Assembly: GCF_000706765.1 (NCBI RefSeq)
Contig: NZ_CP006018.1
Coordinates: 992,001-1,056,000, forward strand
DNA: 64,000 nucleotides
Direction: 5' to 3'
Source: Bifidobacterium [indicum] DSM 20214 = LMG 11587
Lineage (GTDB): Bacteria; Actinomycetota; Actinomycetes; Actinomycetales; Bifidobacteriaceae
Shown here: one piece after another, positions 1-64,000 of the stretch
Layout of the letters: the number at the start of each line of letters is the position of its first letter
Position numbering within the stretch: position 1 is the stretch's first letter
Program-made: the position numbers and the translations under genes
The notes under the pieces: generated by a model
Databases searched by the model: none
What the model saw: only the letters and a program-made list of their open reading frames with translations
Told to the model about the DNA's origin: nothing

Positions 1-562
1 TGATGGACCTGTTGGTCAGCATCAGGCCCACTGTGCGGCCCACGGTCAGCCCCCTACCCAGAACACAGACCTCCTTGCCGTTCAGATCGATCCCATGATG
101 GTCGAGGAGCCAGAGTATCCCGCGCGGGGTGCACGGGAGGGGGGTATTCACCTTCCCATCAGTGTGCAGTACGAGCTGTCCGAGGTTGTACGGGTGCATC
201 CCATCGGCATCCTTGCCCGGATCGATCTCTTCGATGATGGCGGTTGGGTCCACCCCCTTAGGCAGGGGAAGCTGCACGATGTAACCGGTGCAGTCGGGAT
301 TCGCATTCAGCGAGCGCACCGCCTCAACAATCCGATCGAAGCCGGCATCTCCCGGCAGGTCCACCCGGATGGACCTTATGCCCACTTCCTGGCAGTCCTT
401 GTGTTTACCTTCGACGTACTTCACCGAGCCAGGGTCGTTCCCCACCAGGATGGTTCCCAGGCCTGGACGCGACCCTTGGGCCGCCAGACGTTCCACCCGC
501 TGACGCAGGTCCTCCTTGACCTGTGCGGCCGCCGCCTTACCATCCAGTCTCAACGCCGTCAA
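1..562 (-). CDS. folD: Methylenetetrahydrofolate dehydrogenase/cyclohydrolase FolD (5' part; runs off the window)
   Basis: The minus-strand reading frame is open to the window edge and encodes the N-terminal ~187 residues of FolD, the cytosolic bifunctional enzyme that interconverts methylene-, methenyl- and formyl-tetrahydrofolate. Visible family features are the substrate-site stretch YVEGKHKDCQEVGI, the conserved GYIVQLPLPKG block and, close to the edge, the VLGRGLTVGR nucleotide-binding start. The start is taken as TTG at 562, because a GGGAG ribosome-binding site lies 7-8 bases upstream and the protein then begins M-T-A-L-R-L-D-G-K, as expected for the family. No ATG in this frame gives a better fit. 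The C-terminal third lies outside the window. The gene diverges from the metal transporter genes that follow. Confidence 0.93.
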   Translation of the reverse strand, partial: MTALRLDGKAAAAQVKEDLRQRVERLAAQGSRPGLGTILVGNDPGSVKYVEGKHKDCQEVGIRSIRVDLPGDAGFDRIVEAVRSLNANPDCTGYIVQLPLPKGVDPTAIIEEIDPGKDADGMHPYNLGQLVLHTDGKVNTPLPCTPRGILWLLDHHGIDLNGKEVCVLGRGLTVGRTVGLMLTNRSI

Positions 563-836
563 AGCCCGACTCCCTCTCGTGTCCAGCCCCTTCCTCCACA
601 TGGGTCAGGGGTTCCGATTCCACAGGGCGGCCTTGGACCGCCTGGTGTATGGAGGACCAGCCTAGTACCCTGCCCCCACCTGCCTTTCGGCACTTCCATA
701 AAGCGGGCACCACAGTGCACTATCGGAATTCGAATCGCACCCGTCCGGCCCACCTAACCTTCGTCGCCGGACGATTTATCGGCGCCTCGGTCATGCCTTC
801 TGAATTCGGATGAGGTAAAGTCCCGGACGGCATCCA

Positions 837-857
837 TAATGAGAACAATGCTCATTA
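837..857. promoter_or_regulatory. Zur/Fur-type operator palindrome upstream of the zinc ABC genes
   Basis: A perfect inverted repeat has arms TAATGAG (837-843) and CTCATTA (851-857) around a 7-base spacer. The size, the AT-rich arms and the TGA/TCA-type core resemble Zur (FUR family) operators of Actinobacteria. It lies about 60 bases before the start of a Znu-type ABC transporter, where zinc-repressed operators are expected. The rest of 563-919, between the divergent folD and ABC genes, shows no gene. The regulator protein is not in this window, so assignment to Zur rather than a manganese regulator is inference. Confidence 0.7.
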
Positions 858-919
858 AGCTTCGATCGCCCATCACGATTCGAACAACCGGTCGGAGACA
901 GTATGCCAGGGAGGAAGAT

Positions 920-1819
920 ATGCGCAAACCCGCGAGCGATGATGTCTGCATCCGTTTTGACCACGCCTCCGTCGAGCGCTCGGGCAGACTGATCTGGTCG
1001 GATGGCACCTTTTCCATACCCGGCGGCTCGGTGACCGCCATCGTGGGCACCAATGGAACCGGCAAGACCACGATGATGAAGACCGAGCTGGGCCTCCTTC
1101 CCCTTTCGAACGGCAGGGTCGAGGTTCTCGGGCAACCGGCAGGGCAGGCCAATGACCGAATCGGGTACGTCCCCCAGAGCTACACCTCTGACATCGATTC
1201 CAACCTCACCGCCGAGCAATCCGTACTCCTGGGACTGACGGGGACCCGTTTCGGCATCCACCCGGTAAACAGGCAGGACAAGGAACGTGCAGCCGGGGCC
1301 ATGCGCTTCGTCGGAGTGGAGGACAGGGCCCACGCCCGTCTCTCCCAATTGTCGGGCGGATTGCGACAGCGCGTGGCCATCGCCCAGGCGCTGGTCTGCA
1401 ACCCCAAACTCCTCATGTTGGACGAGCCCTTGGCCAACCTCGATCTGGCAAGCCAAAGGGCCACCGTGCACCTCCTGGCTCAACTCAACCGACAACTCGG
1501 CATGACCATCCAGGTGGTGGCCCATGATCTGAACATGCTTCTGCCCATCCTGACCGGAGCCGTCTACCTACTCGATGGGCATCCCCACTACGCCCGGATG
1601 GACGATGTTCTGGACTCGGACCTCCTGACCCACCTCTACGGGACCAAGGTAGAGGTGGTCACCACACCCCAGGGTGACATGTTCGTGGCCCCGGATACGG
1701 ATGTATCAGACGGGGTGGCACATGACCGGTTCAAGACAACCGAAATGGTCGATCTCCACCCCCGGCACCCCGAGGCCGGGGAAGCATACGAAAATCCGAC
1801 CGCAAACCAGCAGGACTGA
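920..1819 (+). CDS. Zinc/manganese-type ABC transporter ATP-binding protein
   Basis: 299-residue ATPase of the metal-importer (ZnuC/MntB) family that would energise uptake of Zn2+ or Mn2+ through the permease encoded next door. Walker A is GTNGTGKTT (residues 43-51), the signature LSGGLRQR begins near residue 144, and Walker B LLMLDEP is near 164-170. ATG 920 is chosen because GGAGG lies just upstream (CAGGGAGGAAGAT-ATG); a longer in-frame ORF from 839 has no such site and would put the operator inside the gene. Sixteen bases separate it from the permease gene, so they are one operon. The solute-binding protein normally found with such genes is absent here and must be encoded elsewhere. The Zur-like box upstream favours zinc over manganese. 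Confidence 0.9.
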   Translation: MRKPASDDVCIRFDHASVERSGRLIWSDGTFSIPGGSVTAIVGTNGTGKTTMMKTELGLLPLSNGRVEVLGQPAGQANDRIGYVPQSYTSDIDSNLTAEQSVLLGLTGTRFGIHPVNRQDKERAAGAMRFVGVEDRAHARLSQLSGGLRQRVAIAQALVCNPKLLMLDEPLANLDLASQRATVHLLAQLNRQLGMTIQVVAHDLNMLLPILTGAVYLLDGHPHYARMDDVLDSDLLTHLYGTKVEVVTTPQGDMFVAPDTDVSDGVAHDRFKTTEMVDLHPRHPEAGEAYENPTANQQD

Positions 1820-1835
1820 GACAGGGAGGAGTTTC

Positions 1836-2663
1836 ATGAACATGAGCATCATCGACCCGCATTGGATGGACACCCTGACGGCGCCCTTCATGGTCCACGC
1901 TTTTATGGCCGGGCTCTTCATCTCCATCGCCGCAGGGGCCATGGGATACTTCACCATCGCACGTCATTCCACCTTCGCGGCCCACGCCCTGGCCCATATC
2001 GGCCTTCCAGGCGCCACCGGAGCCGTGCTCCTTGGAATTCCCGTCTCCGCCGGGCTTGGACTCTTCGCCCTCGGCGGTGCCCTGGTCATCGGGGCCCTGG
2101 GCAAAAAAGCCTCCCAACGCGAGATTGCCACCGGTACCGTCCTGGCCTTCGCCACAGGCCTGGGACTCTTCTTCGCCAGAATGTCCAGCTCGGCCTCACA
2201 ACAGATGCAGTCCATCCTCTTCGGATCCATCCTGACCATCACCAAGGGCCAGGTCATCGGTTTCCTGATATTCGACCTGGTCCTTCTCACCGTCCTGGCC
2301 GTGATCTACAGACCCCTCCTCTTCAGCTCCCTGGACGAGCAGGTGGCCCAGGCCAGAGGGGTACCGATTGGGCTCATGAACCTGGTCTTCATGGCCATCA
2401 TGGCCGGAGTCATCACCATTGCGGTCCCTGCGGTCGGGACCCTGCTGATTTTTGCGCTGGTCATCACCCCCGCCGCCACCGCCAACATCTTCGCCGCATC
2501 GCCTCTCAGGTCCATGCTGCTCTCGGGGCTTATCTGCCTGGTATCGATCTGGGGCGGCCTGGTTCTCTCGGCCATGTTCCCGGCTCCACCCAGCTTCATC
2601 ATCGTGACCATTTCCACCCTCTTCTGGGCCCTGGGCAAGGGGTGGGAAGCCATCAGCCGCTAA
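1836..2663 (+). CDS. Zinc/manganese-type ABC transporter permease (ABC-3 family)
   Basis: 275-residue polytopic membrane protein of the ABC-3 family (ZnuB/MntC-like) with about seven to eight hydrophobic segments. The family's conserved regions are visible: the early HSTFAAHALAHIGLPGA stretch and the DEQVAQARGVP segment followed by an A-V-G-T-L-L membrane motif. ATG 1836 has a close upstream site (GGGAGGAGTTTC) and follows the ATPase gene by 16 bases. It should form the membrane channel dimer driven by the upstream ATPase. The operon seems to end here: the next gene, ispF, is convergent and its stop is 65 bases away. Confidence 0.9.
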   Translation: MNMSIIDPHWMDTLTAPFMVHAFMAGLFISIAAGAMGYFTIARHSTFAAHALAHIGLPGATGAVLLGIPVSAGLGLFALGGALVIGALGKKASQREIATGTVLAFATGLGLFFARMSSSASQQMQSILFGSILTITKGQVIGFLIFDLVLLTVLAVIYRPLLFSSLDEQVAQARGVPIGLMNLVFMAIMAGVITIAVPAVGTLLIFALVITPAATANIFAASPLRSMLLSGLICLVSIWGGLVLSAMFPAPPSFIIVTISTLFWALGKGWEAISR

Positions 2664-2728
2664 GGGCAAGGCACACGAATCCGATCAACACCAGCGCAGG
2701 AATCTTCCCGAGCGTTCGGAACAGGGAA

Positions 2729-3259
2729 TCAGACCGCCTCTCGGCGGCGCACCAAGGCGGTCGCCATGGCAGCGACCCCTTCACCGCTACCGGTGAATCC
2801 CAGTCCGTCCGTCGTGGTGGCCGTCAGGGAAACCGGCGCCCCCAGAGCCCGGCTCATGGCCTCCTGGGCCTGGTCACGGCGCGCGGACAGGCGCGGGGCG
2901 CGAGCAACCACGACCACCGAGGCATTTATCAGGGACCAACCATGTTCGCGGAGAAAATCTGCCGTCCAGCGCAGCATTTCGGCACCATGCATGCCTGCGC
3001 CTTTGGATTGCGGACCCTGACCGAAATGAGAACCGATATCGCCCAGGTGTGATGCCGACAGCATGGCATCGATCAGCGCATGGACGGCAACGTCACCATC
3101 GGAGTCACCCGCAATGCCCGGCGTGCCATCATCCCACTGCAGGCAGGCCAGCCATAGGGGGCGTCTTTCGCCGGAATCGGCGAACCTGTGGGCATCGAAA
3201 CCTATGCCGGTCGATACATCCGGAATCATCCGATCCGGGTCCTCCCCTGCGGACGGCAT
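2729..3259 (-). CDS. ispF: 2-C-methyl-D-erythritol 2,4-cyclodiphosphate synthase IspF
   Basis: 176-residue enzyme of the non-mevalonate isoprenoid pathway, converting CDP-methylerythritol 2-phosphate to the 2,4-cyclodiphosphate. The metal ligands of the family are present: D22 and H24 in G-F-D-A-H-R-F and H60 in D-V-A-V-H-A-L. The C-terminal TTTDGLGFTGSGEG motif is intact. The usual length is about 160 residues, so the first ten residues may be surplus; Met11 is an alternative start. It begins 5 bases after the carD stop and is probably co-transcribed and translationally coupled with carD. The carD-ispF order is a known actinobacterial arrangement, but the ispD gene often found between them is missing here. 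Confidence 0.95.
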   Translation of the reverse strand: MPSAGEDPDRMIPDVSTGIGFDAHRFADSGERRPLWLACLQWDDGTPGIAGDSDGDVAVHALIDAMLSASHLGDIGSHFGQGPQSKGAGMHGAEMLRWTADFLREHGWSLINASVVVVARAPRLSARRDQAQEAMSRALGAPVSLTATTTDGLGFTGSGEGVAAMATALVRRREAV

Positions 3260-3264
3260 GGCGG

Positions 3265-3879
3265 TTACCGCTTCGTCTTGGCCTTAGTCTTGGCCTTGCT
3301 GGCCTCCTCGGCCACCCGTGCCAGGGTCTGGGATGCAGGCTCCTTGGGGGACTTGCTATGGTGCTTCTCGTCGCCAGGCTGGGGTTGGGCATAGCCCAGG
3401 TTGACGTCGAGAAGACGCTGGGCCTCATCCTCATCAAGCTTCTCGGAAAGGGCTATCTCGGAGGTAAGAATCTTCCTGGCCTTGATCAGCATCCGCTTCT
3501 CTCCTGCGGAAAGCCCGTGCTCGTCCACATCACGCTGGGAGAGGTCACGTACCACTTCGGCGATCTTGTTGACCTCACCGGTGGCGATCTTCTCGACGTT
3601 CAGCTTGTAACGGCGCGACCAGTTCATCTCCTTTTCCTCAACGACTGGCGTGCGAAGGATCTCGAAGACCTTGGCCACTTCCTTGGCGTCGACAATGTCC
3701 CTGACACCGACCTTCTTGGCGTTATCGATGGGAACGTTGATGACCAGGCCGTCTGAGGAGAGGACGGTGAGCTGGAGGTACTCCCGGGTGATGCCCTTGA
3801 CCGTCCGTTCGGTGATGGCATCGACCCTGGCGGCTCCATGACGCGGATAGACGACCATATCACCGACGCTGTAACCCAT
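3265..3879 (-). CDS. carD: CarD-family RNA polymerase-binding transcription regulator
   Basis: 204-residue CarD/CdnL-type protein, which binds the RNA polymerase beta subunit and stabilises open complexes at promoters such as those of rRNA genes. The N-terminal RNAP-interaction domain begins M-G-Y-S-V-G-D-M-V-V-Y-P-R-H-G, and the helical DNA-binding domain follows (E-K-E-M-N-W-S-R-R-Y-K, then L-S-A-G-E-K-R-M-L). The last ~35 residues form a Lys/Ala/Pro-rich tail that is longer than in mycobacterial CarD (about 162 residues). The start is supported by GGAGGA a few bases upstream. It is divergent from a two-component operon, with 265 bases between them. Confidence 0.95.
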   Translation of the reverse strand: MGYSVGDMVVYPRHGAARVDAITERTVKGITREYLQLTVLSSDGLVINVPIDNAKKVGVRDIVDAKEVAKVFEILRTPVVEEKEMNWSRRYKLNVEKIATGEVNKIAEVVRDLSQRDVDEHGLSAGEKRMLIKARKILTSEIALSEKLDEDEAQRLLDVNLGYAQPQPGDEKHHSKSPKEPASQTLARVAEEASKAKTKAKTKR

Positions 3880-4144
3880 GTATCCTCCAGGACGAGTCTA
3901 TAAAGTACCATGTAATATTGTCATTTGGCGTGGACTTGCGGGCATGGCATATCGGCTCTTCCTGTGGTTGGCAGGAATCTGCGGAAGGTGCGGGGCCTGC
4001 ACAGTATTCGCCCAGGCAGAGGCTTCCCCAATGCCTTGGTGCGACTATCCTTGTAAGTACGCGTGTGAAGGAAGAACCGGGACCGCCTCGATAGGAGCGG
4101 GTATCCGCCTTGTGAAATACAAGAGACCGAAAACAGAGGTAGGC

Positions 4145-4876
4145 ATGATCAGAAACACAAGCCGCTACACAACACCCAGCACCATCCTGGTGGTCGAGGA
4201 TGAGCCGACCCTGGCTACGGCCATCGCCCAGCGCATCACCGCCGAAGGATGGACCGCCCGTGTTGCCTCTGATGGGGCCAGTGCCGTCCAGGCGGCTTCG
4301 CAGATCAAACCCGACCTGGTCATCATGGACATCATGCTGCCGATCATGGATGGCCTGGAGGCCACCAAACGAATCGTGGCCGAGCGTCCGGTCCCGGTCC
4401 TGATTCTGACCGCCCGTGATGACGAAGCGGACAAGGTCATCGGTCTGGGCGCCGGGGCCGATGATTACATGACCAAGCCTTTCTCCATGCGCGAGCTGAT
4501 CGCCCGCTGCAAGGCCCTCCTGCGTCGGGTCGAGCGGGCCAAGGTCATCGCCAAGAACTCCGAGAACGAGAAGGTCCTGGACTTCGGCAGCCTGGTCATC
4601 GATCCGGCACAACGCATCGTCAACCTCGACGGGGAGCAGGTCCACCTGACCCCGACCGAATTCGACCTCCTGGCCACCTTGGCCCGTAAGCCCAAGTCCG
4701 TCCTGACCAGGGAGAAGCTCCTGGAAGAGGTCTGGGACTGGGTCGATGCCTCCGGCACCAGGACCGTGGATTCCCACGTCAAGGCCCTCCGCCACAAGCT
4801 GGGATCCCAGATGATCCGCACCGTACACGGAGTGGGCTACGCCTTCGAGCCGCCGGAGGATGGCCAGAAGGACTAG
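4145..4876 (+). CDS. OmpR/PhoB-family response regulator (PhoP/RegX3-like)
   Basis: 243-residue DNA-binding response regulator. The receiver domain (about 13-125) has the acidic pair E18/D19, phospho-acceptor D62 in L-V-I-M-D-I-M-L-P and K111 in M-T-K-P-F. The C-terminal winged helix (about 145-236) carries the family's LTPTEFDLL and TVDSHVKALRHKLG stretches. ATG 4145 follows GAGGTAGGC; an upstream in-frame extension has no ribosome-binding site. The partner kinase gene follows after a 91-base gap. In Streptomyces, phoP/phoR lie beside carD and ispF, so the neighbourhood suggests a phosphate-type PhoP/PhoR or RegX3/SenX3 pair. That identity is inference; no phoU or pst genes are in view. Confidence 0.9.
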   Translation: MIRNTSRYTTPSTILVVEDEPTLATAIAQRITAEGWTARVASDGASAVQAASQIKPDLVIMDIMLPIMDGLEATKRIVAERPVPVLILTARDDEADKVIGLGAGADDYMTKPFSMRELIARCKALLRRVERAKVIAKNSENEKVLDFGSLVIDPAQRIVNLDGEQVHLTPTEFDLLATLARKPKSVLTREKLLEEVWDWVDASGTRTVDSHVKALRHKLGSQMIRTVHGVGYAFEPPEDGQKD

Positions 4877-4911
4877 CCGCGGTATATGCTGTGAGACGGT
4901 AACTGGAAGCT

Positions 4912-4949
4912 GTGGACCCGGGTCCCCGAGCGGGATGGCCCGGGTCCAC
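4912..4949 (+). other. Strong hairpin between the response-regulator and kinase genes
   Basis: An 11-bp perfect inverted repeat has arms GTGGACCCGGG (4912-4922) and CCCGGGTCCAC (4939-4949) around a 16-base loop that itself contains a CCCG/CGGG pair. It lies between the regulator stop and the kinase ribosome-binding site (GGGAG at about 4958). It has no T-run, so it is unlikely to be a simple intrinsic terminator. It could stabilise the upstream mRNA or lower kinase expression relative to the regulator. Confidence 0.6.
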
Positions 4950-4967
4950 GCATGTAAGGGAGCAGGT

Positions 4968-6047
4968 ATGACAGACAGGAAGACCCGGCGTACCGGTTCA
5001 TCGCTGCGGGACAGGGTTGACCGCGAGCGCCCCATCGGCAGTTTCGCCTCATTGAAGGTGGAACTGAGCGTCCTGATCATCATTTCGACCGCCATCGCCT
5101 TCGTCATGGCCTGGTTCCTGCTCAAGATGAAGTGGAGCGGATGGATTGCCATGCCCCTGACCCTGATTGTGGCGCTGGGCATCACCTACTTCTTCTCCCG
5201 CGGGCTGACGGCCCCCCTGCGGCAGATGCGGGACGCGGCCGAGGCCATGGCCGCCGGCGACTACACGGTCCGGGTCCATGCCAGCGCCTCCAGCCGTGAC
5301 GAGGTCGGGCTTCTGGCCGTATCCTTCAACGAGATGGCCGAGGAACTCCAGCATGCCGACCAGATGCGGCGGGACATGGTGGCAAACGTCAGCCATGAGC
5401 TCCGGACCCCGGTCTCGGCACTCCAGGCCATGGTGGAGAACATGGCAGACGGGGTGACCGAACCGACACCGGCCAACCTGGAGGGAATCCTCGACCAGGC
5501 CCACCGTCTTTCCGACCTGATCGCCTTCCTTCTTGACCTTTCACGGATGGAGGCCGGGGCGGCCAGCCTGCAGATCGAGAACTTCGACTTTGCCGACTTC
5601 ATCGATGAGACCGTTGAACCTCTGATTATCGCCGATGCCGGGCATGCCCACGACATCCAGGTGGATTTAGAGGAGGGAATCACCATGGAAGGCGACCAGG
5701 ACCGACTCCGCCAGCTCTTCACCAACATCATATCGAACGCCCTGAAGCACTCGGCCGACGGGACCACTGTCCTGGTGCAGGCCCATGAAGATCGCGAGAA
5801 CGGGAACGTGGTAGCCAACGTGATCAACTTCGGATCACAGATACCACCCGAGGCCCGCACGGACATCTTCCGACGGTTCGTCAAGGGGAAGGCAGGCCCG
5901 GGAACCGAATCAGGAGGAACCGGCCTGGGTCTTTCCATCGCGCGGTGGGCGGCCCAGCTCCACGGCGGTCAGGTGCAGGTGGTGGATGACCCGAGAGGGG
6001 TCGATTTCGAAATCACCCTGCCCAAGTACCACATCGAGCAGGACTAG
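4968..6047 (+). CDS. Membrane sensor histidine kinase (PhoR-like)
   Basis: 359-residue kinase that would phosphorylate the response regulator encoded just upstream. Two membrane segments (about 31-52 and 58-76) flank almost no external domain; a HAMP region (about 77-130), a HisKA domain with phospho-acceptor His143 in V-S-H-E-L-R-T-P, and a HATPase_c domain follow (N box near H-S-A-D-G, G box G-G-T-G-L-G-L-S-I-A). The very short loop between the two membrane helices means the signal is probably sensed in the membrane or through another protein, as for SenX3/PhoR-type kinases that work with the phosphate transporter. ATG 4968 has GGGAG upstream. The specific signal is not visible from sequence. 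Confidence 0.9.
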   Translation: MTDRKTRRTGSSLRDRVDRERPIGSFASLKVELSVLIIISTAIAFVMAWFLLKMKWSGWIAMPLTLIVALGITYFFSRGLTAPLRQMRDAAEAMAAGDYTVRVHASASSRDEVGLLAVSFNEMAEELQHADQMRRDMVANVSHELRTPVSALQAMVENMADGVTEPTPANLEGILDQAHRLSDLIAFLLDLSRMEAGAASLQIENFDFADFIDETVEPLIIADAGHAHDIQVDLEEGITMEGDQDRLRQLFTNIISNALKHSADGTTVLVQAHEDRENGNVVANVINFGSQIPPEARTDIFRRFVKGKAGPGTESGGTGLGLSIARWAAQLHGGQVQVVDDPRGVDFEITLPKYHIEQD

Positions 6048-6115
6048 AACGAGCAGTCCCCCTCCTCCGCCCGGTCCGACGGCAGGAAGGACACCTCCCC
6101 ATCCGACTCGCCACA

Positions 6116-6145
6116 TTGACGCGGCCCCCCATCTCGACACATAAT
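6116..6145 (+). promoter_or_regulatory. Sigma70-type promoter of umuDC
   Basis: A -35 element TTGACG (6116-6121) and a -10 element CATAAT (6140-6145) are separated by 18 bases. The LexA box starts five bases after the -10 element, so repressor binding would cover the transcription start. This is the only convincing promoter between the kinase stop (6047) and umuD. Confidence 0.75.
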
Positions 6146-6149
6146 GGAG

Positions 6150-6165
6150 TCGAACATTTGTTCGA
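6150..6165. promoter_or_regulatory. LexA (SOS) box
   Basis: The palindrome TCGAACATTTGTTCGA matches the Gram-positive/actinobacterial LexA consensus CGAAC-N4-GTTCG perfectly, with one extra matching base on each side. It sits directly downstream of the -10 element and 24 bases before the umuD start. Repression by LexA and induction by DNA damage are therefore expected. Confidence 0.92.
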
Positions 6166-6189
6166 TTGCATATGAGTCGAGGTGCGTTC

Positions 6190-6846
6190 ATGTCCAGGTC
6201 ATCCAGCCCGTCCCGCCTGTCGAGCACGCTACTTGCAGGGGCCTGTAAGGTCGACGCCCTGTCCTCCTTCGGCGGCCGCCCCATCCCGGTACCCGTGGCC
6301 CTTGAAGCCGTCCATGCCGGCTTTCCCTCGGTGGCGCAGGACTATTTCAACGGGGACTTCAGCTTCGACCAGAACGTCATCATCCACCCCAGTTCCACCT
6401 ACATCATCCACGTAGCAGGCGAATCCATGACCGGGGCCGGCATCTTCGACGGGGATCTCCTGGTGGTGGACAGATCCCTGGAGCCTCGCCAGGACGATAT
6501 CGTCATCGCCATCCTCGATGACGAAATGCTGGTCAAACGCCTGGTCCGGCAGGACGGACACACCATCCTCCACGCCGAGAACCCCTCCTATCCCGATTTC
6601 ATCCCCCAGGACGGTGAGTGCCTGGTCATCTGGGGGGTGGTTACCGGCAATTACCACTGGCAGCGGATAGATTCAACCGGAGGGTTCGATACCCATCCCC
6701 TCCCCCAGGTCACCTATCCAGGCAGGCAGGAATCGCCTATGGGGCAGGAGGGCCGGACCACCTCCGAACAGCAGGGCACGACCAAGAGGAAGACCAGCCA
6801 CTTCCAGCCCGCCTATCCCACCGCCGAGTGGGGGCACCATGCCTGA
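6190..6846 (+). CDS. umuD: UmuD-type S24 self-cleaving protein of error-prone polymerase V
   Basis: 218-residue UmuD homologue, the self-cleaving partner of the UmuC polymerase in SOS mutagenesis. The cleavage region V-H-A-G-F-P-S (about 41-47) corresponds to C-G-F-P-S of E. coli UmuD, putting the scissile bond at A43-G44. The Ser/Lys dyad is Ser79 (A-G-E-S-M) and Lys116 (M-L-V-K-R-L). ATG 6190 has GAGGTG five bases upstream; two earlier in-frame starts overlap the LexA box region and have no ribosome-binding site. E. coli UmuD is 139 residues; this one has an extra ~55-residue polar, low-complexity tail after the conserved domain (G-N-Y-H-W-Q onward). The last eight bases overlap umuC. Confidence 0.9.
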
Positions 6847-8203
6847 GCAACAGAACGACCGCCCCTCGGCAATCCAGGGAGAAGAGGCCGCCCTGACACC
6901 ACGAGTGGTTCTGGCGGACGCCAATTCCTTCTATGCCTCCTGCGAGAAGGTCTTCGACCCCTCCCTGGAGGGCCGGCCTGTGGTGGTGCTTTCCAATAAT
7001 GACGGTTGCGTGGTGGCCCGGAACCGGGAGGCCAAGCAGCTGGGCATCGCCAACGGGACCCCCTGGTTCAAAATCCGCGACCAGGCCACACACGACGGAG
7101 TGGTCGCGCGGAGTTCCAACTATGAGCTCTACGCCAGCCTCTCCCAGCGCATGATGGGGGTCATGGCCCGGTTTCTGCCCAACCAGGAGATATACTCCAT
7201 CGACGAGTGCTTCATGACCAGCATCTGGAACGATCAGCGGACCGGTCAAATCTGCCGGGACCTGCATGACGCGGTCCTGCGGTCGACCGGCATACCCGTC
7301 AGCGTGGGGGTGGCTCCCACCAAGACCCTGGCCAAGGTTGCCAACCACTGGGCCAAGACCCATCCCAGCATTGATGGTGTGACCCTCTGGGACCAGATCG
7401 AGGCCGAGTATGGGGACCGTGCCCTGGCCTCCGTCCCCATCGATCAGGTCTGGGGAGTGGGGCACAAACTGACCAGGAAGCTGATGAGCATGGGAATCGT
7501 CACCGCCTTGGATCTGCGCGATGCCGACCCGGTCTTGATCAGACGACGATTCTCCGTCATGGTCCAGCGCACGGCACTGGAACTGCGCGGGACGGCCTGC
7601 ATCGAGGACGGTGCTGATGCCAACAAGGGTATACGGACCGATCAGATCCTGTGCTCGCGGATGTTCTCGCACCCGGTGGAGGGATACACGTCGCTGGCCC
7701 AGGCCCTGAGCATATACGCCCAGAAAGCCTGCCACAGGCTGCACCGGCAACACAGCCTCTGCTCCAAGGTGAAGGTGTTCTGCTCGACCAGCCCCTACGC
7801 CCCCCAGCAGTTCTCAGCAATCAGCAGGACCGTCGACCTGGAGGATCCCAGTGACGACCCCCTGGTCATCTCCAGGGCCGCCAGCCAGGCCATCAAGGGG
7901 CACGTGGACCCCCATGCCCATTACATCAGGGCCGGCGTGGTTCTTCTGGAGCTGAGTGATGCCAGAAGTTTCCAAACACTGGAAGGGTTGGACGCAGCCC
8001 GTGACACCCATGAATTGGGAGATATCCTGGAAGCAGCCTCGCAGCGCTTCGGACCCTTCCGGGTAGGGGTCGGCTACGGAGGCATCCGGGGTCGTGGCCG
8101 CCACGATGATGATGCCGGAGCCACCTGGTCCATGAACCGTCGCATCCTCTCCCCCAGATCCACCACCAGGTGGGATGAAATGGCCGTGGCCTACGCCCGC
8201 TGA
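6839..8203 (+). CDS. umuC: UmuC-type Y-family DNA polymerase V catalytic subunit
   Basis: 454-residue translesion polymerase. Catalytic acidic residues are D27 ([12 protein letters not shown]) and D122-E123 (Y-S-I-D-E-C-F). UmuC-type landmarks are [30 protein letters not shown] and the C-terminal [11 protein letters not shown] stretch of the UmuC-specific DUF4113 tail. The first ~20 residues are an unconserved extension. The start overlaps umuD, indicating translational coupling and control by the LexA box upstream. Its 3' end overlaps the convergent comF gene by 13 bases. UmuDC is not universal in bifidobacteria, so this operon may be an acquired SOS module, although its base composition looks like that of its neighbours. 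Confidence 0.93.
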
Positions 8204-8961
8204 ATCCCCGGATCAACCCCGGTCGCGGCGGCAAGGGTCAGACACGTAAGAGGGATGCCACCAGCCAGGGTCAAGGCGCGGGCGCACTGCCGGATTGTCG
8301 AACCCGTCGTAACGATGTCATCAATGACCAGGATCGGATGTCCCACCACTGATGAGGCGTCTCTGACCACGATACGCCCCGAAACCCTACTGGCACGCTC
8401 CGAACGACCTCCTGCCCCTACGGACTTCCCACGGATGTCATGCATGGTCAGGACCGGTGTCGATACCGACGGGAAACCTGCATCCATCAGAGTCCTGGCA
8501 ACTGCCGCAGCCACAGGATTCAGATGTGCTCGCCCACGCCTTCTCAATGACCGTGGGGTCGAGGGGGCAGGGATGACCAGAATCGGGGTACCGCTCGCAC
8601 CGGACGGCAGAGCGGCACGAAAACGTCCACCTGCCAGCAGTCGCCCCGTCAACAGGGAAATGGCATGACCCAGCGGGCGGTCCAAGGCCCGGTCATCATG
8701 GTCCTTCCAAGCCAGGATGGCTCGCCTCACCGGCCCCCTATAGGCACCGCACGCAAGGGCTCGCCCCAGGGCATAGGAGGGGACCTCGGAAAAGACCGGC
8801 CTGGTCAACAGTCGGGCACAATCGGGACAGAGCAGGGCATCGGGCCGATCGCAACCGGCACAGCCCCTGGGCAGAAGAAGCCCTGTCAATTCCCCGATGA
8901 CCCTCTTGGTCAGGGAAGAACCCCTTGTTGCAGCACGAGATAAACGCATGCACTCAGGCAA
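8191..8961 (-). CDS. ComF-family phosphoribosyltransferase-like protein
   Basis: 256-residue protein of the ComF/ComFC family, cytosolic proteins implicated in DNA uptake in competent bacteria. An N-terminal zinc finger (C-A-G-C about 34-37 and C-P-D-C about 46-49) is followed by a PRTase-like domain with the PRPP-binding loop [13 protein letters not shown] near the C terminus. The start is uncertain: TTG at 8961 or ATG at 8949 (Met5). Neither has a strong ribosome-binding site. It lies 43 bases after the HAD hydrolase gene on the same strand and is probably co-transcribed with it. The stop overlaps umuC on the other strand. Confidence 0.85.
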
Positions 8962-9004
8962 GCATCACCCGTCCAGGATGGAGGCCATAAGGAGAAGATG
9001 TGCG

Positions 9005-9823
9005 TCAGCGTGCCAGACGAGGCTCCAGGGTCCGTATCAGTTCCAAGGTGTCGGCAGGATTGTCCACTTTCACAGCCTGGGTGCCCGCAAGCGCCGCCGG
9101 GTAGTCGTTCCCATCAGGATCCATGCGATCACCCACAAAAAGAATCCGGTCGACCTGGACCCCCAGAATCTCGGCCAGGGTCGAAACCGCGTAGGCCTTG
9201 TCGATCCCCTTGGCCGAGATATCGACACTGGTGGACCCACCCGAGCGAACCTGCAGATGGGGCAGGTCCGCCGCAACAGCCGCTGCCAGGCGGTCCTTAC
9301 GTTTGTTGTCCGGGTCCCAGGCCTCCTTGGCTCCGACCGGAGCCTCCTGGCCCAGGGCAGAAAAGGTAATCTGACTCCCCCGGTCCTCGATCCGTGGACC
9401 CCAGGTCTCCTCTTCCCAATCGCCCAACTCCCGGGCATGCTTCTCCAGGGACATGGCGGCGGCCTTACGGTCCTCATCACTCAGGTCATGGGCATACACC
9501 TGGCCCCAGTCGTCGCCTTTCCACCGGTAGTATCTGGTACCGCTGGTCGGCATCAGGTGAAGCTGTGTCTTGTCGGTGTCCTCGGGCAGAGCGGCCAGGA
9601 CTTGGTTCCTGAACTGGAGGAAACGCCCGCCGGAGATGATGGCCACGGGGCGCAGATGAGTCAGAGCGGCAAAGTGGCGAGCCATGACCTCATCCATCCT
9701 GGTCTTCGACAGGGCCAGGGTGTTGTCCAGATCGAAGGCCAGTACGTCGGCCTTGCCGGAAACCACATCCAGGTCCATATCGCGCCACCCCGGCACCTTG
9801 ATATCACCGTCGCCTGCTGCCAT
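9005..9823 (-). CDS. HAD-superfamily hydrolase (sugar-phosphatase/phosphomannomutase-like, type IIB)
   Basis: 272-residue HAD enzyme with the nucleophile motif A-F-D-L-D-N-T-L (D31, D33), motif II A-I-I-S-G-G-R and motif IV V-G-D-R-M-D-P-D-G-N-D. The cap insertion between motifs II and III fits the IIB class, which includes phosphomannomutase-like and sucrose-phosphatase-like proteins that act on sugar phosphates. The exact substrate cannot be read from sequence. ATG 9823 has a strong AAGGAGGATCC site; the longer ORF to 9916 does not and would run into the divergent zincin gene. comF follows on the same strand. Confidence 0.85.
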   Translation of the reverse strand: MAAGDGDIKVPGWRDMDLDVVSGKADVLAFDLDNTLALSKTRMDEVMARHFAALTHLRPVAIISGGRFLQFRNQVLAALPEDTDKTQLHLMPTSGTRYYRWKGDDWGQVYAHDLSDEDRKAAAMSLEKHARELGDWEEETWGPRIEDRGSQITFSALGQEAPVGAKEAWDPDNKRKDRLAAAVAADLPHLQVRSGGSTSVDISAKGIDKAYAVSTLAEILGVQVDRILFVGDRMDPDGNDYPAALAGTQAVKVDNPADTLELIRTLEPRLAR

Positions 9824-9914
9824 GGATCCTCCTTGCGTCGCATTCGATTCAGCCAATGGTACAGAACACCCTGAGACCATGCCTCCCGACCCACCGACAG
9901 CTATGGTAGGAATC

Positions 9915-10349
9915 ATGACCCATGAGCTGCCGCCCTGGCATCGAGCCGTCTACCGCAACACCCACGGACGAGGTGTCCGCAGGCCGACCTTTGGCACCCG
10001 ATTGCCCAGATATCGCACCAGGTGCGGGGTATTCGACGATTTGGTAGCCGCGCAAATCCGCAGACTCAGCGCAGGCTGGCCCGAACTGGTCAGATCCGTC
10101 CAGTTCGGCGTCGAGGATGTGCCGCCTTCCGACCCGACACCGTGGGATGGGACCTCCGGGGTATATTCCCGGTCCTTCCCTGCAGGCAGGGGCGTGCCAC
10201 CTAGGATCATCCTCTACCGGATGCCCATCCAGCATCAGACCAAAAATCGTATGGAGCTGGAGCTCGTTATCAGGGACGAGCTGGTTCAGCAACTTGCCGA
10301 GCTCTATGGCCGTTCACCCGAGCAAATCGACCCCATGTGGGGTAAGTGA
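9915..10349 (+). CDS. Zincin_1-family (PF06262-like) protein lacking the HExxH zinc motif
   Basis: 144-residue protein resembling the short actinobacterial metallopeptidase-family proteins. The core is recognisable (V-Q-F-G-V-E-D-V-P, then I-I-L-Y-R-M-P-I and I-R-D-E-L-V-Q-Q-L-A-E-L-Y-G). Where active relatives carry H-E-x-x-H, this protein has Q-Q-L-A-E at about 125-129, so a catalytic zinc site is not expected. ATG 9915 is preceded by AGGA. It is convergent with the DUF5719 gene (2-base gap). In mycobacteria a related gene lies near whiB2 and mannose-phosphate genes, so the context matches a conserved envelope-related neighbourhood. Confidence 0.75.
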   Translation: MTHELPPWHRAVYRNTHGRGVRRPTFGTRLPRYRTRCGVFDDLVAAQIRRLSAGWPELVRSVQFGVEDVPPSDPTPWDGTSGVYSRSFPAGRGVPPRIILYRMPIQHQTKNRMELELVIRDELVQQLAELYGRSPEQIDPMWGK

Positions 10350-10351
10350 GC

Positions 10352-11878
10352 TCAGGGAAGGATTGCCGAATCGGGACCGGCATGGATGACGGCTGTTCGC
10401 GGCAGAAGGGCTGTCGGCATCACGGATGCCAAACCGACCAGCCCCGCTTCCCTGACCTTGTCCACCTCGATACGGGCATTCCATATAACCTGCTCGGCCT
10501 CATCCATTCGAACGGCCGTGGTGTCGGCACCCAGGTCTTCAGGGGCGAATTCCTCGGCCTTGGATGGGTCCAGAACGACCTCCCTATGACCCGTCTTTTT
10601 GCCTGTCTTGTCGAATCCCGTAAGGGAAACAGAGGTCTGCTTCTGCGAACCGTTGACCAGGGTAAGCCGTCCCTTGGTGTTTTCGGGTACAGTCACGGCA
10701 CCTGATACGGCCGCTTCACCCGGATTGAGGATGGCGAAGTCCGATTGATCCTTCTCCGAGTCGCCTTGGATCTTTACCACGGCATTGATCGGTTCATCCG
10801 CGGTGATACGCAGGGCCGTCTTGCCTTCGGGCACCTCGCCCAGGTCGATGGCCGCGGTCCGTCCCGCCTCAAGTTTCCGATCATCGGATCCCTGACCTCC
10901 CTGGCCATCCAGCCAGGTCAACTTCAGCGACGCGTTCTTCTCGGACCGGGCCAGGAGAAGAACCTTGTCGGCTCCACGGACCCCGGGAATAATCAAGTCC
11001 CTGCTGGCTGCCTCCAAGGCGGTCGCATAATCGGAGCCACGCGATTCAAGACCACTCATGGCGCTGATGGTAACCATCAGCGCCACCGGAGCCTGGGAGC
11101 TGGTGGCGGTGACATAGATTCCATCCTGGTCAGGTGCCGCCGCGGACAGGTTGAAGGAGGCGTGACCACCAGGAGCCACCGTCATCATGCTGCCGTTCGC
11201 CAGATTCATCCTGGACCCCGAAGCTGAGCCGTGGATGGAGATGGTGACCTTGGTTGCCTTGGAGGAGGGGTTGTATGCCACCAGATGCTGGGTCCACCCC
11301 TGCCTGGTAGTGGGCAGCAGGAAGGATGACTCCATGGCGGCATCCGGGCAGCGCAGTCCCTGCACCCCCTTGAAGTCACCCTCGGTCGCCCAGGAGACCA
11401 TGGAAGCCGTACTCCCCGCACCCGACTCCACCTTGTACAGGTTGGATGTGAAAGTCAGGGCTTCCGACCCCACATCGTGGGAGCCCACCATGGCCTTCTC
11501 CCCGTCCAGAGGGTCGGGATCGGACAGGGTCTTGGACTGCCCTTCGCCCATGGGTGAAATTCTTGAGGTCAGCACAGAACCGAAGGAGCCCATCATGGCA
11601 GAAGCGGCCAAGTCTCCTTCGGATGCGCGGAACTGTTCATCACCGACCTTTTCGGCGTCATCCAGACTCATCCTGGCCGGACAGTAGGAGGTAATGGTCC
11701 TTTGACTCACCTCGTGGGTCTTGGTGGACGTGGCATCGGTCTTGTCCACCATGAAGGAGGGCAGACGGAAGAAGACGAGGCAGGCCACCAGGGCCACAAC
11801 AATCAGGATGGAAAACCCGCCCAGAGACAGTCTCCAGAGACTTCCTCGACCAGCTGGCTTCTTGGTTTCCTTGCTCAT
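10352..11878 (-). CDS. DUF5719-family membrane-anchored extracytoplasmic protein
   Basis: 508-residue protein with a short basic N terminus, one membrane helix (about 18-40) and a long exported region rich in Ser, Gly, Thr and Asp with beta-strand-like repeats. This matches the DUF5719 proteins found in Actinobacteria next to a large glycosyltransferase and whiB2. No catalytic motif is visible and the molecular role is unknown; attachment to the outer face of the membrane and a role in envelope assembly are inferred from context. The ATG overlaps the glycosyltransferase stop by one base (TGATG), so the two are translationally coupled. Confidence 0.75.
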   Translation of the reverse strand: MSKETKKPAGRGSLWRLSLGGFSILIVVALVACLVFFRLPSFMVDKTDATSTKTHEVSQRTITSYCPARMSLDDAEKVGDEQFRASEGDLAASAMMGSFGSVLTSRISPMGEGQSKTLSDPDPLDGEKAMVGSHDVGSEALTFTSNLYKVESGAGSTASMVSWATEGDFKGVQGLRCPDAAMESSFLLPTTRQGWTQHLVAYNPSSKATKVTISIHGSASGSRMNLANGSMMTVAPGGHASFNLSAAAPDQDGIYVTATSSQAPVALMVTISAMSGLESRGSDYATALEAASRDLIIPGVRGADKVLLLARSEKNASLKLTWLDGQGGQGSDDRKLEAGRTAAIDLGEVPEGKTALRITADEPINAVVKIQGDSEKDQSDFAILNPGEAAVSGAVTVPENTKGRLTLVNGSQKQTSVSLTGFDKTGKKTGHREVVLDPSKAEEFAPEDLGADTTAVRMDEAEQVIWNARIEVDKVREAGLVGLASVMPTALLPRTAVIHAGPDSAILP

Positions 11879-14800
11879 CACTGCTCCTGTCCTGAACTAC
11901 GACGATGCGGCAGGGCCACCAGGCAGTATGCGACCAGGGCCAGCCCCAGCGTCCAAAGCCATGCCGTTCGCCAGGGCGAATCCGCCACAGCTTGGTATGC
12001 CGACATGTCGACACCATGCTTGCTCGAGGTATTGAGGGTCAACCTGAAGTAGGTTCCCTGGGCATTACTCACCACCTGCTGGGTCCCATCACTGGCCGTG
12101 ATATTGGAGACCAGGTTCTCGTTGGGGGTGGTGGCCCCGCCTGTTGATCCACCGGAATCGCTGGGTACGTATATGCCCCCGTAGCCCAGTCCGTCGATGG
12201 TCTCAATGGCCGACGAGTCGGCACTGACAATCAGGGAAGCGCTGGCTGAGGACAGCCCCTCTGTCGCTGGGTCCAGATTGCCGGCGACCGCCTGGGCCCT
12301 GGCCGCCGGAGACACGTCAATCAGGTCGCCCCGGAATGTCCTCATGGACCCATACATGACCTGGTTTTGTGCAGGGGCGGAAAGAACCAGAACGCGGTGG
12401 TTGTCCGCCTTGGAGAGATAGTCCACGGCCACCATGGGCAGACCGTCACTGTCCGCGCGAATAGCGGGCTCATATCCTTCCGCGCGACTTCCCAGTGCCA
12501 AGGCAGCCATAACAGCCACCAGGGCAAGGGTGAGCAGTCCACGACCCATCCGAACAAGGACAAGGGTCACGGCGGATCCGGGATTCACAACGGAGCCATC
12601 CTCAATGGCCCTGACGCCTGATTCACCTGTGCGCCAGGTGGAAACCACGGGATGTTTGTCCCCGCGGGTGGCCAGGGAGTGGAAGGGTTTGACAGCCCCG
12701 CCCGCAACCAGGCAGATACAAGCCATCAAGGACAGAAGAACGAGAAGGAGACCTGGCAGGGGGGACCCCGCTACAGGACCAGTCTGATCCAGACCGACAG
12801 TGATGGACGAAGACACCATGGCCAACACCACCCCGATCAGAGCCATGGCCCACATCATCCTGGACGCGCGAACGACCGCAGGCAGGAAAAGGGAGATAAA
12901 GGCCAGGAGGACCAGCACCAGCAAGGCTCCCATAAGAATCAACCCCTGCCAGTCTCCGCTGTGGAGCCAACCCAACCATCCCTGCGATACGTCCAGGTCC
13001 AGAATTCTGGCCACCATATCACCCAGGTTGTCGGATCGGGGCTGGCCTTGGGTCAGCGAGGAGGGGACGGTCACGTCACCGAAGAGCTGACGCCAGAGTC
13101 CATCGTGGAAGTGACGGACCAGGTTGACCAGGGTCGGGGCCAGGGCCAGGGCCGAAGGAATCGGAATGAGCATCAGCATGGCCTTGTGCCGGGGAACCAC
13201 GCAAAACACGATGATGAAAATCGGAATCAGAGCCAGGAGGAGCTGGGGCTCAGCAAGGATGACCGGCACGAAGCAGATAGCAGCCAGGGCCGCATCCTGT
13301 ATGGAGGCGTGAGGTGTGGAGGGTGATTCCGTTCTATAGAGGCCCACGGCCTTGAAAACGAAGGCGAAAGCGACAGGCATAAAGGCCAGAACCGTCAATA
13401 TGGGAAGGTTGACCGACTCCACAACCCCCAGGGCTAGCGACAGGCAGGACCAGAGCAGGCCAACGGCCACACGCACTGGATTGGACCTGGTGAATATACC
13501 CGCAAGGGCCCAGAACGACAGGGCCGATAGGGGCACCTCCACCAAGAGCATCAGCCCCATGGCCCAGGCGACATGGCCGCCGGTCAGGGCGGTGAAGGCC
13601 ATCAGCACAAGCAGGAACGGAGTGGGAGCCGCAGGCATACCGGTTCCACCACCCCATGTCCATGAGGTGGTGGCAGACGAGACCAGCTGATTCCAATCGG
13701 CTCCGGAGGAGAGCATGGTCTTCGAATATATGGACCCACCGGAAAACACGGCCTGGCAGGTGGACCAGTTGGTGGCCAGGAGGACGAGCAGGACCAGAAC
13801 CGTCATGCCCAGGGCCCATACCGTTCGTCTGGCCCGTTGCTTCTTCAGGTGAGCCAGGGCCAGGTGTCCGATCAGGGGGTGATCCAGTTGGTCGCGGAAA
13901 GCCTGCTGCCGCTGATGCCACTGCCGCACCTGCTGGCGATTGGCCTGGAGGACATCAAGGTGATTCAGACCCGTGACACTGACCGAGCTGAGTCTACGGC
14001 GCATCATGACGCTGGAGCGCAGATGCCCCAGAAGTCTCCAGGGGGCGCACAGATGGCAGAGAGCCATGTACGGGCGCTTGTCGATAAGGCTTGCAATCGC
14101 GAACCAGACAGCCGCAAGCAGTCTCCATATCCAGACAGGAAGCCACCAGATCGAGGGGAAGTCCGTAAGGAGATAGCGCTCGCTGGCATCAATCGTAGCC
14201 ATGGAGGCATCTGCTGGGTTCTCCGGATCAATCGGTCGTCCTGCCCTATCTCGCAGACCACGGTACCGAGCCTGCGCATGGGCGACCCTGGCCTCCGGGA
14301 CCACCACGACCCTCCCCCCGGACAGGCAGATTCTCCGGCATAGGTCGTCGGACTGTCCGAAGGTGCCCGACCAACGTTCCAACCCCCTCAGATTCTTCAG
14401 GGTCTCCAGGGGCACCAGGGAACCGGCCAGACTCACCGAGAAGACATCCTGCCGGGAATCGTACTGCTCCTGGTCGGGCTCCTGATCGACGACCAGCCCG
14501 ACAGTCGAGTGCCCGTAAGCATATCGACCGACATCCTGGAGGCCTTCGCCCTCCCAGTTGAACTGCTTGGCTCCGAGAATCGAAACCGTGGGAGACCTGT
14601 GCCAGGACTCAATCAGGGTCTCCAGACAGTTGGGGTCCATAGGCCTGGAATCGTCATGCAGAAGCCAAAGTCCACGCGTCATCTGCGGAAGACGGGCATA
14701 TCCGAGGGCCTTGCCAATGGCATCACCGAAAGACGAGGCTCCCTTTGCCCTGACCACCTGGACCTCAACGGTGCAGGGATCGCGGGATCCGACAATCTGG

Positions 14801-15072
14801 CGATCGGTCAGCCGCGGTCTGAGGACCTGGAACTCGGAATACAGGGGCTCAGCGATGGAACCGGAGCAATCGGCGATAATGATGACCCCTGGCAGCACGG
14901 TCTGTGCAACCAGTGCGGCAAGCGTATCGGAAAGGTAGGTGAGGTCCTGCTCAACCGTCACCAGGGCCGCAACCGAGGAATCCACCTCCTGGGTGGTGTC
15001 GGCCGGTCGGCCATCTATGACAGAAGCGAGGACCTGCTTGATATCCAATGCCTGGGGCGCGACAGAACTCAT
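11878..15072 (-). CDS. Very large membrane glycosyltransferase (GT2 domain plus multi-span membrane region)
   Basis: 1064-residue protein. Residues about 35-270 form a GT2-type domain (V-T-V-E-Q-D start, then L-L-H-D-D-S-R-P as the probable metal/nucleotide-sugar acidic motif). The rest carries many hydrophobic segments with an external loop region, ending in a C-terminal membrane helix and basic tail (P-H-R-R-S-S-G-Q-E-Q). The organisation suggests a polyprenyl- or nucleotide-sugar-dependent transferase that builds or exports cell-envelope glycan; the acceptor is unknown. ATG 15072 follows TGGAGCCT and gives a better start than the longer ORF. It is the first gene of an operon with DUF5719. 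Confidence 0.82.
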   Translation of the reverse strand: MSSVAPQALDIKQVLASVIDGRPADTTQEVDSSVAALVTVEQDLTYLSDTLAALVAQTVLPGVIIIADCSGSIAEPLYSEFQVLRPRLTDRQIVGSRDPCTVEVQVVRAKGASSFGDAIGKALGYARLPQMTRGLWLLHDDSRPMDPNCLETLIESWHRSPTVSILGAKQFNWEGEGLQDVGRYAYGHSTVGLVVDQEPDQEQYDSRQDVFSVSLAGSLVPLETLKNLRGLERWSGTFGQSDDLCRRICLSGGRVVVVPEARVAHAQARYRGLRDRAGRPIDPENPADASMATIDASERYLLTDFPSIWWLPVWIWRLLAAVWFAIASLIDKRPYMALCHLCAPWRLLGHLRSSVMMRRRLSSVSVTGLNHLDVLQANRQQVRQWHQRQQAFRDQLDHPLIGHLALAHLKKQRARRTVWALGMTVLVLLVLLATNWSTCQAVFSGGSIYSKTMLSSGADWNQLVSSATTSWTWGGGTGMPAAPTPFLLVLMAFTALTGGHVAWAMGLMLLVEVPLSALSFWALAGIFTRSNPVRVAVGLLWSCLSLALGVVESVNLPILTVLAFMPVAFAFVFKAVGLYRTESPSTPHASIQDAALAAICFVPVILAEPQLLLALIPIFIIVFCVVPRHKAMLMLIPIPSALALAPTLVNLVRHFHDGLWRQLFGDVTVPSSLTQGQPRSDNLGDMVARILDLDVSQGWLGWLHSGDWQGLILMGALLVLVLLAFISLFLPAVVRASRMMWAMALIGVVLAMVSSSITVGLDQTGPVAGSPLPGLLLVLLSLMACICLVAGGAVKPFHSLATRGDKHPVVSTWRTGESGVRAIEDGSVVNPGSAVTLVLVRMGRGLLTLALVAVMAALALGSRAEGYEPAIRADSDGLPMVAVDYLSKADNHRVLVLSAPAQNQVMYGSMRTFRGDLIDVSPAARAQAVAGNLDPATEGLSSASASLIVSADSSAIETIDGLGYGGIYVPSDSGGSTGGATTPNENLVSNITASDGTQQVVSNAQGTYFRLTLNTSSKHGVDMSAYQAVADSPWRTAWLWTLGLALVAYCLVALPHRRSSGQEQ

Positions 15073-15139
15073 AGGCTCCAGTGTACGCAAGCCCCGGCAC
15101 ACACCGACTCAGCCGCATGGAACCGGCGATTTTGCCAGC

Positions 15140-15448
15140 TCACTGATTACGCGTCCGCTTCTTGTAGCGACGGCGCTCGCGCTTGCTCATACCTCCCCAG
15201 ATGCCGAAACGTTCATCGTGGTCTATAGCCCACTCAAGGCACTGTTTGCGGACGGTGCAATCTGCACACACCTTTTTCGCCTCCTGGGTGGATCCCCCCT
15301 TGCCGGGGAAGAAGGCTTCAGGATCCGTCTGGGCACAGAGTGCATCACTGCGCCAGGACATGGAGTTACTGGACTCCAACCACTCAATCAACGGCTGCAA
15401 ACGCTGCCCAACTACTCCGTTATATCGAGTGTCTATAAAACCACTCAT
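15140..15448 (-). CDS. whiB2: WhiB-family iron-sulfur regulator (WhiB2/WhmD-like)
   Basis: 102-residue Wbl protein with the four cluster-binding cysteines C38, C61, C64 and C70 and the G-I-W-G-G turn followed by the basic tail S-K-R-E-R-R-R-Y-K-K-R that binds DNA. Wbl proteins bind a [4Fe-4S] cluster and the sigma-A subunit. Proximity to the glycosyltransferase/DUF5719 operon and the actinobacterial gene order indicate the WhiB2/WhmD subgroup, which acts in septation and division. ATG 15448 follows a GGGGGG stretch at good distance. It has its own promoter and transcribes away from the LCP genes. Confidence 0.9.
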   Translation of the reverse strand: MSGFIDTRYNGVVGQRLQPLIEWLESSNSMSWRSDALCAQTDPEAFFPGKGGSTQEAKKVCADCTVRKQCLEWAIDHDERFGIWGGMSKRERRRYKKRTRNQ

Positions 15449-15487
15449 AGCGACCCCCCAGTCCCTAATGTGTCATTGCACACCTTA

Positions 15488-15516
15488 ATTAGAAACTTTG
15501 GGTGGACCTTTGTCAA
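15488..15516 (-). promoter_or_regulatory. Promoter of whiB2
   Basis: On the minus strand, TTGACA (15516-15511) and TCTAAT (15493-15488) are spaced by exactly 17 bases, about 40 bases before the whiB2 start. The -35 is a full consensus match. Confidence 0.8.
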
Positions 15517-15884
15517 GCGCCACAAGGCTTTTCGGACTTTGTGGAACTGATAACCGTTTATCGGCAACAACCCTCCACGCAGAGGCTAATGCAAGCATAT
15601 GTATTGTTTTTGTCAATCGTTTTATCTCAAATGGTTCCGGGATTCCAGCTTTTTAGGAGAATCAAAATTCTCTTATGGTTTCGGGAAGGTTCGCTCTGGG
15701 CAGAGGAAAACGTCTTGGATTCCCATACGTCCCGGTATAGGTGAGGGATTCGGGGGTATGCGAGGAAGACATCCATTCTCGCCATGCCAAGGTCTACAAT
15801 TTGAACAGTTCGGATAGGCATGACCAAGCAGGCGGGACTCCCCTGCGGGCTTGCTGAATAGCGGCCAATGAGGAAGGCACATCA
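15517..15884. other. Long intergenic region between whiB2 and the first LCP gene
   Basis: No gene is visible in these 368 bases, which are AT-richer than their surroundings. They contain two small perfect inverted repeats: GATAA-CCGT-TTATC (15549-15562) and GAGAAT-CAAA-ATTCTC (15657-15672). A possible plus-strand promoter for the LCP gene ends in TATAGG near 15735. This is a plausible binding region for regulators of the divergent genes. Confidence 0.5.
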
Positions 15885-17294
15885 TTGACGACCAAAAGCA
15901 ATCAGGCGCAATCGCCCAACATCAAGGCAGGCAAAGGCAACAAGCCCCGGCACAGCCTTGGGTACCGCACCAATCACCGAGTGCGTTCGGCCGTCTGCAT
16001 GGTGCTGGCCTTCATTCTCTGCTTCATGGCTTCGACCGTTGCCTCCTTCTGGATCGACCTCAACGGCAGGCTCACCGTTGTTCCCCAGGTTGCATCGAAG
16101 AACCAGCACAAGGCGCCCGAAGACATCTACAAGGGCAAAACCCTGAACATCCTGCTCCTGGGGCAGGATAGCCGAGATGGTGAAGGCAATGCGGCAATAG
16201 GTGGAGCCACAGATGACCTGGAGGGCAACCACCAGTCGGATACCGCCCTGGTCGTGCAGATTTCCGCGGATAGGACCTATGCCAATGTGGTCTCCATCCC
16301 CAGGGACTCCATCGTGAACGCACCCAGCTGCACCACCAGCAAGGGCGAGACCATACCAGCTCGTTACAAGGTCATGTTCAACTCCATCTTCGCCGACGGG
16401 TACTCCCAAGGCGGCGATGTGGAATCGGCAGCCAACTGCACACTGACGGCGGTCCGGTCCCTGACCGGACTGGACATCGACCAGTTCGTCGTCGCTGATT
16501 TCAATGGGTTCAAGTCCATTATCGATGCCTTGGGAGGAGTTGATGTCTGCATTCCAGTCAGGACCTACGACGAGACCACCGGTATCGACCTGCAACGGGG
16601 ACTGCACCATTTGGATGGCACCCAGGCCACAGAGTATGCCAGGATGCGCCACGATACCAGCAGCGACGGCTCGGACATCATGAGGACCACCCGCCAGCAG
16701 TACCTGATCAAGACCCTCGCAAACGAGGCACGCAAGGTCGATATATTCTCCGACCTGCCCAAGGCCTACCGGTTGGTCACCACCTCTCTTTCCGCCCTGC
16801 AGATCAGCAGTGGCCTGGGCGACTTCCAGACCCTTCTTGGACTGGGTGACTCTTTGAAGGACCTGCAGCCCTCAAACATCTACGCCCGTACCCTGCCAGT
16901 GGAACCCTGGTCCCAGGATATTAACCGGGTCGTCTGGACGGATGAGGCCGACACCGTATGGAAAACCCTCAGGGAGGGCAAGCCACTCAACGGCAGCACC
17001 GACAGCGACCAGCAGAGCCAGCAGACAGCAAGCCAGGACCAGCAGACTCAGTCAACCCAGTCCGCCACCCCCGACACTGCAGCGGACGCTTCTCAGGACG
17101 CCCCGACAACCCCGGCCCCCGATCCCCTTACAGGTCTGATTACCATGCCCGATAAGACTCTGATCGATCCCGACACCGGAGGCATCGTCAATCCAAAGGA
17201 CGGAACCATCAAGGACAAGGTGACCGGGCAGTACATCGGCATGGCAGACCGTTACCTCTTCGCAACGGTCTGTGCCGTTCCCGCGCAGAAATAG
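15885..17294 (+). CDS. LytR-CpsA-Psr (LCP) family envelope glycopolymer ligase, first copy
   Basis: 469-residue membrane protein with a basic cytoplasmic N terminus, one membrane helix (about 38-57) and an external LCP domain. LCP motifs are L-L-L-G-Q-D-S-R-D, the S-I-P-R-D-S segment and R-Q-Q-Y-L-I-K. Enzymes of this family transfer undecaprenyl-linked glycopolymers to peptidoglycan. After the domain comes a Gln/Ser/Thr/Pro-rich spacer (about 365-410) and a C-terminal module with Gly/Asp-rich repeats. The start is TTG 15885 with AGGAAGG upstream; no suitable ATG exists in this frame. A second LCP gene follows 79 bases later. Confidence 0.88.
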   Translation: MTTKSNQAQSPNIKAGKGNKPRHSLGYRTNHRVRSAVCMVLAFILCFMASTVASFWIDLNGRLTVVPQVASKNQHKAPEDIYKGKTLNILLLGQDSRDGEGNAAIGGATDDLEGNHQSDTALVVQISADRTYANVVSIPRDSIVNAPSCTTSKGETIPARYKVMFNSIFADGYSQGGDVESAANCTLTAVRSLTGLDIDQFVVADFNGFKSIIDALGGVDVCIPVRTYDETTGIDLQRGLHHLDGTQATEYARMRHDTSSDGSDIMRTTRQQYLIKTLANEARKVDIFSDLPKAYRLVTTSLSALQISSGLGDFQTLLGLGDSLKDLQPSNIYARTLPVEPWSQDINRVVWTDEADTVWKTLREGKPLNGSTDSDQQSQQTASQDQQTQSTQSATPDTAADASQDAPTTPAPDPLTGLITMPDKTLIDPDTGGIVNPKDGTIKDKVTGQYIGMADRYLFATVCAVPAQK

Positions 17295-17373
17295 TGTCCG
17301 TGACCGACGCTCATATCAGTCAGTGGTATTCATGACCTAGTTGGGATAGATGAGTAGGACAAGGGATTAAGGT

Positions 17374-18663
17374 ATGCAACCAGGACCAGATGAAAGCCGA
17401 CACCCGCAGGAGCCACCGAGTTTCATGCCGTACGGTCATGGTCGGTCGCACCGCAGGCAGGCAGCCCCATCGGCGGCGGAATCCCAGATGCCCCCCAGCT
17501 TCTCACCTTCTTCACGGACCTCCTCGCCCAAGTCGACTTCCACTATCGGAACAAGGGCCACCCAGACAGGTGGGTCTGCATCCCCGGCACGCAGAACAGC
17601 GGGCTCCTCTCGGAAAACACCTGCCAGGCCCACTTCCACACCCAAACCCGCCCGACAAGCATCTCCCGCCGTCTCTCTGCATAAGCAGGCACCGATATCA
17701 TCCGCAACCGTGGCCAGGAAGCGTCATCGAGGCCTGCGTATCACAGCGGCCACTCTGGTCATCCTCATGCTGCTGCTCATGGCACTGGCAGGCAGTTGCT
17801 GGTTCTGGATCAACGGCAAGCTGAACCATAGCGAAATGCTGACCAATATGCCAGGTTCGCAAGCCTCCACCTGGCTTATCCTAGGGTCCGACCAGCGAGA
17901 TGGAACACCTGGGGCAGGAGAAGACGGGGAAATCACCGGGTTCAGGACGGACACCATCCTGATTCTGACCAAGCCCAGGCACGGAGCAGCCTCCCTCATC
18001 TCAGTCCCCAGAGATTCTCTGGTCAAACAGGACGGAGAGGCGATGAAAATCAATGCGCTCGCCTATACATCCGGATACAAGTCACTGACGGCTCACATCG
18101 AAGAGATCACCGGGAACAAAATCGACCATGTGGCCATCATCAAGTTCGGCGGCCTTCGGGGACTCGTCGATGCCATGGGCGGAGTTGAGCTCTGCTACGA
18201 CGACAACGTCGACGACCCGAACTCAGGAATGGTGTGGACTCCCGGTTGCCATCTCGCTGATGGGGGCGCCGCCCTGGCTTTTTCCAGAATGCGGTACTCG
18301 GACCCCAAAGGCGACTTCGGCAGGGCCGAACGCCAGCGGCAGGTGATAGGAGCCATATCCAAAAAGGTAATGAAACCTTCTGTTGCACTCAACCCATCCT
18401 CAGCCAACAAGGTCATTGATGCCGGCCTCGATGCCATTGTCGTGGACGAAAAGTCCAATGCCTGGACCCTCTTCAGAATGGTCATGGCCTTCCGCGACGC
18501 TACAGGCGAAGGCGGTATCAGCGGCAGCCTCTACTGGACCGATCCTGATTATTACCCCGGTGGAATCGGCTCCACGGTCCTCCTGGACGACGCACGCAAT
18601 ACCAGCCTCTTCCAGGAGCTGGAGCAAGGGTCACACGCCCCTGGCCAGGTCGGAGGGATGTAA
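17374..18663 (+). CDS. LytR-CpsA-Psr (LCP) family envelope glycopolymer ligase, second copy
   Basis: 429-residue paralogue of the preceding gene. The cytoplasmic N-terminal ~125 residues are Pro/Ser/Thr/Arg-rich and disordered, followed by a membrane helix (about 128-148) and the LCP domain with L-I-L-G-S-D-Q-R-D, the conserved S-V-P-R-D-S and R-M-R-Y-S-D-P-K-G-D-F-G-R-A-E-R-Q-R-Q segments. It lacks the C-terminal extension of the first copy. The long, phosphorylation-prone N terminus is typical of actinobacterial LCP proteins. The two copies probably attach different envelope polymers or act redundantly. Confidence 0.88.
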   Translation: MQPGPDESRHPQEPPSFMPYGHGRSHRRQAAPSAAESQMPPSFSPSSRTSSPKSTSTIGTRATQTGGSASPARRTAGSSRKTPARPTSTPKPARQASPAVSLHKQAPISSATVARKRHRGLRITAATLVILMLLLMALAGSCWFWINGKLNHSEMLTNMPGSQASTWLILGSDQRDGTPGAGEDGEITGFRTDTILILTKPRHGAASLISVPRDSLVKQDGEAMKINALAYTSGYKSLTAHIEEITGNKIDHVAIIKFGGLRGLVDAMGGVELCYDDNVDDPNSGMVWTPGCHLADGGAALAFSRMRYSDPKGDFGRAERQRQVIGAISKKVMKPSVALNPSSANKVIDAGLDAIVVDEKSNAWTLFRMVMAFRDATGEGGISGSLYWTDPDYYPGGIGSTVLLDDARNTSLFQELEQGSHAPGQVGGM

Positions 18664-18728
18664 ATCCCCGCCCTGCCTCCCCTCTTTATCCAGGGCATGG
18701 GGACACACTCGACCACATGAAGCGCCCC

Positions 18729-18756
18729 TGACTGACATCCATCAGGCGGTCAGTCA
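18729..18756. promoter_or_regulatory. Perfect 8-bp inverted repeat just before the FtsK/EccC-like gene
   Basis: Arms TGACTGAC (18729-18736) and GTCAGTCA (18749-18756) flank a 12-base spacer and end 11 bases before the start codon. No ribosome-binding site precedes that ATG. The repeat overlaps a possible promoter (CTGACA, 17 bases, CATTCT), which would give an almost leaderless mRNA. It could be an operator or a translational hairpin. Confidence 0.55.
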
Positions 18757-18767
18757 TTCTTCACAGT

Positions 18768-20822
18768 ATGAAGAACCTCGAGGATTCAAATGGGGAACAG
18801 TCGGAAAGGCCGGGGAAGCTCCGTCCATCCGCTGACACCTTCCTGACTGTGCTGGCCCAATGCGCCCCTCTTCTGGCCCAGACAGCCCTGCTCTGGTACA
18901 TGACTGCTCAAGGGCGATGGATGTTCCTTGCCCTCCTCTTACCGGGTTTGGCAGGCAATCTTGCCCTGTGCATCCTTACCCTGCTGAGATCACAATCGAC
19001 TGCCAAGCGCAGGCAAGGTCAGAGAAACTCTCCTGGATCACGGGCTCATGATGCCTTTGAGCTTGAATCGACCCGTGCGGATATGACTCTTCTGGCGTCT
19101 CTGGATCTGCCGAGCCTTGAGTCCAAGCTCTTCGACAACAATCGCCGCCCACCCGACAAGGGGCTGTATTGGCAGTCCATCGTCCACACTTGGCTGTCCT
19201 CCTTGGAGGGAACGGCTTCCTACCGGGCCATGATCGGGTGCGGGATGCGCGAGGACTTTCTGATTGACCTGGCGGCGGATGGCCCCCATGCCCTGGTGGC
19301 CGGAACCACCGGCTCCGGAAAGTCCGTCTTTCTCCAGACCTGGTGCCTGTCCCTGGCATGCAGCATTCCACCCAGCAGACTGAACATGGTGCTGCTGGAT
19401 TTCAAGGGCGGCTCTGGTTTCAACCTCCTTGCAGGACTCCCACACACGGTTGGCTGTGTCAACGACCTTGACCTTGAACAGGCCGTCCGATCCCTGGCTG
19501 GAATCCGGAAAGAGCTGAAACGCAGGGAGACCCTGGTGGCCCGGGAGGGCGTTGCGGATGTTATGGAGCTGGTCTCACCTCCTCCCCGACTTCTGGTTGT
19601 GGTCGACGAGTTCCAGGCCCTCCGTCAGCAATTGCCCGACTACCAGGAAGACCTGGTCAGGTTGGCTTCCCAGGGACGGTCCCTCGGTATGAACCTGATT
19701 GCATGCACCCAGCAGACAATGGGCCAGGTCAGTGCGCAGATGAGGGCCAATATGAATCTCGGCATCTGTCTGCGAGTCCGCGATCCGATGCAATCCAAGG
19801 AACTTCTAGGCTCCCCTTGTGCGGCACATATCAACCCCACCAACCCTGGACAGGGTTTTTTCGAAAGTGGAGATGGCGTCAGGGCCTTCCGGACCAGTCA
19901 GGCGGACAATCCAGGTGGATTGGTGACGCAAATAGCCAAAGCAGCCACATTCTGTGGATTCAGACCCGCACCTCCTCTCTTCTCCGCTCCCCTGCCTGAC
20001 ACCGAACGGAATGGAGTGCGGAGCGCCAGATACGAAACCCGCGCAACATTTCAGAACGGACACCCACTGGTTCCCATCGGGTGGCTGGATGACGGGGTTC
20101 TACTTCATACCTGCAGGATGCCGATTATCGGCAACACAGCACTAATCGGCCCACTGGGGCGAGGAAAGACAACCCTCATAGGAGCACTGACCCAGCGCCT
20201 TCTTCGCCTGCTGAAAGAGATTGAATCAAAACCGGGAGACCTGGCGAAGACCGCCGGTATTCCAGGTCCCTTTGATTTGCGACTGTCCTTCTGGAAAGGC
20301 GATGCATATTCCAGCTTCGACCTGTACACCAGGCGCAGGCAATCTGCTTCATCTCCCGACCCATCCCAATTGCCACCACCCTCTGGGGCGGAGCCGTCCC
20401 TCAGAAATGTCTTATCCGGTCAAGCGACTTCATCCGCCGGAGCATCTTCGTCCCCCGAGAAAAGCAAGGAACCTTATGAGGGTCTGATATGGCTGATTGA
20501 CGATGCCCAGGACCTTCTCGATCCTATGAGCAGACAACCCCTGGCAGGACAGGTGAACAAGGCCCTGTCCATGGACGGGGTGGCGGTGATCCTGGCCGTG
20601 GATTCCGCTGCAGCCATACGACGACCGGAGCGTTTCAGGCAACGCCTGGTGTTCCCCTTTGGCGAACGAAGCGTGGATATGGCCTGCGGCATACCTTCCG
20701 CCTCCCTCGACGGCCCGGGCCGCCCAGTCTGCACCATTCCGGGTCGGGGGCTCTTCATGTCACCCGGCCAGGCTCTTCCCATTCAGTGTTTTCCCAGTGA
20801 TTCCTTGGGAAATAACCCTTGA
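18768..20822 (+). CDS. EccC-like FtsK/SpoIIIE-family membrane ATPase (orphan)
   Basis: 684-residue protein. Two hydrophobic segments (about 24-45 and 50-73) precede two P-loop domains. Domain 1 has Walker A G-T-T-G-S-G-K-S (179-186) and Walker B L-L-V-V-V-D-E-F; domain 2 has Walker A G-P-L-G-R-G-K-T-T near residue 460 and Walker B L-I-W-L-I-D-D. This layout is that of type VII secretion motor ATPases (EccC/EssC), but those have three ATPase domains; here there are two plus a low-complexity insert before the last Walker B. No WXG100 substrate or other secretion gene is in the window. It could power export of an unknown substrate or act in division or DNA handling. The start has no ribosome-binding site. 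Confidence 0.8.
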   Translation: MKNLEDSNGEQSERPGKLRPSADTFLTVLAQCAPLLAQTALLWYMTAQGRWMFLALLLPGLAGNLALCILTLLRSQSTAKRRQGQRNSPGSRAHDAFELESTRADMTLLASLDLPSLESKLFDNNRRPPDKGLYWQSIVHTWLSSLEGTASYRAMIGCGMREDFLIDLAADGPHALVAGTTGSGKSVFLQTWCLSLACSIPPSRLNMVLLDFKGGSGFNLLAGLPHTVGCVNDLDLEQAVRSLAGIRKELKRRETLVAREGVADVMELVSPPPRLLVVVDEFQALRQQLPDYQEDLVRLASQGRSLGMNLIACTQQTMGQVSAQMRANMNLGICLRVRDPMQSKELLGSPCAAHINPTNPGQGFFESGDGVRAFRTSQADNPGGLVTQIAKAATFCGFRPAPPLFSAPLPDTERNGVRSARYETRATFQNGHPLVPIGWLDDGVLLHTCRMPIIGNTALIGPLGRGKTTLIGALTQRLLRLLKEIESKPGDLAKTAGIPGPFDLRLSFWKGDAYSSFDLYTRRRQSASSPDPSQLPPPSGAEPSLRNVLSGQATSSAGASSSPEKSKEPYEGLIWLIDDAQDLLDPMSRQPLAGQVNKALSMDGVAVILAVDSAAAIRRPERFRQRLVFPFGERSVDMACGIPSASLDGPGRPVCTIPGRGLFMSPGQALPIQCFPSDSLGNNP

Positions 20823-20899
20823 AAAATATCCCGTTTCGTGCTTATCTTGCATACAGAAAAACAAGTGAGTCCAGTGGAACGACTTGGAGGAACAGGTAA

Positions 20900-21178
20900 A
20901 TGAGTAATGCGTTTGATTGGCGTGCAAAAGCCGCTTGCCGAGATAAGGATCCGGAGCTCTTTTTCCCGGTTGGTAATACCGGTGCCGCCTATCAGCAGAT
21001 TGAAGAGGCGAAGGCCGTTTGCCGCTCCTGCAAGGTGATTGATGCCTGCCTCAAGTGTGCACTGGATACCAACCAGGATTATGGTGTCTGGGGAGGCCTG
21101 AGTGAGGACGAGCGCAGGGCATTGAAGCGCAGGGCCATGCGGGCACGGCGTTCTCAGGCCATGCAGATGCAGTCCTGA
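20900..21178 (+). CDS. whiB1: WhiB-family iron-sulfur regulator (WhiB1-like)
   Basis: 92-residue Wbl protein with cluster ligands C13, C41, C44 and C50, the G-V-W-G-G turn and a basic C-terminal DNA-binding tail (R-A-L-K-R-R-A-M-R-A-R-R). The sequence begins M-S-N-A-F-D-W-R-A-K-A-A-C, as in WhiB1, an essential nitric-oxide-sensitive regulator in mycobacteria. GGAGG lies about ten bases before the ATG. A strong terminator hairpin follows. The gene is divergent in role but close in position to the second wbl gene about 5.5 kb upstream. Confidence 0.88.
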   Translation: MSNAFDWRAKAACRDKDPELFFPVGNTGAAYQQIEEAKAVCRSCKVIDACLKCALDTNQDYGVWGGLSEDERRALKRRAMRARRSQAMQMQS

Positions 21179-21224
21179 TTCAGGCTCTGTGCCTGCCCCA
21201 TAGGCGGGCGGATCTTATCAATAA

Positions 21225-21258
21225 GAAGAGGCCACGGGTTGAACCCCGTGGCCTCTTC
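21225..21258. terminator. Bidirectional terminator between whiB1 and the PdtaS kinase
   Basis: A 14-bp perfect stem, GAAGAGGCCACGGG (21225-21238) with CCCGTGGCCTCTTC (21245-21258), has a 6-base loop. It lies between two convergent genes and ends 17 bases before the kinase stop. A weak T-rich stretch follows on the minus-strand side. Confidence 0.85.
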
Positions 21259-21274
21259 GCTTCCCTACGACCTG

Positions 21275-22774
21275 TCAGACATCCTGCGCCACGCGGAGCT
21301 TGATGTTGATGACGGCCCGGGTTCCCCCATCGCGTCGGGGCTCCCAACGGACCGTACCTCCAAAGTCGTTGGTAACGAAGGTGTTGATGATCTGCGTGCC
21401 CAGACCGGACCCGCTGGACTTGGCCCTGCCCTCGTCGGACTCGGTGCTGTAACCGTTGCCATCGTCCTCGACAACCACATTCAGGTTGTTGCCGCCCCTT
21501 CCCACGGAAATCGTGATATGGCCTTCCGTGCGCCCCTCGAACCCATGCTCGACGGCATTGTTGACCAGCTCGGTCAGGACCAGGGAGAGCGGAGTGGCAT
21601 CCTGGGCAGGCATCATGCCGAACTTGCCTACGTATGAGATGGAGATGTGCTGGTCGCTCGTAGTGGCCAGATCGACACTCATCTTGAGGAGGTTGGATAT
21701 GACCTTGTCGAAGTCCACAATCTCATCAGCGGTCTGGCTGAGCCCCTCATGAACCACGGCGATGGTCTGCACACGGCGCTGGGCCTCCTCCAGCTCCTTT
21801 CGGACCTCATCGGACTTGGTTCGCCGGGCCTGAAGCCTCAACAAGGCCGAAACAGCCTGTAGGTTGTTCTTGACCCTGTGGTGGATTTCCGAGATGGTCG
21901 CGTCCTTGGTCTGAAGTTCCTTCTCACGCCTGCGCAACTCGGTCACATCCCTGCACAGGACGATGGACCCGATCCTGCCGTGCCGCCCGTAAAGAGGGAG
22001 GGAACGCATGGAAACAGCCGAACCGTTGGCGTCCAGCTCCGAGTCCACTGCGGCCTTACCGCTCAGCACCAGGGGCAGCGAATCGGGGACGGGATCGTTC
22101 TTATGCAGGAGGGAGGTACCGATTTCACTCAGATACTGCCCTGTCATGGTGTCGACGGATCCAAGCCTACGGAAACAGCTGATGGCATTCGGTGAGGCGT
22201 ATCGGACTATACCCCCGGCCGTCAGCACAAAGAACCCGTCCGCAACCCTGGCGTTATGGCGTTGGTTGAGGACCGAGTCCGAATAGGGGAACTCCCCCCG
22301 GGTTATCATCTCGAAGAGTTCCTTGCCGGCGTTGATGCTCTCACTCTCGTACCGCCCGTTGGACTCCCTGGTGGCCATGTTGGTCTCCCGGACCACCAGT
22401 CCCAGGGTTTTCCCCTTGTGACGGATGGGGGCATAGACATCGCAGACCGTGGCCTTGCCGAAAGTGCTCAGTTTATTTGAACGCAGCACCCCCTTGGATT
22501 TCATGGCCTGCTCCAGCTCCTCCTGTCGATCCTCAGGAGGCACAGTGCCGACAACGTCCTCTGTTCGCAAGGACATGACCGTGGACGGTCTGCACTGTTC
22601 GGCCACCTTGAATGTACCGCCCTTGGTCCGCAGTACAAGCAGGAGGTCGGCAAAGCTCAAATCGGCAATGACCTGCCAGTCCGCCACCAGATGGTGGAGC
22701 CACTCCCGATCCTCCTCGTCGCAATCATCACATGAAGCCAGAATCTCCGAAAAATCAGCCATATCCAACATCAT
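21275..22774 (-). CDS. pdtaS: PdtaS-like HisKA_2-type sensor histidine kinase
   Basis: 499-residue soluble kinase. A GAF-like N-terminal domain (about 1-150), a PAS domain (about 170-290) and a HisKA_2/HWE kinase core with I-S-E-I-H-H-R-V-K-N-N-L-Q as phospho-acceptor box, then HATPase with E-L-V-N-N-A-V-E-H and G-S-G-L-G-T-Q-I. This is the layout of mycobacterial PdtaS (Rv3220c), which acts on the RNA-binding antiterminator PdtaR. In mycobacteria PdtaS lies close to whiB1, as here. No PdtaR gene is in the window. The start is ATG 22774 (or 22771) after AGAGG; the ORF extends 62 residues further upstream without a site or similarity. Confidence 0.87.
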   Translation of the reverse strand: MMLDMADFSEILASCDDCDEEDREWLHHLVADWQVIADLSFADLLLVLRTKGGTFKVAEQCRPSTVMSLRTEDVVGTVPPEDRQEELEQAMKSKGVLRSNKLSTFGKATVCDVYAPIRHKGKTLGLVVRETNMATRESNGRYESESINAGKELFEMITRGEFPYSDSVLNQRHNARVADGFFVLTAGGIVRYASPNAISCFRRLGSVDTMTGQYLSEIGTSLLHKNDPVPDSLPLVLSGKAAVDSELDANGSAVSMRSLPLYGRHGRIGSIVLCRDVTELRRREKELQTKDATISEIHHRVKNNLQAVSALLRLQARRTKSDEVRKELEEAQRRVQTIAVVHEGLSQTADEIVDFDKVISNLLKMSVDLATTSDQHISISYVGKFGMMPAQDATPLSLVLTELVNNAVEHGFEGRTEGHITISVGRGGNNLNVVVEDDGNGYSTESDEGRAKSSGSGLGTQIINTFVTNDFGGTVRWEPRRDGGTRAVINIKLRVAQDV

Positions 22775-22941
22775 AGCCTCTGACCTCAGCGGCCCACGCA
22801 GGTCTTCTCCAAGCAGGAAGGCCCAGCTTATGACACCCTGGAAAGCAGGTATGGGGGTAGGCTGGATTGCAGCCGTCACAGCCGGAGACGAACCTGGACC
22901 AGCCAGGCGACCCGGGCTCGCAATACTCTTGAAGGAGACCC

Positions 22942-23884
22942 ATGGCAGGCAAGGCAACAAGGGACCAGCAATGCGGGTTCACTCCGGTCTCCGAATCCTC
23001 GAACCCCGAACAGAACCCCGATCTGGACCTCAGAAGAAGCAAACGCCGCCAGGAGCTGATATACCTGCGCAAGGATGCTGATCTGGCCCACGAGGCACAC
23101 AATGCAGGCCAAGGCGGATGCCATACGAGCAAAAGGCAGGGAAAAGGCGGCCAGAATCATGGCCAAGGCCGAAGCCAAGGCTGCCAAAATCGAGGGATTC
23201 CCAAGCGAGGAGATTGAGCGGAAGGTCAGGCTGGACGTTCACGGCCGCCCCAAGCCCCTCCTGCGAGGCTGGATCCATGCCGTTGCCGCCCCCCTGGCGC
23301 TGGCGGCCGGCATCGTCCTGATCTGCCTGGGCCGGGGTCTGTCCATGAAACTGGCCTGCACCGTCTTCATGGCCTCTTCACTGGCCCTTTTCGGCAATTC
23401 CGCCCTCTACCATCTGGGCGATTGGTCACCAGCAGTCACCGATGTCCTGCGACGGTTCGACCACGTCAATATCTTCCTCCTGATTGCAGGCACCTATACT
23501 CCCGTCGCCTTTGCCTTGGACACCTTCTGGAGGCGGACCATCATCATTGGCATGTGGTCGGCAACCCTGGTCGCCATGGTGGTCCACGTTTTCTGGATCA
23601 ATGCCCCTCGCTGGCTGTACACCCTTGTCTACGTGGTTTTCGGAGTTTCGGGGGTCTTCTTCCTGGGACTCTTCTGGCAGTCCCCTGTCGCCGGACCTCC
23701 CGTAGTCTGGTTAATTGTAGCTGGAGGCGCGGCCTACATCCTGGGAGCCATTGCCTACGGTCTGCGTCGACCTGACCCCTGGCCCCGCGTTTTCGGGTTC
23801 CATGAGATATTCCACTGCGGAACCGTCATCGGGTACGTCTGCCACACCGTAGCCATCTTCCTGGTGGTCTGTAACCTGCGCTAA
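22942..23884 (+). CDS. TrhA/hemolysin III-family membrane protein with an N-terminal frameshift
   Basis: The reading frame that starts at ATG 22942 has an excellent site (GAAGGAGACCC) and the family-like start M-A-G-K-A-T-R-D-Q-Q, but closes at TGA after 91 codons. The continuing Ala/Lys-rich linker and the whole seven-helix hemolysin III domain are in the +1 frame from about 23102 to 23884 (F-G-N-S-A-L-Y-H-L-G-D-W, then F-D-H-V-N-I-F-L-L-I-A-G-T-Y-T-P and F-H-E-I-F-H-C-G). The switch falls near 23090-23110. The membrane core is intact and could be translated from internal ATG 23102. Causes could be a sequencing error, a real mutation or programmed shifting; no classic slippery site is seen. 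The family is linked to membrane energetics and lipid homeostasis rather than proven haemolysis. Confidence 0.75.
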
Positions 23885-23928
23885 GCCGTATGACCAGTCC
23901 GGTATAGGATGGTCCGAGTCATAAGAAA

Positions 23929-23966
23929 GGCGCCCGGCTTAATCGGCCGAGGCGCCTGGATTTTTC
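23929..23966 (+). terminator. Intrinsic terminator after the hemolysin III gene
   Basis: A GGCGCC...GGCGCC stem extended by CGGC/GCCG with one bulged A is followed by GGATTTTTCC on the plus strand. It lies 45 bases after the hemolysin stop and just before the convergent greA stop. Confidence 0.8.
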
Positions 23967-23996
23967 CTTACAGGAGCGCTCCTCCCGGATTCCTCA

Positions 23997-24476
23997 CTAC
24001 TTGAGAGGCTTGGCCTCCTTGACGGTAACCGAAATGTCCTTGCCGTTGGGAGCCTTGTAGCTGACCGTATCGCCCTCCTTGGCACCAAGAATGGCTGCTC
24101 CAATCGGAGACTCGGGGCTGATTACGTCATACTCCGTGGCCACGGCCAGGTCACGGGATCCCAGAACGTAGACCATGTCGTTTCCGGCTATGGTCAGGGT
24201 CACCAGGGAGCCGTTGCCCACCTTGCCGGACTTGGGAGCCTTGAGAATCTGTGAGTTACGGAGCTTGACGATCAGCTCGTTGATTCTGCCCTCGTTTTTC
24301 CCCTGCTCCTCACGGGCGGCCTGATAGCCGCCATTTTCGCTCAAATCACCTTCGGCACGGGCTGCGGCGATTCGCTCGGTGATCTCATCTCGGTATTCAC
24401 CCTGGCGGCGGTCCAGCTCCTCCTTCAGCTTGTCATAGGCGGCTTGTGTCAGCAGAATCGTTTTTTCCTCAGCCAT
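23997..24476 (-). CDS. greA: Transcript cleavage factor GreA
   Basis: 159-residue elongation factor that enters the RNA polymerase secondary channel and restarts backtracked complexes by stimulating RNA cleavage. The N-terminal coiled coil (about 8-78) carries the tip acidic residues in A-E-G-D-L-S-E-N, and the FKBP-like C-terminal domain ends with P-I-G-A-A-I-L-G-A-K-E-G-D-T-V. Length is normal. The start has GGAGGAGACC immediately upstream. An intrinsic terminator separates it from the FKBP gene on the same strand. Confidence 0.96.
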   Translation of the reverse strand: MAEEKTILLTQAAYDKLKEELDRRQGEYRDEITERIAAARAEGDLSENGGYQAAREEQGKNEGRINELIVKLRNSQILKAPKSGKVGNGSLVTLTIAGNDMVYVLGSRDLAVATEYDVISPESPIGAAILGAKEGDTVSYKAPNGKDISVTVKEAKPLK

Positions 24477-24540
24477 GGTCTCCTCCTTGTGTCGATTCGC
24501 TCTTCCGGTCCAACTCGTTCACCTATACGACCGGGATATG

Positions 24541-24567
24541 GAAAAGGCGCCGGCCCTCACCGGCACC
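24541..24567 (-). terminator. Intrinsic terminator after the FKBP gene
   Basis: On the minus strand GGTGCCGG and CCGGCGCC pair (one G-U) around a short loop and are followed by TTTTC. It lies 15 bases after the FKBP stop and upstream of greA. Confidence 0.75.
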
Positions 24568-24581
24568 TTACAGATTGATGG

Positions 24582-24989
24582 TCATCGAGTCGATATGATG
24601 TCGATCACGAAGACCAGGGTGTCATCGCCCCCGATACCGGCCTGGGGAACACCCCTGCTGCCGTAACCGTATTCGGGCGGTATGGAAACCACCAGTCTGG
24701 AACCCACGTTGTGGCCGGGGACACTCTGGTCCCAACCGCGAATAACCTGACCGACACCGATGCCGAAGCTTGCAGGCTGGTGACGCTCAAAGCTGGAATC
24801 GAAAACCTTGTCGGTTCCCCAGATAAGCCCGTGGTAGTTGACGGTAACCGTGTCGCCCTTCCTCACAACGGGGCCGTCACCCTCAACCAATTCCACGGTT
24901 CGCAGACCTTGGGGGGCCGCCCCCTGAAACTCAACCTCGGGTGTGGCACCAAAGACGGCATTCACCTTGGGCATGGACTGGTCACTCAT
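24582..24989 (-). CDS. FKBP-type peptidyl-prolyl cis-trans isomerase
   Basis: 135-residue single-domain FKBP without signal peptide. After a ~20-residue lead the FKBP fold carries V-T-V-N-Y-H-G, F-D-S-S-F, V-I-R-G-W-D, the Y-G-Y-G loop and F-V-I-D-I-I at the end, so the active-site aromatic residues are present. It probably assists protein folding in the cytoplasm. ATG 24989 is preceded by AAAGGAGTTGTC; the ORF to 25073 has no better start. In bifidobacteria this gene is a neighbour of greA. Confidence 0.93.
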   Translation of the reverse strand: MSDQSMPKVNAVFGATPEVEFQGAAPQGLRTVELVEGDGPVVRKGDTVTVNYHGLIWGTDKVFDSSFERHQPASFGIGVGQVIRGWDQSVPGHNVGSRLVVSIPPEYGYGSRGVPQAGIGGDDTLVFVIDIISTR

Positions 24990-25090
24990 GACAACTCCTT
25001 TGGTTTTCGTCGCGTTCCAGAGTATCGGTTCACTGGCCTGGTCACAAGTCGATACGTTCGTCCACCTGGTCAACGAGACCTATCCGCTTG

Positions 25091-25173
25091 TGCCCCGGGT
25101 GGGAATCGAACCCACATGCCAGTACAGGCGGCGGATTTTAAGTCCGATGCGTCTACCATTTCGCCACCGGGGC
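25091..25173 (-). tRNA. tRNA-Leu (anticodon UAA)
   Basis: An 83-base minus-strand tRNA. The acceptor stem pairs GCCCCGG with CCGGGGC; the D-arm has A-A-A-T-G-G-T-A-G-A-C-G-C, the anticodon loop C-T-T-A-A-A-A reads UAA, there is a long leucine-type variable arm, and the T-loop G-G-T-T-C-G-A-T-T-C-C is intact. The CCA end is not encoded. Confidence 0.95.
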
Positions 25174-25235
25174 CAAGGACCCGTACCGTCATATCATAGC
25201 GCACAGGCGGAACAGCCTCCGCGCAACCAGACCGG

Positions 25236-26243
25236 TCAAGAATGCAGGAGACTACGCCCGTAATCCAGAACCAGCCCGTCCAGGAGGCCGTGTTCGCTGG
25301 CAATGTAGGCACCACCTGCCTGGACCGCGGGGCAGGCCTGGGATATCCTCTCAAGAAGACGGTCCCAGATCAGTGCCCCGCCACCAATCACATCGATGCG
25401 GCCAGGGTGTATGGGACTGAGACCACGACGTTCCCGTCGGCTCATATGGAGCACTTCCTGGTTGGTTTGCCTGGCTTGGCTTACCGGTACGGCCACCCCA
25501 TCAACGCGTCGGGAATCGTACTCGGTGCAACCCAGAGCAAGGGCACTCATGGTGGTGACCGTTCCGGAGACCCCCACAAGCGTGCCTACCTCTGCAACGG
25601 GCACAGTTTCGAATGCCCGATCGATGTGGCGGTCCACGTCCTCGACCGCCTGGTCAATCTGATCCTGGGTGGGCGGATCAGCGAGAAGATGGCGCTCGGT
25701 GATCCGGACCGAACCGATGTTCATGGAGTATGAGGATCCGGCCCTGTCCACCGGTGATTGATTCCCATCGCCTCCGACGACCAGTTCTGTGGATCCTCCA
25801 CCCAAATCGACCACCATATAGGGGGCTTTGGGGGTAGTTGTGGCGCGAGGGGCCGACTCCAGCACACTGATAGCCCCCAGGAAACTCAGTTCGGCCTCTT
25901 CGGTGCCGGAAATCACCTCGGGTCTGACACCGAGTATGGACTGTACTCCCTCTTCGAAATCGTTGCGGTTGGCCGCGTCTCTGGTGGCCGACGTGGCCAC
26001 GAAACGGATACCGTCCACCTTGTACGAATCTAGCTGGTCCGCGAAGAGCCGACAGGCCCGGTAGGCCCGCTCAAGTGCCTGGTCCGCGAAGCGGTGGTTC
26101 CTGTCAACGCCCTCCCCCAGCCGTATGACCTCCATGCTCCTGGGTGCCAGGGGATGCAAACCCTGTTCATCCACCCGCGCAATCAGCAGCCGGATGGAAT
26201 TGGTACCACAATCGACACCGGCGACAGTCACCTGATCCGTCAT
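25236..26243 (-). CDS. ppx: Exopolyphosphatase / guanosine pentaphosphate phosphohydrolase (Ppx/GppA family)
   Basis: 335-residue member of the Ppx/GppA family, which releases phosphate from polyphosphate and/or hydrolyses pppGpp. The sugar-kinase-like ASKHA fold is visible: phosphate-1 loop V-D-C-G-T-N-S-I-R-L-L, F-V-A-T-S-A-T-R-D-A-A-N-R, I-S-G-T-E-E-A-E-L-S-F-L-G and phosphate-2 loop V-D-L-G-G-G-S-T-E-L. The length is that of the short actinobacterial type with no HD domain. ATG 26243 has GGGGAGGACAA upstream. It follows DUF501 and ftsB on the same strand, a common actinobacterial order downstream of eno. Confidence 0.93.
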   Translation of the reverse strand: MTDQVTVAGVDCGTNSIRLLIARVDEQGLHPLAPRSMEVIRLGEGVDRNHRFADQALERAYRACRLFADQLDSYKVDGIRFVATSATRDAANRNDFEEGVQSILGVRPEVISGTEEAELSFLGAISVLESAPRATTTPKAPYMVVDLGGGSTELVVGGDGNQSPVDRAGSSYSMNIGSVRITERHLLADPPTQDQIDQAVEDVDRHIDRAFETVPVAEVGTLVGVSGTVTTMSALALGCTEYDSRRVDGVAVPVSQARQTNQEVLHMSRRERRGLSPIHPGRIDVIGGGALIWDRLLERISQACPAVQAGGAYIASEHGLLDGLVLDYGRSLLHS

Positions 26244-26313
26244 TTGTCCTCCCCTGTTTCCGTATGCCGCCCTGCACACAGCATCCTGACCGCTCCGATG
26301 GACGCTCTCCTGC

Positions 26314-26925
26314 TCATTCCTGCTCCAAGTCCGTTCCCCAGGGTCGGGCGCACCTGCAGACCATGGGGTCGAAGGCCGGCCTGATCATGGACAGGACCCG
26401 ATCACCCAGAGGATTGACACCGGCCCCCATGACGAGCGACTGCCCGGTCAGTGCATGAAGGCACTTTACCCTGGTCGGCATCCCGCCGGCCGAGATTTTG
26501 CGGATATGCTCCTCGCTGTCGCCAAGCCTGAGCGCCAGGGCATGGCGGAAGTCCAGATAGGTCTGATGCGCTTGGCGGTATAGCCGTGCCAGGTCCTCAT
26601 CATCGGCCAGGTCCTGGTTGAAATCGTTCATGATACCGTTGGCCTCCAAGTGGGAGACCTCTTTGACGGCCTCTGGAGAGGTCAGATACGCCGTTGTGGG
26701 GAAGGGGGTCCCGTCTGGCAGAAGTGGCCTGGTCACGACGGCCAGGGGGTTGCCACAGACACACCGCGCGCCAACGGCCACCATTCCACGAGGGTAGCGA
26801 CCCAACTGGCTTTGAACCCCGGCAATCTCCTCTTCGGTTGCAGGTTGTGCCAGGATGCTGTCCACCAGGATCTCCATGGCCTCGTTCGATCCGGCCTGGA
26901 CTGCTCCCACTCTCTCATCCTGCAT
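26314..26925 (-). CDS. DUF501-domain protein
   Basis: 203-residue protein with the DUF501 domain from about residue 29: Q-L-G-R-Y-P-R-G-M-V-A-V-G-A-R-C-V-C-G-N-P, T-T-A-Y-L-T-S-P, M-P-T-R-V-K-C-L-H and the ending P-L-G-D-R-V-L. Several conserved Cys (C55, C57 and later ones) suggest metal binding, but no function is known. It is almost always found between ftsB/divIC and ppx in Actinobacteria, as here. The ribosome-binding site AAGGAG lies somewhat far (11 bases) from the chosen ATG and nearer to an out-of-frame six-codon ATG ORF, so initiation may be weak. Confidence 0.85.
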   Translation of the reverse strand: MQDERVGAVQAGSNEAMEILVDSILAQPATEEEIAGVQSQLGRYPRGMVAVGARCVCGNPLAVVTRPLLPDGTPFPTTAYLTSPEAVKEVSHLEANGIMNDFNQDLADDEDLARLYRQAHQTYLDFRHALALRLGDSEEHIRKISAGGMPTRVKCLHALTGQSLVMGAGVNPLGDRVLSMIRPAFDPMVCRCARPWGTDLEQE

Positions 26926-27140
26926 CAGTACTCATGCTCCTTATATGTCCGAATATCCGTAAAGTCGGGAAGGCCGAGACCTCACCCTGTTCTGTAGGGT
27001 CCAGCATGGGACCGTTATGCAATCAGGCCAGACTCCTGAGCATAGGAACCTGGTTGCGGGCCGTTTATCGCCACCGCTCTTCAAGTTCCTTCTATCAGCA
27101 GGAATTCCGGACCGCTGGCCGACGGTACGCCTACCGCTGC

Positions 27141-27746
27141 CTATTCACTGTCCTCATCCCACTCTTCGCTGTTCGGAGGAATGGATGAATCCTGCCCGTC
27201 CTGATTGGAATTCTGCCCGGCCTGGCCCTGGGACATGGACTGCCCCGGAGCGGTCACCCCCTGGGCAGACGCAAGAGCATCAGGTCTCTGGTCGGCCTTC
27301 TTGAACGAGTATGCCATTTCCTGATACCAGGGCAGGGTGTTCTTGCGTGGGGCCTGAATACCCTTGTTGGTCTTGGCGCTCTGGTCATCCTGGCCGGTCA
27401 CGGCTTCGGGATGAAGAACCCTGATGGCCTGTTCTCCTGGAAAGATGAATCCGAGGCGCTCCCTGGCCTGGGCTGTGACGTAGGCCTGGTCATTCCATCG
27501 CTGAATCTGGTTCTCCAGGTTCTGTTTCCTGGCCACCAACTGAGCTTCCTGGTTTTTCAGACCGTTCAGTTCGGACAGGTTGATGGCATAGGAGTGGAAT
27601 GTGGCGGCAAGATGAATCAGCCCCAGGGCCATGATGATGAGAGCCAGAAAGAAGGATATGGGACCGGCCGAGCTGCGACTGGTCCGCTTCCTGTCATTCT
27701 GAGTGCCTGCGCCTTTTCGGGAGGACTTGGTTGAGTTCTTGGCCAT
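27141..27746 (-). CDS. ftsB: FtsB/DivIC-type septum formation protein
   Basis: 201-residue bitopic division protein. A basic, Ser/Lys-rich cytoplasmic tail (1-28) is followed by one membrane helix (about 30-50), a leucine-zipper-like coiled coil (about 55-85) and the R-E-R-L-G-F-I-F-P-G-E motif of FtsB/DivIC proteins, then a long Gln/Ser-rich external tail. It should join FtsL and FtsQ in the divisome. It lies between eno and DUF501. A terminator-like hairpin ends just before its ribosome-binding site (ATAGGT), so expression may rely on read-through. Confidence 0.9.
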   Translation of the reverse strand: MAKNSTKSSRKGAGTQNDRKRTSRSSAGPISFFLALIIMALGLIHLAATFHSYAINLSELNGLKNQEAQLVARKQNLENQIQRWNDQAYVTAQARERLGFIFPGEQAIRVLHPEAVTGQDDQSAKTNKGIQAPRKNTLPWYQEMAYSFKKADQRPDALASAQGVTAPGQSMSQGQAGQNSNQDGQDSSIPPNSEEWDEDSE

Positions 27747-27750
27747 ACCT

Positions 27751-27790
27751 ATAAAAATACCCGTGACAGCCGACTCGGGCCGCCACGGGT
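27751..27790 (-). terminator. Intrinsic terminator after eno, immediately before ftsB
   Basis: On the minus strand ACCCGTG (27790-27784) pairs with CACGGGT (27765-27759), and the stem is followed by ATTTTTAT. Release would occur around 27753, just upstream of the ftsB ATG at 27746. Confidence 0.85.
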
Positions 27791-27842
27791 TTCAAGGTGT
27801 CACGTTCCGGCCAGAACAGCCGAAACCTGGGACCTTGCTCTA

Positions 27843-29216
<1,374 letters not shown>

Positions 29217-29229
29217 TTAGCGCTCACGC

Positions 29230-32200
29230 TCACAACTCTTCGTGGTGCCATGCCAGGTCATCCAGAAGCTGGTCAACCCATTCCACCATTTGGCCGGAAT
29301 CCATCGGACCCGATCCCAGGGACCCTGCGAACGGGGCGGGAACCAGCAGCGTGCTGGTGACAGGTCGGTATTGGCATCCCTTGTAGATGCGCTCCATCCT
29401 CGACTGCAACGACTCAGGCAGATTCAGGGGTCTGACCCGGACACGCCCACCCTGGGTGGCAATCTCCGCGATGCCCAACTTCCGGGCCTTGGCCCGAAGC
29501 CGGGCAATGGCGAAGAGGGTGTCGAACTCAGCGGGCGGTTGACCGTATCGGTCGGTCAGTTCCTCATGGAGATCCTGAAGGTCCTGGTCGTTACGGGCCG
29601 ACGCCAACTTCCTATAAGCCTCAAGACGGAGCTTATCGGAGTCTATGTAGTCCACCGGAACCGAGGCCTCGATGGGCAGGTCGATGCTGACGTTGACCGA
29701 TGGGGCAGCCTGTGGTTCCTTATACTCCTCAACGGCCTGGGAGACCATCCGGACGTATAGGTCGAACCCGACCCCTTCGATGTGCCCCGACTGCTCATCA
29801 CCCAGGAGGTTACCCGTTCCGCGCAACTCCAGGTCCTTCATGGCCACATCGTATCCGGAACCCAGGGCCGTGCTCTGGGCGATGGTGGCCAGACGGTCAT
29901 GAGCTGTCTGGGTCATGGGCTTGCTGGGATCATAGAGGAAGTAGGCGTAGGCGCGCTCACGGCCCCGGCCCACCCTGCCACGCAGCTGGTGCAGCTGAGA
30001 GAGACCGAACCTATCGGCCCTGTCTACAATCAGGGTGTTGGCGTTGGGTATATCCAGACCGGTCTCAACGATGGTGGTGCAGACCAGGACATCGATGTCG
30101 CGGCGCCAGAAGTCCTGGATGATTCCATCCAACTGCTTCTCCCCCATCTTGCCGTGGGCCACACCGACCCTGGCTTCAGGGACCAGTTCCTGGACCTTGG
30201 CCGACACCTTGCCGATATCTTCAACCCGGTTGTGGATGTAGAAGACCTGCCCACCGCGCAGGAGCTCACGACGGACGGCAGCCGTGACCTGGGCATCCTC
30301 ATAGGCCCCGACGTAGGTCAGGACCGGCAGCCGGTCCTCAGGAGGCGTGGCGAGGGTGGACATCTCCCTGATTCCGGTCACTGCCATCTCCAAGGTACGG
30401 GGTATGGGGGTGGCGGAGAGGGAGAGGACATCGACGTTGGTCCTGATGGCCTTCAGGGTCTCCTTGTCTTCAACCCCGAAGCGTTGCTCCTCGTCGATGA
30501 TCATCAGCCCAAGGTCCTTGAACCGGATCTTGGGGTTGAGGAGCTTGTGGGTGCCGATAACCACGTCGACACTCCCGTCGGCCAGTCCCGCCATGGTGGC
30601 CTGGTTCTCCTTGGCGGTCTGGAAGCGGCTCATGGCTGCTACATTGACCGGGAATCCCTCGAAGCGGTCGACGAAGGTCTGATGGTGCTGCTGAACCAGA
30701 AGAGTGGTCGGCACAAGAACCACGACCTGTTTGGAGTCCTGGACCGCCTTGAAGGCAGCCCTGATGGCAATCTCGGTCTTCCCGAAGCCCACGTCACCAC
30801 AGATCAAGCGGTCCATCGGCACCGGGCGTTCCATGTCGGCCTTGACTTCATCGATGGTGGTCAGCTGATCGGGGGTCTCCTGGAAGGGGAAGGCATCCTC
30901 AAGTTCCTTCTGCCAGGGTGTATCCGGGCTGAAGGCAAATCCCTTGGTTCGCTGGCGCGCGGAATAGAGCTTGACCAGGCCCTGGGCTATCTGGTGGACG
31001 TGCTTCCGCGCCTTGGCCTTGGTGGCCGACCAGTCCGAACCGCCGAGCTTGTTGAGCTTCGGTATCTCTGCACCGATGTACTTGCTGACCTGATCCAGCT
31101 GGTCGGCCGGAACGAAGAGCTTGTCGGGTGGAGCATTGCGCTTGCTCGGAGCGTATTCCAGGACCAGATACTCTCGACTGCCCTTCGTGGGGCCATTGCC
31201 GATGGTCCTTTGCCTCATGCCCAGGTACTTTCCGATGCCATGCTGATCATGCACCACGAAATCGCCTGGTTTGAGTTCGGTCAGGTCGATGGCCTTGCGT
31301 CGCCTGCCCGAGGTCTTCTGACCTGCGGCCACACTGGTCCGACCAGTCAGGTCCCGCTCGGTCAGGAGAGCCAGGCGAGCAGACGAATCGACGAATCCGT
31401 CAACGGCCATGGAGCGCAGATACTCCACCCCGGTAATACCAGCGGATTCCAGAGCCCGGCGTAGTCGACTCAGGGTCCCTTGGGCGGCTGCTGTGACCAC
31501 AACCCGGTCGCCCGCCTTGGTCAGACCCATCAGGCCAGAGCGGGCCTTATCCTCGTCGCCGCGGTATTCGTCAGGCGTCTGAGCGTCGAGGCGTTCCGCC
31601 CCCTCGCGGTCTGTGTCTACAGACAGCTCCGTCAGTTTCCAGACCTGGTGCTTGCTGAATTCCAGCGCGGAAATGATCTGGTCGTACTCCAGGAAACTGG
31701 CCTGGTCGAAGCTGATGGGGGCACCGGCTCCATGTCCCGAGGCCGCCACATGCCAGCTGGCCGCAAGAAACTCGTTCGCGGTCTTGGTCAGGTCCTGGGC
31801 CGACCGGCGCAGGAGTTCGGGTTCGGAGAGGAGAACCAGGGCACTGTCGGGAAGCATACTCTGCACCGGCACAAGGTCGGGCACCAGGGCCGGCAGGAGG
31901 GACTCCATGCCTTCGACCGGTATGGCCTGGGCGATGGACTCCAACATGTCGTCAGCGTTGGGGATGCTCCCAATCAGGGCCTTGGCCCGCTGCCGCACCT
32001 GGTCGGTCAGCTGTAGTTCACGACAGGGGGGAGCCCAGATCCGATCCAGCCCATCGCCGAAGGTGCGTTGATCCGAGGCATGGAATGAACGGATGGTGTC
32101 AACCTCATCACCGAAGAACTCAATGCGAACGGGGTGGGGCATGGTGGGCACGAAGACATCCAGGATGCCTCCCCTGACGGCGAACTGGCCCCTCTCCATC

Positions 32201-32814
32201 ACCAGGTCGACCCGGGTGTAAGCGTTACGGACCAAGGCTTCGGCGGCACGGCCCATATCCATCTCGGCACCGACCGTGAATACCAGGGGCTCCACGTCCT
32301 GAAGCCCCTTCACCACGGGTTGGAGAAGGGAGCGGATGGGCATGACCAGAATCCTGATCGGTCCGAAGATCGGATCACCCTCTATGGGATGCGCCAGGCG
32401 GCGGAAAACCGCCATTCGCGAGGCCACCGTGTCAGCCCTGGGCGACAGGCGCTCGTGGGGTAGGGTCTCCCAGGCTTCCAGCGTGGCCACATCGTGGGGA
32501 TCGCCCCCGTACCAGGACCTGATGGATCGGCCCATCTCCTGGGCATCATGCTCGGAGGGCACCACCATGACGACCGGCCCCTGCCCCGCGGCTGCCACGG
32601 CCAGGGCAGGGCGGGCACCCAATGGGGCCTGGACCAGAAGGGAGGGATCTATGTCCGAAGCGGGAGGCTCGATCTTCCCGTCGGCAAGTCGGGCGAAGGT
32701 CTCGTCATCAAAAAGAGGCTCAAGGAGGTCATGCAGGGCACCGTCCATGGCAACGGGGTGCTCAGTCTCCCCCTGCCGGGAATCCTCTGAATCCGTGGTG
32801 TGATCAACGGCCAT
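29230..32814 (-). CDS. mfd: Transcription-repair coupling factor Mfd
   Basis: 1194-residue DNA translocase that removes RNA polymerase stalled at lesions and recruits UvrA. Regions in order: UvrB-like N-terminal module (to about 340), RNA polymerase-interaction domain with G-D-F-V-V-H-D-Q-H-G-I-G-K-Y (about 575), superfamily 2 helicase motor with Walker A C-G-D-V-G-F-G-K-T-E and I-I-D-E-E-Q-R-F, and the C-terminal TRCF domain. Start ATG 32814 follows AGGAGCAGTTCA and overlaps the end of pth by 11 bases; the ORF extends upstream only as a shadow of pth. Length is normal. Confidence 0.97.
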   Translation of the reverse strand: MAVDHTTDSEDSRQGETEHPVAMDGALHDLLEPLFDDETFARLADGKIEPPASDIDPSLLVQAPLGARPALAVAAAGQGPVVMVVPSEHDAQEMGRSIRSWYGGDPHDVATLEAWETLPHERLSPRADTVASRMAVFRRLAHPIEGDPIFGPIRILVMPIRSLLQPVVKGLQDVEPLVFTVGAEMDMGRAAEALVRNAYTRVDLVMERGQFAVRGGILDVFVPTMPHPVRIEFFGDEVDTIRSFHASDQRTFGDGLDRIWAPPCRELQLTDQVRQRAKALIGSIPNADDMLESIAQAIPVEGMESLLPALVPDLVPVQSMLPDSALVLLSEPELLRRSAQDLTKTANEFLAASWHVAASGHGAGAPISFDQASFLEYDQIISALEFSKHQVWKLTELSVDTDREGAERLDAQTPDEYRGDEDKARSGLMGLTKAGDRVVVTAAAQGTLSRLRRALESAGITGVEYLRSMAVDGFVDSSARLALLTERDLTGRTSVAAGQKTSGRRRKAIDLTELKPGDFVVHDQHGIGKYLGMRQRTIGNGPTKGSREYLVLEYAPSKRNAPPDKLFVPADQLDQVSKYIGAEIPKLNKLGGSDWSATKAKARKHVHQIAQGLVKLYSARQRTKGFAFSPDTPWQKELEDAFPFQETPDQLTTIDEVKADMERPVPMDRLICGDVGFGKTEIAIRAAFKAVQDSKQVVVLVPTTLLVQQHHQTFVDRFEGFPVNVAAMSRFQTAKENQATMAGLADGSVDVVIGTHKLLNPKIRFKDLGLMIIDEEQRFGVEDKETLKAIRTNVDVLSLSATPIPRTLEMAVTGIREMSTLATPPEDRLPVLTYVGAYEDAQVTAAVRRELLRGGQVFYIHNRVEDIGKVSAKVQELVPEARVGVAHGKMGEKQLDGIIQDFWRRDIDVLVCTTIVETGLDIPNANTLIVDRADRFGLSQLHQLRGRVGRGRERAYAYFLYDPSKPMTQTAHDRLATIAQSTALGSGYDVAMKDLELRGTGNLLGDEQSGHIEGVGFDLYVRMVSQAVEEYKEPQAAPSVNVSIDLPIEASVPVDYIDSDKLRLEAYRKLASARNDQDLQDLHEELTDRYGQPPAEFDTLFAIARLRAKARKLGIAEIATQGGRVRVRPLNLPESLQSRMERIYKGCQYRPVTSTLLVPAPFAGSLGSGPMDSGQMVEWVDQLLDDLAWHHEEL

Positions 32815-33403
32815 TGAACTGCTCCTGGGCCTGGGGAACCCCCTTGAAGACGATGGTCTCTGCCGCATCGGCTCCGTCAGCCAGGAAGTCCGGCAATTCA
32901 CTGCGCTGGGCACCGGAGAACCCTCCCAGGACCCAGTCGACCGTCTTGCGGTGGGCATCCTGCCCGCGCTGGGCATGGCCCACCCCCAGCCGCACACGGG
33001 AGTACGCGTTACTGCCCAGGGACCGGTCTATGGAACGGATGCCGTTGTGTCCGCCGGCAGATCCACCGGCCTTGACCTTGATTCTGCCGAATTCCAGGTC
33101 CATGTCGTCGTGAATGACCACGATATGGTTGGTGTCGATATGGTAATACGCACTGATGGAAGCCAGGGCATTACCGGAATCGTTCATGAAAGTCAGCGGC
33201 TTGGCAAGAAAGAACTTGACCTGACGGGAATCCAGGTTCATGACCCCCCGTCCCAGCATGGCCAGACCCTTATGATCGGCGAAGGAGACGGACCACCGTT
33301 CGGCCAGGACATCGGCGCACATGAATCCCATGTTGTGGCGCGTTCCTTCGTACCTGCTCCCGGGATTGCCCAGTCCGGCTATAAGCCAGAAATCTGATGC
33401 CAT
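32804..33403 (-). CDS. pth: Peptidyl-tRNA hydrolase
   Basis: 199-residue enzyme that recycles peptidyl-tRNA released from stalled ribosomes. The catalytic His is in G-T-R-H-N-M-G-F, substrate-binding Asn in T-F-M-N-D-S-G, the Asp in I-H-D-D-M-D-L, and the H-N-G-I-R-S-I motif is intact. ATG 33403 gives the usual N-terminal L-I-A-G-L-G-N-P-G; the 29-residue longer ORF has no basis. The gene overlaps mfd by 11 bases, a common coupling in Actinobacteria. Confidence 0.96.
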   Translation of the reverse strand: MASDFWLIAGLGNPGSRYEGTRHNMGFMCADVLAERWSVSFADHKGLAMLGRGVMNLDSRQVKFFLAKPLTFMNDSGNALASISAYYHIDTNHIVVIHDDMDLEFGRIKVKAGGSAGGHNGIRSIDRSLGSNAYSRVRLGVGHAQRGQDAHRKTVDWVLGGFSGAQRSELPDFLADGADAAETIVFKGVPQAQEQFNGR

Positions 33404-33490
33404 GCCTGTACCTGCCTCCTGCTCTCGTCGGATCGTTGAGATTCTACACAGGATTCGCGACCGGTTTCCTTGCCCGGCAGCCTTGTTCAC

Positions 33491-34018
33491 TCAGAGGGTG
33501 AGGACCCAGTAGGAGACATCGTGGACTTCATATCGGTCCGATGCCCCCTTCGGCAGAAGGCCGAACCTCCGGAACCCAAAATGCCCAAGAACACCCTTGG
33601 TGCCGGGGTTGTCATCAAAGATGACTGCGACGACCATTCGCATACCCGACTTCTTCGCCGCATCGATAAGGGCCCTTACCAGAACAGTGGCCAGGCCCCT
33701 CCCCCGGGCGGACCGGTCAACGTAATACCCCAGTTCGCAGGTATTCGCATAGCCCGGCCGGTCATAATACGAAGACAGGGAACCAAAAGCCTGCACCTCA
33801 CCTTCGACCTCGACCACCATGACGGGATGCCCTTGGTCAGGCCGGTGAACGCGGAGCCAGTCACGCCGGGCCTCCCGACTGACCGGCTCCAGGTCGGCGG
33901 TGGAACCTCCGTCGAGTACCGCCTGGTTGTATATCTCGGTAAGACGCCCCAGGTCCTGCTCACGGCAGAGCCGGATCATCGGGTCCTGGACCCGCGAATC
34001 GGACCCGGCGGCAGTCAC
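33491..34018 (-). CDS. GNAT-family N-acetyltransferase (phosphinothricin acetyltransferase-like)
   Basis: 175-residue acetyl-CoA-dependent acetyltransferase. The family order is visible: I-R-L-C-R-E-Q-D at the start, G-Y-Y-V-D-R-S-A-R-G-R-G-L-A as the acetyl-CoA-binding R/Q-x-x-G-x-G/A motif, and D-D-N-P-G-T-K-G-V-L-G-H-F-G-F at the C-terminal side. It resembles Pat/Bar-type amino-acid or analog acetyltransferases, but the substrate is unknown. The start is GTG at 34018, which overlaps the UPF0182 stop (GTGA), so it is translationally coupled to that membrane protein. Confidence 0.85.
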   Translation of the reverse strand: MTAAGSDSRVQDPMIRLCREQDLGRLTEIYNQAVLDGGSTADLEPVSREARRDWLRVHRPDQGHPVMVVEVEGEVQAFGSLSSYYDRPGYANTCELGYYVDRSARGRGLATVLVRALIDAAKKSGMRMVVAVIFDDNPGTKGVLGHFGFRRFGLLPKGASDRYEVHDVSYWVLTL

Positions 34019-37000
34019 TGCCTCCCGCCCTCCTGTTCGGTGGCCTGCTTCAGGGCCTCCTTCAGACGGTCCTGCGCCTCCCCATAGGCGCTGAAATCTC
34101 CCTTCTTCAAAGCCGCATCAGAATCGGACATGGCTTGATTGGCCTGATTCAGGGCCTGGCGCAGGGCCTCGGTGTTTCCTGAAGTCCCGGCTGAGGCAGG
34201 CTGGGAGGCGTTATGCCCCTCCCCGTCTCCGTTATCCTGGCCTTGTCCCGCAACCGACTGTGCAGCAACCGATGTCTGTGCGGTGGCGTTCTCCGCATCC
34301 CCAGCAGCTGCGCCCGAGTTCCCCTTGAAGGTCTTGTTCAGTGCATCATCAAGGGTGGGGGCCGAGCTGACCTTGTCGCCGAAGGCCACAAGGACCCGCT
34401 TCAGGAGAGGGAAGCTGGTGGACCCACTGGACTGGACATAAACCGGTTGGATGTAGATGAGGCCCCCTCCTATCGGCAGGGTCAGGAGGTTGCCGCGTTT
34501 GACCTTGGTCGATCCCGACTGGAGCAGGTTCAGCTCGGTGGAGACGGCCGCATCGGAGTTGAAGTTGTTCTGCGCCTGTCCCGGCCCAGGAACATTGGAG
34601 TTCTTGGGGAGTTCCATCAGCCTGATTGTCCCGTAATCCGGCCCTATCACGCCTTTCCTGGAGCCCGCGTCCGAATCGACGGAGAGGAATCCCGTCAATA
34701 TCTCACGGGTGGAGGTGCCTGCGGGAATGAAGGTCGAGGTCAGGGAGAAGGCCGGCTTATCGGTTCCCGGGGTCTGCAGGGTCAGGTAGTAGGGCGGCTG
34801 CTTGACCCCATCGTTCTGCTCCCTGCTGCTTCCCGTGGGATCGACGGGGGTCTGCCAGAAATCCTCCCCTGAGAAGAACTGGCTGGCCGAGTTGACGTGA
34901 TACCGCGAGAGAAGCTGTCGTTGAACCTTGAAGAGACTCTCCGGATAACGCATGTGACTCATCAGGTCACCCGAGATTTCCGAGAGCGGCTTGTATTGAC
35001 CGGGGAACACCTGCTGCCAGGCCTTGAGCACCGGGTCGTCCTGGTCCCAGGCGTAGAGGTCGACGGAACCGTCATAGGCGTCGACAGTTGCCTTGACCGA
35101 GTTCCTGATGTAGTTGGCATCCTGTGATCCCAATCCTTTGACTGCCTCGGAACTCAGGGTGGTGGTGTCCTGGGTGATCGGCCCCAAATCGACCTTCTGC
35201 GAGTACGGATAGGCATCGGATGTGGTGTATCCGTCCACAATCCACTTGACACGGCCGTCGACCACTGCAGGGTACACCCTGCCATCCAGGGTCAGATAGG
35301 GGGCGACCTTGGCCACCCTCTCCTTGGGTGAGCGATTGTAGAGAATCTGGGAGTCGGGGGTCACACGGTCCGAGAAGAGTATCTGGTCGGAGCCGAATCG
35401 GATGGCATACAGCACCCTGGACATGAAGTTGCCGACCGAGGGTCCGCCATCACCCTTGAAGGTATTGGTGGCCCCCTTCGAACCGGTCGGGTAATCGAAC
35501 TCCCAACCACTCGCCCCCTCCGGCGCACCCACGATTGAATACTCGGGGGCATTGGGAGAGAAGTAAATCCTGGGTTCATAGTGCTGGGACTCGGTCAGCT
35601 TGCCCTTGGTGGGAATGTCCTGCTCGAAGAACTCGGGCTGCCCATCAGGGGTCACCTTGTTTCCGTAGGCCGCCACAATGCCATAACCGTGGGTGAAGAC
35701 CGTATGGTCGTTGACCCAGTTGCGATTGTCGTTGCCCTCCAGATCCAACTCCCTGGCACCGATGACCGTATCCTGGCTGACCCCGTCGATCTCATACTTG
35801 TCAACAGCAAGGGTGTCTTCGAAGGTGTAGTACTGCTTGGACTGCTGCAACTGGCGGAAGGTCGGGGAAACCACCTGGGGGTCGAGAAGTCTGATCTGCG
35901 CCGTGGTCTCTGCATCCTGCGACAGGGCTCCGGACTGAACCTCAGTGGTTGCGTCGTAGGACTCGTTTTTCAGATTGGTAAGACCATAGGCCTGAGTGGT
36001 GGCCGCAATATTGCGCTGTATGTACTCCGACTCCATCTCCTGGGCATTCGGGCTGACACGGAATCGCTGGACCACTGCCGGCCAGACACCGGTCAGAAGA
36101 ATGGCAACGACAATGGTGGCCGCAATGGAAATGACGGGCAGACGCCACTGCTTCACCGCCATCGCCACCGAATCCGCAGCAGGTCTGACCTCCGCCAGGG
36201 TCTTTGACCGGAGTATCCAGACCCCGAGAATGATCCCCAGTGCGGCAATCAGCACCGCCATGACCAGGGTGACGGGGATATTGGCCTTGACCGCGGTGTA
36301 GGAGGCACCGGTAATCCTGTCGCCTTCCTCGGTGAGCCTATTGAAAACGCCCAGGGCCGTCCTTCCACCCCAGACCAGCATGAACAGCATGAACCAGATG
36401 GCAACCTGCCTACGCGCACGACCCGTCATCGACAGGATGCCCTTCCCATCGACCGGCATGGTGAGCCTGATGCCCCCCATGAGGAAGTTGGTAACCAGGC
36501 TGAAGACCAGGGCGGCGAGAAGAATCATCATGACAGAGGAGGCGACCAGTTCCAGACCCGGCAGAACGAAAACGTAGAAGCCCGTATCAAGACCGAATTG
36601 GGGATCCTTGACCCCGAAGGACTGGGAATTGAAGAGGAGAAGAACCTGTTTCCAGTCCACATTGAACTGCGAACCGAAGAAGATGCCGACCACCAGGGAG
36701 ACCACCACGGCAACCTTCAAGGCGCTCTTCGAAGATATGCCCTTGCCGACCTCTATCAGGTCACCCTTGACGCGGATCGTGGATCCGTCAGGAGAGTCCG
36801 GACGGGCTCGAATGGCCAGGATGGACGAGAAGAGGGTGACGGCCGCCAGTACAAGGGCATAGGCGACCCACAGTCCCACCTTGACGCCGAATTGGGTCCA
36901 GATAACCCGTCCGGCACCCAGTTGGGAGTACCACATGACATCCGTGATAAACCTGCTCAAGCCGAAGAGGAGGGCAAACACCACGAGAGCGATGGCAACA

Positions 37001-37245
37001 ACCACAGCCAGAACTCTGGTCCCCTTGGAGGGACCACCTTCAGGCCTGCCTGACCTGGTAATCCGAGGAGCTGAGGGCCCTGAGAACCGGAACCCCCTGT
37101 CGGGGCCACGAGAGGTGGAACCCTCCTGGTCACCATCGGTCTGCACATCGAGGATGACCGGATCATCCTCATCCCGGCGACGACCCCGCTTATGGGGATC
37201 CTGGTCGGGATCGAACATGGCTCCGAACAAATCATAGAAAGACAT
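34015..37245 (-). CDS. UPF0182-family large membrane protein
   Basis: 1076-residue protein. A cytoplasmic acidic/basic tail (about 1-75) precedes seven predicted membrane helices (about 78-390) and a large external domain of about 600 residues with the family's N-W-V-N-D-H-T-V-F-T-H-G-Y-G and Y-F-S-P-N-A-P-E-Y stretches, then an Ala/Gln/Ser-rich helical end. UPF0182 proteins are widespread in Actinobacteria but have no assigned function; a surface or transport role is only a guess. The ribosome-binding site is AGGTAGGG. It starts 9 bases after the glycosyltransferase stop and overlaps the acetyltransferase gene downstream. Confidence 0.9.
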   Translation of the reverse strand: MSFYDLFGAMFDPDQDPHKRGRRRDEDDPVILDVQTDGDQEGSTSRGPDRGFRFSGPSAPRITRSGRPEGGPSKGTRVLAVVVAIALVVFALLFGLSRFITDVMWYSQLGAGRVIWTQFGVKVGLWVAYALVLAAVTLFSSILAIRARPDSPDGSTIRVKGDLIEVGKGISSKSALKVAVVVSLVVGIFFGSQFNVDWKQVLLLFNSQSFGVKDPQFGLDTGFYVFVLPGLELVASSVMMILLAALVFSLVTNFLMGGIRLTMPVDGKGILSMTGRARRQVAIWFMLFMLVWGGRTALGVFNRLTEEGDRITGASYTAVKANIPVTLVMAVLIAALGIILGVWILRSKTLAEVRPAADSVAMAVKQWRLPVISIAATIVVAILLTGVWPAVVQRFRVSPNAQEMESEYIQRNIAATTQAYGLTNLKNESYDATTEVQSGALSQDAETTAQIRLLDPQVVSPTFRQLQQSKQYYTFEDTLAVDKYEIDGVSQDTVIGARELDLEGNDNRNWVNDHTVFTHGYGIVAAYGNKVTPDGQPEFFEQDIPTKGKLTESQHYEPRIYFSPNAPEYSIVGAPEGASGWEFDYPTGSKGATNTFKGDGGPSVGNFMSRVLYAIRFGSDQILFSDRVTPDSQILYNRSPKERVAKVAPYLTLDGRVYPAVVDGRVKWIVDGYTTSDAYPYSQKVDLGPITQDTTTLSSEAVKGLGSQDANYIRNSVKATVDAYDGSVDLYAWDQDDPVLKAWQQVFPGQYKPLSEISGDLMSHMRYPESLFKVQRQLLSRYHVNSASQFFSGEDFWQTPVDPTGSSREQNDGVKQPPYYLTLQTPGTDKPAFSLTSTFIPAGTSTREILTGFLSVDSDAGSRKGVIGPDYGTIRLMELPKNSNVPGPGQAQNNFNSDAAVSTELNLLQSGSTKVKRGNLLTLPIGGGLIYIQPVYVQSSGSTSFPLLKRVLVAFGDKVSSAPTLDDALNKTFKGNSGAAAGDAENATAQTSVAAQSVAGQGQDNGDGEGHNASQPASAGTSGNTEALRQALNQANQAMSDSDAALKKGDFSAYGEAQDRLKEALKQATEQEGGRQ

Positions 37246-37254
37246 AAACCAACC

Positions 37255-38412
37255 CTACCTGATGAAGCGGTCCTGTATGGCCTGTTCGTATACCTCCTCA
37301 ACCTGGTCCGCCACCGAATGCACGTCATAGCGACTCAAAAGCGCCGTCTGTCGCCTATGGATACCCCTGGCCCAGTCCGGATTCCCGAATACACGGGCGA
37401 TTCGCTCGGCCAGGATGATCGGGGTCTGTGGGTCGTTGACCCTGACCAGGGCCTCTTCATCATCCTGGAGGGTGGAACGGTACCCCGGATTGTCACCTGC
37501 CAGAATCACCCCGGCCCCGGATGCCATGGCCTCCAGGAGGACGATACCGAAGGACTCCCCACCGGTGGATGGGAAGACGGCCAGGTCCGCACTGGCCAAC
37601 AGAGCCGGTTTGTCCGACTCGGTGACGAAGCCGGGAAAGTCAATCGGAGTGGCGAGGTCTTGGGCACGCTGTCGGCAGCGTTCCAGAAGGGGCCCTTTTC
37701 CGGCCATGGTCAGGTGAAGGCCCTCCGGCAGTATCCCCCGGCGTTCACCCTGAGCGATGGCCTCAATGAGCAGGTCGGCTCCCTTACGCGCAACGAACCT
37801 GCCCAGGAAGACCAGGTGCGGACCCTGACCATGCAGCCGATCGATGGATTCGGTCCCGGCTCGGTCCCTGTTGGCCCTGATAGCCGCGACATCAATGGGA
37901 TTGGGGATGATTCGGCTTTCCACCCCAGCCGTGGTTCTGGCATAATCCGCAGCCACCTTGGAGACTGAAATCACCTGATCGATGCGACGGTGACTGCCTG
38001 CATTGATCCTCCCCAGAACCTGGCCTCCCTTAAGTTGCATGGTCCCGGTGGGTGCGATGTGGTAGGTGGCAACCAGGCCCGTACCAGGGTCGGCTCGTTT
38101 GATGACCCGCCCGGCCATCAGCGGGCTGTACGGCGCCTGGACGTGAAGAACATCAAAGCGCCCTTCATCCAGTACCTTTCTGATACCGCGGACCGGGGCC
38201 AGTAGGGGGATGCGCATCCTGTTCCCGTTGAAGGAGACCATCATGTTGCGCGACATGGAATGGACACCACTCACCGGAGGATGGGCGGTCTGTCCGACCA
38301 GGTACTCCACGTGATGACCCCGTTCCCTGAGTGCCTTGCCCAGGGTGAGGATATGTTGCTGGACACCATCGAAGACGTCCAGGGTGTCATCGAACACGAA
38401 CCCTATTCTCAC
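37255..38412 (-). CDS. GT4-family glycosyltransferase (PimA-like mannosyltransferase)
   Basis: 385-residue retaining GT-B glycosyltransferase. N-terminal Rossmann domain begins R-I-G-F-V-F-D-D-T-L-D, with G-V-Q-Q-H-I near the acceptor site; the C-terminal donor domain has V-F-L-G-R-F-V-A-R-K-G and the nucleotide-sugar motif F-P-S-T-G-G-E-S-F-G-I-V-L-L-E-A-M-A-S-G. The sequence pattern (short loop after R-I-G, T-Y-H-I-A-P segment) resembles PimA, which mannosylates phosphatidylinositol, but glycosylation of another membrane lipid is possible. It is followed closely by the UPF0182 gene and probably co-transcribed. Confidence 0.87.
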   Translation of the reverse strand: MRIGFVFDDTLDVFDGVQQHILTLGKALRERGHHVEYLVGQTAHPPVSGVHSMSRNMMVSFNGNRMRIPLLAPVRGIRKVLDEGRFDVLHVQAPYSPLMAGRVIKRADPGTGLVATYHIAPTGTMQLKGGQVLGRINAGSHRRIDQVISVSKVAADYARTTAGVESRIIPNPIDVAAIRANRDRAGTESIDRLHGQGPHLVFLGRFVARKGADLLIEAIAQGERRGILPEGLHLTMAGKGPLLERCRQRAQDLATPIDFPGFVTESDKPALLASADLAVFPSTGGESFGIVLLEAMASGAGVILAGDNPGYRSTLQDDEEALVRVNDPQTPIILAERIARVFGNPDWARGIHRRQTALLSRYDVHSVADQVEEVYEQAIQDRFIR

Positions 38413-38493
38413 TAGACTGCCCCATCATCCATATCCGGGCGCTCATCGCCCCTTCACCGAACTACCGGACCCGACTTGCCGTAACCGCTCCGA

Positions 38494-39138
38494 TCAGGAC
38501 CGGGCCCCAGCATCACCAGATTCCGCCGAAGTCTTGTCGCCCAAGGCCAGTTCGCGCCCCATCAGGGCCAGAGAAACCAGGTGCCTGTCCGCCGCCTGTC
38601 TTGCCTCAGGTTCGTCATCGCCCGATCTGAGGTTGTCGATGTAGGTGAAGGAGACATCGCCCGCCTGGCAGTACTTGATAAAGGTCTGCTGGCGTATCTG
38701 ATTGTCCAGGGCCTGACCAATGCCACTGGAGCGGTACCAGTCCTCTCCGCCCCCGCTGAGCATGACAATCCTGATGGTCTTGCTGGCCAAGGCGCCCGGT
38801 GTTCCATCGGCGTCATAGGAGAACCCGCGGCAGAGCACTCTGTCAAAAAAGCCCTTCATGATGGCGGGCATCGTGTACCAGTAAATGGGGAAGACCAAGG
38901 CCAGCGCGTCAGCATCGCGAATCCGCGACTGCATGGACAGCACATCATCAGGCATGGGCCCACGTCCGAGATAGTGCTCGCGATCCCCCATGCCGTAAAC
39001 CGGATTGAAACCTTCTGCACAGAGGTCAATCAGCTCTGTTTGCGCTCCTCCTTCGGCCGCACCGTCCAACAGGGCATTGCCGGCCGCATTGGTCATGCTC
39101 AGGGGATCGGGATTTGCAGTGACAGCGACGATTTTCAT
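38494..39138 (-). CDS. Flavodoxin-like NAD(P)H quinone oxidoreductase (NQO1/MdaB family)
   Basis: 214-residue flavoprotein with a flavodoxin fold: beta1 I-V-A-V-T-A-N-P-D-P-L-S, the A-L-V-F-P-I-Y-W-Y-T-M-P-A-I-M-K-G-F-F-D-R-V family signature, and V-M-L-S-G-G. It probably reduces quinones or other acceptors with NAD(P)H in the cytosol. ATG 39138 follows AAGGAGATGG; a Met three codons earlier is too close to that site. It is transcribed away from the M-box-controlled operon and is otherwise alone. Confidence 0.85.
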   Translation of the reverse strand: MKIVAVTANPDPLSMTNAAGNALLDGAAEGGAQTELIDLCAEGFNPVYGMGDREHYLGRGPMPDDVLSMQSRIRDADALALVFPIYWYTMPAIMKGFFDRVLCRGFSYDADGTPGALASKTIRIVMLSGGGEDWYRSSGIGQALDNQIRQQTFIKYCQAGDVSFTYIDNLRSGDDEPEARQAADRHLVSLALMGRELALGDKTSAESGDAGARS

Positions 39139-39290
39139 GTAGCCCATCTCCTTGTACGTGATGCATGCGTTCGCGGGCCATTCCATCCAGCCAACATCCA
39201 TGAGACTGGTGTCCGCGAGCGCGAAGCTTTCTTCTATTCTGCGGCCAGGCAAAGACCAAAACGTGGAAAAACCCCGGCATGTCGAGGTGC

Positions 39291-39319
39291 TTGACATCTC
39301 TCCGGCCTCTACCTATCCT
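39291..39319 (+). promoter_or_regulatory. Promoter of the M-box operon
   Basis: A consensus TTGACA (39291-39296) and a TATCCT -10 (39314-39319) are separated by 17 bases. The predicted start point falls at about 39323-39327, exactly where the riboswitch aptamer begins. The remaining bases between the quinone-reductase start and this promoter (39139-39290) show no gene. Confidence 0.85.
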
Positions 39320-39322
39320 TAT

Positions 39323-39476
39323 GGTCAGTCGGTAGGTGAAGCTACCGCATGGACACGGCCTGCTGCCGCAAAATGGTGGAGACACCCTGCGCAGGTCAAC
39401 AGTCCCCGTCGGATCAAGGCTGGGACTAATGCAGAGCCAAATGCCATGCGAAGCCGAAGCTTGAACGATGACGACC
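39323..39476 (+). promoter_or_regulatory. M-box (ykoK leader) magnesium riboswitch
   Basis: The 5' leader reproduces the conserved elements of the M-box in order: TAGGTGAAGCTACC (about 39332-39345; B. subtilis has TAGGTGAGGCTCC), CATGGACACGG then CTGCTGCC (39360-39367), AAAATGG with a GGTG-GAGA-CACC hairpin, GGTCAACAG (39394-39402), TAATGCAG (39427-39434), AAATGCCATGCG, GAAGC and CGATGACGACC. The P1 ends pair as GGTC-A-GTC (39323-39330) with GACGACC (39470-39476). Binding of Mg2+ is expected to compact the aptamer and switch expression off. The leader is 230 bases long and precedes an ABC transporter operon. Identification rests on recalled alignment with the B. subtilis mgtE element, not on a covariance search. 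Confidence 0.93.
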
Positions 39477-39477
39477 C

Positions 39478-39496
39478 AGTCGGCCTTGCGCCGACT
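39478..39496 (+). other. Hairpin after the M-box (possible expression platform)
   Basis: AGTCGGC (39478-39484) and GCCGACT (39490-39496) form a perfect 7-bp stem with a 5-base loop directly after the P1 stem. It is followed by TTCTG, a poor U-tract. The 3' P1 strand and this hairpin could compete. The operon start codon at 39556 has AAGGGAGG upstream, so both termination and Rho-dependent or translational control are possible. Confidence 0.6.
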
Positions 39497-39555
39497 TCTG
39501 CATGCCATCCTCAAGGTTGCCGACAAAGACATCCGCACCTTGAAGGGAGGCCATA

Positions 39556-41319
39556 ATGCGTCTACAGGCACCAATCATTCGACACACCATCACCCTGAAC
39601 GATGACCGAAAACAGGCCTCCCCTGGCACCAGGATCCTGACCAGTTTCGCGGTTGCATTGGGAGCCATGGCCCTCTTCGGAGCCATCGCCTACATCCTTC
39701 CGGGTTTCTCGGCCCCGATCGGTCCGTCAGGCATACCCTCGCACGTATCGACGGATCCCTCCAACCTGCCCTATTACGCCCTCCGCTCGGTGTTCAGGAT
39801 GTTCATCGCACTGGTGTTCTCCCTGATCTTCGCCTTCGTCTATGGGTTGGCGGCGGCCAGGTCCAAGCGCCTGGGAACCGTTCTGATCCCCCTGCTGGAT
39901 ATCCTCCAATCGGTGCCGATTCTGGGTTTCCTCTCGGCGACCATCTCCATCTGGCTGGTCATCTTCCCCGGGTCGATCCTGGGTGTTGAGGCGGCATCCA
40001 TCTTTGCCATCTTCACCAGCCAGGCATGGAACATGGCCTTCTCCTTCTACAACTCCCTGACCACGGAGCCGTCTGACCTGGATGAGGCGGTCAGAATTCT
40101 GCGACTGACCCGGTGGCAGCGCTTCTGGAAGCTGGATGTTCCCAACTCCATGATCCCCCTCCTCTGGAACTGCATGATGAGCGTGGGTGGGGGCTGGTTC
40201 TTCCTGACGGCCTCGGAGATGATTTCGGTGAACAACCGGACCCTGACCCTTCCCGGCATAGGTTCGTATGTGGAAGAGGCTGCCGGTGAGCAGAACCTGG
40301 GCCGGGTGGGCCTGGCCATCCTGACCATGATCATCGTGGTGGTCCTGATTGATTTCGTACTCTGGAAGCCACTGACCGCCTGGGCCGAGAAGTTCCGGTT
40401 GACCCAGAACCAGTCTTCGGAACCACGCAGGAGCCTGGTGCTGACGGTCCTTCGGCTCTCGGGAATCAACGATCAGCTGGCCCGCCTGGGGCGGCCGATT
40501 TCGTACGCTCTTGACAGGATCACCCGACCCTTGGGCAGGACCGGAGCCCGGTGGAAGGTCCAGAGCAGGAAGAGCCGTGCCGGCGACCTGATTTGGTATA
40601 TCCTTGTCGGTCTGGCCTGCCTCTGGGGCATCTGGGAGCTCTTCGACCTGATCAAAACGACTGTGGGATACGGAGAGGTCGGTCATGCCCTCCTCCTGGG
40701 TTGCCTGACCTTCATCAGGGTGGTTGTCCTGATGGTGATCTGCTCCCTTATCTGGGTTCCGATCGGTGCCATCATCGGTATGAATCCGAAGATATCGCGG
40801 ATCCTCCAGCCTGTGGTGCAGATCCTGGCCAGCTTCCCGGCCAACTTCATCTTCCCCTTCATCACCCTCATCTTCGTGGCCTGGAAAATCGACATCAACT
40901 GGGGAAGCATCTTCCTCATGGCCCTGGGTACCCAGTGGTACATCCTCTTCAATGTCATTGCAGGGGCTTCGGCCATTCCCGATGACCTCCTGGAGATGTC
41001 GCGCAGCCTCAAGCAAACCACCTGGCAGCGATGGAAGACCCTTATCCTCCCCGCCGTCTTCAGCTCTTGGTGCACAGGTGGCATTACGGCAGCCGGTGGT
41101 GCCTGGAACGCGTCCATCGTCTCCGAGGTGGTCACCTACGGAAAGACCGAACTGACCGCCAAGGGACTGGGTGCCTACATCGCACAGTTCACCGCCACCG
41201 GCGACATGACCCGGGTGATGGTGGGCGTGGTCGTGATGAGCGTTTTCGTTGTGGCGGTGGACCGCCTCTTCTGGACGCCCATGCAGAGCCTGGCCCGCCG
41301 GCGCTACGCCCTGAACTGA
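39556..41319 (+). CDS. Fused two-domain ABC transporter permease (NitT/TauT-like) under M-box control
   Basis: 587-residue membrane protein with two complete BPD_transp_1 domains in one chain (about 60-280 and 350-580), each with five to six helices. Each half has an EAA-type coupling loop: D-E-A-V-R-I-L-R-L-T-R-W-Q-R-F-W-K-L-D-V-P near residue 178 and L-E-M-S-R-S-L-K-Q-T-T-W-Q-R-W-K-T near 486. It should form the whole membrane channel for the ATPase encoded next. Database relatives are usually annotated as nitrate/sulfonate/bicarbonate transporters, but no binding protein is encoded nearby and the leader is an M-box. The likely substrate is therefore Mg2+ or a related cation or complex; this is inference. 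AAGGGAGG precedes the ATG. Confidence 0.87.
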   Translation: MRLQAPIIRHTITLNDDRKQASPGTRILTSFAVALGAMALFGAIAYILPGFSAPIGPSGIPSHVSTDPSNLPYYALRSVFRMFIALVFSLIFAFVYGLAAARSKRLGTVLIPLLDILQSVPILGFLSATISIWLVIFPGSILGVEAASIFAIFTSQAWNMAFSFYNSLTTEPSDLDEAVRILRLTRWQRFWKLDVPNSMIPLLWNCMMSVGGGWFFLTASEMISVNNRTLTLPGIGSYVEEAAGEQNLGRVGLAILTMIIVVVLIDFVLWKPLTAWAEKFRLTQNQSSEPRRSLVLTVLRLSGINDQLARLGRPISYALDRITRPLGRTGARWKVQSRKSRAGDLIWYILVGLACLWGIWELFDLIKTTVGYGEVGHALLLGCLTFIRVVVLMVICSLIWVPIGAIIGMNPKISRILQPVVQILASFPANFIFPFITLIFVAWKIDINWGSIFLMALGTQWYILFNVIAGASAIPDDLLEMSRSLKQTTWQRWKTLILPAVFSSWCTGGITAAGGAWNASIVSEVVTYGKTELTAKGLGAYIAQFTATGDMTRVMVGVVVMSVFVVAVDRLFWTPMQSLARRRYALN

Positions 41320-41356
41320 AACAGAACAGACATATTGAAAGCAAAAGGACAAGAAC

Positions 41357-42751
41357 ATGACCAAGATCGAAGTCAAGAACACCGCAACCATGACCGCAGG
41401 CACGGACCGCGCCCCCATCATCCAGGCCGAACAGGTGAACAAGACCTACAAGTCCGACGCCGGCAGTGACCTGAACGTGCTCGACTCCATCGATTTCACC
41501 CTGCACGAGGGAGAAGTGGTGGCCATCCTCGGCAGGTCCGGCGCCGGCAAGTCCACCCTGCTGAGGATTCTGGCCGGTTTGGTTCCCGCAAGCTCGGGCA
41601 AGGTATCCTACCGAGGCAAGGAACTGGCCGGTCCCAATCCAGGTGTCGCCCTGGTCTTCCAGAGCTTCGCCCTGATGCCCTGGCTGACCGTCAAGGACAA
41701 CGTGGAGCTTGGACTCCAGGCCCGCGGGGTGCCCAGGGCCGAACGGGAACGCCTGGCCCTGGCCGCCATCGACGCCATCGGATTGGACGGGTTCGAATCC
41801 GCCTACCCCAAGGAACTCTCCGGAGGCATGCGCCAGCGTGTGGGCATCGCCCGTGCCCTGGTGCTCAAGCCCGATGCACTCTTCATGGATGAACCTTTCT
41901 CCGCCCTGGACGTACTGACCGCCGAGAATCTCCGCCAGGAGGTGCTCAAGGTCTGGTCCGAGGAGGCCGGGAGCATCCGGTCCGTGCTTCTGGTGACCCA
42001 CAACATCGAGGAGGCCGTCGAGATGGCCGACCGGGTCGTCGTCCTGGGATCCCACCCCGGCAGGGTCATCGCCGATGTGCCGATCAAGATGGAGCGGCCG
42101 CGCGACAAGCAGTCCGACATCTTCCAGTCCAGTGTGGACTACCTCTACTCGATCCTTACCGGGCAGAACAACACCGAGGACATCCGCAAGCAGCTACAGA
42201 CCAAGGTCCGCAACAAGGAGGCCGTGCAGAACTCCCTGCGCGACGAGAACATGACCGAGAAGAACCTGCCCGATGCCACTCCGGGTGGGTTGGCCGGACT
42301 TGCCGACGTACTGGTGGACCATCCCAAGGGGATCGATCTGGCCGATCTCGCCGCCCAGCTCTCCTTCGAGGTGGATGACCTCTTCCCCCTGATAGACGCC
42401 GGGCTGATGTTGGGAATCTTCCAGGCCGATAACGGTCACATCTCTCTGACCAGCCTCGGGCAGACCTGGCACGATGCCGACATTCTGGAAAGCAAGGAGA
42501 TGTTCTCGCAGATGCTCCTGGACAGGGTGCCCCTGATCCGGGTGATTGACCGGGCTCTGAGAAACAGCGAGCACGGCAATCTGCACGGCAGCCTTATCCT
42601 GGACCTGCTCCGTTCGCACCACTCCGACAAGGAGGCCATCCAGCAGTTCGAGACGGCCATAACCTGGGGCCGATACGGTGAGCTCTTCGACTACGATGCC
42701 GACGACGACCGGCTGACCCTGACGGCCGAGGATACCCAGGGGGCCGAATAA
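41357..42751 (+). CDS. ABC transporter ATPase with C-terminal AAA-associated domain
   Basis: 464-residue ATPase partner of the upstream permease. The nucleotide-binding domain has Walker A G-R-S-G-A-G-K-S-T (59-67), Q-loop V-F-Q-S-F-A-L-M-P-W, signature L-S-G-G-M-R-Q-R, Walker B A-L-F-M-D-E-P-F and H-loop V-T-H-N-I-E-E-A. Residues about 300-460 form an extra winged-helix-like region that looks like the AAA-associated domain (PF09821-type) seen on some NitT/TauT-family ATPases. That domain may regulate activity, for instance by sensing the transported ion. AAGGA precedes the ATG. It starts 37 bases after the permease stop and ends 4 bases before the first crcB gene. Confidence 0.88.
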   Translation: MTKIEVKNTATMTAGTDRAPIIQAEQVNKTYKSDAGSDLNVLDSIDFTLHEGEVVAILGRSGAGKSTLLRILAGLVPASSGKVSYRGKELAGPNPGVALVFQSFALMPWLTVKDNVELGLQARGVPRAERERLALAAIDAIGLDGFESAYPKELSGGMRQRVGIARALVLKPDALFMDEPFSALDVLTAENLRQEVLKVWSEEAGSIRSVLLVTHNIEEAVEMADRVVVLGSHPGRVIADVPIKMERPRDKQSDIFQSSVDYLYSILTGQNNTEDIRKQLQTKVRNKEAVQNSLRDENMTEKNLPDATPGGLAGLADVLVDHPKGIDLADLAAQLSFEVDDLFPLIDAGLMLGIFQADNGHISLTSLGQTWHDADILESKEMFSQMLLDRVPLIRVIDRALRNSEHGNLHGSLILDLLRSHHSDKEAIQQFETAITWGRYGELFDYDADDDRLTLTAEDTQGAE

Positions 42752-42755
42752 GCCC

Positions 42756-43259
42756 ATGGCTCACGGGCAAAGCAGGGATAGGAACACGGGCGAAGCCGTC
42801 GGAACGACCGGTGGGTCCTCGCCCGAGGGGCCCCGGTTGGGCATGGGCCTGGTGGTCTTCATCGGAGGAGCACTGGGGACCTGGCTGCGCTGGGTTCTGG
42901 GTGGTATTGCCGCCCCTATTGGCGGCTTCCACCCAGGCACCTTCCTGGCAAACATGCTGGCCTGCACCGGCTACGCCTTCCTGACCTCTTACCTGGCCGC
43001 ACGGACCGATATCGCCAGGCAACGGAGGGACTACACCGGTCGGGCCCTGGGCATGGGCCTGTGCGGGGGGCTTTCCACCATATCGACGATGGTGGTCGAG
43101 GTTATCCAGGATGTGATGGAAGGTCATATCCTGGGCTCGTTCGTCTATCTTCTGAGCAGTTTCATACTGGCACTCGCTCTTGCCGCCGTCATGGCTGAAC
43201 TCGGCCAGACGGCGGCGGGGCGTCGTCCGCACGGAACATCAGCAGGTGAGAGCCGATGA
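42756..43259 (+). CDS. crcB: CrcB/Fluc fluoride channel subunit, first copy
   Basis: 167-residue protein of the CrcB/Fluc family, dual- or antiparallel-topology channels that expel fluoride. Four hydrophobic segments follow a ~28-residue polar N-terminal extension; family motifs are G-G-A-L-G-T-W-L-R-W, T-F-L-A-N-M-L-A-C and G-L-C-G-G-L-S-T-I-S-T. The proper start could be nearer residue 30. Tandem crcB copies that form heterodimers are known in many Gram-positives. It is 4 bases after the ATPase gene, so it belongs to the M-box operon. No fluoride riboswitch is seen nearby. Confidence 0.9.
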   Translation: MAHGQSRDRNTGEAVGTTGGSSPEGPRLGMGLVVFIGGALGTWLRWVLGGIAAPIGGFHPGTFLANMLACTGYAFLTSYLAARTDIARQRRDYTGRALGMGLCGGLSTISTMVVEVIQDVMEGHILGSFVYLLSSFILALALAAVMAELGQTAAGRRPHGTSAGESR

Positions 43260-43624
43260 CCACCCTGCTGATTTGCGTGTGCGGAGGTCTCGGTGCCAGC
43301 CTGCGGTATCTGATTGACACCGCCATCAAAGCCCGTTGGGGAGGCCCTTTCCCCCTCTCCACCCTGGTCATCAACCTATCCGCGGGATTCTTCGCAGGCC
43401 TGGTTGCCGATCTCTTTTCTCAATCCCTTATGGGTCCTCAAATCCATCTACTTCTGGCAACAGGACTCTTGGGAGGCTTTTCAACCTTCTCGACAGCCAT
43501 CAACGAGGTGGTGGTCATGCTTCGGGTACAGGCCCGACCAATGGCAATCTGCTACTTCCTGGCCTGCCTGATTCTCCCCATTGCGACCGGCGTTCTGGGA
43601 TACCTCCTGGGCGGCCTTTTGTAG
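43256..43624 (+). CDS. crcB: CrcB/Fluc fluoride channel subunit, second copy
   Basis: 122-residue, four-helix fluoride channel subunit of normal length with V-C-G-G-L-G-A-S-L-R-Y-L, L-V-I-N-L-S-A-G-F and G-L-L-G-G-F-S-T-F-S-T. It overlaps the first copy by four bases (ATGA), so the two are translationally coupled and made in equal amounts, as a heterodimeric channel needs. The inverted repeat at 43641-43659 probably ends the operon. Confidence 0.92.
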   Translation: MTTLLICVCGGLGASLRYLIDTAIKARWGGPFPLSTLVINLSAGFFAGLVADLFSQSLMGPQIHLLLATGLLGGFSTFSTAINEVVVMLRVQARPMAICYFLACLILPIATGVLGYLLGGLL

Positions 43625-43640
43625 AGACACTTTACATTTC

Positions 43641-43659
43641 GGTTTCAGTGCTTGAAACC
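43641..43659 (+). terminator. Probable terminator of the M-box/crcB operon
   Basis: A perfect GGTTTCA / TGAAACC stem with a 5-base loop lies 16 bases after the second crcB stop. No U-tract follows, so termination may be Rho-assisted. Confidence 0.5.
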
Positions 43660-43837
43660 ATACTCAGCGCTAGGGCCTGCTATCTCTCATGACATCCGCA
43701 ACCGCGCCTGGGACGAGTGTCTCTCTGGGTACTGTGGGAAGCGGCACCGTAACCCGGCGGAGCAATACGATGCGACGTTTGCTGTCGCACAGCGACTGGG
43801 GCAAGGAAGAAATCCCCTACCCCAGTGAGTCGTATCG

Positions 43838-44944
43838 CTATTTCTTGCCCCCTGAGGGTATGCCGGTCTTGAACTCCACAATGTCCCCGTCCTGCATGAT
43901 GTAGTCCTTGCCTTCCAGACGCATCTTGCCCTCTTCGCGGACCTTGGTGTAGGACCCATCTGCGGCGACAAAATCCTCGTAGGAGACCACCTCGGCCTTG
44001 ACGAACCCCTTTTCGAAGTCCGTATGGATGGCACCTGCCGCCTGGGGGGCGGTCCAACCCTTGTGAATCTGCCAGGCCCGCACCTCCTTGACGCCTGCCG
44101 TCAGGAAGGTCTGAAGTCCGAGTATGTCGAAGCCCACTCGGGCCAGCTGGTCGAGACCGGACTCCTCCAGACCGGCATCAGCCAGCATCTCTCGGGCATC
44201 AGCCGGGTCCAACTCGGTCAGCTCGGCTTCGAACTGGGCGTTGAGGAAGATGGCCTTGGCGGGGGCCACGGACTCCGACAGCCGCTGCTTCAGGTCATCC
44301 TTCTGAAGCTCGTCGTCATCCAGGTTGAAGACATAGATGAAGGGCTTGGCCGTCATCAGATGGAGGTCATAGAGGTCCTCCTTGTCGATGGTGCCGGCCT
44401 GCGCCGCCTGGTCTATGGTCTGACCCTGCCCCAGAATCTCCCTGGCCTTCTTCACGGCATCGAGGTAGGCCGGCTTGATCTTGCCGCCCCTGAGGTCCTT
44501 CTCCAGCTTGGGGAGCGCCTTGTCGATGGTCTGCATGTCCGCCAGGATCAGTTCGGTGTTGATGGTCTCGATGTCATCGCCCGGGTCCACCCTGCCGTTG
44601 ACATGAACAATGTCGTCATCCTCAAAGGCACGTACTACCTCGCAGATGGCATCGGCCTCTCTGATGTTGGCCAGGAACTGGTTGCCCAGGCCCTCCCCCT
44701 CCGAAGCGCCCTTGACGATGCCAGCGATGTCAACGAAGGTGACGGTGGCCGGGACAATCTTGTCGGTGTGAACCAGATCGGCCAGGACCGGCAGCCGGTC
44801 ATCAGGCAGGGGGACGATGCCCGTATTGGGCTCGATGGTGGCGAAAGGGTAGTTCTCCGCCAGCACGTTGTTCCGGGTCAGTGCATTGAACAGTGTTGAC
44901 TTACCCACATTGGGCAGTCCGACGATTCCGATGGTAAGCGACAT
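43838..44944 (-). CDS. ychF: Ribosome-associated ATPase/GTPase YchF (Obg family, OLA1-like)
   Basis: 368-residue P-loop protein of the Obg superfamily that binds the ribosome and prefers ATP. The G1 loop G-L-P-N-V-G-K-S-T, the S-T-L-F-N-A-L-T switch, the [20 protein letters not shown] motif, the modified G4 N-L-D-D-D-E and the C-terminal TGS domain ([12 protein letters not shown]) are present. ATG 44944 gives the usual [12 protein letters not shown] start; the longer ORF is a shadow. It is convergent with the crcB operon. Confidence 0.97.
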
Positions 44945-45128
44945 AACCACCAGTCTATTGCCCGCACTGCCCTGGCGTGGCGGCGGAGTATCCCGACAAG
45001 GTAGGCAGTGCCCACTGACCGGCATGTGGAACTTGAAATCTACGTATTTTCCAGGCAGGTACGCGGTTTGAATTCACCACACAGGCCCTACGAGACCGGA
45101 AACGGGAAAGAAGCGGAACCGAATCCCG

Positions 45129-45929
45129 TCAGACCCCTTCGACCGTATCGATGGCGTCGATGATGCTCCCCCTGAACCCGCTCTTCTCCAGGGCGGCAAC
45201 ACCACGGATGGTGCTTCCTCCGGGCGAGCATACAGCATCTTTCATAGCGGCCGGAATCGTTCCCGTATCCGTGTAGAGCGCTCCGGTCCCCTCGGTCATG
45301 CGGGCAGCAAGCCTGTAGGCCGTCTGACGCGGCAGACCATGCTTGACACCGGCATCGGCCAGGGCCTCCATGTACATTGCCGTGTAAGCCGGGGCACAAC
45401 CCGCGATGGTCGTAGCCACGGAGGTCAGATCGGATCCGAGTCGCTCAATCAGAGCCACCGGTTCGAAGGTCTGATCGAAAAGTTGACGCTGGTCACTGGT
45501 CAGGGTGTCCTCACCCTGGGTGACCATGATTCCCTTCCCGACCGCTATGGGGGTGTTGGGAATGGAACAGATCAGATGGGTGCCCGGATTGAGCAGACCG
45601 TCGTAGTCTTCCATCCGGAACCCTCCAACGATGGAAACGACCATTCGCCCCCCATCGCCCAACTCATCGCGGATGGGCTCGCAGACGCTGGCCACCTGAC
45701 CGGGTTTGACGGCGATGACGACCATATCGGCAACCGATGCCACTTCCTGAGCTGAGTGAAGGGGGCGCACGCCGAGCTTCCCGGCATTCTCGGCCAGCTT
45801 CTCATAGTGGTTGGCACAGGCCACAATTCGCTCACCCGGAAGAACCCCGGCTCTTACCAGACCCTGGGCCATGGCCTGAGCCATATTCCCGTATCCGATG
45901 AATCCGATGGTGAGTGTCTCTGCAGTCAT
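45129..45929 (-). CDS. proC: Pyrroline-5-carboxylate reductase
   Basis: 266-residue enzyme for the last step of proline synthesis, reducing pyrroline-5-carboxylate with NAD(P)H. N-terminal Rossmann motif G-F-I-G-Y-G-N-M-A-Q-A-M; C-terminal signature with C-S-P-G-G-S-T-I-R-G near the end and S-I-P-N-T-P for substrate binding. Length is normal. It follows a proline iminopeptidase gene by 28 bases on the same strand, making a small proline-supply operon. Confidence 0.95.
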   Translation of the reverse strand: MTAETLTIGFIGYGNMAQAMAQGLVRAGVLPGERIVACANHYEKLAENAGKLGVRPLHSAQEVASVADMVVIAVKPGQVASVCEPIRDELGDGGRMVVSIVGGFRMEDYDGLLNPGTHLICSIPNTPIAVGKGIMVTQGEDTLTSDQRQLFDQTFEPVALIERLGSDLTSVATTIAGCAPAYTAMYMEALADAGVKHGLPRQTAYRLAARMTEGTGALYTDTGTIPAAMKDAVCSPGGSTIRGVAALEKSGFRGSIIDAIDTVEGV

Positions 45930-45957
45930 GGTTCCAGTCTACCTACAACGGGGAGGC

Positions 45958-47313
45958 TCAGAACAGTCGCTCCAGGTCTCCGCGATTCAAAGCCTCCCCG
46001 TAAAGGTGCGCGAAGACCTGATTCCCGTGAAGCCCGTCATGCTCGAACTGGTTGGTCACCCAGGCATGGGAGTTCCCCACGCGCGACAAGGTATCCAACT
46101 GCATGCCGGAGTCAACGTACAGGTCATCGAAGTAGACGGCCGCCTGGAGGGGAACGGAATTGGAAGCCAGACGGTTCTGGTCGTAGAGTCTCCCCCAATG
46201 TCCGTCCTCCATAAGCAGATTCACCGCTGGAGCGAAGGGTTTCAGGGCCTCTTCCTGTTCGAACATCCAAGGGAAGATGACCTCACCGGTAAAGAGGAGG
46301 GGGCTGGAATCAACCCGGAATTCGGGGTGCTGATCACGCACACGCTGCCCGGCCCATCGAATCGGGCCGCAATCCCCGTCCGCATAGATGAACTCCTGGA
46401 GGGGCCAGTAGAGGGGCGTGGAGGCCGTAGCGGTCCGCACCCCCTCCAGGAAGGCATCGGAGAGGACCACGTCCCCCTTGGCCGGGATGGATCCGTCATC
46501 CTCCAAGAAGGCCGTATCGAGGAGCCAGTGCAGGCGGGCCGCACCGGACTGCCTGCCCAGGTCGGCACCCAGGGTCTGGAATCGCTCCACAGTCAAGGGG
46601 TCTCCCCCAGGCAGGGTCACATCCCCCTGACTCAGGCGATCGGCAATGGCGGCCACCCGCTCCCGGTCCTGGGGATATCGCTGATAGAAGGCCTCCGTCT
46701 TGGCCTTCATCCTGGGGAAGGTGTGCGCATAGACCTCGGTCGGGTCCGCCGGGACATGTGGGATGCCTCCGGTCGTGAAGGATGCCGCCACCCCTTCGGG
46801 AAAGGCTGAGAGGTAGGCCAGGGTCAGGAAGCCGCCATAACTCTGGCCCAGAGTGACCCAGGCCCGCCCGGCAAAGACGGTACGGCGGAGATGTTCGAAG
46901 TCGCGGACGATGGAGTCGGCCAGGAAGTGCTTGAGGTAGGAGGCCTGCGCCTGCGGCTGACCCAGCGCTCGCATGGTGTGCGAATCGATGGCTGAGGACC
47001 GTCCGGTACCACGCTGGTCGGGCAGGACGATTCTGAAGTGTTTGACGGCCTCGGCAATCCACCCGTCACTGGTCGAATCCAAGGGTCGAGGCCCCCCGGA
47101 CCCCGGTCCACCCTGGAGGTAAACAAGCAGGGGCAGGTCGTCATGGACATGCTCAGGAGAGCAGATGGTCCGGTAGAAGCAGGAGATGGTCGGCTCACCA
47201 GGATTCCCGTCAGGTCTCCATGATCCGGGTTCCGAGTCGGCCCAGTCCAGGGGGACCGGGACGGACCCTTCCTCCACATATAGTCCCGGCAGGTAGTATC
47301 CCTGGCTTGCCAT
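45958..47313 (-). CDS. pip: Proline iminopeptidase (alpha/beta hydrolase, S33)
   Basis: 451-residue cytosolic aminopeptidase that removes N-terminal proline. Nucleophile elbow G-Q-S-Y-G-G (Ser in the middle), oxyanion motif Q-G-G-P-G-S-G and D-Q-R-G-T-G-R-S-S; the catalytic His should lie in the E-H-D-G-L-H-G-N stretch near the end. ATG 47313 begins M-A-S-Q-G-Y-Y; the frame is open a long way upstream but without a site. Followed directly by proC. The upstream 549 bases (47314-47862) hold no gene. Confidence 0.9.
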   Translation of the reverse strand: MASQGYYLPGLYVEEGSVPVPLDWADSEPGSWRPDGNPGEPTISCFYRTICSPEHVHDDLPLLVYLQGGPGSGGPRPLDSTSDGWIAEAVKHFRIVLPDQRGTGRSSAIDSHTMRALGQPQAQASYLKHFLADSIVRDFEHLRRTVFAGRAWVTLGQSYGGFLTLAYLSAFPEGVAASFTTGGIPHVPADPTEVYAHTFPRMKAKTEAFYQRYPQDRERVAAIADRLSQGDVTLPGGDPLTVERFQTLGADLGRQSGAARLHWLLDTAFLEDDGSIPAKGDVVLSDAFLEGVRTATASTPLYWPLQEFIYADGDCGPIRWAGQRVRDQHPEFRVDSSPLLFTGEVIFPWMFEQEEALKPFAPAVNLLMEDGHWGRLYDQNRLASNSVPLQAAVYFDDLYVDSGMQLDTLSRVGNSHAWVTNQFEHDGLHGNQVFAHLYGEALNRGDLERLF

Positions 47314-47745
47314 GATCACCGCTCCCTTCATGAGCACCTCAGACGACTCCGTGGCAACACCCCGTTCCTGTGAAGCCTGCGAACCCGTGGATGGCTTCAT
47401 TCTCCCCATGGCGCTGGACGGGGGCCGCCGTGTTTGACTCAGGCAGGAAAGAAGGACAAGGCCTGACCGACTTGAATGGCCTTTCCGCTGGCAAGAATCG
47501 CTGCAAGGGCTGGAGGGGCCCGCGGCCTCCTGCAAAACCGAAAGCGGAAATCCTGATGGATATTGCAGACGAGTTCGGCAAACGGGAGCAAAGATACAAT
47601 CTCCTCCCCCAAGGTCGAGGTCTATGTACACCCGTATCCCACTGGGGGCCGATGCCTGGAACCGGTTTCGACCCCAGTCCCCGCACAGAAGAGCGACATA
47701 GTAGGAAAGGGTATCCCGGCACCATGCGGCTGAACGTGAATCGAT

Positions 47746-47774
47746 TTGCGGTATCGTTACCGCACTGATATAAA
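47746..47774 (+). promoter_or_regulatory. Promoter of the LacI regulator gene
   Basis: TTGCGG (47746-47751) and TATAAA (47769-47774) are spaced 17 bases apart. The -35 lies inside the operator palindrome. The start codon follows about 90 bases downstream. Confidence 0.65.
47747..47764. promoter_or_regulatory. Probable LacI-family operator
   Basis: The perfect inverted repeat TGCGGTA-TCGT-TACCGCA overlaps the -35 box of the regulator gene, which fits autoregulation. No second copy of the same palindrome was found before rbsK. Confidence 0.7.
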
Positions 47775-47862
47775 TAATGGTTGCGAAGCCTCGCCGGTAC
47801 TGCTGTCGAGGCCAAAGAGCCGGTGTCTCCTGGGTGCCGACTGCCGATCAGATCGAAAGGCA

Positions 47863-48924
47863 ATGATGGCATACGCGACGATTCGGGATGTGGCCCAACA
47901 GGCCGGCGTCTCCGTATCGACAGTTTCGCGGGCGCTCAATGATTCAGGTCGAATTTCGGAGAGGACCAGGGCCCGGATCAATCAGGTCATCAAGGAACTT
48001 CACTACGTTCCCGATTCCAGGGCCCGATCCATGCACTCCCCCCACTCGCGCACCATCGGCCTGCTGATACCCGACATCAGGAACTCCTACTTTGCCGACC
48101 TGGCCTATCTGATACAGGGCGAACTGCTGGCGCACGGCTTCCAAACCCTGATTTGCACCTCGACCCAGGGCGATTCCCACGAAAGCAGGATTCAGGTGCG
48201 CAACCTCCTCGGCCAGCACATCGACGGGGCCATCATCGTACCCGGACCACGATCTCAGGAAACGCTGGATGAACTCACTCGCCGGGGACTTCCCGTTGTG
48301 TACGTGGACCGGACCAGCGGCGACAGACGGCAAGTCGACGGACGCCCAGTGCCCTCCATCGACTCCGATCCCCTTCCAGGTCTCAGGGATGCATTCAAGG
48401 ACCTGGTCAAACATGGACACAGCCGAATCACCATGGTCCCGGGACCCCTGGAAGAATCCGGTACCTTCCGTGAGCGCGAAGAGGTCTTCGATGACCTGCT
48501 CAATCAAATGGACGATCTTCAAGACCCCACCCGCGATGTTGCCTGCACCCGAAACGATACCCCTTCCAAGGAGGGCGCCTTCAACCCTGAGCTGCTGCGG
48601 CAGTGGAGAAACCAGGGGGTCAGTGCGGTTATCTTCGGGCGCTCGCAGGATGCCATTCAGGTCATCAAAGCCTGCCAGGCCATCGGTATCGGTATCGGGC
48701 GCGATCTCTCCATTGTGACTTTCGACGACCTGCCGGTCTTCAGGATTCTGACACCAGCCATCGCCACGATCTCACAGCAGATTGATTCCATGGGAACCCG
48801 TTGCGTAAGGATGCTCCTGAACCTGATGGCCGGGTCGCAGACCGACTCGGTCCGGTTGAAGACCAAGTATCTCCATCGGGCCTCCGTAGGGCAACCCCCA
48901 GGGCAAGCCGGGCAGTATCCCTGA
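47863..48924 (+). CDS. LacI-family transcription regulator (probable ribose-type)
   Basis: 353-residue regulator. N-terminal helix-turn-helix T-I-R-D-V-A-Q-Q-A-G-V-S-V-S-T-V-S-R-A-L-N (about 5-25), hinge helix Y-V-P-D-S-R-A-R-S-M, and a periplasmic-binding-protein-like sugar-sensing domain. ATG 47863 (or 47866) follows AAAGG. It is followed by a ribokinase gene 45 bases downstream on the same strand, so it probably controls nucleoside or ribose use. The ligand cannot be named from sequence. Confidence 0.92.
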   Translation: MMAYATIRDVAQQAGVSVSTVSRALNDSGRISERTRARINQVIKELHYVPDSRARSMHSPHSRTIGLLIPDIRNSYFADLAYLIQGELLAHGFQTLICTSTQGDSHESRIQVRNLLGQHIDGAIIVPGPRSQETLDELTRRGLPVVYVDRTSGDRRQVDGRPVPSIDSDPLPGLRDAFKDLVKHGHSRITMVPGPLEESGTFREREEVFDDLLNQMDDLQDPTRDVACTRNDTPSKEGAFNPELLRQWRNQGVSAVIFGRSQDAIQVIKACQAIGIGIGRDLSIVTFDDLPVFRILTPAIATISQQIDSMGTRCVRMLLNLMAGSQTDSVRLKTKYLHRASVGQPPGQAGQYP

Positions 48925-48969
48925 CGTGGATAAACAGGTCAGCAAATCGTTAACAATGAATGGAGAAAC

Positions 48970-49953
48970 ATGATTCAAGACATGGCGGCGACACCCGACC
49001 AGGTGCTGCAAGGACTGGATACCATCAACGGGTCCATTTCGGTGGTCGGATCCATGAACGCGGACTACACGGTCACCACAGACCGGCTGCCTAACCCGGG
49101 TGAAACCATCAACGGTGGCCCCTTGCAGATCCTTCCCGGAGGCAAGTCAGCCAACCAGGCAGCTGCTGCTGCGCGGATCGGGGCCCATGTCCAGCTCTTT
49201 GGAGCCGTGGGGTCCGACCCCAACGCAGACTTCCTTTTGGGACAGCTGGGCAACGCAGGGGTCGATACCTCTCAGGTGATGACCGTCCCCGGTCCGAGCG
49301 GAACCACGGTCATCACCGTGGACGCCCAGGGGGAGAACACCATCGTCTACTCCCCCGGCTCCAACGCCAAGGTCGACGTGGACTATGCCCATCGCTCCCA
49401 GAAGGCGCTGACTTCGGCGAAGGTCCTGGGACTTTGCCTGGAAAGCCCCATAGAGACGGTGACCGAGGCCGCCAGGATGGGTCATGAGGCCGGTATGACC
49501 GTCCTCCTCAACGACTCCCCGTTCCGGGCCGACCTCCCCGCTGATCTGATTGCCTACTCCGACCTGATTCTGGTCAATGAGCATGAGATGGCCCAGCTCC
49601 TGGGCATCGATGAGCCCGAGGATGGGGATTGGACCAAGGCCGACTGGGATCGGACAAACCAGACAATGCAGGACTTCGGCTTCCATAGGGCCATCGTGAC
49701 CCTGGGTGGCGAGGGGTCCATGGTCCTTGACAACGGCGAGAACTATCGGATTCACGCCGTCAAGGTCGATGCCGTTGACACCACCGGATGCGGCGACGCC
49801 TTCATGGGAACCATCCTGGCTGGACTCTCCTCAGGCATGTCGTTGGTAGAGTCCGCGCAGCTGGCCTCGTATGTCTCGGCCTACGCGGCCACGGGGCAGG
49901 GTGCCCAGGCTTCGTACGGTTCGGCGGAACAAATCAGATACCGCTTCGCCTGA
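48970..49953 (+). CDS. rbsK: Ribokinase (PfkB family)
   Basis: 327-residue sugar kinase making ribose 5-phosphate. PfkB signature 1 includes L-P-G-G-K-S-A-N-Q-A-A-A-A and signature 2 is D-T-T-G-C-G-D-A-F-M-G with the catalytic Asp; an N-terminal substrate segment reads V-V-G-S-M-N-A-D-Y. About 15 extra residues precede the fold. It may be co-transcribed with the LacI gene. A strong terminator follows; no ribose transporter is in the window. Confidence 0.93.
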   Translation: MIQDMAATPDQVLQGLDTINGSISVVGSMNADYTVTTDRLPNPGETINGGPLQILPGGKSANQAAAAARIGAHVQLFGAVGSDPNADFLLGQLGNAGVDTSQVMTVPGPSGTTVITVDAQGENTIVYSPGSNAKVDVDYAHRSQKALTSAKVLGLCLESPIETVTEAARMGHEAGMTVLLNDSPFRADLPADLIAYSDLILVNEHEMAQLLGIDEPEDGDWTKADWDRTNQTMQDFGFHRAIVTLGGEGSMVLDNGENYRIHAVKVDAVDTTGCGDAFMGTILAGLSSGMSLVESAQLASYVSAYAATGQGAQASYGSAEQIRYRFA

Positions 49954-49990
49954 GTTCGACTCCGAACACCAAACCGCTTACATCCGACTC

Positions 49991-50033
49991 CAATCGGGGG
50001 TTACCGGCAGCTTTTGCCGATAACCCCCGATTG
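49991..50033 (+). terminator. Terminator after rbsK
   Basis: A perfect 13-bp stem, CAATCGGGGGTTA (49991-50003) with TAACCCCCGATTG (50021-50033), continues inward with CGGCA/TGCCG. It lies 37 bases after the rbsK stop. No T-run follows. Confidence 0.75.
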
Positions 50034-50147
50034 CGCATGTGCTGTTTCGCAGCTCTTGAGCAAGAGCAACCGGTTGAGAGGGTTCAACCTGACGGTGAAG
50101 GGCACTGTGCAGAACAGCCACTCAAGGATTCACAGGTGAGGTCCTAG

Positions 50148-50174
50148 GGTTGCAGCCCCTCGCAGGCTGCAACC
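50148..50174 (-). terminator. Terminator after the O-acetylhomoserine sulfhydrylase gene
   Basis: GGTTGCAGCC and GGCTGCAACC form a perfect 10-bp stem with a 7-base loop, 18 bases after the gene's stop. The stretch 50034-50147 shows nothing else. Confidence 0.75.
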
Positions 50175-50191
50175 GAGGCAAGGAAGCAGAT

Positions 50192-51517
50192 TTACCGCCT
50201 GGCCGCCAGCCCCGACTCCTTCACGGCCCGGAAGGCTCCCTTAAGGTCGTCCAGAATGTCATCGATATTCTCTGTACCGATCGAGAGTCTGATGGTACCG
50301 GGATGAATGGCCTGGTCCTCCAGCTCCTCGGCGGTCTCCTGGGAGTGTGTGGTCGATGCCGGATGGATGGCCAAGGACTTGACATCCGCGACATTCGCAA
50401 GGAGGGAGAAGAGATGGAGGTTGTCGATGAAGACCCTTGCCGCATCCTTCCCTCCCCTCAGGTCGAAGGTGAAGATGGACCCGGCCCCGTTCGGGAAGTA
50501 GCGCTTGTACAGTTCATGGTCAGGGCGGTCCGGGATGGAGGGGTGGCTGACCGATTCAACCTCGGGCACGGTCCTCAGGTAATCCACCACCTTCAGAGCG
50601 TTCTGGACATGTCGTTCGACCCGCAGGGAGAGCGTTTCGGTCCCCTGCAGAAGCAGGAAGGCCGCGAAGGGCGAGAGAACGGCGCCCGTATCGCGCAAGA
50701 GAATGGCCCTGATCCGGGTGACGAAGGCCGCGGCACCCAGATCCTGGTAGAAGCGCAGACCATGGTAGCTGGAGTCCGGCTCGGTCAGGGTGGGGAACTT
50801 GCCCGGCACCGCCGCCCAGTCGAATCCGCCTCCCTCTACGATGACCCCACCCAGGGTGGTGCCGTGGCCGCCTATGAACTTCGTGGCGGACTCCACGACC
50901 ACATCCGCTCCATGCTCCAGAGGCCGGAACAGGTACGGGGTGGCAAAGGTGTTGTCAACGATAACCGGCAGGTTGTGGGCATGGGCGATTGCGGATATGG
51001 CCTCGAAATCAGGCAGATCGGCGTTGGGGTTGCCGAAGGTCTCGAAGAAGACCAGTTTGGTGGTATCCCGGATGGCCGACTCGAAGTTGCCCGGCTCTGA
51101 GGGATCGACGAAGGTGGTCTCCACACCATCACGCGGCAGGGTGTGTTTGAGGAGGTTGAAGGTCCCCCCGTAGATGTTCTTGGAGGCCACGATATGATCG
51201 CCGGTCTGGGTGATGTTGCGGAAGGCGTACTCTACTGCTGCGGCTCCTGAGGCTACAGCCAGACCCGCAGTGCCGTTCTCCAGGGCGGTGATCCTATCCT
51301 CGAAGACCCCCTGGGTGGAGTTGGTCAGACGGCCATAGATATTACCGGGATCCTTCAAAGCGAACCGGGCCTCAGCATGGTCGAAGTCGTGGAAGACATA
51401 GCTGGTGGTGGCGTAGATCGGCACGGCACGCGAATCCGTGGCGGGATCTGCCTGTTCCTGCCCCACATGGAGTTGCAGGGTCTCGAAATGGTACTTGTGC
51501 GGATTCTGGTCGGTCAT
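50192..51517 (-). CDS. metY: O-acetylhomoserine sulfhydrylase (PLP-dependent)
   Basis: 441-residue Cys/Met-metabolism PLP enzyme that makes homocysteine from O-acetylhomoserine and sulfide (or methionine from methanethiol). PLP-binding Lys213 in E-S-A-T-K-F-I-G-G-H-G, N-terminal A-V-P-I-Y-A-T-T-S-Y and Y-G-R-L-T-N-S-T-Q, and the D-N-T-F-A-T-P-Y-L segment. The length (about 430-440) separates it from the shorter cystathionine synthases. It diverges from a pyridoxal kinase gene across 282 bases that include TTCAAGCTTGAA (51611-51622), a perfect 12-bp palindrome. No SAM riboswitch was found in its leader. Confidence 0.94.
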   Translation of the reverse strand: MTDQNPHKYHFETLQLHVGQEQADPATDSRAVPIYATTSYVFHDFDHAEARFALKDPGNIYGRLTNSTQGVFEDRITALENGTAGLAVASGAAAVEYAFRNITQTGDHIVASKNIYGGTFNLLKHTLPRDGVETTFVDPSEPGNFESAIRDTTKLVFFETFGNPNADLPDFEAISAIAHAHNLPVIVDNTFATPYLFRPLEHGADVVVESATKFIGGHGTTLGGVIVEGGGFDWAAVPGKFPTLTEPDSSYHGLRFYQDLGAAAFVTRIRAILLRDTGAVLSPFAAFLLLQGTETLSLRVERHVQNALKVVDYLRTVPEVESVSHPSIPDRPDHELYKRYFPNGAGSIFTFDLRGGKDAARVFIDNLHLFSLLANVADVKSLAIHPASTTHSQETAEELEDQAIHPGTIRLSIGTENIDDILDDLKGAFRAVKESGLAARR

Positions 51518-51799
51518 ATCGACTCCTATCTGTGTCCCGGCTGATCGGGTGGACCGGATCGCGTCCGCAGCCGCCCTTGCCTGTGACCATAAACGACGCA
51601 GGACAGTCGGTTCAAGCTTGAAGGGACATTTTGGTATCGCCCTTTTTTATGGCAGCTTGCAGAAGGTTGAAAGCAGGCCTTTCCCGTCTCGCCATGCCAG
51701 ATGGGTGGTGCACGCCCGGCCTGCTCACTGTAGAGTCGAGAGAGCAGCGGAGAAGACTCCGTTCCGAACAGCCGCAGCAGGCATGAAGGAGTTCAAAAG

Positions 51800-52690
51800 A
51801 TGGCCGGACAAAGGGACAATCAGAACAGGCTCTACCAGCGCGATGCCGGTTACATTCCCAGGGTCGCCGCCGTGCACGACATGTGCGGATACGGCAAGTG
51901 CTCGCTGACCGCAGCCATCCCCATCCTTTCGGCCGCCGGTTGTGATGTCTGCCCCGTGCCGACCGCCCTGTTCAGCGCCCACACCATGTTCAAGGATTAC
52001 ACCTTCCACGACACCACCGAGATCCTGACCGGGTACCTGGATGCCTGGCAGAAAGAAGGGGTCGATCTTGACGGCATCTACAGTGGATTCCTGGGAAGCG
52101 CCGAACAGGTCGACATCATCCTGCGCATGTATAGGGACTATCCCAAGGCCTTGCGCCTGGTCGATCCCGTCATGGGCGACGGCGGTTCCATGTATCCCAC
52201 CTACACCGAGGAGATGTGCAAGGCCGTGATTCGCCTGGTGGACGGGGCGGATCTGCTCATGCCCAACCTGACCGAGGTCAGCCTCCTGACCGGCCTGCCC
52301 TATGAGGGTCAAAACCTGAGCGACGAGCAGGTTGAGACGCGCCTGTCCCGGCTTTTGGAGATGGGAGCCCGGAACGTAATCATCAAGGGGATCGATCGCG
52401 GTGACGGCAAGTTGCGCAACTTCGTGGCTTCGGCACAACAGGGCGGAAGCAGTGACAAGCAGGAACTGGTTCACGACAAGCTGCCCTTTATGATTCACGG
52501 GACCGGCGACGCCTTCGCATCCTCCCTCTGCGGAGCCGTCTTCGCCGGGAAGAATCTTTCCGAAGCCGCGGAAATCGCCGGTGAGTTCGTTCGCTCGGCC
52601 ATGCAGCACACCCGCAACCAGCCCAACTACCAAGAGCGGGGAGTCAGCTTCGAACTGGACCTCGGTCTGCTGACCGGAATGGTTGACTGA
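51800..52690 (+). CDS. pdxY: Pyridoxal/pyridoxamine kinase
   Basis: 296-residue vitamin B6 salvage kinase producing PLP. N-terminal A-A-V-H-D-M-C-G-Y-G-K-C, the V-D-P-V-M-G-D-G-G segment and the ribokinase-type anion hole H-G-T-G-D-A-F-A-S-S with catalytic Asp. ATG 51800 follows AAGGAG at nine bases. It is divergent from the PLP-dependent metY gene. Bifidobacteria often rely on B6 salvage, so the gene is plausibly important. Confidence 0.92.
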   Translation: MAGQRDNQNRLYQRDAGYIPRVAAVHDMCGYGKCSLTAAIPILSAAGCDVCPVPTALFSAHTMFKDYTFHDTTEILTGYLDAWQKEGVDLDGIYSGFLGSAEQVDIILRMYRDYPKALRLVDPVMGDGGSMYPTYTEEMCKAVIRLVDGADLLMPNLTEVSLLTGLPYEGQNLSDEQVETRLSRLLEMGARNVIIKGIDRGDGKLRNFVASAQQGGSSDKQELVHDKLPFMIHGTGDAFASSLCGAVFAGKNLSEAAEIAGEFVRSAMQHTRNQPNYQERGVSFELDLGLLTGMVD

Positions 52691-52888
52691 TCGGGCACAC
52701 CGAGTCATCAACCAGCGCCACCCAGTATGGGATTCGGCTCTCTCGATAGGTTTCAACACCAACCGTAGAATCAGATGGCCTGACCTTGTTTTCCTTGAAG
52801 TTGCAGGGAAACTGGGCCAGGCTTATCCACATACGCACATTCGCATAATTAGCGATACTCTTTTCCCTATCCATGGTCTCCTTGAGTC

Positions 52889-53476
52889 ATGGATACCCGG
52901 AAGCACACCATAACCCGCAATCACAAACCCCTCGAAGACGTTCATGACAGGGCCGGCACCTTGGCCGAAGTCGAACGTCTAATCAGGAGAATCGGCCTGA
53001 GTGGCAGGGAACTCGGGAGGCTTGGCGAAGAATATGCCAGCCTATGGTTACAGAATCAAGGGTGGCGCATCGTCACCCGCAACTGGCACTGCAGATATGG
53101 GGAATTGGACATCATCGCCCTGGACCCCTCGCCGAACCTGGTCTTCATCGAGGTCAAGACCAGGCGGTCGACCAGGTACGGCCCACCCTGCGAAGCTGTG
53201 GGGCCGGCGAAACAGCAACGTTGCAGACGTGCAGCGGTGCAGTGGCTGATTGAACACGACCGGGATCCTCTTATCCGGCACCAGGGCACCCGTTTCGATG
53301 TCGTCACCCTCACGATTGGGGACCAGACACTCAATTCCGGTATATCATCTGGGGTCATGGATTCCGATATGAGAATTCACACGGCCACGGATGACCGTCC
53401 CGAAAGACTCCGGCCCCAGGCATGCGGATGGTCTCCCGACTCCATATTCCTCCGTCATATACGGGAGGCTTTCTGA
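52889..53476 (+). CDS. YraN/UPF0102-family nuclease-like protein
   Basis: 195-residue protein with the restriction-endonuclease-like fold of UPF0102: L-G-R-L-G-E-E-Y-A-S-L-W-L, R-N-W-H-C-R-Y-G-E-L-D-I-I-A and V-F-I-E-V-K-T-R-R-S, so the E...D...E-x-K catalytic pattern is present. It has extra N-terminal (~40) and C-terminal (~40) residues beyond the usual ~120. It overlaps comM by one base (TGATG) and starts the yraN-comM-dprA operon. The upstream gap 52691-52888 shows no gene. Confidence 0.87.
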   Translation: MDTRKHTITRNHKPLEDVHDRAGTLAEVERLIRRIGLSGRELGRLGEEYASLWLQNQGWRIVTRNWHCRYGELDIIALDPSPNLVFIEVKTRRSTRYGPPCEAVGPAKQQRCRRAAVQWLIEHDRDPLIRHQGTRFDVVTLTIGDQTLNSGISSGVMDSDMRIHTATDDRPERLRPQACGWSPDSIFLRHIREAF

Positions 53477-55050
53477 TGCGGCTTGGATCAGCGAAGTCCA
53501 TCGGTCTGGTGGGACTCAAGGCGTTTGTCATCAACGCCCAGGCATTCATCTCGCCGGGTCTCCCCTACTTCTCCATCATCGGTCTGCCGGATGCCTCCCT
53601 GTCGGAATCGAGGGAAAGGGTCAAATCGGCCTGTTCGTCCTGCGGGTTCCGCTGGCCTCAGACAAGGGTTACCGTCAACCTCTCGCCGGCTTCGCGCCCC
53701 AAGCGCGGTTCCTCGCATGACTTGGCAATCGCTACAAGTGTTCTGGGCGCCGGAGGCGTGGTACCCGTTGAAGGATTCGAACAGACCATAGCCCTGGGCG
53801 AGCTGAATCTGGATGGAAGCGTTCTGCCGATTACCGGCGTTCTTCCCATCCTGGCCTATGCAAAGGAACTTGGCGTGCAAAGGGTCTTCCTACCGGAAGC
53901 CAATATGGAGGAGGCTGCAATCGTACCCGGAATCGAAGTGACCGGATTGATGCACCTTGGCCAGCTGGTGGAGCACATGGGAGGTCGCGCGATCTATCAC
54001 ATACCGGACACCGTAGTTGATTCAGGACAGACGACGGACATAACCATCCAGGACCAGAACGCCCCAGGGGCGACGAATCTGGACATGGACCAGGTCATAG
54101 GCCAGGAGGGGACCAAGTGGGCCTTGACCGTGGCGGCCGCCGGCGGGCATCACATACTCATGGTCGGACCACCAGGTGCAGGCAAGAGCATGATGGCCCG
54201 GTGTCTACCTGGCATCCTGCCCCCACTTGGGGCCAAGGAACAGCTGGAGGTCGCATCCATCCGTTCCCTCTGCGGCACCCTGAAGCAGTATGGGGTCAGC
54301 GACATTCCACCTTTTGAAGCACCCCATCATACCGCGTCCATGGCTTCCTTGGTCGGTGGCGGCAGCGGACTTGCAACCCCTGGCGCCATCACCAAGGCCC
54401 ACTGTGGTGTGCTCTTCATGGACGAAGCCCCCGAGTTCTCGCCCCGGGCCCTTCAAGCACTGCGTGAACCGCTGGAAATCGGGGAGATAATCCTCTCCCG
54501 GGCCAAGGGGTCCACATCCTTCCCTGCCAGATTCCAGCTGGTCATGGCCGCCAATCCCTGCCCCTGCGGGTATGGCTATGGGACAGGTGAACGATGCACC
54601 TGCTCCCCAAGGGAACGAACCAGGTATTGGAACCGGATTTCCGGCCCAATCATGGACCGTATTGATATACAGACAACGGTTCCCCCTGTTTCCGACCTGG
54701 GTGGTGCCAGCCCAAACGTGACAGGCCTCGGTCATGGTGATGCCGGTCACAGACAATCCAGCGCCGAAATCAGGCAGCAGGTAATCATGGCCCGCGAGGC
54801 TGCCGGAAAACGATTCAAGGAGGAGGGTTGGACCTGCAACGCCCAGGCCGGCGGCGAGTGGTTACGGGCCAATACAGGGCAGAAGTCACTAGCCGTCGTC
54901 AACGAAGCCATGCGGAAGAAACACCTCAGTCTGCGCGGTGCGGACAGGACCCTACGTCTGGCATGGACGCTGGCCGACCTTGACGGGAGATACGGACCGA
55001 ACGTCGATGACGTAGCCGTCGGAATCATGATGCGGACAAGGACGGCATGA
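53476..55050 (+). CDS. comM: ComM/YifB-family magnesium-chelatase-like AAA+ helicase
   Basis: 524-residue hexameric branch-migration helicase that acts in natural transformation in proteobacteria. N-terminal Lon-protease-like domain (about 1-170), AAA+ domain with Walker A M-V-G-P-P-G-A-G-K-S-M (about 227-237) and Walker B L-F-M-D-E-A-P-E-F, the C-P-C-G-Y-G zinc-knuckle-like insert, and a C-terminal domain with R-T-L-R-L-A-W-T-L-A-D-L. Start ATG 53476 has GGGAGG upstream and overlaps the yraN stop; the longer ORF is out of place. dprA follows after one base. Confidence 0.93.
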   Translation: MRLGSAKSIGLVGLKAFVINAQAFISPGLPYFSIIGLPDASLSESRERVKSACSSCGFRWPQTRVTVNLSPASRPKRGSSHDLAIATSVLGAGGVVPVEGFEQTIALGELNLDGSVLPITGVLPILAYAKELGVQRVFLPEANMEEAAIVPGIEVTGLMHLGQLVEHMGGRAIYHIPDTVVDSGQTTDITIQDQNAPGATNLDMDQVIGQEGTKWALTVAAAGGHHILMVGPPGAGKSMMARCLPGILPPLGAKEQLEVASIRSLCGTLKQYGVSDIPPFEAPHHTASMASLVGGGSGLATPGAITKAHCGVLFMDEAPEFSPRALQALREPLEIGEIILSRAKGSTSFPARFQLVMAANPCPCGYGYGTGERCTCSPRERTRYWNRISGPIMDRIDIQTTVPPVSDLGGASPNVTGLGHGDAGHRQSSAEIRQQVIMAREAAGKRFKEEGWTCNAQAGGEWLRANTGQKSLAVVNEAMRKKHLSLRGADRTLRLAWTLADLDGRYGPNVDDVAVGIMMRTRTA

Positions 55051-55051
55051 G

Positions 55052-56830
55052 ATGGCCGCAGGATGCCCGGAACAAAAGAAACCCGAGTTCGAAAGGTCCG
55101 ATATGGAGCAGGCGGCGACCGGGCAGCCGGAACAGAAACAACCGGGGCGTACAGGCACGATACCGGAAGAACCAGAAGAGGCCAGACCGGGACACTCCTC
55201 GCCGACGAAAATACAGAAACCTGTGCGAGCTGGAAATCGGCCCGTAGGCATTCAAGCTGCCCACCTACGAATCAGGGATGATTGGCTGGCTCGAGCGGTA
55301 CTGAACTTCGCGGCTGATGGACCCGATGCCCTCATGCACGCCAGTCTGCTGGGGTCGGAGTGCCCTCTGGACCTATGTCAGACACTGCTGGAAATCTCAC
55401 CAGACACTTCCTTACCCATCTCCGCACGACAGTCTCAGGCCCGCACACAATTGGATCGAGCTTTCATCCAGGGAGCCATCCGATGGGGCAGGCAGATAAA
55501 CGGCAAGGACATGGACCGCTTCCGGCGGGTCAGCACCGCATGGCGATCACGAGTGGAATCCGTACGGAATTGGGATGCGGACAGGTTGAAAGAAAGTCTG
55601 ACCGAGGGAGGAACCCTGTGGGTACTGACACCGACATCAGACACCTGGCCATCCCAGCTCAACGACCTCGCCCAACGATCAGACTGGGCTCCGCCTCTCT
55701 GCCTATGGGGCAGGGGCAACAAGGACAGTCTGATCAGTTGCAGCAAACCCGTCGCAGTCGTCGGCTCCAGGACCTGCGACCTTTATGGCAGCTACATCGC
55801 TCACGAAATCGGCAGACAGGCAGCGATCCAAGGCCACCTGGTGGTTTCCGGAGGGGCCATGGGAGCCGACGCACAAGCACACTGGGGCGCCCTAGCCGCC
55901 CGAGGAGAGGAATATACGAGCGATGCCGGATCGACCGTGGCTGTATTCGCAGGTGGATTGAAACGAATGGGGCCACTACGCAATCGGGAACTCTTTCAAG
56001 CCATTGAACGACATGGCGGGGCCTTGATCAGTGAGATGCATCCGGAAACGATCCCCGAAGGCCGCCGCTTCCTCCTCCGCAACAGAATCATCGCCGCCCT
56101 CGCCTCGACGATAGTGGTGGCTCAGGCCCGATACCGATCGGGGGCCCTCAACACGGCCACCTGGGGGGCAGAATTAGGGAGGGAGATCTATGCGGCTCCA
56201 GGTCGAATCGACACTCCGGAGAACACCGGATGCAACCGCCTGATCCACCAGGGCAAGGCAACCATTCTTATCTCGGCAACCGATATAAGCGGTATCTGCC
56301 ATGCTCCGCATCAGTCAGGAACCTACCCCGTCGTTGGCTCTTTCCAATCGTCGGACCTTGAGGATGATACCGGGACGGCGAAATCGAGAGAAGATACCTC
56401 AGACCAAATTGAAAAGTCGCTCCCCGAGCAGGAAATCGCCGTCAAACGGCAACCTATGAGCAAGAAGATCGGCAGTAAGTCCGACAAGGAACTGGAGCCC
56501 GGCAAAGGAAGCGAGGACGACTTACCGCCCCTGGAGGAAATACCTCCGGCACTGGAATACCTCACGGAGGCAGAGAACTGCCCTCATGTGGACCCGGAGG
56601 AGGTGATTTTGAAAGCGATACGAGCCTGCTGCAAAAAGGGCGAAGCTGCAACGGTTGATGCACTGATCAGAGCGCTGGAAGGGAGTCGATTCTCCGGCAT
56701 GGCTACTTCATCGCAGGTCGACACTGTCCAGTTGGTGCTACGCCATCTCGGACGGCTTGAGCTCGAAGGGAAAATCGAGACGGTCAACGGTTCAGCGCAC
56801 CTGGTCAAGCAAGATCAGGCATCCCATTGA
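55052..56830 (+). CDS. dprA: DprA/Smf DNA-processing protein with long terminal extensions
   Basis: 592-residue protein, against about 300-400 usual. The Rossmann-like core runs from about 235 to 415: V-A-V-V-G-S-R-T-C-D-L-Y-G, S-G-G-A-M-G-A-D-A-Q-A-H, G-P-L-R-N-R-E-L-F and F-L-L-R-N-R-I-I-A-A-L. DprA loads RecA on incoming single-stranded DNA. A ~75-residue low-complexity N terminus and a ~110-residue acidic/Lys-rich linker precede a C-terminal winged-helix domain. Translation might start at Met18 (ATG 55103), which has AAAGG upstream. Third gene of the operon; its end overlaps the convergent alkyltransferase-like gene. Confidence 0.9.
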   Translation: MAAGCPEQKKPEFERSDMEQAATGQPEQKQPGRTGTIPEEPEEARPGHSSPTKIQKPVRAGNRPVGIQAAHLRIRDDWLARAVLNFAADGPDALMHASLLGSECPLDLCQTLLEISPDTSLPISARQSQARTQLDRAFIQGAIRWGRQINGKDMDRFRRVSTAWRSRVESVRNWDADRLKESLTEGGTLWVLTPTSDTWPSQLNDLAQRSDWAPPLCLWGRGNKDSLISCSKPVAVVGSRTCDLYGSYIAHEIGRQAAIQGHLVVSGGAMGADAQAHWGALAARGEEYTSDAGSTVAVFAGGLKRMGPLRNRELFQAIERHGGALISEMHPETIPEGRRFLLRNRIIAALASTIVVAQARYRSGALNTATWGAELGREIYAAPGRIDTPENTGCNRLIHQGKATILISATDISGICHAPHQSGTYPVVGSFQSSDLEDDTGTAKSREDTSDQIEKSLPEQEIAVKRQPMSKKIGSKSDKELEPGKGSEDDLPPLEEIPPALEYLTEAENCPHVDPEEVILKAIRACCKKGEAATVDALIRALEGSRFSGMATSSQVDTVQLVLRHLGRLELEGKIETVNGSAHLVKQDQASH

Positions 56831-57171
56831 CAGCGTTCGAGGTCAACCACCCATCCCGATTGACCGGTGTTCTCGTCATGCGCAGGTGGAATGAAGACAA
56901 CCCCTTCGGATTCCAGCAGCTCCCTCTGTCGCTCAGGACCACCAAAGGCAAAGCCCGGAGCCAGGGAACCATCCTTGAAGACAACCCGATGGCATGGAAT
57001 CACACCCGGTTCGGGGTTGGAATGAAGCGCGAATCCAACAAATCTTGCATTTCTGGGTTTCCCTGTCAAAGCCGCTATCTGACCATACGTGGCGACCCTG
57101 CCAGCAGGTATGCGACTGACAACCTGATAGACCATCTGCGAAAAGGACTGCTCTCGACCCATGCTTTTCAT
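56815..57171 (-). CDS. MGMT-like methylated-DNA alkyltransferase domain protein
   Basis: 118-residue protein holding only the C-terminal DNA-binding/alkyltransferase domain: [18 protein letters not shown], active-site I-P-C-H-R-V-V with Cys60, and the final G-V-V-F. Standard MGMT is longer; alkyltransferase-like proteins of this length usually have Trp in place of the Cys, whereas this one keeps Cys and could be active in alkyl transfer. The start is unsure: ATG 57171 or 57162; the ORF to 57267 would overlap the divergent oxidoreductase promoter. It overlaps the end of dprA by 16 bases. Confidence 0.82.
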
Positions 57172-57247
57172 TGTCCGCGAACAAAGGGACAAGACCACAT
57201 GCCCAAACCTCCTGGTGCTATCAAAGGGTTGTGAGAATATCGGCTTT

Positions 57248-59242
57248 ATGAGTCCTGCGACAATCAAGAATCACTATGAGGCCATCATCGTAGGCGCCGG
57301 GGCCGCCGGCATGTCAGCAGCATTGAGCCTGTCCCGGTCACTGAAAAAGGACAATCGGGAAGGCGGAGAAAGTCCATCGATTCTCGTCATTTCAAAACTG
57401 CAACCTCTCCGGTCGCACACCGGATCGGCCGAGGGTGGCATCGCAGCCAGCCTGGGCAATGAGGAACAGGACGATTGGCACTGGCACTACTACGACACCA
57501 TCAAGGGTGGTGATTGGCTCGCCGACCAGGACGCCGTAGAGGTATTGGCCCGAGAGGCCAAGAAGACGGTGACTCGCCTGGAACATGAGGGGGTGGCCTT
57601 CTCCCGGCGTGAAGACGGCCGTATCGCCCAGCGCAAGTTCGGCGGCCACACGTCTGAATTCGGCGGAAAACCGGTAAAAAGGGCGGCTTATGCCGCAGAC
57701 CGCATTGGCCATCAGATCCTCCACTCGCTCTGGCAGCAGTGCGTACAGATGGGAGTGACTTTCGCCGAGGAATGGTACGTAACTGATCTGGTCCTGGACA
57801 AGTCCAAGACTGCGAACAAGAAGGCAAAAACCGAAAACGCCTCCGCAGAGGATGATGCTGCAGGTACCACTCCGGCACAGCCTTGGGCTACGGCATGCGG
57901 TCTGGTGGTCCTGGACACCCATACCGGACAGACCCGCGCCATATCGTCCGACACCATCATGCTCTGCACCGGAGGCGCCGGCAGGCTCTTCCACACCACC
58001 TCAAACTCCTGGGACCTCACCGGAGATGGTATGGCACTGGCCTTGAAGGCCGGGCTGCAGCTTGAAGACATCGAATTCATCCAGTTCCATCCGACCGGTC
58101 TCGGCCATACCGGCTTTCTCCTCTCCGAAGCATCCCGGGCAGAGGGCGGAATCCTCCGCAACTCGGAGGGCAGGGCCTTCATGCGGGACTATGCGCCTGA
58201 ACACGGCGACCTGGCGGCCAGGGATGTGGTCAGCCGATCCATCATGGCCGAAATCGACGCGGGCCGAGGCGTAGCCGACCCCAGAGACCCCGATGGTCCA
58301 CGTGATTGCGTCTGGCTGGACATGAGGGGGGTCGGCGAGGATCGCATGAAGTCACTCCTCCCCCAGGTCTATGAAACCATCTGCAAGTACGCGAATCTGA
58401 ATCCTGCCGTCGACCTGATTCCCGTCAAACCGACCGCCCACTACACCATGGGAGGTATTCCCATCACCACCCGGGGGCAGGTTTATCGGTGGGTGGACGG
58501 TCAACGCCGTTCTGTCGAAGGTCTCTACGCTGCCGGCGAGTGCTCCTGCGTCAGCGTTCATGGCGCCAACCGACTCGGGGGCAATAGCCTCCTGGATGCC
58601 TGCCTCTTCGGCACCCGGGCAGGAGAAGCCATGGCCAGGCGTATCACCGCCATTGCATCCTCCCATCAGGAGGACCAATCCCTGGGCATGGAAGCAGCAT
58701 CCAATCATGCTCCAGATGACCGGAGCGCCCGCAACGAGAACCTGATGAATCAGGCCTTGTCCAAGAGGCAATCGGCAATGGACCACATGCTGTCTTCATC
58801 GGAGCCCGAAGACAGGAATGAAGACTCCCCCGACGTGGAATCGTCTGATGACATCAACGCCTACCTGCTTATGCAGGAGCTGGGGCGAATCATGGAGAAG
58901 GCGGTGGCGGTCCGCTGCGATCAGACCAGCATCGACAAGGCCTTGAGTCAGATCAACCACCTGCACAACAAGGCTCTCACATTGAAATCGCATAGTACGG
59001 AAGCGGCCCTCAACCAGGAGCTGACGGCGATGATGGAGGTCGACAACCTTCTGACTCTGTCCAAGGCGGTCCTGGCTGCAAGCGGTGATCGAAAGGAATC
59101 ACGCGGAGCCCTCTTCCGCCAGGACCACCCGGAACGCGACGACGTACACTTCCTCTCGCACTCCATGGTCGATTGTGATGGCAACATCGATTGGCAACCG
59201 GTTCACATCGTCGACATGCCTCCACAAGGCAGGCAGTACTGA
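57248..59242 (+). CDS. sdhA: Flavoprotein subunit of succinate dehydrogenase/fumarate reductase family
   Basis: 664-residue FAD protein that interconverts succinate and fumarate. N-terminal [10 protein letters not shown] dinucleotide fold, [10 protein letters not shown] with the His that covalently binds FAD, Q-F-H-P-T-G substrate segment, H-Y-T-M-G-G-I and [13 protein letters not shown] near the active site. It carries a low-complexity insert near 200-225 and a Ser/Glu-rich stretch near 475-530 not typical of the family. No strong ribosome-binding site precedes ATG 57248. The iron-sulfur partner follows 182 bases later; no membrane subunits are present. Confidence 0.88.
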
Positions 59243-59424
59243 CAGGAAGTATCGGAACAACGGCCGTCCCTGTTCGATTGCAGGCAAAGGCGGGAATCGA
59301 ATCCAAACCCGGTTGATTGGTCTTCCAGGATGCCGCCCTCTCAATTACGTTGATTTCGTTTGGATTAGCGGCAAATCCTAATGGACGAGTAACCGATGAC
59401 GGGTCGAGTCACTAGGATGAATGA

Positions 59425-60495
59425 GTGGTTGATTCCCGAATGGTGTACGGGACCATCAATGCGCACGATGAAACGGAGCCTGAACCTATGAAATCCGAAG
59501 GCGCTGAAGGGCAGAGCAGACCCTCAATCGGAACATGCGGACAGACCGCAGACACCGGAAGCCTCGACTCTGGCAGCACCACAGACTCCAGTACAACCAG
59601 CACCAGCGTCACCATACGCGTAGCCAGGTTCACGCCGCGGCAGGCCCGCCCGGGCCGCACGGCTTCCAATCCCTTCGCCGCCACCTCATCGCCTTTCGGC
59701 GCCAGACCAGGACGTCCGCGTGGAAAGCGGTGGACTCAGGAGTACAAGGTGCACACCTCACCTGAGCAAACAATCCTGGATTGCCTGTTGCAAATCAAAC
59801 GTGAGCAGGACCCGACCCTGAACTTCCGCTACTCCTGTGGACATGGCATGTGCGGTTCGGATGCCGTCCTGGTCAATTCCACGCCCACGCTCCTCTGCAC
59901 AGCCACCATCGGCGACCATGCCAAGGCGCCGGCTCAGGGGACAGACGAGGGAGCCGACTCCTCGCAAGGATTCCGTCGAACCGGACAAGCCAGGGATGCC
60001 AACCCCGAGCCGCGGCAGAATACAGAAGCCGTCCGTACAGGTTGGCTCGGAATCATAGAAATCAAGCCCCTTCCCGGCTTTACACCCCTACGCGACCTGA
60101 TTGTCGACACCGACACCATGTTCGAGCAGATCCGCCGTTTCCATCCGTATCTACGCGACGGTGCGGGCCCCGAATCCGAAACGGAAAACCTGCAGACCCC
60201 GGCCCAGCTGTCCAAATTTGAGCTGCTCAGCAACTGCATCGCCTGCGGAATCTGCGAGGGGTCCTGCCCTGTCTATGCCGGTGGAGAGGCCTTCGCGGGC
60301 CCCGCCGCCCTGATCGCAGCCTCCCGCTTCATCAATGACTCGCGTGACCAGCACCGCCAGGAGCGCCTCGACGATATCAACCAGGAGGACGGAATCCTGG
60401 CCTGCGAATCCGTTCGCGCCTGCTCCCGCCCGTGCCCAAAGGGAATTGACGTCGGCGAAGAAATGTGGCGATTGGTCGAGGCAGTCAACCGCTGA
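59425..60495 (+). CDS. sdhB: Iron-sulfur subunit of succinate dehydrogenase/fumarate reductase family
   Basis: 356-residue protein, about 100 longer than usual. An unstructured Ser/Thr-rich N terminus (~95 residues) precedes the [2Fe-2S] domain with C-G-H-G-M-C-G-S-D and L-L-C, where the third ligand is Asp, as in E. coli SdhB. A polar insert of ~40 residues follows (about 170-210), then the C-terminal domain with C-I-A-C-G-I-C-E-G-S-C-P and C-E-S-V-R-A-C-S-R-P-C-P for the [4Fe-4S] and [3Fe-4S] clusters. Start is GTG 59425 after AGGATGA; ATG 59488 after GGAG is an alternative. The gene works with the upstream flavoprotein. No anchor subunit genes follow. Confidence 0.87.
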   Translation: MVDSRMVYGTINAHDETEPEPMKSEGAEGQSRPSIGTCGQTADTGSLDSGSTTDSSTTSTSVTIRVARFTPRQARPGRTASNPFAATSSPFGARPGRPRGKRWTQEYKVHTSPEQTILDCLLQIKREQDPTLNFRYSCGHGMCGSDAVLVNSTPTLLCTATIGDHAKAPAQGTDEGADSSQGFRRTGQARDANPEPRQNTEAVRTGWLGIIEIKPLPGFTPLRDLIVDTDTMFEQIRRFHPYLRDGAGPESETENLQTPAQLSKFELLSNCIACGICEGSCPVYAGGEAFAGPAALIAASRFINDSRDQHRQERLDDINQEDGILACESVRACSRPCPKGIDVGEEMWRLVEAVNR

Positions 60496-60543
60496 CCGGC
60501 CCCATGTCGCCATTTGTGAACACCAGACGTTAGAGTTATCACT

Positions 60544-61227
60544 ATGGATAAGACCGCATACAGCAATCATGCCCAAGGGTGGGAGCTAGCCGAGAAGAGC
60601 ACACTCAACAGCGAATCCGGAACACTGGCAGCCTTTCGCACCCGGGCGGAATCAGCAGGTTTCCCACAGTGCTCAGTGGCACAGGGCTCCTTCCTGCGAT
60701 TCCTGGCAGGCAGAGCGGATGCCGCTTCCATCATCCTTCTAGGAACAGGTTCAGTGGTCGAAGCCATTCGTCTCATGGATGGTCTAAGCGGTCGGGGCCA
60801 GTTTACGGCTGTCGATTCCTCCCCCGAGGGTGCCTCGCTGATTCGTCAGACCTTCCAGGAGGAAGAGCGAAGGAACTCGGTTCTGCGTCTGCGCGCGGTC
60901 AATACCTCTGCGGGCACCTATTTTCCCCGGCTGAACCCTGCCGACTACGACCTGATTGTGGTTTCCGGGGATTGCCGGAATTACCAGGATGCCATAGACC
61001 ACGCCCCCCGTCTGCTGAAGAGCAGCGGTCAGCTGGTCTTCACCGATGCCTTCGCCCTGGACACAGAACCGAAAAAGGGCGGGATAATGAATCCGGCCAA
61101 TCGCTCCGACAAGGCAGTTACGCTCCGAACCCTCATGGACACCCTGTCGCAGGAGGACCATCTCGAATCCTGCCTGATTCCTGTCGGCAATGGCATGGTT
61201 CTGGCTGCGAAGGACAAGCAGGCCTAG
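60544..61227 (+). CDS. SAM-dependent O-methyltransferase
   Basis: 227-residue class I methyltransferase of the O-methyltransferase_3 (CCoAMT/COMT-like) type. SAM-binding glycine motif I-I-L-L-G-T-G-S-V-V-E-A-I, the acidic T-A-V-D-S-S-P that binds ribose, and Y-D-L-I-V-V-S-G-D; a D-N-V-L-like active-site stretch appears as V-F-T-D-A-F-A-L-D. Similar actinobacterial proteins have no fixed substrate. It starts 48 bases after the iron-sulfur subunit gene and may belong to the same operon; only a weak AGAG site is seen. Confidence 0.85.
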   Translation: MDKTAYSNHAQGWELAEKSTLNSESGTLAAFRTRAESAGFPQCSVAQGSFLRFLAGRADAASIILLGTGSVVEAIRLMDGLSGRGQFTAVDSSPEGASLIRQTFQEEERRNSVLRLRAVNTSAGTYFPRLNPADYDLIVVSGDCRNYQDAIDHAPRLLKSSGQLVFTDAFALDTEPKKGGIMNPANRSDKAVTLRTLMDTLSQEDHLESCLIPVGNGMVLAAKDKQA

Positions 61228-61370
61228 TCCCTTCCCGCACTTCTCATACGCTATAGGACCGCATCCGAGGCTATGTCAACGCATGGCTTTCACGTATTGC
61301 TCCGGCTGTGTTTCTCATGACAGCAGCAGTCCTCCACAAGCTCCGTAGTCAGAGCGGCGATGACACCCTC

Positions 61371-62213
61371 TTAAGGCTGACGGTTCTGCAGTATGACCTG
61401 CACAGCCTCATCCGGATCGTCGGTACGGACCACCAGCCCCGGATCCAGATCCGAAATCATGCCACGGTCCCTGACAGTAGTCAGCAGCCAGTCAAAGAGG
61501 CCATCCCAGTACTCCTTGTCGAAGAGGACAATGGGCATGGTGTCCACCTTGTGGGTCTGCACCAGCGTCAGCACCTCAAACATCTCATCCAAGGTACCGA
61601 AACCTCCCGGGCAGACGATGATACCGGACGAGTACTTCATGAACATCATTTTCCGCACGAAAAAGTAACGGAAGGTAATACCCAGATTGACCCACCGGTT
61701 GATTCCCTGCTCGTGAGGAAGTTCGATTCCCAACCCTACCGATTTTCCACCGACCAGGGCGGCACCCTTGTTGGCGGCCTCCATGATGCCCGGGCCACCA
61801 CCGGTGATCACAGCCATGCCTCCCTTGGCCAGTCCGGCCCCCATCCGCTGAGCAGCTCGATAGTCAGGACTGTCCTCGTCGGTCCGGGCTGAACCGAAGA
61901 TTGTGGCGGCCGGCCCCAGCTCGGCAAGGGCACCAAACCCATCGACGAACTCGGCCTGAATACGCAGCACCCGCCACGGGTCCATATGAAGCCAGTCCGT
62001 ATCCGCATCCGCAGAGAGCAGGCTGGCGTTCGAATCACTTGACGGAATCATGGGGCCTCGCATGATGACCGGACCACTATGGTAGGTCCTCCCCATATCC
62101 TGCTCCTCTTCGAACGCTTTGCCGCCCTTGTTCAGCATCTTCGCCTGTTCCCTCATGTTTTGGTCTTCCATCATCGCTCTCCCCATCTTCTGTATCTCTT
62201 CGTCCCGATTCAC
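61371..62213 (-). CDS. LOG-family nucleotide 5'-monophosphate phosphoribohydrolase (TIGR00730-type)
   Basis: 280-residue protein with the LOG motifs I-T-G-G-G-P-G-I-M-E-A and P-G-G-F-G-T-L-D-E-M-F-E and an F-G-S-A-R-T start of the Rossmann core at about residue 110. LOG enzymes hydrolyse cytokinin nucleotides and related AMP derivatives; the bacterial substrate here is unknown. The first ~100 residues are a family-typical but poorly conserved extension. The start is uncertain: GTG 62213, or ATG 62186 (Met10). It is convergent with the methyltransferase gene. Confidence 0.85.
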   Translation of the reverse strand: MNRDEEIQKMGRAMMEDQNMREQAKMLNKGGKAFEEEQDMGRTYHSGPVIMRGPMIPSSDSNASLLSADADTDWLHMDPWRVLRIQAEFVDGFGALAELGPAATIFGSARTDEDSPDYRAAQRMGAGLAKGGMAVITGGGPGIMEAANKGAALVGGKSVGLGIELPHEQGINRWVNLGITFRYFFVRKMMFMKYSSGIIVCPGGFGTLDEMFEVLTLVQTHKVDTMPIVLFDKEYWDGLFDWLLTTVRDRGMISDLDPGLVVRTDDPDEAVQVILQNRQP

Positions 62214-62341
62214 CTGCAGAAGTTGATTCTGCGTGGGTTCCAGACCCTCCCGGCCGCCAACATCCGGGTACCTGCCTCATATACTTCAGCAATATCATCC
62301 ATCAGGAGCACGACTCAACCAGTCGAATACCCCACCTTACT

Positions 62342-62372
62342 TTAATGGACCAGACCATATCCGGTCCATTAA
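62342..62372. promoter_or_regulatory. Operator-like palindrome before the small gene pair
   Basis: A perfect 10-bp inverted repeat, TTAATGGACC (62342-62351) and GGTCCATTAA (62363-62372), with an 11-base spacer. It lies between the LOG gene and the divergent small gene pair, where neither gene needs a terminator. It is about 60 bases upstream of the pair's -10 box, so it could act on either divergent gene. Confidence 0.6.
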
Positions 62373-62428
62373 GCTCGATCGGCAGTCAAAGGCGGGGACG
62401 AACACCCACTTAGCACAATGGAATATCC

Positions 62429-62434
62429 TATAAT
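62429..62434 (+). promoter_or_regulatory. Consensus -10 box of the small gene pair
   Basis: A perfect TATAAT sits about 90 bases before the first gene. No good -35 is visible at 16-18 bases, so an activator or a weak -35 is implied. The rest of 62214-62524 has no gene. Confidence 0.55.
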
Positions 62435-62524
62435 CGGCAGGTGCGCAGACGGTAATCGCCCTGACATGCCGCACAGCCAGGTCCCGCCCAAGAAACCCGC
62501 CAAAATACCAGCAGGGAGCAATCC

Positions 62525-62806
62525 ATGGAATTTCAGCCCATGATCCATCCGAGGATTCATCGTACGCATCCCGACATTGACCAGCAGGACATCTTGGAGG
62601 TCTGGCGCAATGCCCTTGTTTCAGCACCGGTCATCAACAGCCAGGGAAGCCGAAAGGTCTGGCTGACCCTGGGCTTCGACGGGCAGGGAAGGCTGATGGA
62701 GCTGGCCTCCGTCAACGACGACGCCAGGCTCTGGATGGTCTTCCATGCCATGACTCCCCCTTCACGCAAAACCCTACGGGAGTTCCTCACGAGGGGAAGG
62801 GATTGA
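62525..62806 (+). CDS. Small protein resembling BrnT/DUF4258-type toxins (possible toxin)
   Basis: 93-residue protein with a GGGAG site eight bases before ATG. The layout H-P-D-I-D-Q-Q-D-I-L-E-V-W-R-N-A-L (helix), then a four-stranded-looking V-W-L-T-L-G-F-D, R-L-M-E-L-A-S-V and M-V-F-H-A-M-T-P-P, matches small RelE/BrnT-like RNA-targeting toxins whose conserved end is I-x-H-A-M. No catalytic residue is certain. It overlaps the next small ORF by one base (TGATG). Toxin function is an inference from length, fold-like pattern and gene pairing. Confidence 0.6.
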   Translation: MEFQPMIHPRIHRTHPDIDQQDILEVWRNALVSAPVINSQGSRKVWLTLGFDGQGRLMELASVNDDARLWMVFHAMTPPSRKTLREFLTRGRD

Positions 62807-62991
62807 TGGCCACCAACGAAGGCAAGGACTGGAATACCCTGTCAGGAATCAGCGAAGAGGAACTGAACCTGCTGAGCCGACCCTTCCAGGATGGAACCTG
62901 GTCAGGCGAGTTGGGTCAGGTTTGGCCAGAGCACCCTCGTCTCCACCCCGGTTACCCCACCTCCTCGGACTGCATCTGCCACAAGGACTGA
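62806..62991 (+). CDS. Small acidic protein, partner of the preceding gene (possible antitoxin)
   Basis: 61-residue ORF starting in the stop codon of the upstream gene, with GGGGAAGG upstream. It is acidic and Trp/Pro-rich in its second half (F-Q-D-G-T-W-S-G-E-L-G-Q-V-W-P-E-H-P) and ends in D-C-I-C-H-K-D. It has no visible helix-turn-helix or ribbon-helix-helix, so it is unlike classic antitoxins. I do not recognise it. Coupling to the upstream gene is the main evidence that it is real. Confidence 0.55.
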   Translation: MATNEGKDWNTLSGISEEELNLLSRPFQDGTWSGELGQVWPEHPRLHPGYPTSSDCICHKD

Positions 62992-63041
62992 TGGGCGAAA
63001 TAGACAACAAGGCAACACCATGAGTCGAACCTCGACTCTCC

Positions 63042-64000
63042 CTATAAGGACCAGTCTGCGCTCTCGCCCTGCAAGCGAACCATCCGCGCAAACTCACCAT
63101 CTGCGGCCATAAGCTCCTGCGGAGAACCCTGCTCGACCACACGCCCATGGTCAAGAACGACAATCTTGTCGGCCTGCTCAACAGTACGCATCCGGTGGGC
63201 AATGACCATGACGGTCTTCCCCACCAGTAATTGCGACAGGGCTTCCTGCACCTGCGTCTCGTTCTCCACATCCAGGGAGGCAGTGGCCTCGTCAAGCAGG
63301 ACAATCGGGGCGTCCTTGAGAATGGCTCTGGCAATGGAGATTCGTTGCCGCTCACCTCCGGAAAGTCTGGAACCGTTTTCACCAATCATCGTTTCGTACC
63401 CCTGTGGCAGACGTGAGACGAACTGGTCGCAGTTGGCGGCCCTGGCCGCAGCCAGCACCTCCTCGTCACTGGCACCGCACCGCCCCATTCGAATATTGCC
63501 CATGACCGTGTCGTCAAAGAGCATCACGTCCTGGAAAACCACGGCATAGTCTCGCAGGAGAACCTCCGGATCCACCTTGCTCACATCCACCCCTCCTACG
63601 GTGATGGAACCTGAAGCGGCATCCCAGAAACGAGCCGCCAACCGAGCGCAGGTTGATTTCCCTGATCCCGAGGGGCCAACCAGGGCCGTGATCTCCCCTT
63701 CTTTGGCAGTGAAACCGACATCTTCAAGAACTGGCTCACCTGCCGCCTTACCCGCAAGGCCAGGATAGGAGAAGGCAACATGGTTGAAGACGATATCGTG
63801 CCCTACGGGATGGAATTCCATACTCCCCTCAGCTACGGGTTCCTCGGTGATGGAGCGAATCCGTCGGGCCGAACCCTGGGACTGAAAGAGCTCCGAAACC
63901 AGCATCAGCGCCTGATCAAAGGGCGAGTAGATCCGTGAGACCATCAGGAGGAAAAGGAACATGACCATGAAGTCGATCCTGCCCTGAATGATCAATCCGG
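63042..64000 (-). CDS. ABC exporter, membrane plus ATPase half-transporter (C-terminal part; runs off the window)
   Basis: The reading frame is open to the window end and gives the last ~319 residues of an MsbA/McjD-type exporter. A membrane helix (F-L-F-L-L-M-V-S-R-I-Y-S) and the link G-S-A-R-R-I precede a complete nucleotide-binding domain: Walker A G-P-S-G-S-G-K-S-T, signature R-L-S-G-G-E-R-Q-R, Walker B I-V-L-L-D-E-A-T-A-S-L-D and H-loop I-A-H-R-M. Such half-transporters often work in pairs; the partner would lie to the right. The substrate is unknown. The 50 bases between it and the small gene pair hold no terminator that I can see. Confidence 0.92.
   Translation of the reverse strand, partial: GLIIQGRIDFMVMFLFLLMVSRIYSPFDQALMLVSELFQSQGSARRIRSITEEPVAEGSMEFHPVGHDIVFNHVAFSYPGLAGKAAGEPVLEDVGFTAKEGEITALVGPSGSGKSTCARLAARFWDAASGSITVGGVDVSKVDPEVLLRDYAVVFQDVMLFDDTVMGNIRMGRCGASDEEVLAAARAANCDQFVSRLPQGYETMIGENGSRLSGGERQRISIARAILKDAPIVLLDEATASLDVENETQVQEALSQLLVGKTVMVIAHRMRTVEQADKIVVLDHGRVVEQGSPQELMAADGEFARMVRLQGESADWSL

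Follow-up and report, generated by a model that had tools for sequence, protein, structure and literature searches.

ABC importers of the NitT/TauT type, such as CmpBCD, NrtBCD, SsuBC and TauBC, feature separate permease halves and a binding protein, lack a tandem winged-helix domain and transport oxoanions. The ferric importer FbpBC (9j4r), which uses a binding protein, possesses a fused double permease and has an ion as substrate. The dedicated bacterial Mg2+ importers known to date comprise CorA, MgtE, MgtA/B and NrmT, with no ABC transporter among them, and phrase searches for Mg2+ ABC transporters in the literature returned four incidental mentions only. Genes encoding NrmT, MgtE, MgtA and CorA are found under the control of M-box riboswitches. 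M-boxes are nearly always located upstream of Mg2+ transporter genes, and NrmT, an NRAMP relative for which Mg2+ transport was predicted from its M-box, was discovered through one apparent exception to this rule (PMC4072509). Occasionally, M-boxes control other genes, such as a Mycobacterium pe/ppe operon, and the first translational M-box platform was reported for M. tuberculosis (PMC12810186).

The architecture addressed here was described in 2012 for Candidatus Liberibacter asiaticus as "a possible novel ABC system" (PMC3688454). The corresponding Nrt/Ssu/Tau-like genes CLIBASIA_02415/02420 (COG4986 and PF09821) encode the same fused double permease and PF09821 ATPase, no binding protein being present; no regulator or substrate was described there, whereas a Mg2+ riboswitch precedes the genes studied here. 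For the Liberibacter crescens permease, no transposon insertions were recorded, and the gene appears on a list of essential genes (PMC4837290). For Bifidobacterium breve UCC2003, an M-box in the 5' UTR of the COG4986 permease gene of Bbr_0406-0407 was reported in 2017 (PMC5746004); that report goes as far as metal ion homeostasis, without comparison across phyla or with CorA and MgtE. Hence, the transporter type (2012) and one M-box link (B. breve, 2017) are already known, while the M-box pairing across phyla, the CorA/MgtE pattern and the interpretation of the C-terminal ATPase domain as an acidic tandem winged-helix module are new.

Within the window, that is, the whole analyzed stretch of 64,000 nucleotides from Bifidobacterium indicum DSM 20214, the transporter is encoded by two genes on the forward strand. 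The first gene (39556-41319) encodes a protein of 587 amino acids harboring two BPD_transp_1 cores (Pfam), confirming the original prediction that both membrane halves are fused in one chain. The second gene (41357-42751) encodes an ABC ATPase of 464 amino acids, in which the nucleotide-binding domain (ABC_tran at residues 42-181, Pfam) with intact Walker A, LSGG signature and Walker B motifs in its sequence is followed by the predicted extra C-terminal domain, identified as AAA_assoc_C (PF09821). The best NCBIfam relatives are TauB, SaoA and NtrCD. Features of type I NitT/TauT systems, namely the BPD_transp_1 permease core and an ABC ATPase of the Tau/Nrt/Ssu type, are present. All Pfam matches of the pair belong to ABC families and none to CorA, MgtE, MgtA or NrmT; these M-box-linked importers share the riboswitch-controlled gene with the present system, for which Mg2+ uptake is proposed, but represent unrelated protein families.

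The upstream neighbor of the permease gene is a divergent flavodoxin-fold oxidoreductase gene. Downstream of the ATPase gene, two overlapping crcB/Fluc-like genes (both PF02537, forward strand) are located at 42756-43259 and 43256-43624, and the first of them is probably co-transcribed with the transporter. The neighbor table showed that this gene is not conserved beside the transporter outside the close clade, and a role of the transporter in fluoride transport, as suggested by crcB, was rejected for this reason. Fluoride transport is also disfavored by a close relative (L002), where crcB has its own fluoride riboswitch. This element, located between the ATPase gene and crcB (L002:8146-8218), scored 34.2 bits against a gathering score of 34; no fluoride riboswitch match was obtained in front of crcB in the window. 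Within the overlapping pair (42756-43624), GGLSTIST occurs in the first copy versus GGFSTFST in the second, as if only one copy kept the phenylalanines of the fluoride pore.

Upstream of the permease gene, an M-box (ykoK-leader) Mg2+ riboswitch aptamer was identified at 39320-39479 on the forward strand (RF00380; 99 bits, E-value 9.7e-21; Rfam gathering score 44). Its end is separated from the permease start codon by 76 nt on the same strand, and it represents the single RF00380 match in the 1.73 Mb genome. Among 151 Bifidobacteriaceae genomes, 30 contain an M-box, one copy each, and all 30 lead into this permease, two of them on contigs too short to include the ATPase domain. For 28 of the M-boxes, PF09821 follows at a distance of 2.8-3.5 kb, in the same orientation and on one contig with the riboswitch. 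PF09821 exceeded the cut-off in 46 of the 151 genomes, 29 with and 17 without an M-box, corresponding to a co-occurrence with a Fisher p of 5e-18, uncorrected for kinship.

Outside this family, PF09821 was detected in 11 of 141 Geobacterales genomes, five of which contain an M-box at the same spacing as in Bifidobacteriaceae; the downstream permease was confirmed in three of these loci and is assumed from the spacing in G193 and G201. In a sixth genome (G183), an M-box is present and a transposase gene lies between it and the transporter, whereas two of the remaining genomes have the transporter at contig ends and three have no M-box. At locus L149 of a Geobacterales genome, the transposase gene separating M-box and transporter occupies positions 2042-3064. 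Further Geobacterales M-boxes, as far as loci were examined and assignable, reside upstream of genes encoding MgtA-type P-type ATPases and NRAMP proteins, in keeping with Mg2+ uptake. Fully supported branches separate the two M-box groups from each other in a tree of 81 permeases. In the same tree, the permeases of L015 (Arcanobacterium) and L018 (Atopobium) group with Gardnerella, which suggests horizontal transfer.

Furthermore, 80 homologous loci (850 kb) were searched with a custom M-box model, and all 15 matches obtained were positioned directly before the permease gene. This result also counts against Mg2+ import, since most homologues outside the two groups are devoid of an M-box (present in 15 of the 80 loci overall), which may reflect the rarity of the riboswitch there. 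No hidden M-box was found upstream of five M-box-less homologues at a permissive threshold, and when 38 loci from other phyla were searched, the only riboswitch detected in front of the transporter was the M-box of L031.

The leader between aptamer and permease gene (forward strand) is predicted to fold into two hairpins. A short GC-rich hairpin (AGTCGGC/GCCGACT) immediately past the aptamer, at 39478-39496, is possibly part of the expression platform; nine distinct relatives retain its stem, both partners of one base pair being exchanged, and covariation did not exceed that of shuffled alignments. In the second hairpin (39504-39551), the permease Shine-Dalgarno sequence (about 39543-39550) pairs with an upstream CCTC. 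This stem is kept within the clade, where relatives are too similar for a covariation signal, and it probably represents a candidate translational OFF platform in this clade. In many bifidobacteria, a short open reading frame of 35-49 amino acids with a strong Shine-Dalgarno sequence lies approximately 230-270 nt past the M-box start (L118-L122, L097, L098, L103, L095, L099), encoding MDDVPHHS... in L118-L122 and MDSDSAHQSD... in L097/L098. This reading frame is missing from the window's clade and resembles the situation in M. tuberculosis, where a uORF likewise accompanies the M-box.

As claimed before, no substrate-binding protein is encoded among the open reading frames in or beside the transporter genes. 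In 79 homologous loci from at least six phyla the ATPase gene directly follows the permease gene and no third gene is conserved, the two-gene unit being represented in Actinomycetota, Cyanobacteriota, Acidobacteriota, Vulcanimicrobiota, Chlorobiota, Thermodesulfobacteriota and Pseudomonadota. Since permease and ATPase alone are conserved across phyla, absence of the binding protein is regarded as a trait of the family and not as a local loss. An ordinary NitT/TauT oxoanion importer borrowing a binding protein encoded elsewhere would be compatible with the TauB, SaoA and NtrCD relationship and with an orphan NMT1-type binding protein and permease in the genome that have no adjoining ATPase. The only strong NMT1-type binding protein of the genome (G000:291969), however, is paired with a separate permease and was rejected as a shared component because it has this partner of its own, and the second PF09084 match is, by sequence and neighbors, an ATP phosphoribosyltransferase-like (HisG) gene. 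The search of the genome for PF09084 revealed no co-regulated binding protein that would have contradicted the original prediction. A pair of an NMT1-type binding protein and a permease, with no ATPase among adjoining open reading frames of at least 200 amino acids, was noted at L123:4927-6806 (minus strand). Moreover, none of the 80 homologous loci contains a recurring binding protein beside the transporter, none was found in Liberibacter either (PMC3688454), and borrowing would leave the M-box regulation unexplained; it is therefore considered improbable. The conserved two-gene unit and its control by a Mg2+ riboswitch instead support the earlier suggestion of an importer of a different kind, and the riboswitch makes an ion the likelier substrate than an oxoanion.

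The permease was modeled with a pLDDT of 82 and is predicted to adopt the type I importer fold, with FbpBC, CmpB and NrtB as nearest folds. FbpBC is nearest over the whole chain and differs in sharing 17% identity and lacking PF09821. Alignment of 81 homologues revealed invariant polar or acidic positions, e.g., E145, Q156, N159, E221, Q460, N466 and E524. A point against Mg2+ import is that the substrates of the nearest solved relatives are bicarbonate, nitrate or ferric ion and that these relatives use binding proteins. The fold also bears on the alternative of an exporter or envelope-stress transporter protecting against bile, whose Mg2+ switch would mirror membrane stress. In the original work on Bbr_0406-0407, expression in Lactococcus lactis reportedly resulted in better bile survival. 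The B. breve genes are cited as encoding a bile-stress transporter in PMC13368793. Yet the fold is that of importers, members of the family occur widely among bacteria from soil and water, and an improved Mg2+ supply could by itself raise bile tolerance, so that a dedicated bile function appears rather remote.

The C-terminal domain of the ATPase (42257-42748, forward strand; approximately residues 301-464, with PF09821 at 330-447, E-value 4.9e-35) was modeled from 65 homologues with a pLDDT of 92 as two winged-helix units in tandem. No solved structure related to this domain was found by sequence. The top Foldseek matches were the recognition domains of BpuJI and FokI (TM 0.50-0.57, best E-value 1.2e-3), which are winged-helix proteins. 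The predicted fold agrees with the winged-helix result obtained by HHsearch in 2012 (PMC3688454). Given these three lines of evidence for the fold, the domain might bind DNA and the transporter might double as a transcription regulator. However, the core carries a mean net charge of -13.8 across the 65 homologues, and the first recognition helix contains on average 0.03 Lys/Arg and about three Asp/Glu residues; the basic recognition helix or surface typical of DNA-binding winged-helix proteins is lacking. The acidic core and the near absence of basic residues in this helix argue against DNA binding, which was rejected as the role of the PF09821 domain and is highly improbable, but would be compatible with ion sensing or with contacts between subunits. 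A regulatory function or the sensing of an ion is therefore more probable than binding of DNA, and the domain possibly senses the transported ion.

With respect to other Mg2+ importers, the genome encodes one CorA and no MgtE, and no MgtA exceeded the cut-off. Across the 151 Bifidobacteriaceae genomes, CorA is present in 124 and MgtE exceeded the cut-off in none. Within group g14 (Bifidobacterium group, probably Gardnerella), all seven CorA-less genomes, which are 1.5-1.7 Mb in size and 99-100% complete, keep the PF09821 transporter; they are closely related and represent few independent events. Against a general need, the transporter was below the cut-off in 105 of the 151 genomes, and 20 genomes contain neither CorA nor the transporter, indicating that it is not generally required and that other Mg2+ routes exist. 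Other importers are possible in CorA-less genomes, P-type Mg2+ ATPases having been searched in the window's own genome. These distributions also bear on the alternative of a Mg2+-responsive transporter of another solute wanted in Mg2+ starvation, such as a Mg2+-chelating anion, a polyamine, phosphate or an envelope component. Such a solute would fit the closest families, which are oxoanion importers, and the M-box control of mycobacterial pe/ppe genes (PMC12810186); the remaining Geobacterales M-box targets seen, however, are cation transporters, and the transporter is kept in the seven CorA-less g14 genomes, which renders this explanation unlikely, although less so than those discussed above.

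Mg2+ import is the best explanation in view of the repression by Mg2+, the recurrence in two phyla, the company of known cation importers and the retention where CorA was lost, with NrmT as precedent; the main caution is that control by Mg2+ need not mean that Mg2+ is transported. For substrate and direction of transport alike, we infer from sequence comparisons, with moderate confidence, that the pair represents a binding-protein-independent ABC importer of Mg2+ repressed by Mg2+. The proposed system would be an ABC importer of the type I fold with Mg2+, or a complex of this ion, as its dedicated substrate. At high cellular Mg2+, the M-box would fold and the operon would be shut down, in this clade probably at the level of translation via the Shine-Dalgarno hairpin, whereas permease and ATPase would be produced once Mg2+ falls. 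The fused permease with its 12 helices would then form the pathway, driven by one ATPase dimer, and no binding protein would be needed for entry of the ion. Activity would most likely be tuned by the acidic tandem winged-helix domain, e.g., as an ion-sensing or dimer-locking brake. Whether these properties define a further class of Mg2+ importer, an ATP-driven, M-box-repressed ABC system that works without a binding protein and has an acidic, possibly Mg2+-sensing tandem winged-helix domain as its gate, is an evenly balanced proposition. If the Mg2+ assignment is true, it would name a large orphan family that has been without an assigned substrate since 2012, provide an example of ABC import that does without a binding protein, and offer a possible explanation for the Mg2+ supply of CorA-less Gardnerella-type genomes.

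Follow-up and report, generated by a model that had tools for sequence, protein, structure and literature searches.

The stretch of DNA analysed here (the window, 64,000 nucleotides from the genome of Bifidobacterium indicum DSM 20214, referred to below as G000) contains a row of genes on the + strand that is headed by a riboswitch for Mg2+ and ends in a pair of genes for predicted fluoride channels. The row begins with a promoter-like sequence, TTGACA-17-TATCCT (39291-39319), directly 5' of an M-box (ykoK leader) aptamer (39320-39479), and continues through a predicted hairpin that is likely to be a translational expression platform (39500-39559) into an ORF for a fused ABC permease, in which a domain search found two BPD_transp_1 stretches (39556-41319), and the gene for an ABC ATPase that carries AAA_assoc_C as its C-terminal domain (41357-42751; PF00005 and PF09821). 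Permease and ATPase both fall below every NCBIfam cut-off shown. The ATPase ORF ends at 42751 and the ATG of crcB1 follows at 42756, which leaves a junction of 4 nt (42752-42755) at the place where most relatives with this gene order have a spacer with a fluoride riboswitch. The genes crcB1 (42756-43259) and crcB2 (43256-43624), with the TM3 motifs GLCGGLSTISTM and GLLGGFSTFSTA, respectively, are predicted to encode Fluc-type subunits and share a 4-nt ATGA overlap; an earlier note on this DNA had described crcB genes that overlap each other and lie 4 bases from the ATPase gene, and the ORF coordinates agree with it exactly. Their PF02537 scores (67.4 bits for crcB1 and 72.3 for crcB2) exceed the gathering score of 32.9, the TIGR00494 equivalog cut-off of 80.45 is not reached by either (43.8 and 70.5 bits), and a search of the whole genome with PF02537 gave these two places only, by which additional crcB copies elsewhere in the genome are ruled out.

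The M-box scores 99.0 bits with RF00380 (gathering score 44), covers the full model (1-169) and is the only one in the genome, so that the earlier placement of crcB in an M-box-led operon is upheld. Among 16 aligned sequences its helices covary, with 13 pairs changed on both sides, 96.0% of base-pair cells that pair and a covariation score of 0.234 versus 0.141 in shuffles; it is a genuine riboswitch aptamer. A sigma-70-like scan of 39150-43900 returned a single site, the one preceding the M-box, and as 1.3 sites are expected in shuffles the promoter call is based on its place directly before the riboswitch and not on the count. Between the ATPase gene and crcB1 the scan recognised no promoter-like site, and no terminator-like site was recognised there on the + strand. 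The leader hairpin (z about -2.2 to -2.6 in a single-sequence fold) encloses the Shine-Dalgarno-like sequence AAGGGAGG (39542-39549) and the start codon of the permease gene, and its predicted position over both suggests that the expression platform of the M-box acts on translation: at high Mg2+ the aptamer would fold and the permease ribosome site would be hidden, and at low Mg2+ the site would be open. The ABC transporter is presumably a Mg2+ or metal importer, a reading taken from the M-box alone. By annotation it is ruled out as the only Mg2+ uptake system, as there is a CorA homologue at G000:C1:765083; MgtE was looked for in this genome and is absent.

Linkage between an M-box and such a transporter is already published for Bifidobacterium breve UCC2003, in which an M-box lies in the expressed 5' UTR of the two-gene ABC transporter Bbr_0406-07 (PMC5746004). 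That transporter is COG4986 and, by COG, apparently of the same type as the one here; unlike the crcB-linked operon of the window, it is described in a paper whose main text mentions neither crcB nor magnesium by these words. The M-box of Mycobacterium tuberculosis pe20, actinobacterial like the present one, is described in the accessible part of its report as having a translational platform and involving Rho (PMC12810186), but it governs other target genes, and the ribosome-site hairpin here is known from prediction. In the literature on bifidobacteria no title was found on a Mg2+-riboswitch operon with crcB, and the available portions of PMC3766115 and PMC12452182 contain nothing on an M-box-ABC-crcB operon.

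Fluoride riboswitches in this genome and its relatives

The fluoride riboswitch (crcB motif, RF01734) normally controls crcB, and 16 of the 20 genomes in which these genes are linked have it between the ATPase gene and crcB1; in G000 it is absent, and crcB stands instead behind the operon of a Mg2+ riboswitch. The Rfam model found none in 39150-43850 at E values up to 10 and none genome-wide, and a clade-specific model, R2, gave nothing above 5.3 bits on the + strand of the locus and at most 9.9 bits anywhere in the genome, compared with the 27-72 bits scored by true fluoride riboswitches in relatives. Since R2 finds none here yet detects a degenerate copy in the relative G102, a fluoride riboswitch present below threshold is ruled out, and the absence claimed in the earlier note holds for the locus and for the genome alike.

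For comparison we used 27 genomes of the genus, G000 included. In 20 of them crcB lies directly behind this ABC transporter; conservation of the linkage, which the earlier note had proposed to check, is thereby established, and the idea that it is unique to this genome is ruled out. In six others crcB does not adjoin the transporter (five carry it at another place, and G092 lacks it), and G027, in which contig breaks hide the ATPase/crcB junction, enters neither count. An M-box over the gathering score heads every one of the 20 linked loci. With Rfam (E<=0.001) a fluoride riboswitch was found between the ATPase gene and crcB1 in 15 of these genomes, with a score beyond the gathering score in 11, and the spacer of G102 holds the degenerate one (R2, 27 bits, E 1.5e-7). 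G000, G082, G015 and G070 have none by Rfam in spacer or genome, and the best R2 match among the four, at 14 bits, is not at the locus. From the ATPase stop codon to the GG..GT core of crcB1, G000 and G082 (which also share the 4-nt gap between the genes) have 112 nt, G015 has 116 nt and G070 has 199 nt, compared with 228-281 nt in the 16 riboswitch-bearing genomes. All 16 riboswitch-bearing spacers have, just 5' of the aptamer, a -10-like hexamer (TAGAAT, TAAAAT, TATACT, TATAAT, or the weaker TAGGAT or TAACAT) without a good -35 partner; a promoter scan of the spacer of one relative found none. As to a separate promoter before crcB1, which the earlier note had named as counter-evidence, none is recognised in this genome, although the relatives nearly have one in the hexamer before the riboswitch.

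Some individual loci have features of their own. In the crcB loci L123, L124 and L126 (of G086, G096 and G098), fluoride riboswitch matches lie close together on both strands and are apparently divergent. The spacer of G070 contains a strong inverted repeat, CTCTGGgTTCTGC...GCAGAATCCAGAG (L012:4979-5014), at what is by eye the position of the relatives' fluoride riboswitch. G092 lacks M-box and ABC, but close to the same flavodoxin gene it retains a fluoride riboswitch and two crcB genes (L042:2701-6132), followed downstream, by eye, by a BASS-like transporter; either G092 has lost the ABC from this locus or the others have gained it by insertion.

Among the best 80 of 578 named permease relatives, crcB was seen in the stretches examined only in B. 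mizhiense, B. mellis, B. apousia and B. xylocopae, and strong M-box matches were found at seven of the 80 named ABC loci, all of them in Bifidobacteriaceae; seven more named ABC loci, from other Actinobacteria, gave weaker matches of 16-31 bits and were left out of the count. Weak M-box-like matches of 16-20 bits lie ~1 kb 5' of the permease gene at L058, L065, L070, L068, L062 and L075 (Nocardia and Tsukamurella). In Bifidobacteriaceae outside the genus, 14 genomes have a PF09821 match above the cut-off and 4 of these have an M-box, the copy of G126 being on another contig, and model R1 gave no extra M-box at the loci of this group. At the Bifidobacterium-family loci L031, L034, L037, L038 and L039, where no M-box was found, the ATPase matches come in two parts, with an extra stretch that separates the nucleotide-binding part from AAA_assoc_C. 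A plasmid search found nothing.

Loss of the fluoride riboswitch

In an operon tree built from the permease and the ATPase, G000, G082 and G027 are together sister to a cluster of 13 riboswitch-bearing genomes (support 100), G015 is sister to the riboswitch-bearing G100 (98), and G070 is on a separate branch (node support 77). From these positions of G000/G082, G015 and G070, at least three losses of the riboswitch can be deduced. Because crcB is preceded by a fluoride riboswitch in all six unlinked genomes of the genus as well, the riboswitch can be taken as the ancestral state at crcB. By this comparison of sequences crcB was ancestrally under fluoride control of its own, which was evidently lost in this species, and the loss would have placed crcB directly behind the M-box operon. 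The Mg2+-only layout, found in 4 of the 20 linked genomes, is by the same comparison a derived state, the outcome of no fewer than three losses. The claim that fluoride export is purposely tied to Mg2+ supply is not supported, given that 16 of 20 linked genomes have the fluoride riboswitch and that the Mg2+-only layout is derived; the arrangement is better explained by loss of fluoride control than by chemical logic.

In G027, the nearest relative, the contig breaks exactly at the junction, so that the loss cannot be dated. The genomes that lost the riboswitch are small (1.7-1.83 Mb, versus 1.8-2.3 Mb for the others; Mann-Whitney p 0.003, uncorrected and from only three events). The bee gut is the habitat of the group.

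Sequence change and predicted pores of the crcB pair

G000 and G082 belong to the same species. Between them there are 3 amino-acid changes in the permease, 1 in the ATPase, 11 in crcB1 and 4 in crcB2, with dN/dS values of 0.08, 0.035, 0.81 and 0.52 in that order, and the N:S ratio is 15:8 for crcB versus 4:21 for the ABC genes (Fisher p 0.0009). Across the 78 pairs of the 13 riboswitch-bearing genomes, the baseline medians of dN/dS are 0.053 for the permease, 0.024 for the ATPase, 0.177 for crcB1 and 0.123 for crcB2, with crcB1 rising to 0.74 in the closest pair. None of these 78 pairs has a crcB N share as high as 15/23; for the two closest, crcB N:S is 6:8 and 12:14, neither of which differs significantly from 15:8 (p 0.31 and 0.25). 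Stem rates are not raised (0.617 for crcB1, versus 0.597 in the riboswitch-bearing cluster, and 0.439 versus 0.607 for crcB2). The high dN/dS of crcB is partly general; the values suggest relaxed selection on crcB, a suggestion that is weakened by the baseline and unsupported by the long-term stem lengths. The crcB genes of G070 are broken, crcB1 by an in-frame TAG and crcB2 by being divided between reading frames. Both ORFs are intact in G000, G082 and G015, and the genes are therefore not simply dead.

The positions of the two Phe that coordinate F- in each subunit (F80 and F83 of Ec2) are occupied by Ile109 and Met112 in crcB1 and by Phe and then Ala in crcB2, so that neither subunit has both. 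As each pore combines the first site of one subunit with the second of the other, both predicted pores here lack a pair of Phe. In Fluc-Ec2 numbering, the crcB1 sites are M and L in the 13-genome cluster, M and M in G082, and I and M in G000, the only crcB1 among those aligned with Ile at the F80-equivalent site; the crcB2 sites are F and A throughout the cluster and in G000 and G082. Non-canonical Phe sites are thus common to the whole cluster and cannot by themselves be called decay. In the Ec2 homodimer, according to the available parts of two reports, F80M works and F80I, F83M, F83L and F83A do not, and Fluc heterodimers can lose one pore (PMC4969038, PMC5636608); known heterodimers tolerate drift in one pore, as stated in the accessible text of the second (PMC5636608). 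The paired, heterodimeric Fluc proteins La1/La2 of Lactobacillus acidophilus (PMC3755343, seen in part) resemble the present case of two tandem crcB genes of the same family, whose products presumably form one heterodimer, but differ from it in the Phe-box: with I..M in the crcB1 of this genome and F..A in its crcB2, there is no canonical Phe pair in either predicted pore. It is plausible from the sequences that crcB1 and crcB2 work as Fluc.

The genome has one CLC homologue, and each of the 27 genus genomes has one or two. Considered as another fluoride exporter, the CLC homologue of this genome matches chloride CLCs better than the CLC-F structures but is diverged, so that it may be of either the chloride or the fluoride type. 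It lies at G000:C1:97229-98272 and lacks GSGIP and GREGP, the usual CLC motifs.

Interpretation of the Mg2+-only layout

We think it probable that the locus is an M-box operon whose ancestral fluoride riboswitch was lost, with crcB now its read-through tail, and that this came about by loss rather than selection. In the ancestor of the clade, a cassette of fluoride riboswitch and crcB1-crcB2 would have come to sit right behind the M-box ABC operon, placing two sensors in one row. In this lineage, and separately in two others, the spacer would then have lost the fluoride riboswitch together with the -10-like hexamer preceding it. With the crcB1 start 4 nt past the ATPase stop, we infer that crcB is co-transcribed with the ABC genes and that its expression follows theirs by read-through and translational coupling; it would rise in low Mg2+ and be blind to fluoride.

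It seems unlikely that crcB is instead driven, independently of Mg2+, by a constitutive or hidden promoter inside the ATPase gene, with the M-box irrelevant to crcB. Promoters without a good -35 escape a sigma-70-like scan, and the best weak site just 5' of crcB1 is CCGATA-16-TACGAT near 42692 (7/12); against such a promoter, no site reaches the scan threshold from 39320 to 42756, and the 4-nt gap speaks for coupling. Quite improbable, in our judgement, is an adaptive rewiring, in which selection in up to three lineages favoured making Fluc along with the Mg2+ importer, since fluoride does its harm through Mg-fluoride complexes and would matter most when Mg2+ is scarce. All four genomes that lost the riboswitch do keep crcB behind the M-box operon, three of the four have intact crcB ORFs, and the 4-nt coupling in G000 and G082 is tight. 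However, the linkage is older than the loss, so that its retention is the default, and adaptation is spoken against by the broken genes of G070, by the rapid change of crcB between G000 and G082 and by the Ile of G000 crcB1, as F80I kills Fluc-Ec2 in the parts available of PMC4969038 and PMC5636608. Decay or neutral loss is therefore favoured over adaptive rewiring, and most likely a dispensable fluoride response was lost in small, host-bound genomes, rather than Mg2+ control being selected for. That several bee-gut Bifidobacterium lineages independently swapped fluoride for Mg2+ sensing in the control of the fluoride channel, and so adapted to the toxicity of Mg-fluoride when Mg2+ is short, strikes us as very doubtful; if true, a row that once had a Mg2+ and then a fluoride riboswitch would have been reduced to one Mg2+ input.

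Under the preferred reading of riboswitch loss, the linked genomes form a natural comparative series within one operon, with Mg2+ and fluoride riboswitches in series in 15 genomes, a degenerate fluoride riboswitch in one and none in four. With such a series one can test whether crcB comes under Mg2+ control once its own sensor is lost, and whether loss of the riboswitch precedes decay of the genes in host-bound bacteria. When a single genome shows an odd regulatory pairing, this can be the remnant of a deletion.
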